DNA of 13,508 bases, from positions 1 through 13,508 of the forward strand of contig JAFRCB010000350.1 of NCBI GenBank assembly GCA_017404585.1. The letters run 5' to 3'. Positions 1 to 13,508 of this stretch are shown here, in pieces. Under the pieces are notes generated by a model. The model was not told the origin of the DNA. It made no database searches and was given only the letters and a program-made list of their open reading frames with translations. The DNA is from Lachnospiraceae bacterium (GTDB lineage Bacteria; Bacillota; Clostridia; Lachnospirales; Lachnospiraceae). Positions within the stretch are counted from its first letter, which is position 1, and each line of letters starts with the position of its first letter. The position numbers were made by a program, and so were the translations under genes.

Positions 1-1
1 T

Positions 2-628
2 GTCTATGTTGAACTGGTCAGGAAAATATATCCGGACAAGGAGTATTTCACGACACCGATGACTAAGGAAATCGACCGTTGCCGTCTGGCTCTCACGCAT
101 GCGGCAAATGGCAGGACATGCGCGATGGTCTGCAGCGGCGACGCGGGTGTCTACGGCATGGCTGGACCGATCCTGCAGCTGCTGCCGGAATATCCGGATG
201 TCGAGGTCGTCGTTGTGCCGGGACTCACAGCTGCAAACTCCGGAGCGGCAGTTCTAGGTGCTCCGCTCACGAACGACTACTGTGTCATCTCGCTGTCTGA
301 CGCGCTGACTCCATGGCCGGTCATTGAGAAGAGGCTTCATGCCGCAGCCATGGGAGATTTTGTGACAGTCCTCTATAACCCGTCGTCCAGGAGACGGGCG
401 GATTACCTTGGCAGAGCCTGCGATATTCTGCTTGAATCCCGCAGTGCAGACACGGTCTGCGGCTGGGTCCGCAATATCGGCAGGGAGGGGCAGGAACACA
501 AAATCATGACGCTGGGGCAGTTGAAATATGAACAGGTCGATATGTTTACGACCGTGTTCATAGGCAACAGCGATACTATATACACGGACGGGTACATGGT
601 GACCGGCCGCGGGTATACAAAATTGTAG
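2..628 (+). CDS. cobJ: Precorrin-3B / cobalt-precorrin-3 C17-methyltransferase (CobJ/CbiH), 5'-truncated by the window edge
   Basis: A SAM-dependent enzyme of the corrin ring pathway that methylates C17 and drives ring contraction in B12 synthesis; cytoplasmic. The frame is open from base 2. An ATG at 59 exists, but 19 codons upstream of it (starting VYVELVRKIYPDKEY) read like the normal family N-terminal part, so the gene starts outside the window and roughly the first 30 residues are missing. Visible family motifs, numbered from the internal Met, are SGDAGVYGMAG (about 26-36), VVPGLTAANSGAAVLGAPLTND (positions about 52-73, the SAM-site region) and VLYNPSSRRRADYL (about 104-117). The stop at 626-628 lies 16 nt before cobK, so the two genes are in one operon, as in anaerobic cbi clusters. 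Family assignment is secure; whether the substrate carries cobalt cannot be read from this fragment, though the setting favours the anaerobic (cbi) route. Confidence 0.93.
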   Translation, partial: VYVELVRKIYPDKEYFTTPMTKEIDRCRLALTHAANGRTCAMVCSGDAGVYGMAGPILQLLPEYPDVEVVVVPGLTAANSGAAVLGAPLTNDYCVISLSDALTPWPVIEKRLHAAAMGDFVTVLYNPSSRRRADYLGRACDILLESRSADTVCGWVRNIGREGQEHKIMTLGQLKYEQVDMFTTVFIGNSDTIYTDGYMVTGRGYTKL

Positions 629-644
629 ATCGAAAGAATGATTC

Positions 645-1544
645 ATGAAAATACTGATTTTTGGCGGGACGACCGAAGGCCGCATGCTCGCGCAGGCCAT
701 CTCAGAACTTCATAAAGACAGGCACAGCGTGACTGTGAGCGTTGCGACGAGCGTCGGTGCGCATGAACTGGCTGGTATTAACGGCGTAAAGGTCATTGTA
801 GGAAGGCTGGACGAGGAGGAAATGGTCCGGCTTTTTTCGGAAAAAGGATCAGACAGGGGCTGTGAAGACCGGGCAGATATGCATTTGCCGTATGACCTTG
901 TCGTGGATGCGACCCATCCTTATGCCGTGGAGGTGTCCGCCAACATTCGCTCTGCCGCGGCAAGGACCGGCGTACACTGCGTGCGGCTTTTGAGGACAGA
1001 CGATGACGGAGAAATCAGGGGCACGACATTCCAAGACTCTGATATGCACAGTACTGTAGAGAAGAAGACTCGGGAACAGAAAATCGCAGGGCGGGAAGAA
1101 CGGGGATTGAAAGCAGACCGGACAGACTGCGATGCTGTCTATGTAGACTCAGCATCTTCTGCCGCTGCATACCTGGCGGAGACAGAGGGACGGATACTTC
1201 TGACAACGGGGTCGAAGGAACTGGGCACTTTTCGTGAGATCCCGACAGACCGGCTCTATGTCCGCGTGCTGCCGACGGCGGCTGGTATTGCGGCCTGCGA
1301 GCAGGCCGGTATCCCTTACCGCAATGTAATCGCGATGGTCGGACCGTTTTCGCGCGAGATGAACGCCGCGACGATACGCCAGTATCAGATCGCGTGGATG
1401 GTCACAAAGGACAGCGGCAAGGCCGGAGGGTTTGATGAGAAAATGGAAGCCTGCCGGGAGACGGGGGCACGCCCTGTGGTGATTGCCAGACCGAGTGAGA
1501 GCGGGATTACAATGAAAGAAGTATTAGCGCTTATAGAAAAGTAG
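645..1544 (+). CDS. cobK: Precorrin-6A / cobalt-precorrin-6A reductase (CobK/CbiJ)
   Basis: An NAD(P)H-dependent reductase that reduces the macrocycle of (cobalt-)precorrin-6A in cobalamin synthesis. Family signatures are all present: GGTTEGR at residues 7-13 (nucleotide-binding loop), DATHPYA at 88-94, TTGSKELGTF at 187-196, MVGPFSREMN at 231-240 and TKDSGKAGG at 254-262. The protein is 299 aa, longer than the roughly 250 aa usual for the family. The extra length is two hydrophilic insertions, about residues 66-80 and 119-163, the second rich in Lys, Arg, Glu and Asp and lying between the two halves of the fold. It follows cobJ by 16 nt, with only a weak purine-rich stretch before the ATG, so translation is probably coupled. 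It seems to be the last gene of the operon; no clear T-tailed hairpin follows, only a 5-bp dyad (CGACT-AC-AGTCG) at about 1559-1570. Confidence 0.93.
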   Translation: MKILIFGGTTEGRMLAQAISELHKDRHSVTVSVATSVGAHELAGINGVKVIVGRLDEEEMVRLFSEKGSDRGCEDRADMHLPYDLVVDATHPYAVEVSANIRSAAARTGVHCVRLLRTDDDGEIRGTTFQDSDMHSTVEKKTREQKIAGREERGLKADRTDCDAVYVDSASSAAAYLAETEGRILLTTGSKELGTFREIPTDRLYVRVLPTAAGIAACEQAGIPYRNVIAMVGPFSREMNAATIRQYQIAWMVTKDSGKAGGFDEKMEACRETGARPVVIARPSESGITMKEVLALIEK

Positions 1545-1697
1545 TCTTCGCATTCTCGCGACTACAGTCGTGTGAGGCTCCGCCGGCAGATAATTAACAG
1601 CATTGTTGACAGAACAACCGGGTTCAAGTCTTGCTTATGACCCTATAGTGACAGATGCGGACTATTTCGTACAGAGATATAAACGGAGGAGACAATT

Positions 1698-2336
1698 ATG
1701 GGTAAAAGGATTATTGCTGTCAATGCCGGACCCAGGATGGGCTGGAACACGGAAACTCTGATTTCCGAGGCGTCAAAAGGAGCGGAATCTATGGGTGCGG
1801 AGGTAGAACGTTTTGATTTGTTCCGCCTTGAAAAAAAGTATACCGGCTGTATTTCCTGCTTCGGGTGCAAGAAGGAGAAGTTCAAGGGACATTGTATCTG
1901 CAGAGACGGACTTACCCCTGTGTTGGACGCAATCCGGGAAGCGGACGGTCTGATCATCGGGTCTCCGAACTATCTCGGAGAACTGACGGCGTCCTTCCGC
2001 GCGCTCTATGAACGGCTGATTTTTCAGAATCTGACTTACAATCGTGAAACGCCGAGCTGTAATGAGCGGGAGATTCCCGTGCTGCTCATTATGACCAGTA
2101 ACGCGCCGGATTTCATGTATCGGAGTCTGCTGCGGAATTATAAGCAATCGTTGAGCCGTTTCGTGGGACCGACAGAACTTTTTGTCAGCGGCGATACTCT
2201 TCAGCTAAAGGATTACAGTAAGACTGACTGGCAGTGGACGATGTTCAATCCTGAGGCAAAGCAGAAGAGACATGATAAGGTATTCCCGCAGGAGTGCAGG
2301 AAAGTATATGAAAAGGGTGCCGCCCTTGTCCGATAA
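1698..2336 (+). CDS. Flavodoxin-fold NAD(P)H-dependent oxidoreductase, iron-sulfur-flavoprotein-like
   Basis: 212 aa of the NADPH-dependent FMN reductase / iron-sulfur flavoprotein superfamily. The N-terminus (KRIIAVNAGPRMGWNTETL, residues 3-21) is the FMN phosphate-binding loop region after the first beta strand. A cysteine cluster follows at C51, C54, C57, C66 and C68 (CISCFGC, then CIC), placed where iron-sulfur flavoproteins carry their cluster ligands. DGLIIGSPNYLGELTASFRALYERL (residues about 83-107) is the usual second flavin-contacting segment. The predicted role is a cytoplasmic electron-transfer or quinone/flavin reductase; the substrate is unknown. The start is set by GGAGGAG a few nt upstream (about 1684-1690). 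The gene stands alone, with 153 nt before it containing only a poor promoter candidate (TATAGT at 1644-1649 without a good -35), and the next gene has its own promoter. Whether the cysteines bind a cluster or zinc is not decidable from sequence. Confidence 0.82.
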   Translation: MGKRIIAVNAGPRMGWNTETLISEASKGAESMGAEVERFDLFRLEKKYTGCISCFGCKKEKFKGHCICRDGLTPVLDAIREADGLIIGSPNYLGELTASFRALYERLIFQNLTYNRETPSCNEREIPVLLIMTSNAPDFMYRSLLRNYKQSLSRFVGPTELFVSGDTLQLKDYSKTDWQWTMFNPEAKQKRHDKVFPQECRKVYEKGAALVR

Positions 2337-2338
2337 AA

Positions 2339-2366
2339 GGCAGCCGAAAAGTTCAGACAGGCTGCC
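2339..2366 (+). terminator. Possible weak terminator hairpin after the flavoprotein gene
   Basis: A 7-bp perfect inverted repeat, GGCAGCC / GGCTGCC (2339-2345 and 2360-2366), with a 14-nt loop begins 2 nt after the stop codon. No proper T-run follows (next bases are ACTGGAATTTAATC), so intrinsic termination would be inefficient; it may only be a 3' stabilising stem. Confidence 0.35.
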
Positions 2367-2462
2367 ACTGGAATTTAATCAGCAGCAAACATCATCTTCA
2401 TCGAAAAACGCAGGTCCTACCGACAGTCTGGAGGGAGAGATGCGGAAAATGATGATATTTGC

Positions 2463-2491
2463 TTGACAGGAAATGAAAAAGCAGGTATATT
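2463..2491 (+). promoter_or_regulatory. Sigma-A promoter of the DUF2325 / chimera unit
   Basis: TTGACA (2463-2468), a 17-nt spacer, then TATATT (2486-2491): a perfect -35, ideal spacing and a 5/6 -10. Transcription should start near 2498, leaving a leader of about 84 nt that contains three separate inverted repeats. This is among the best promoters in the window, and a promoter this strong with a palindrome downstream suggests a repressed, inducible unit. Confidence 0.8.
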
Positions 2492-2529
2492 GTTAGTGAC
2501 AACAAACCGGCGCGCGGGCTGTGCGCCGG
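2490..2529 (+). promoter_or_regulatory. Two dyads at the transcription start: TTGTT-N6-AACAA and a GC-rich 7-bp hairpin
   Basis: TTGTT (2490-2494) and AACAA (2501-2505) form a dyad overlapping the -10 edge and the likely start site. It is followed at once by CCGGCGC (2507-2513) / GCGCCGG (2523-2529), a 7-bp perfect GC stem with a 9-nt loop. The first could be an operator. The second would be a stable structure at the 5' end of the leader RNA, possibly for mRNA stability. No T-run follows, so it is not a terminator. Confidence 0.45.
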
Positions 2530-2543
2530 CAATTATAAACATG

Positions 2544-2565
2544 TCGGTTAGGTATAGCTAACCGA
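2544..2565 (+). promoter_or_regulatory. Metal-repressor-type palindrome in the leader, just before the DUF2325 ribosome site
   Basis: TCGGTTAG-GTATAG-CTAACCGA is a perfect 8-bp inverted repeat with 6-nt centre. Aligned on its centre with the palindrome at 3551-3572 it shares GTTAGG-N-A-N-A-(G/C)-CTAACC, 14 of 17 core positions. Half-sites of the TTAGG/CCTAA kind are typical of DtxR, IdeR and MntR family repressors, although the exact spacing here differs from the classic DtxR consensus. The site lies about 45-65 nt downstream of the predicted start point and 5 nt before the AGGAGG, so it could act as a repressor roadblock or as an RNA hairpin near the ribosome site. Confidence 0.6.
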
Positions 2566-2581
2566 GAGCAGGAGGTAATTC

Positions 2582-2872
2582 ATGAGCGTAGTGATTCTTG
2601 GCGGGAATGAGTGCATGGAGAGACAATATACAAATGCATGTCGGAAATACGGATGCAAGGCCAAGGTATTCTGCAAGCCCTGCGCGGATATGAGCAGCAG
2701 GATAGGATCACCGGATCTCCTCATTGTGTTCACACATACAATTTCCCACAAAATGCTTAAGTGTGCACTGACCGGAATTCGCGGGAACACGAAGATCGTA
2801 CGGTCGCATACCAGTTCTATGAAGTCTCTCAAGGATATTTTAAGCGAACACGCATGCGGCGCGGCTGTGTAA
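2582..2872 (+). CDS. DUF2325 family protein
   Basis: A 96-aa protein matching the DUF2325 pattern: SVVILGGNECMERQY at the N-terminus (GGN loop, residues 7-9), KYGCKAKVFC (22-31), IGSPDLLIVFTHTISHKM (positions about 41-58, with the conserved SHKM) and a C-terminal IVRSHTSSMKSLKDIL. It looks like a small Rossmann-type domain. It carries six cysteines (C11, C20, C25, C31, C34, C62) plus one near the C-terminus, suggestive of metal or redox chemistry, but no biochemical function is established for the family to my knowledge. Start confirmed by AGGAGG at about 2570-2575, 6 nt before the ATG. It is the first gene after the 2463 promoter and is followed 57 nt later by the chimeric gene, so both are likely on one transcript. 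Family members often sit near ferrous-iron genes in Firmicutes, in line with the operators here. Confidence 0.85.
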   Translation: MSVVILGGNECMERQYTNACRKYGCKAKVFCKPCADMSSRIGSPDLLIVFTHTISHKMLKCALTGIRGNTKIVRSHTSSMKSLKDILSEHACGAAV

Positions 2873-2929
2873 AGATGTGAAATCATTTTGCGGATGCAGA
2901 AAATGAATCATATGGGGAGGTTTTAACGG

Positions 2930-3415
2930 ATGCCGGAACGATTATTGATCGATCATTGTTCACCGACGCTGGCAGGCCTGAAAACAGGAAATATGTTTCC
3001 GGTAAATGTAGGACCCGGGCAGGACATCTGCGACGAGCTGAGACAACTGAACAGGCTGCTTCGGGAGAAAGGGATCCGCGTTGTGATGCTCCGGAGGAAT
3101 GGTAAAAAGGCTTTGGTGTATCTGTACAGACCGGATTATCTGGACAGGGATCTCCGATGTCCGGCTATGGGTGACGAGGTCCTTGAAGAGAGCGAATTCG
3201 ATCCGATGTTCACGGATGTGGAGCCGGCTCTTGCAGGCAAAAAGATTGCTCTGTTCGGCTCTTACGGATGGGGTGACGGACAGTGGATGCGCGACTGGGA
3301 AGACCGCTGCCGGGAAGCCGGAGCGGAACTTGCGGCGGACAGTGTAATTGCCAATGAAGCCCCCGGAGATGAGGAAACAGAACTGTGCAAGGGTCTCGGC
3401 GCTGCGCTGGCCTGA
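2930..3415 (+). CDS. Chimeric protein: N-terminal half of DUF3793 joined to the C-terminal half of a flavodoxin
   Basis: Residues 1 to about 75 match the start of DUF3793 proteins (IDHCSPTLAGLKTGNMFPV at 7-25; LNRLLREKGIRVVMLRRNGK at 40-59; ALVYLYRPDYLDRDL at 61-75). Residues about 77 to 161 match the second half of a Clostridium-type flavodoxin: CPAMGDEVLEESEFDPMF, then GKKIALFGSYGWGDGQWMRDW (positions about 103-123), and the expected C-terminal end. Compared with C. beijerinckii flavodoxin it lacks about the first 52 residues, including the FMN phosphate-binding SGTGNT loop. Compared with DUF3793 it lacks roughly the last 110 residues. The junction is at about 3143-3163 and stays in frame. 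GGGGAGG at 2914-2920 supports the start. The simplest reading is an in-frame deletion that fused two adjacent genes, or an assembly collapse. Normal FMN binding looks unlikely. Transcribed with DUF2325. Confidence 0.85.
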   Translation: MPERLLIDHCSPTLAGLKTGNMFPVNVGPGQDICDELRQLNRLLREKGIRVVMLRRNGKKALVYLYRPDYLDRDLRCPAMGDEVLEESEFDPMFTDVEPALAGKKIALFGSYGWGDGQWMRDWEDRCREAGAELAADSVIANEAPGDEETELCKGLGAALA

Positions 3416-3476
3416 TAGAACTTGTTGCGGCCAATCAACCGGAAAATGATTAGCTTATAAAAACCAGATTACGAAA

Positions 3477-3511
3477 AAGCGAGACTGTAAAGCGTAAACC
3501 CCGTTTCGCTT
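3477..3511. repeat. Imperfect inverted repeat between the two iron-linked units
   Basis: AAGCGAGAC (3477-3485) can pair with GTTTCGCTT (3503-3511) through 9 bp including one G-U pair, with a 17-nt loop. On the plus strand only TAAAGCTTGATTT follows, a poor T-run. On the minus strand a TTTTTCG tail follows, but no minus-strand gene ends here. It may be a weak terminator for the chimeric gene; otherwise no function is visible. The rest of 3416-3516 shows nothing I can interpret. Confidence 0.3.
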
Positions 3512-3516
3512 AAAGC

Positions 3517-3544
3517 TTGATTTATTCGAAAAAAGGAATATAAT
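3517..3544 (+). promoter_or_regulatory. Sigma-A promoter of the membrane protein / P-type ATPase / methyltransferase operon
   Basis: TTGATT (3517-3522), 16-nt spacer, then a perfect TATAAT (3539-3544). Transcription would begin near 3551, exactly where the GTTAGG palindrome begins, so a bound repressor would cover the start site. The -10 box also overlaps the left arm of the longer hairpin at 3542-3581. Confidence 0.75.
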
Positions 3545-3586
3545 AAGACATTAGTTAGGAAAACCTAACCTGTGTCTTATTTTTTT
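3542..3586 (+). promoter_or_regulatory. Metal-repressor-type operator that also forms a T-tailed terminator hairpin
   Basis: Core GTTAGG-AAAA-CCTAAC (3554-3569) lies at the predicted start site and matches the leader palindrome at 2544-2565. It is nested in a longer inverted repeat, AATAAGACA (3542-3550) / TGTCTTATT (3573-3581), separated from the core by a 3x3 internal mismatch. The run of seven T at 3580-3586 makes the whole 40-nt stem a Rho-independent terminator for RNA arriving from the upstream chimeric gene. RNA starting at the local promoter would contain only the inner 6-bp core. A further half-site GGTTAG occurs at 3594-3599. The regulator itself is not in the window; DtxR/IdeR/MntR family is my inference from the half-sites. 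Confidence 0.65.
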
Positions 3587-3635
3587 GCATCATGGTTAGC
3601 TAGAACAAATACAGCGTGATAAGGAGGAGCTTTAT

Positions 3636-3932
3636 ATGTCTATCGGAGGAAGAGTTGCATGGTTTATCGGCGGAGCGCTTTTTGGATCTGCGGGTCTGCG
3701 GGTCCTGTCCGGCAGGGATGCCAGAAAGGTCTATACTCATGCCACAGCGGCGACGCTCCGCTGTAAGGATGAGGTGATGAAGCACGTGGAACTCGTCCAG
3801 GAGGGCTGCTCGGATATTTTTGAAGATGCAAAGCAGATCAACGAGAAGCGCAGAAAAGAAGAGGCAGAATACATCGGAGATTTCGCGAAGACGGATGAAA
3901 CCGAATTTGCAGAAGAGAGCAGCGAGAAATGA
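3636..3932 (+). CDS. DUF6110-like small glycine-zipper membrane protein (candidate FezA-type ferrosome protein)
   Basis: 98 aa. Residues about 4-25 form one membrane segment with a glycine-zipper pattern (GGRVAWFIGGALFGSAGLRVL; small residues at 12, 13, 17, 20). A charged, mostly helical cytoplasmic tail follows, very rich in Glu and Lys after residue 65, ending in an acidic stretch. This matches the DUF6110 type of short protein that I recall next to P1B ATPases in Firmicutes. An excellent AAGGAGG at 3621-3627 with 8-nt spacing fixes the start. Its stop overlaps the ATPase start as ATGA, so the two are translationally coupled. In ferrosome systems a small membrane protein (FezA) works with a P1B-6 ATPase (FezB) to build iron-phosphate organelles; the gene pairing, size and iron-type operator here fit that. 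The specific identity is inference. Confidence 0.75.
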   Translation: MSIGGRVAWFIGGALFGSAGLRVLSGRDARKVYTHATAATLRCKDEVMKHVELVQEGCSDIFEDAKQINEKRRKEEAEYIGDFAKTDETEFAEESSEK

Positions 3933-6082
3933 GATTTCGAATCTTGCATGACATTCCCGGCAGGATGCGTCTTCGGGCGGATGTTCGCTCGATGAGCACA
4001 GAGCAGGCGGACGTTCTTGAGGCGTGGATCAAAACATTGCCGGGAGTTGACCGGGTAACGGTTCATGAACGGACGCGCAGCGTAACGGTGGTTTATCATG
4101 GGGAACGCAGGAAACTTTGCGGGTCACTTGCCTCTTTTACTTATGAGAGCGCGGAAAAGTCGCTGGGACCGCAGCCGTCCGGCAGCCGGTTAATGAACCG
4201 GGAGTACAAGGAAAAGTTGGTCTTCCTTGTTATCAGACACTTCGCAAGGCGTTTCCTGCTGCCAAATCCACTTCGGCGCGTGCTTTCAATCTGCAGGACA
4301 TGTCCGAGAATAATAAAAGGCGTAAAAGCTGCTGCGGCAGGGCATCTGACGGTGGAGGTACTTGACGGCATCGCCATCGGAACGTCGCTTGTCACGGGAG
4401 ACTATACAACTGCCGGATCGGTCAATTTTCTGCTGAGAGTAGGCGAAATACTTGACGAATGGACACACAAGAAGTCTGTAGATGATCTGGCAAGAAGCAT
4501 GTCTCTGCAGGTGGATCAGGTATGGAAACTCGGAGACGACGAGACTCCGGAGATAACCCCGCTTGGCAGCATTGCTCCGGGAGACCGGATCGTCGTTCAT
4601 ACGGGACACGTCCTGCCGCTTGACGGAATTCTTGAGCGCGGGGATGTCATGCTGAACCAGGCATCGCTGACCGGAGAGAGTGTACCTGTCGCGAAGCATC
4701 CGGGATCGGCGGTGTATGCGGGTTCTGTTCTCGAGGAAGGCAGCTGTGTACTTCGCGTTACGCATGCGACCGGGGAGAACCGGTACGACCGGATCGTTCG
4801 TATGATAGAAGAGTCGGAACGTCTTAAGTCAGGGGTGGAGAACAGAGCGGGCCATCTGGCTGACAGCCTTGTTCCGTGGTGCCTCGGAGGCAGTATTCTC
4901 ACTTATCTTCTGACGCGGAACACCACCAGGGCGGTGTCTGTTCTCATGGTGGACTTTTCCTGCGCGCTGAAGCTTTCCATGCCGCTGAGCGTTCTTTCAG
5001 CCATGCGTGAGGCAGGCGGCCACCATATCACTGTAAAAGGCGGACGCTTCATGGAGAAGATCAGCGAGGCGGATACCGTGATCTTCGACAAGACCGGTAC
5101 ACTCACGAAAGCATGTCCTACTGTTGCAGAGGTGGTGCCTTTTAACGGGGAAGACGCGCGTGAGATGCTTCGCATGGCAGCATGCCTGGAAGAACATTTT
5201 CCGCATTCTGTAGCAAATGCGGTCGTAAAGGCAGCCAAAGAGCAGGGACTTTCCCATCGCGAGATGCACAGTGAAGTAGAGTATGTTGTCGCCCATGGAA
5301 TTGCGACAAGGATTAACGGAAGACGGGCTATCATAGGCAGTTCTCATTTTGTTTTTGAAGATGAAGGTGTGAGAATCCGTCCGGAAGATCGGGAGAGATT
5401 CCACTCTCTGCCGGAATCCGTTTCCTGGCTTTATTTCGGGATCGGAGGTGTTCTCTGCGCGGCGATCGGTATTTCAGATCCGCTGAGACCGGAAGCACGG
5501 AACATCATGGAAGCCCTTCGGCGGGAAGGAATCGTTAAGACGGTCATGCTGACGGGGGACAACAGGAGAGTCGCCGGCGCTATTTCTGCAGATCTTGCTC
5601 TTGATGACTACAGAGCGGAGGTCCTTCCGGAAGACAAGGCAGCCTATATCCGCAGGGAGCATGAGGCAGGCAGAACTGTGATCATGGTCGGTGACGGGAT
5701 CAACGATACCCCGGCACTCTCGCTTTCAGATGTAGGGGTCGCTGTCGGCAGCGGGGCTGTCATTGCGAGGGAGGTTGCGGACGTCACGATAGAGACGGAA
5801 GACATACGCGAACTCGTGTGGCTGAAGCGGCTCAGTGATGCCCTGATGAGGAGAATCCACCGTAACTACCGCTTTGTCATGGGATTTAACGGTACATTGA
5901 TTGCGCTTGGAGCGCTTGGTTTGATTACACCCGCAGCCGGCGCCTTCCTTCACAACTCATCAACTATACTGCTCAGTATGAACTGCCTTACGGCGCTTTT
6001 GGAGAAAGAGAGTGGGCGACGTTCTCGCACGAGCCCACATTCGACGGCCTACAGACTGTCTTTAGAGAGGAACTACAGGTGA
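3929..6082 (+). CDS. P1B-type metal-translocating ATPase, probable FezB-like (P1B-6) iron transporter
   Basis: 717 aa. N-terminal ~60 residues form a divergent HMA-like domain without the CxxC metal site but with an arginine-rich IPGRMRLR (9-16). P-type motifs in order: TGES (248-251, actuator), FSCALKLSMP (343-352, the transmembrane metal site), DKTGT (387-391, phosphorylated Asp387), TGDN (542-545) and VGDGINDTPAL (587-597). The usual CPC/SPC of Cu, Zn or Co pumps is FSC here: only the second Cys (C345) remains. The P1B HP dipeptide region reads HFPHS (423-427), with Ser where Pro is common. Such departures point away from copper and zinc towards iron or manganese. Coupled to the upstream small membrane protein (ATGA overlap) and to the downstream methyltransferase (GTGA overlap). 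Operator and partner suggest iron loading of ferrosome-like compartments or ferrous iron efflux. P-type ATPase is certain; ferrosome role is inference. Confidence 0.9.
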   Translation: MRFRILHDIPGRMRLRADVRSMSTEQADVLEAWIKTLPGVDRVTVHERTRSVTVVYHGERRKLCGSLASFTYESAEKSLGPQPSGSRLMNREYKEKLVFLVIRHFARRFLLPNPLRRVLSICRTCPRIIKGVKAAAAGHLTVEVLDGIAIGTSLVTGDYTTAGSVNFLLRVGEILDEWTHKKSVDDLARSMSLQVDQVWKLGDDETPEITPLGSIAPGDRIVVHTGHVLPLDGILERGDVMLNQASLTGESVPVAKHPGSAVYAGSVLEEGSCVLRVTHATGENRYDRIVRMIEESERLKSGVENRAGHLADSLVPWCLGGSILTYLLTRNTTRAVSVLMVDFSCALKLSMPLSVLSAMREAGGHHITVKGGRFMEKISEADTVIFDKTGTLTKACPTVAEVVPFNGEDAREMLRMAACLEEHFPHSVANAVVKAAKEQGLSHREMHSEVEYVVAHGIATRINGRRAIIGSSHFVFEDEGVRIRPEDRERFHSLPESVSWLYFGIGGVLCAAIGISDPLRPEARNIMEALRREGIVKTVMLTGDNRRVAGAISADLALDDYRAEVLPEDKAAYIRREHEAGRTVIMVGDGINDTPALSLSDVGVAVGSGAVIAREVADVTIETEDIRELVWLKRLSDALMRRIHRNYRFVMGFNGTLIALGALGLITPAAGAFLHNSSTILLSMNCLTALLEKESGRRSRTSPHSTAYRLSLERNYR

Positions 6083-7428
6083 AAACAGAAAAACAATACA
6101 AAGATCTGACGATCCGGGAATTTACAAAAGCGGCGGATATTTATGAGAGCAGCCATGCGGGTATCTACGAGATGTGCAAAGATGACTATCCGTACATTTC
6201 GGGCGAGCTTGCGAAGGAGGATTACATAGACCTTCTGGACTGCGGCTGCGGGACCGGTCCGATGATTTCTCTGCTTTACGAGGCAGATCCATCCAGGCAT
6301 TATACGGGGATCGACATCACACCGCGCATGATCGAGGTGGCCAGGGCAAAAAATTTGCCCGGCGTCACGTGGGTGGTCGGTGATTGTGAGAATTTGCCGT
6401 TTGACGATAATGCGTTTGATGTCATCATTTGCTCCAACAGCTTTCACCACTATCCGAATCCTCAGAAGTTTTTCGACAGCGCGCAGCGCGTTCTGCGGCC
6501 GGGCGGCAGACTGATCCTGCAGGATTACACGGCTCCGGCACCTGTTCTGTGGCTCATGAATCATACGGAGATGCCGCTTGCCAATCTGATTGGTCACGGG
6601 GATGTCGGTGCCTATTCGCTGGATGAGGTGAGAAGATTCTGCGGAAAATCCGGACTGCGGGTCGAAAAGCTTGAACGGGGCAGGAAATTCCGGCTGCATC
6701 TGGTGGCCAGAAAGGGGCCGGTGCCGGAACCTCAGAGAAACGACAGTCTGACCAGAAAAGAGCAGATCAAAAATGCGTATAAGCTGACCGGGAGCAAATC
6801 GGGTTTCTATGATGGAATGATGACCTATTCTACGCTGCCCGGAAAGACGATCTGCCGTCTGGTCTGGAACATGGATGGTCAAAAGAACCTCCGGTATCTG
6901 GAAAAGGCTCTGTCCGGGGTGCCGCAGGATTTTGAAGGAAAGCTTCTTGAGGTGCCCGTCGGGACCGGCGTGCTGACCATGCCGGTGTATGCGGATCTTC
7001 CGAAAGCAGACATTACCTGCCTTGATTACTCGGAGAAAATGATGGCTTCCGCCCGGGAAAAGGCGGAGACGATGGGGATAGCGAACATTAAGTTCGTACA
7101 GGGAGACGTGGGCTCGCTTCCGTTTGAAGACGAATCTTTTGATGTTGTCCTGTCATTGAACGGTTTTCATGCCTTCCCGGATAAGGAGGCGGCTTACCGT
7201 GAGACATACCTTGTGCTGAAAAAGGGCGGTATTTTCTGCGGCTGCTTTTATATTAAAGGCGAGTGCGGCCGCACGGACTGGTTCATCGATCATCTGTATG
7301 GACCGAAAGGCTTCTTCACACCGCCTTATGAGACGAGGGAGAGCCTCAGACAGCAGCTTGAGCAGAGGTACGAGAAGGTGAAGACGACAGCGGTCGAAGG
7401 GATCGGCTGCTTTCGTTGCAGGAAATAA
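6079..7428 (+). CDS. Tandem double class I SAM-dependent methyltransferase
   Basis: 449 aa made of two complete methyltransferase domains. Domain 1 (about 1-213) has motif I LLDCGCGTGP (52-61), acidic D79 in YTGIDI, GDCENLPF (101-108), FDVIICSNSFHHY and RPGGRLILQDY. Domain 2 (about 243-445) has LLEVPVGTGVL (289-299), CLDYS (314-318), QGDVGSLPF (341-349), VVLSLNGFHAFPDKEAAY, KKGGIFCGCFYIKGE and GFFTPPYET. Domain 2 resembles a stand-alone ~200-aa clostridial methyltransferase family; a charged linker at 214-240 joins them. The start is GTG at 6079, overlapping the ATPase stop (GTGA), with GAGAGG at 6065-6070, 8 nt upstream. Motif I of domain 2 (EVPVGTG) is atypical but SAM-compatible. Substrate unknown. 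Coupling to the ATPase suggests a role in metal homeostasis or membrane/lipid modification, but that is only context. Last gene of the operon. Confidence 0.85.
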   Translation: MKTEKQYKDLTIREFTKAADIYESSHAGIYEMCKDDYPYISGELAKEDYIDLLDCGCGTGPMISLLYEADPSRHYTGIDITPRMIEVARAKNLPGVTWVVGDCENLPFDDNAFDVIICSNSFHHYPNPQKFFDSAQRVLRPGGRLILQDYTAPAPVLWLMNHTEMPLANLIGHGDVGAYSLDEVRRFCGKSGLRVEKLERGRKFRLHLVARKGPVPEPQRNDSLTRKEQIKNAYKLTGSKSGFYDGMMTYSTLPGKTICRLVWNMDGQKNLRYLEKALSGVPQDFEGKLLEVPVGTGVLTMPVYADLPKADITCLDYSEKMMASAREKAETMGIANIKFVQGDVGSLPFEDESFDVVLSLNGFHAFPDKEAAYRETYLVLKKGGIFCGCFYIKGECGRTDWFIDHLYGPKGFFTPPYETRESLRQQLEQRYEKVKTTAVEGIGCFRCRK

Positions 7429-7448
7429 TGTGAATTAGGTAAAGTAGG

Positions 7449-7497
7449 GACGGTTCTTTTAGCGTGGGTTTTTCTACGTAAGAACCGTCTTTATTTC
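7449..7497 (+). terminator. Strong intrinsic terminator of the ATPase/methyltransferase operon
   Basis: GACGGTTCTT (7449-7458) pairs perfectly with AAGAACCGTC (7480-7489), followed by TTTATTTC. The loop contains a further possible ACGT-type pairing. It begins 20 nt after the methyltransferase stop. The GGGACGGTTCTT sequence is of a kind seen as dispersed repeats in Firmicutes, so it could be a captured repeat unit. Confidence 0.85.
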
Positions 7498-7523
7498 ACT
7501 TTCCTTCACCAATATGTTATAAT
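7495..7523 (+). promoter_or_regulatory. Promoter of the AAA ATPase gene
   Basis: TTCACT (7495-7500), a 17-nt spacer and a perfect TATAAT (7518-7523). The -35 box (4/6) is itself an inverted copy of the GTGAA motif repeated downstream, and a second TTCAC sits at 7505-7509, exactly 10 nt on. The weak -35 suggests that a protein bound to these motifs modulates the promoter. Confidence 0.65.
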
Positions 7524-7540
7524 GACTAAGAATACAAAAA

Positions 7541-7580
7541 AAGTGAAGAATAATGAAGAAAAGTGAAAAACAGTGAAAGA
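7541..7580 (+). repeat. Four tandem copies of a 10-nt (A/G)TGAA-type repeat
   Basis: Four consecutive decamers: AAGTGAAGAA, TAATGAAGAA, AAGTGAAAAA and CAGTGAAAGA. GTGAA occurs at 7543, 7563 and 7573, with ATGAA at 7553, a strict 10-nt period that places each copy on the same face of the helix. They start about 10 nt after the predicted transcription start. They look like an iterated binding site for a regulator, possibly the encoded winged-helix protein itself. Downstream, AACCGA (7589-7594) / TCGGTT (7608-7613) forms another small dyad before the ribosome site. Confidence 0.6.
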
Positions 7581-7630
7581 AAATTAAAAACCGAGATTTT
7601 TATAGTATCGGTTATTGAGAGGCTAAGAGA

Positions 7631-8719
7631 ATGAATAAAAACCCATTTAAACCTACTTTTGGAAGTATCCCGGTCGCAATGGCAGGCAGAGAGACGATCA
7701 TCCATGATATATTGGAGGGACTTGACAATGCTCCTGGAGATCCGAACCGAGCCAGCATACTGATTGGAGCAAGAGGCACAGGAAAGACAGTTCTGCTCGC
7801 CTCAATAGCGGAAAAGGCACAGGAACAAGGATGGATCAGTATCAATGTCACTAGTGGTCCGGGAATGCTTGACGAAATAATTGTTCAGGCACGAAGCAAG
7901 GCAGCTCATCTCTTATCAACTGAAACTAAAGTGCATCTGTCCGGTATTCAGCTTGGAACGTTTGGAATAACACTCGAACGAAACGCATTACAATCTACAT
8001 GGAGAGAAGAAATGACCCGTATTGTACGGGAACTTAATGAGCAGGGAACCGGTCTTTTGATTACGGTGGATGAAATATCACCTCAACACGAACAGCTGCG
8101 CCTGCTCGCGGATGTATTTCAGCACTTTGTAAGAGAGAGACGAGATACGGCTCTTCTTCTCGCGGGACTTCCGGGAAATGTTTCCCTGATATTAAGAGAT
8201 GACACCATTTCTTTTCTCCGCAGAGCATTTCAGCACCAACTGGGGGCAATAGATATTAACGATGTTTCCTATGCTATTCAGCTGACTGTCGAGGCAGGAG
8301 GAAGGAAAATCGCAGGGGACGCTCTTGATATAGCTGCAGAATCTACAGGAGGTTTTGCTTTTATGATTCAGCTGGTGGGGTATCATATGTGGCGCCAGCA
8401 TCCTGATTTGATGCAGATCACGAAGGAGGATGCGCAGGCAGGTGTGCGCTATGCTTCGAGAGATTTGGATAAAATGATTTTTGATACAGTAGTGAGAGAG
8501 CTGACAACGCGAGAGGAGGAATTTCTGCTTGCCATGGCAAAAAACAAGGGTGTCAGTTCTGTCAGAGAATTGGCAGGGCAGCTGGGAATTGAGCCAAATA
8601 ATGCTTCTCAGATCCGCAGAAGACTGATTGCCCGAGGATTGATTGCGGACCATGGCAGAGGAAAAGTTGTCTTCGACATGCCGCTTCTCAGAGAATATCT
8701 GCTCAGGGAGATGGATTAG
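7631..8719 (+). CDS. AAA ATPase with C-terminal winged-helix DNA-binding domain
   Basis: 362 aa. After a short N-terminal segment (AGRETIIHDILEGL, 18-31, typical of Orc/Cdc6- and AAA_16-like ATPases) comes Walker A GARGTGKT (46-53) and Walker B LLITVDEI (142-149, D147-E148). The sensor-like strand TALLLAGLPG (173-182) and helical lid region follow. Residues about 290-350 look like a winged helix (ELTTREEEFLLAMA, SVRELAGQLGI, NASQIRRRLIARGLI, GKVVFDMP). The architecture resembles Orc1/Cdc6 or STAND-like ATPases, but in Firmicutes such proteins are common uncharacterised ATP-binding proteins, often near mobile DNA. GAGAGG at 7617-7622 with 8-nt spacing supports the start. It stands alone, between its own promoter and the next gene's, and its base composition is more AT-rich than its neighbours, which suggests transfer. 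Target unknown. Confidence 0.8.
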   Translation: MNKNPFKPTFGSIPVAMAGRETIIHDILEGLDNAPGDPNRASILIGARGTGKTVLLASIAEKAQEQGWISINVTSGPGMLDEIIVQARSKAAHLLSTETKVHLSGIQLGTFGITLERNALQSTWREEMTRIVRELNEQGTGLLITVDEISPQHEQLRLLADVFQHFVRERRDTALLLAGLPGNVSLILRDDTISFLRRAFQHQLGAIDINDVSYAIQLTVEAGGRKIAGDALDIAAESTGGFAFMIQLVGYHMWRQHPDLMQITKEDAQAGVRYASRDLDKMIFDTVVRELTTREEEFLLAMAKNKGVSSVRELAGQLGIEPNNASQIRRRLIARGLIADHGRGKVVFDMPLLREYLLREMD

Positions 8720-8738
8720 AAGTAAGTTCGGGATAGGA

Positions 8739-8767
8739 TTGACAAGTGACCCCTCGTTCACTATAAT
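8739..8767 (+). promoter_or_regulatory. Perfect sigma-A promoter of the esterase-like gene
   Basis: TTGACA (8739-8744), a 17-nt spacer and TATAAT (8762-8767): consensus at every position. Both boxes are covered by the 44-bp palindrome at 8744-8787, so this promoter must be tightly repressed when the site is occupied. Confidence 0.9.
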
Positions 8768-8787
8768 GAGTGAACGGAGGGTCACTT
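8744..8787 (+). promoter_or_regulatory. 44-bp palindrome, double TetR-type operator, also T-tailed
   Basis: Arms of 19 nt (8744-8762 and 8769-8787) around ATAATG, paired except for two adjacent positions. Each arm is itself a dyad: AGTGA-N8-TCACT at 8745-8762 and again at 8769-8786, giving four half-sites in regular array, the layout expected for two TetR-family dimers. The stem is followed by T8786-T8790 and begins 24 nt after the AAA ATPase stop, so it can also serve as that gene's terminator. The TetR gene at 10156 is the obvious candidate binder (inference). Confidence 0.75.
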
Positions 8788-8804
8788 TTTGCGAGGATAT
8801 AGAT

Positions 8805-10079
8805 ATGAGAGTATTAAAGAAAATTATCAAGGTCTTATTATGGCTGTTTCTTGTAATGGTTCTTGGATTAGCCGCTCTGGATATTTATATGATAAAAAAA
8901 CCGGAACAGGACGCAAAGAAAAAAATTGACGGGATGGAAGAGTTAGCTTGCCCGGTAGAGGACTTGACAATTGATGAAAAAGTAAAAGTCATCAGCCTCG
9001 GTGAAGCATCTCACGGGAATGCGGAGTTTCAGGAGCTAAAGCTCGACGTTCTGAAAGTTCTGGTCGAGAAATATGATGTCAGCAGCTTTGCCATGGAAAT
9101 GGATTACGGAGAGGGTGTAATTATAAACGATTACATAAGCGGTCACTCCGGGATGACGATCGATGAGGTGATGGACCGTATCAGTTTCAGGATTTACAGA
9201 ACTGAAGAAATCCGCGGCCTGATTGAATGGATGAGGGAATACAATGATTTGCATGATGACGGGTTGTCATTTTATGGGTTTGATCTTCAGAACCCTGAAG
9301 TGGATCTGGCACTGATCCGGGATTTCGTCAAAGAAAACTCTATAGACGGGGATCCGGCAGGTGCATTTGAACCTTTTGTGAACGGCGAAGCCAGTCTCAG
9401 GGATGAAAGCCTGAACCATGCCTTTGAAGAGCTGGACAGCCTGAGAAACGAACTTCAAGGCAATAAAGAGACATATCGGGATCTGTATAACTATGATCGG
9501 ATGTTGGTTTGTATTGAAAATGTTTTCAGAGCCAGAGAACTTTCCGCGAGGTATGCCGGAGAAAACGGCATGGTCGAAGGCGGCGGGTACCGTGATCAGA
9601 TGATGGCAAAAAAGGTCATAGAGATATCTGAGACATTAGAGAATTCAAGGATGATGATAACCGGGCATAACGGGCATATCGGTTACGCCGGAAATTTCGT
9701 GAGAACGATGGGGTCGTTCATCCGAGATGAGCTGGACGATGCTTACTTTGCCATCGGTACAGATTATTTCATAACTAAATGCAATATGCCGGACAGCAGC
9801 GGCAAAAGGTCTGACCACAGGTTTGTTTCCGCTGACATTTTAGCCTATCAGGCAAAGGACCTGGGGACATACTATCTGGATTTCTCCGGGGTTAGCAAAG
9901 ACTCCGACGTCTATAAATATATAAATGAACCGATCTATACAGGCAGCCTTGGAGAAAGCTACAATATTCTGAATACGATTCTTCAGGATACGGTCAGGAT
10001 CTACTGTGAACCTGACTATCTGTACGATTCGATGATTTTTGTTTATGAGTGTACACCGCTGAACCTGTTGGCTAAATAG
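8805..10079 (+). CDS. Membrane-anchored erythromycin-esterase-family protein
   Basis: 424 aa from the ATG at 8805. The frame stays open upstream into the previous gene, but this start has GAGG at 8793-8796, lies after the promoter, and leads straight into a signal-anchor. Residues 2-8 are basic (RVLKKIIK) and about 9-27 hydrophobic (LLWLFLVMVLGLAALDIYM). The rest matches the erythromycin esterase (EreA/EreB) fold: SLGEASHGNAEF at about 66-77, holding the GExxHG catalytic motif, FAMEMDYGEG, FYGFDLQ, and MMITGHNGHIGYAG with the conserved His pair. Known Ere enzymes hydrolyse the lactone of 14-membered macrolides in the cytoplasm; this one should sit outside the membrane, so a macrolide substrate is far from assured. 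Many homologues have unknown substrates. The TetR gene follows 76 nt downstream, in the same direction. Confidence 0.85.
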   Translation: MRVLKKIIKVLLWLFLVMVLGLAALDIYMIKKPEQDAKKKIDGMEELACPVEDLTIDEKVKVISLGEASHGNAEFQELKLDVLKVLVEKYDVSSFAMEMDYGEGVIINDYISGHSGMTIDEVMDRISFRIYRTEEIRGLIEWMREYNDLHDDGLSFYGFDLQNPEVDLALIRDFVKENSIDGDPAGAFEPFVNGEASLRDESLNHAFEELDSLRNELQGNKETYRDLYNYDRMLVCIENVFRARELSARYAGENGMVEGGGYRDQMMAKKVIEISETLENSRMMITGHNGHIGYAGNFVRTMGSFIRDELDDAYFAIGTDYFITKCNMPDSSGKRSDHRFVSADILAYQAKDLGTYYLDFSGVSKDSDVYKYINEPIYTGSLGESYNILNTILQDTVRIYCEPDYLYDSMIFVYECTPLNLLAK

Positions 10080-10089
10080 AATCAGCTTA

Positions 10090-10119
10090 TTGACCGGTGA
10101 ACTCGAAATCTGCAATAAA
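10090..10119 (+). promoter_or_regulatory. Possible promoter of the tetR-acetyltransferase pair
   Basis: TTGACC (10090-10095), an 18-nt spacer and AATAAA (10114-10119), a 4/6 match at -10. It contains one GGTGAAC half-site (10096-10102) similar to those of the esterase operator, and a small dyad GACGG/CCGTC follows (10120-10137). No terminator is visible after the esterase gene, so read-through from the 8739 promoter is also possible. Confidence 0.35.
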
Positions 10120-10155
10120 GACGGACCGAAAACCGTCGATAGATAAGGGGAAATT

Positions 10156-10761
10156 ATGGCGAACGATACAAAAGAAAGAATACTCGCAGCCGCTCTTGAG
10201 ATGTTTTCAAAAAATGGCTATGCAGGAACAAATATCCGTGAACTCACCGCATCCCTCGGACTTGTCAAGTCCGGGGTGTATAAGCACTTTGAGAGCAAGG
10301 AGGCGATCTGGAACGCCGTGCTGGATCAGATGATCGCCTATTACGGAGAGCACTTCGGCTCAGCCGAGAACCTTCCTCCCGTGCCGGATTCCCTTGAGGA
10401 ACTGGTACAGATGACAATGCGGATGGTGAATTACACCGTACACGATGAAAAGATCGTGATGACTCGAAAAGTGCTCACAATCGAGCAATTCCGCGATGAG
10501 CGCGCGCGGGAACTTGCGACAAAGCATTTTCTCACCGGTCTTACGGATATGTTCACATACATTTTCTCCGGCATGATGGAGAAGGGGCTGCTTGGGAGGG
10601 AGGACCCGGGTATGCTTGCATTTGCATACACCGCGCCGATCTCTGCCCTCATCCACCTTTGTGACCGGGAGCCGGAGAAGACAGACGATGCAATCGCGCA
10701 GGCTGAAGCCTTCAGCAGACATTTTGTGAAAATATACGGAGATGCGGACGATGAAGTATAG
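10156..10761 (+). CDS. TetR/AcrR family transcriptional regulator
   Basis: 201 aa. The N-terminal helix-turn-helix is textbook: TKERILAAALEMFSKNGYAGTNIRELTASLGLVKSGVYKHFESKEAIWNAV spans about residues 5-55 with the recognition helix near KSGVYKHF. The C-terminal two thirds are a helical ligand-binding and dimerisation domain with no recognisable specificity. TetR proteins bind palindromes as dimers and usually repress neighbouring genes until a small ligand binds. AAGGGG at 10144-10149 precedes the ATG. It overlaps the acetyltransferase start by 11 nt, so they are translated together. Likely target: the four-half-site palindrome over the esterase promoter at 8744-8787. Self-regulation is plausible from the half-site upstream but not shown. 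Confidence 0.9.
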   Translation: MANDTKERILAAALEMFSKNGYAGTNIRELTASLGLVKSGVYKHFESKEAIWNAVLDQMIAYYGEHFGSAENLPPVPDSLEELVQMTMRMVNYTVHDEKIVMTRKVLTIEQFRDERARELATKHFLTGLTDMFTYIFSGMMEKGLLGREDPGMLAFAYTAPISALIHLCDREPEKTDDAIAQAEAFSRHFVKIYGDADDEV

Positions 10762-11311
10762 TAAGACGATTACATTGAAGGACGGCAGGACCTGCATCAT
10801 ACGGAACGGGACGGCAGAGGACGGCGAGGCCCTCCTTGAACTGTTTATCGCAGTTCACGCTCAGACGGATTACCTGCTCACCTACCCGGATGAGCACAGC
10901 TACACTGCCGCGCAGGAAGCGGATTTCCTGCAGAAGAAAACAGACAGCGCCGATGAAATCGAGCTCATGGCGGAGCTGGACGGGAAGCTCGTTGGCTCAG
11001 CCGGGATCGGCTGCGTCGGGCGGAAGGTCAAGATAAAACATCGTGCTGAGTTCGGTATTAGTGTGGACAGGGACTTCTGGGGGCTTGGCATAGGGCGGGC
11101 TCTGACGGAGGCCTGCATCGAATGTGCCCAAAATGCGGGTTATGCACAGCTCGAGCTGGAAGCCGTAGCCGAGAACGGGGCCGCTCTGGACCTCTATAGG
11201 AGCGTGGGCTTTGTGGAGTACGGCAGGAATCCCAGAGGATTCCGCTCACGATTCAGCGGCTGGCAGGAGCTCGTGCTTATGCGGCTCGCGCTGGATGAGC
11301 GGGATCAATAG
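10751..11311 (+). CDS. GNAT family N-acetyltransferase
   Basis: 186 aa from the ATG at 10751. An ATG at 10742 would add three residues, but GGAG at 10738-10741 sits correctly (9 nt) only for the later start. Acetyl-CoA-binding motif A is RDFWGLGIGRALTEACIE (107-124), preceded by the strand AEFGISVD. Motif B is ENGAALDLYRSVGFVEYGR (141-159). The RimI/RimJ-like layout does not reveal the acceptor (protein N-terminus, amine or antibiotic). It overlaps tetR by 11 nt, so the pair is one expression unit, perhaps a small-molecule detoxification module with the esterase. It is convergent with the flavoenzyme gene and has no plus-strand T-tailed terminator of its own; the shared hairpin at 11375-11407 may stop it partly. 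Confidence 0.88.
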   Translation: MKYSKTITLKDGRTCIIRNGTAEDGEALLELFIAVHAQTDYLLTYPDEHSYTAAQEADFLQKKTDSADEIELMAELDGKLVGSAGIGCVGRKVKIKHRAEFGISVDRDFWGLGIGRALTEACIECAQNAGYAQLELEAVAENGAALDLYRSVGFVEYGRNPRGFRSRFSGWQELVLMRLALDERDQ

Positions 11312-11367
11312 AGTATTATGGCACGTGTATCTTGCGATTAATGTCAGGGGATTGCGCGGTAAAGATT

Positions 11368-11407
11368 AAAAACTGCGGGGGATGTCGTATTTTGCGACAT
11401 CCCCCGC
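11368..11407 (-). terminator. Intrinsic terminator of the minus-strand flavoenzyme gene
   Basis: GCGGGGGATGTCG (11375-11387) and CGACATCCCCCGC (11395-11407) form a perfect 13-bp stem with a 7-nt loop. Read on the minus strand it lies 20 nt beyond the stop codon and is followed after CA by GTTTTTAA (A-run 11368-11372 on plus). It lies between two convergent genes and could partly stop the GNAT transcript as well. Confidence 0.9.
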
Positions 11408-11427
11408 TTCAGCAACAAAGCAGTGTG

Positions 11428-12393
11428 TTAAGCAAGTATATTCAGTTCATCGACAACTTCACGGCAGGTCTTCACGGAAGTGATATTGTTGATTGCCTGA
11501 GAACTGTTGATGATGCCCTGATCTTTGACGCCGAGACGCATTCCCTGGAGGAAACCTCCATTCTGCATGTAGTGTCTGTTGAGAGCCATCGCGTCTGCAC
11601 CTTCCTGCATCATCTTTTCGAGCTCGAGACCTACTCTGTTCCTTACGAAATAGGAGACGCCCGGAACATCGGGAACGCGGATCAGATCCTCAGCTTTGGT
11701 GTCGATCAGTGTCTGCTTGACGGAAGCTGCGGTCGGATTCTCTTCTGTCACGATGAATCTTGTTCCGGCATAGACGCCCTCCGCGCCCATTGCGGCAGCG
11801 GCTTTGGCTGCAGATGCGTCGGCGATACCGCCGGCTGCCACGAGCGGCGCGTCGATGGCAGCTCTGACTGCCGGGAATCCGGACATAAGGCTTACATTGT
11901 AGTCGCTTGCATGTCCGCCTGCCTCAACGCCTGTGTAGATCAGAATGTCCGCGCCCTCAGAAAGGACCTGTTTCAGGTTCTCGACAGTTGCGCTGATCGG
12001 TCTGGCGACGATCTTGATGCCGTTGTCCTTGAATAATTTGACAGCGTCCTTGTTGAGCGGTCCGAACGGAAGGACCAGAACAAATGCCGGCTTCTCGTCA
12101 GCGAGTACTTTCAAAGTCTCGGCCGTAAAGGGATCAATCTGCTCACCGAAGAAAAGGTTGACGCCGAAGGGTTTGTCGGTCAGTTCTCTTACTCTGTGGA
12201 TCTGCGCGCGGAGTCTTTCTGCTGTCTCTACCGGATCGCCTGTCGGCACCGTCTGTCCTGCATTGATTCCGAGAACGCCTGCGCCGCCGGCTTCACTTAC
12301 AGCGGCTACGAATTCCGCGCTGGTGAGCCATGTCATGGCTGCGGAAATGACCGGTTTCTCTATTCCAAGGATTTCACATACTCTATTTGCCAT
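11428..12393 (-). CDS. FMN-dependent enoyl-ACP reductase II (FabK)-like / nitronate monooxygenase family protein
   Basis: 321 aa TIM-barrel flavoenzyme. The open frame continues to 12462, but GGAGA at 12401-12405 (minus strand) places the start at 12393, and the upstream codons read through palindromic DNA. Family motifs: ISAAMTWLTSAEFVAAVSEAGGAGVLG at about 16-42, KPFGVNL (74-80), YTGVEAGGHASD (153-164, catalytic-type H161), PLVAAGGIAD (183-192, FMN phosphate loop), GVYAGTRF (206-213) and INSSQAINNI near the C-terminus. FabK reduces the last double bond in fatty-acid elongation; close relatives oxidise alkyl nitronates, and the two cannot be separated reliably here. There are no fatty-acid genes nearby, which weakens a FabK role. 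The upstream SDR gene has the same direction, but structured DNA separates them. It ends in the 13-bp terminator. Confidence 0.85.
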   Translation of the reverse strand: MANRVCEILGIEKPVISAAMTWLTSAEFVAAVSEAGGAGVLGINAGQTVPTGDPVETAERLRAQIHRVRELTDKPFGVNLFFGEQIDPFTAETLKVLADEKPAFVLVLPFGPLNKDAVKLFKDNGIKIVARPISATVENLKQVLSEGADILIYTGVEAGGHASDYNVSLMSGFPAVRAAIDAPLVAAGGIADASAAKAAAAMGAEGVYAGTRFIVTEENPTAASVKQTLIDTKAEDLIRVPDVPGVSYFVRNRVGLELEKMMQEGADAMALNRHYMQNGGFLQGMRLGVKDQGIINSSQAINNITSVKTCREVVDELNILA

Positions 12394-12412
12394 TTTATTT
12401 TCTCCTGTCTTA

Positions 12413-12600
12413 TTTATCTCAGTGGGGAAGCCCCCCGCTTCTACAAGCGGTGGGTAAATCAATATCCTGCTTGTCTCAGTGGCGGGTCACAATCCCCCAC
12501 TGAGATAAACGCTCCGCGAGGATGCGCAGGGATTCGGTTGGGAATTATGTCAGCTAGCGCTGACCCGAATCCCGCGCCAAGTCTCGCGAGCGAGACTTGA
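12413..12600. mobile_element. Cluster of nested palindromes resembling IS200/IS605-type ends (possible non-autonomous element or remnant)
   Basis: No coding sequence. TTTATCTCAGTGGGG (12413-12427) is repeated inverted and exactly at 12495-12509, and a third partial copy, TCTCAGTGGCGGG (12474-12486), pairs with 12494-12505. Inside lies CCCCCCGCTT-CTAC-AAGCGGTGGG (12431-12454), a one-mismatch hairpin of the kind found at IS200/IS605 and tnpB element ends. Further on, GCGC-A-GGGATTCGG (12524-12537) pairs with CCGAATCCC-GCGC (12565-12577) around an inner GTCAGC/GCTGAC stem (12549-12564), and CAAGTCTCGC-GA-GCGAGACTTG (12578-12599) closes the cluster. The 5' edge is 8 nt upstream of the flavoenzyme ribosome site. 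Orientation and borders are unresolved; alternatively a structured leader RNA. Confidence 0.5.
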
Positions 12601-12619
12601 ACATCTGCATAGTCAATTT

Positions 12620-12639
12620 CAGGTATTTGCAAATGCCTG
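12620..12639. repeat. 20-bp near-perfect palindrome after the SDR gene
   Basis: CAGGTATTTGCAAATGCCTG, symmetric except for one T/G pair. It lies 15 nt downstream of the SDR stop on the minus strand but has no T-run after it. It overlaps a minus-strand TTGACA (12643-12638) without a matching -10 at 16-18 nt. It could be an operator for the flavoenzyme gene or a 3' stem of the SDR transcript. Confidence 0.4.
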
Positions 12640-12653
12640 TCAAGCTTTCATTA

Positions 12654-13415
12654 TCAATGTGTCAGCATGCCGCCGTCCGAGACGACCTCGGAACCTGTCA
12701 TAAAGGAATTCTTGCTTGATGCCACAAAATAAACGACTTCTGCCAACTCTTCCGGCTGTGCAAGATGCGGCGGAAGCGGATTGAGGCTTGCAAGGAATTC
12801 CGCAACGCCTTCTACGCCCTTCAGGGACTCATCGACGAGTGGAGTTCTGACACCTCCCGGAAGAACTGCATTGACGCGGATCCTGTCCGGTGCAAATGTG
12901 TATGCCGCATGCTTTGTAAGCAGAGTCACAGCTGCCTTGGAAGCTGAGTAGCCGGCGTCATTCCCGCAGGACGGACCGGACTGCCTTGAAGCAACGGATG
13001 AGATGTTGACGATGTTGGAATCTTTGCGTCCCTTGAGAAGCTCATAGCAATATTTCATGCCGAGGAAGACGCTGTCCACGTTGCAGGCTTCAATCTTGCG
13101 GAATTCGTCAAAGGACATCGACTTAATGTCTTTTCCCAGTTCAATGCCCGCATTGTTGACGAGCACATCGAGAGCACCGTACTTCTCTTTGATCATGGAC
13201 GTGAGTTCGATCCAGTCCTGCTCGACGCCGCAGTCCATTCTGTAGGGAACTACGTCATACTCTTTCAGAAGCTCTGCGGTCTTTTCGACCTTGCTGAGCG
13301 TTCTTCCGGTAGCGATTACTGTAGCTCCGTTCTCTGCAAATTTCTTTACGATGGCAAACCCTATTCCCTGACCGCCGCCTGTTACGATAACAACTTTTCC
13401 GCTTAATTCACCCAT
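12654..13415 (-). CDS. Short-chain dehydrogenase/reductase (classical SDR)
   Basis: 253 aa, the typical classical SDR length. Cofactor loop TGGGQGIG (12-19), NNAG (87-90), N112, catalytic SS at 139-140 and YSASK (156-160, Tyr156 and Lys160), then the C-terminal PGGVRTPL and VSDGGM. R38 directly after beta-2 (ATGRT) suggests NADP(H) preference, though this is a weak indicator. Reaction: reversible oxidation of an alcohol or reduction of a ketone; hydroxysteroid, 3-oxoacyl-ACP or sugar substrates cannot be told apart from sequence alone. The start is fixed by AAGGAGG (about 13421-13427), 5 nt before the ATG. It is followed downstream on the same strand by the FabK-like gene after 260 nt of palindromic DNA. 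Confidence 0.9.
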   Translation of the reverse strand: MGELSGKVVIVTGGGQGIGFAIVKKFAENGATVIATGRTLSKVEKTAELLKEYDVVPYRMDCGVEQDWIELTSMIKEKYGALDVLVNNAGIELGKDIKSMSFDEFRKIEACNVDSVFLGMKYCYELLKGRKDSNIVNISSVASRQSGPSCGNDAGYSASKAAVTLLTKHAAYTFAPDRIRVNAVLPGGVRTPLVDESLKGVEGVAEFLASLNPLPPHLAQPEELAEVVYFVASSKNSFMTGSEVVSDGGMLTH

Positions 13416-13472
13416 AACTGCCTCCTTTTATTCTTCCTGATTGATGGAAAACTGCTTTTTGCTGATGGGTAA

Positions 13473-13502
13473 ATTATTGCATTGCGCTGAATAATGTGCC
13501 AC
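13473..13502 (-). promoter_or_regulatory. Possible extended -10 promoter of the SDR gene
   Basis: On the minus strand TGC-AATAAT (extended -10; hexamer 13478-13473) with GTGGCA (13502-13497) 18 nt upstream at the -35 position. It would give a leader of about 50 nt before the strong ribosome site. The match is moderate only; upstream sequence is cut by the window edge. Confidence 0.35.
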
Positions 13503-13508
13503 TATCAA

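Follow-up and report, generated by a model that had tools for sequence, protein, structure and literature searches.

The window analyzed here, a stretch of 13,508 nucleotides from a Lachnospiraceae bacterium (genome G000), contains on its forward strand an open reading frame (ORF) at 2930-3415 that encodes 161 residues and joins the front of a DUF3793 protein to the back of a flavodoxin in a single frame. Pfam profile searches match residues 6-89 to PF12672 (DUF3793; profile positions 1-76 of 167, E 3.4e-14) with a score of 53.6 bits, above the Pfam cut-off of 25.1. Residues 88-153 match PF00258 (Flavodoxin_1; profile positions 69-139 of 143, E 2.4e-4) with 21.7 bits, under the Pfam cut-off of 25, and residues 75-160 match the NCBIfam flavodoxin model PRK05568 (model positions 54-139 of 142, E 6.6e-31) with 107.5 bits, under the family cut-off of 206. 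Alignment with congeners assigns the first 76 codons (2930-3157) to DUF3793 and the remainder, including the stop codon (3158-3415), to residues ~56-140 of a flavodoxin of the short-chain type. The switch falls at codon 77, in a TGTCCGG stretch at 3158-3164 that partially matches relatives of both parent genes: up to codon 76 the sequence tracks the DUF3793 gene of L194 (82% identity across residues 1-78), and from codon 77 onwards it tracks the flavodoxin of G025 (96%). A previous sequence-only reading had proposed an in-frame chimera of about 75 DUF3793 and about 85 flavodoxin residues joined within 3143-3163; profiles and congener alignment bear out the composition and place the joint within one codon of that range.

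As that reading had also claimed, both the phosphate loop of the flavodoxin (SGTGNT) and the C-terminal part of DUF3793, its final ~110-125 residues, are missing from the ORF; flavodoxin strands 1-3 are absent as well. Among 45 intact relatives, phosphate-loop columns G13 and T15 are invariant and S10, T12 and N14 nearly so, and the invariant C-terminal DUF3793 residues P112, H113, E114, G116, P122, G141, W143, K144 and Y146 all lie beyond the joint and are absent. Spanning model positions 54-139 of 142, the flavodoxin part falls short of the complete five-stranded fold of ~140 residues. It keeps CPAMGDE and GSYGWGDG, which we take to be the two flavin-ring loops of short-chain flavodoxins.

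The signals ahead of the fused gene are in place, in agreement with the earlier claim of an intact promoter and ribosome site. A Shine-Dalgarno-like GGGGAGG can be read at 2914-2920 (forward strand) before the intact ATG at 2930, and a sigma-70-like promoter, TTGACA-17-TATATT (2463-2491, forward strand; identified solely by its agreement with the consensus, at 11 of 12 positions), lies upstream of the small operon; the region contains 5 such promoter-like sites, compared with 1.6 in shuffled sequence. The first gene of the operon, at 2582-2872 (forward strand), encodes an intact DUF2325 protein (E 1.5e-26). Motif search identified a TTAG-N6-CTAA inverted repeat before this operon (2548-2561, forward strand) and a second one (3555-3568, forward strand) before the operon encoding a DUF6110 protein (3636-3932) and a heavy-metal P-type ATPase (3929-6082), both on the forward strand, intact by profile and syntenic in G025. 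The motif occurs twice in the window against 0.10 expected (0 of 200 shuffles had two), is also present in G025, and presumably resembles a DtxR-like metal-regulator box. The two matching boxes suggest that one metal-responsive regulator may control both neighbouring operons. Induction of flavodoxin by low iron is described for C. difficile (PMC6311696), which fits this metal-box setting. Elsewhere in the window, a NADPH-dependent FMN reductase-like gene (1698-2336) lies between CobK and DUF2325, which in G025 are separated by only about 210 bp. Downstream, 6079-7428 encodes a tandem pair of methyltransferase domains in one protein, followed by an Orc1/Cdc6-like ATPase (7631-8719, a weak match) and an erythromycin-esterase-like protein (8643-10079) far under family cut-offs.

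To elucidate the origin of the fusion, we compared the locus with those of its relatives. Complete DUF3793 and flavodoxin genes lie adjacent on the same strand in the congeners G020, G022, G035 and others; the pair spans 1,025 bp in G035 and 486 bp in the window, and thus about 540 bp appear to have been lost. At the joint, the DUF3793-side relative L194 carries TGTCC and the flavodoxin-side relative G025 carries TGCCCGG, both being relatives rather than the true parents. The window tracks L194 up to TGTCC and then the G025 flavodoxin through TGCCCGGCTATGGG, with TGT at the joint codon where the flavodoxin-side relative has TGC, so the alignment indicates that the stretch common to both parents may amount to a few bases, perhaps about five. 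The complete tandem genes, together with what may be a short common stretch at the joint, uphold the proposal of a single internal deletion between neighbours. In L194 itself (Eubacterium sp. RGIG2473, 2300-4000), no flavodoxin match is found at the locus, and a gene resembling DUF6110 and a frame resembling an ATPase come directly after the intact DUF3793 gene.

The same pair is broken in other members of the genus, each in its own way. In the closest relative, G025 (RUG13328), the locus is flanked by the same genes and carries another deletion: DUF3793 is cut after residue 21, the flavodoxin restarts at about its 12th residue and the ATG is lost. At this joint, the only one with a clear common stretch, relatives of both parents have AACCGGAAATA (11 bp) in common, and ACCGGAAATA (10 bp), which forms its core, is the longest sequence common to the two genes of the intact G035 pair. 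In G432, about 148 residues of DUF3793 run in frame into the final residues of flavodoxin; the joint of G028 is out of frame; and G011 retains only about 38 DUF3793 residues, followed by an intact flavodoxin. Beyond weak matches inside longer proteins, no short-chain flavodoxin was found elsewhere in G000, G025, G028 or G432, a statement limited for G000 by an assembly that is 65% complete in 361 contigs. What G000 does retain is a flavodoxin-like protein of 135 aa and a 416-aa frame containing a match to flavodoxin.

Breakages recur in named records. Among the best 80 of 155 loci, obtained with a query that itself favours such cases, the flavodoxin is cut at its front in seven (L136, L140, L191, L199, L201, L203 and L209; L175, which ends with its contig, was not counted), and DUF3793 is cut beside a whole flavodoxin in two (L162 and L168). 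RUG11089 (L140) represents a further deletion fusion of the pair, with its joint out of frame, and the order sample contributed another in-frame fusion, G370 (L103). AD3010 and INlla14, suspected fusions on the basis of match spans, were rejected because their flavodoxin precedes DUF3793. Two of the broken loci, RM5 (L162) and V9D3004 (L199), have record titles without a MAG label and look like isolates, which makes it unlikely that all of these breakages are assembly errors. L199 (Lachnospiraceae bacterium V9D3004, about 2200-2800) and the database proteins P0015 and P0066 are half-flavodoxins without the phosphate loop, in which the start codon and first residues are joined in frame to (E/D)YD-IAFGCPAMG.

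We also searched the protein database, listing the best 120 of 7,966 and the best 120 of 7,999 matches and reading 33 sequences. These include at least 11 fusions or read-throughs of the pair (P0002, P0003, P0010, P0014, P0017, P0020, P0097, P0111, P0121, P0125 and P0126), the joints of which differ by eye, and three proteins (P0122-P0124) in which a shifted DUF3793 back half runs into flavodoxin. Two sisters known from one contig each, P0001 and P0012, have nearly the same joint as the window, and P0011 starts at it. Compared with the three reading frames of the window, and with DNA deduced from protein, the flavodoxin half of P0012 lies in a different frame from DUF3793, and P0001 shows a frame switch inside DUF3793 and a disturbed C-terminus; judged from these proteins, the sister allele seems frameshifted. 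Fusions of the pair recur, as the search of related genomes and database proteins reveals, and a widespread and ancient architecture, with one joint found in several lineages, was not observed: the joints read differ, only the close sisters P0001 and P0012 nearly match, and the corresponding locus of G025 was shortened by another deletion. Within the literature collection searched, no publication linked flavodoxin, pseudogene, deletion and Lachnospiraceae; for DUF3793 only a fungus study surfaced, and DUF2325 was co-mentioned with flavodoxin in one publication.

Taken together, these data make it quite probable that a recent deletion at a short repeat destroyed both genes, that the frame was kept by chance, and that the product is a non-functional relic. 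The chimeric ORF, the separate parents in relatives and the different joints in relatives are direct observations. Under the proposed mechanism, a short stretch common to the adjacent DUF3793 and flavodoxin genes (TGTCC or slightly longer) would have formed the ends of a deletion of about 540 bp, which would have removed the back of DUF3793 and the front of flavodoxin; the frame would have survived by chance, leaving the promoter and ribosome site ahead of a relic. We infer slippage or annealing at short repeats as the mechanism, and the timing and the loss of function are likewise inferred. The window fusion would then be one of several separate deletions of this iron-linked pair within the genus.

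The possibility that the fusion is a new functional protein, in which the N-terminal alpha/beta unit of DUF3793 serves as a partner or cap for the half flavodoxin and is selected in frame, appears very unlikely, even though frame, start and ribosome site are intact. Relative to G025, the flavodoxin part shows 18 synonymous changes but just 4 non-synonymous ones (dN/dS 0.05; P 5e-9 against neutrality). This strong purifying pattern would favour such a protein; yet the window and G025 fusions arose separately, so most of the divergence may predate them, and the apparent lack of decay so far in this part fits a young deletion as well as continued use. There is also a slight excess of in-frame joints, which account for five of the seven cases at DNA level (G000, G025, G432, G370 and L168, with G028 and RUG11089 out of frame), a weak result with P 0.045 against an expectation of one third and P 0.096 against 0.40, the latter being derived from the 206 of 502 common stretches of at least 6 bp that are in phase in seven intact pairs. 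An AlphaFold2 model of the fusion preserves the predicted secondary structure of the DUF3793 half; against a functional product, its pTM is 0.49, residues 71-83 around the joint fall under 50 pLDDT, and its eight PDB matches at E <= 0.001 are all flavodoxins, over 82-84 columns with TM 0.39-0.46. Furthermore, the phosphate loop for FMN is missing, the sister allele seems out of frame, and no joint is common to any two fusions read except P0001 and P0012, which argues against a common product under selection. Nor does profile comparison reveal any kinship between DUF3793 and flavodoxin (probability 0.1%) that would make the two interchangeable. Where the sequence-only reading had left a choice between a newly made protein and a decaying relic, the lack of a coherent model, the missing phosphate loop and the seemingly frameshifted sister favour the relic. 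The idea that two complete genes were collapsed in the contig by assembly or library preparation has little to commend it beyond the draft state of the genome, and we regard it as highly improbable. The usual k-mers of assemblers are far longer than the few bases of homology at the joint, nearly the same joint is present on two other contigs (P0001 and P0012, with 1 and 10 member sequences, respectively), and related breakages appear in the isolate-looking RM5 and V9D3004. We therefore regard the locus as a real, young-looking, in-frame deletion fusion, one of a series and most likely without function.

To assess whether the pair is broken unusually often, we compared its frequency of breakage with that of other genes and of the order. 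Across the 42 genomes that represent the genus, breakage affects 5 of 18 DUF3793 loci; Pfam identified 16 of these genomes (three broken: G000, G028 and G432), and the G025 and G011 remnants were found with the fusion protein as a more sensitive query, which covered the genus except G428-G432. Within this set of genomes, DUF2325 is close to its full length in 17 of 18 cases (the short one being in G010), and CbiJ is cut inside a contig in none of 29 genomes, with one extra partial copy in G033. The order sample comprises 220 genomes with DUF3793, of which 147 were listed with 150 places, each covering at least 156 of 167 profile positions; 31 further genomes, meant as the weakest, were re-searched (G057 was not among them), and the figure includes 41 genomes besides G000 that were not viewed place by place. 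Seven order genomes were scored as broken (G366, G296, G348, G370, G278, G338 and G414, the last a sub-cut-off match whose sequence was not read). One in-frame stop in each of G246, G119 and the second G077 copy was not scored as breakage, and G064 (a 43-aa match), G308 and G231 (contig ends) and G220 (two overlapping matches) were left out. Scoring the four genomes with stops or split matches as broken yields 11 of 219.

These counts bear on whether loss of the pair was favoured, and not merely tolerated, with flavodoxin and DUF3793 switched off in a gut niche that is rich in iron or special in some other way. This explanation concerns the cause of the deletions and can be compatible with a deletion that left a relic; we consider it unlikely, though deserving of some weight. 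Breakage in the genus (5/18, with the more sensitive query on the DUF3793 side) exceeds that in the order sample (7/219; Fisher P 0.0008) and that of CbiJ (0/29; P 0.006), and the excess persists like for like with Pfam on both sides (3/16; P 0.023 and P 0.04, respectively). The apparent youth of the deletions points in the same direction, as does the length of the stretches common to the two genes, which in seven intact pairs are no longer than expected by chance. Against favoured loss, the comparison with the operon neighbour DUF2325 (1/18) is not significant, either for 5/18 with the more sensitive query (Fisher P 0.18) or for the Pfam-only 3/16 (P 0.32), the like-for-like comparison with the order weakens to P 0.06 at 11/219, and relaxed constraint would yield the same picture. 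Since the search that found the two remnants was more sensitive than those run for the controls, an excess of breakage in the genus is likely but not firm, with no significant excess over DUF2325. The fusion itself is ordinary in kind; what is unusual is how often the pair is broken, on statistics that are modest.

Several simple accounts of the joints and their recurrence were considered and discarded. Sequence kinship of the two families does not account for the joints, given the profile comparison above and a DUF3793 model that matches nothing in the PDB at E <= 0.001. Unusually long repeats were not found in the seven intact pairs, where the longest common stretch is 8-11 bp and codon shuffles reach the observed length in 7% to 99.5% of cases. 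Finally, P0017, P0001 and P0012 break at the flavodoxin CPAMG, and most of the joints read lie elsewhere, which speaks against a common breakage site.

As a single case, the window illustrates the making of an in-frame chimera from two unrelated proteins in one step. As a series, the five breakages in the genus and at least 11 database fusions with differing joints constitute a natural experiment on the fate of in-frame fusions, which may be retained or only transient. They concern a gene pair that certain gut bacteria seemingly discard often and of which one half has an unknown fold and function. A tentative and rather doubtful generalization is that the DUF3793-flavodoxin pair of rumen and gut Lachnospiraceae is a hot locus, where recurrent, young deletions often leave chimeras or half-flavodoxins, driven by niche-favoured loss or by an unknown process. 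DUF3793 is itself of interest: the model of an intact member (m9d683c397866, from L006:740-1342) is confident (pLDDT 88.4) and matches no PDB entry at E <= 0.001, so that this family of unknown function possibly has a new predicted fold.

In comparison with known systems, residues 77-161 of the fusion keep the flavin-ring loops and C-terminal half of a short-chain flavodoxin (Clostridium beijerinckii / Megasphaera elsdenii type; PRK05568, TIGR01753). Unlike such a protein, this flavodoxin part has half the length, lacks strands 1-3 and the phosphate loop, and does not score above the family cut-off. Its first 76 residues resemble DUF3793 (PF12672) at a score over the Pfam cut-off, without the conserved C-terminal FPHEIG, GYP-EDV and G-WKVY motifs of that family. 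The closest parallel for its origin is RecA-independent recombination between short direct repeats, as described in PMC5426353. Unlike the deletions described there, the window case is deduced by comparison alone and its common stretch may span only ~five bases; as in those deletions, nearby sequences would have been joined at a short common stretch with loss of the intervening DNA.
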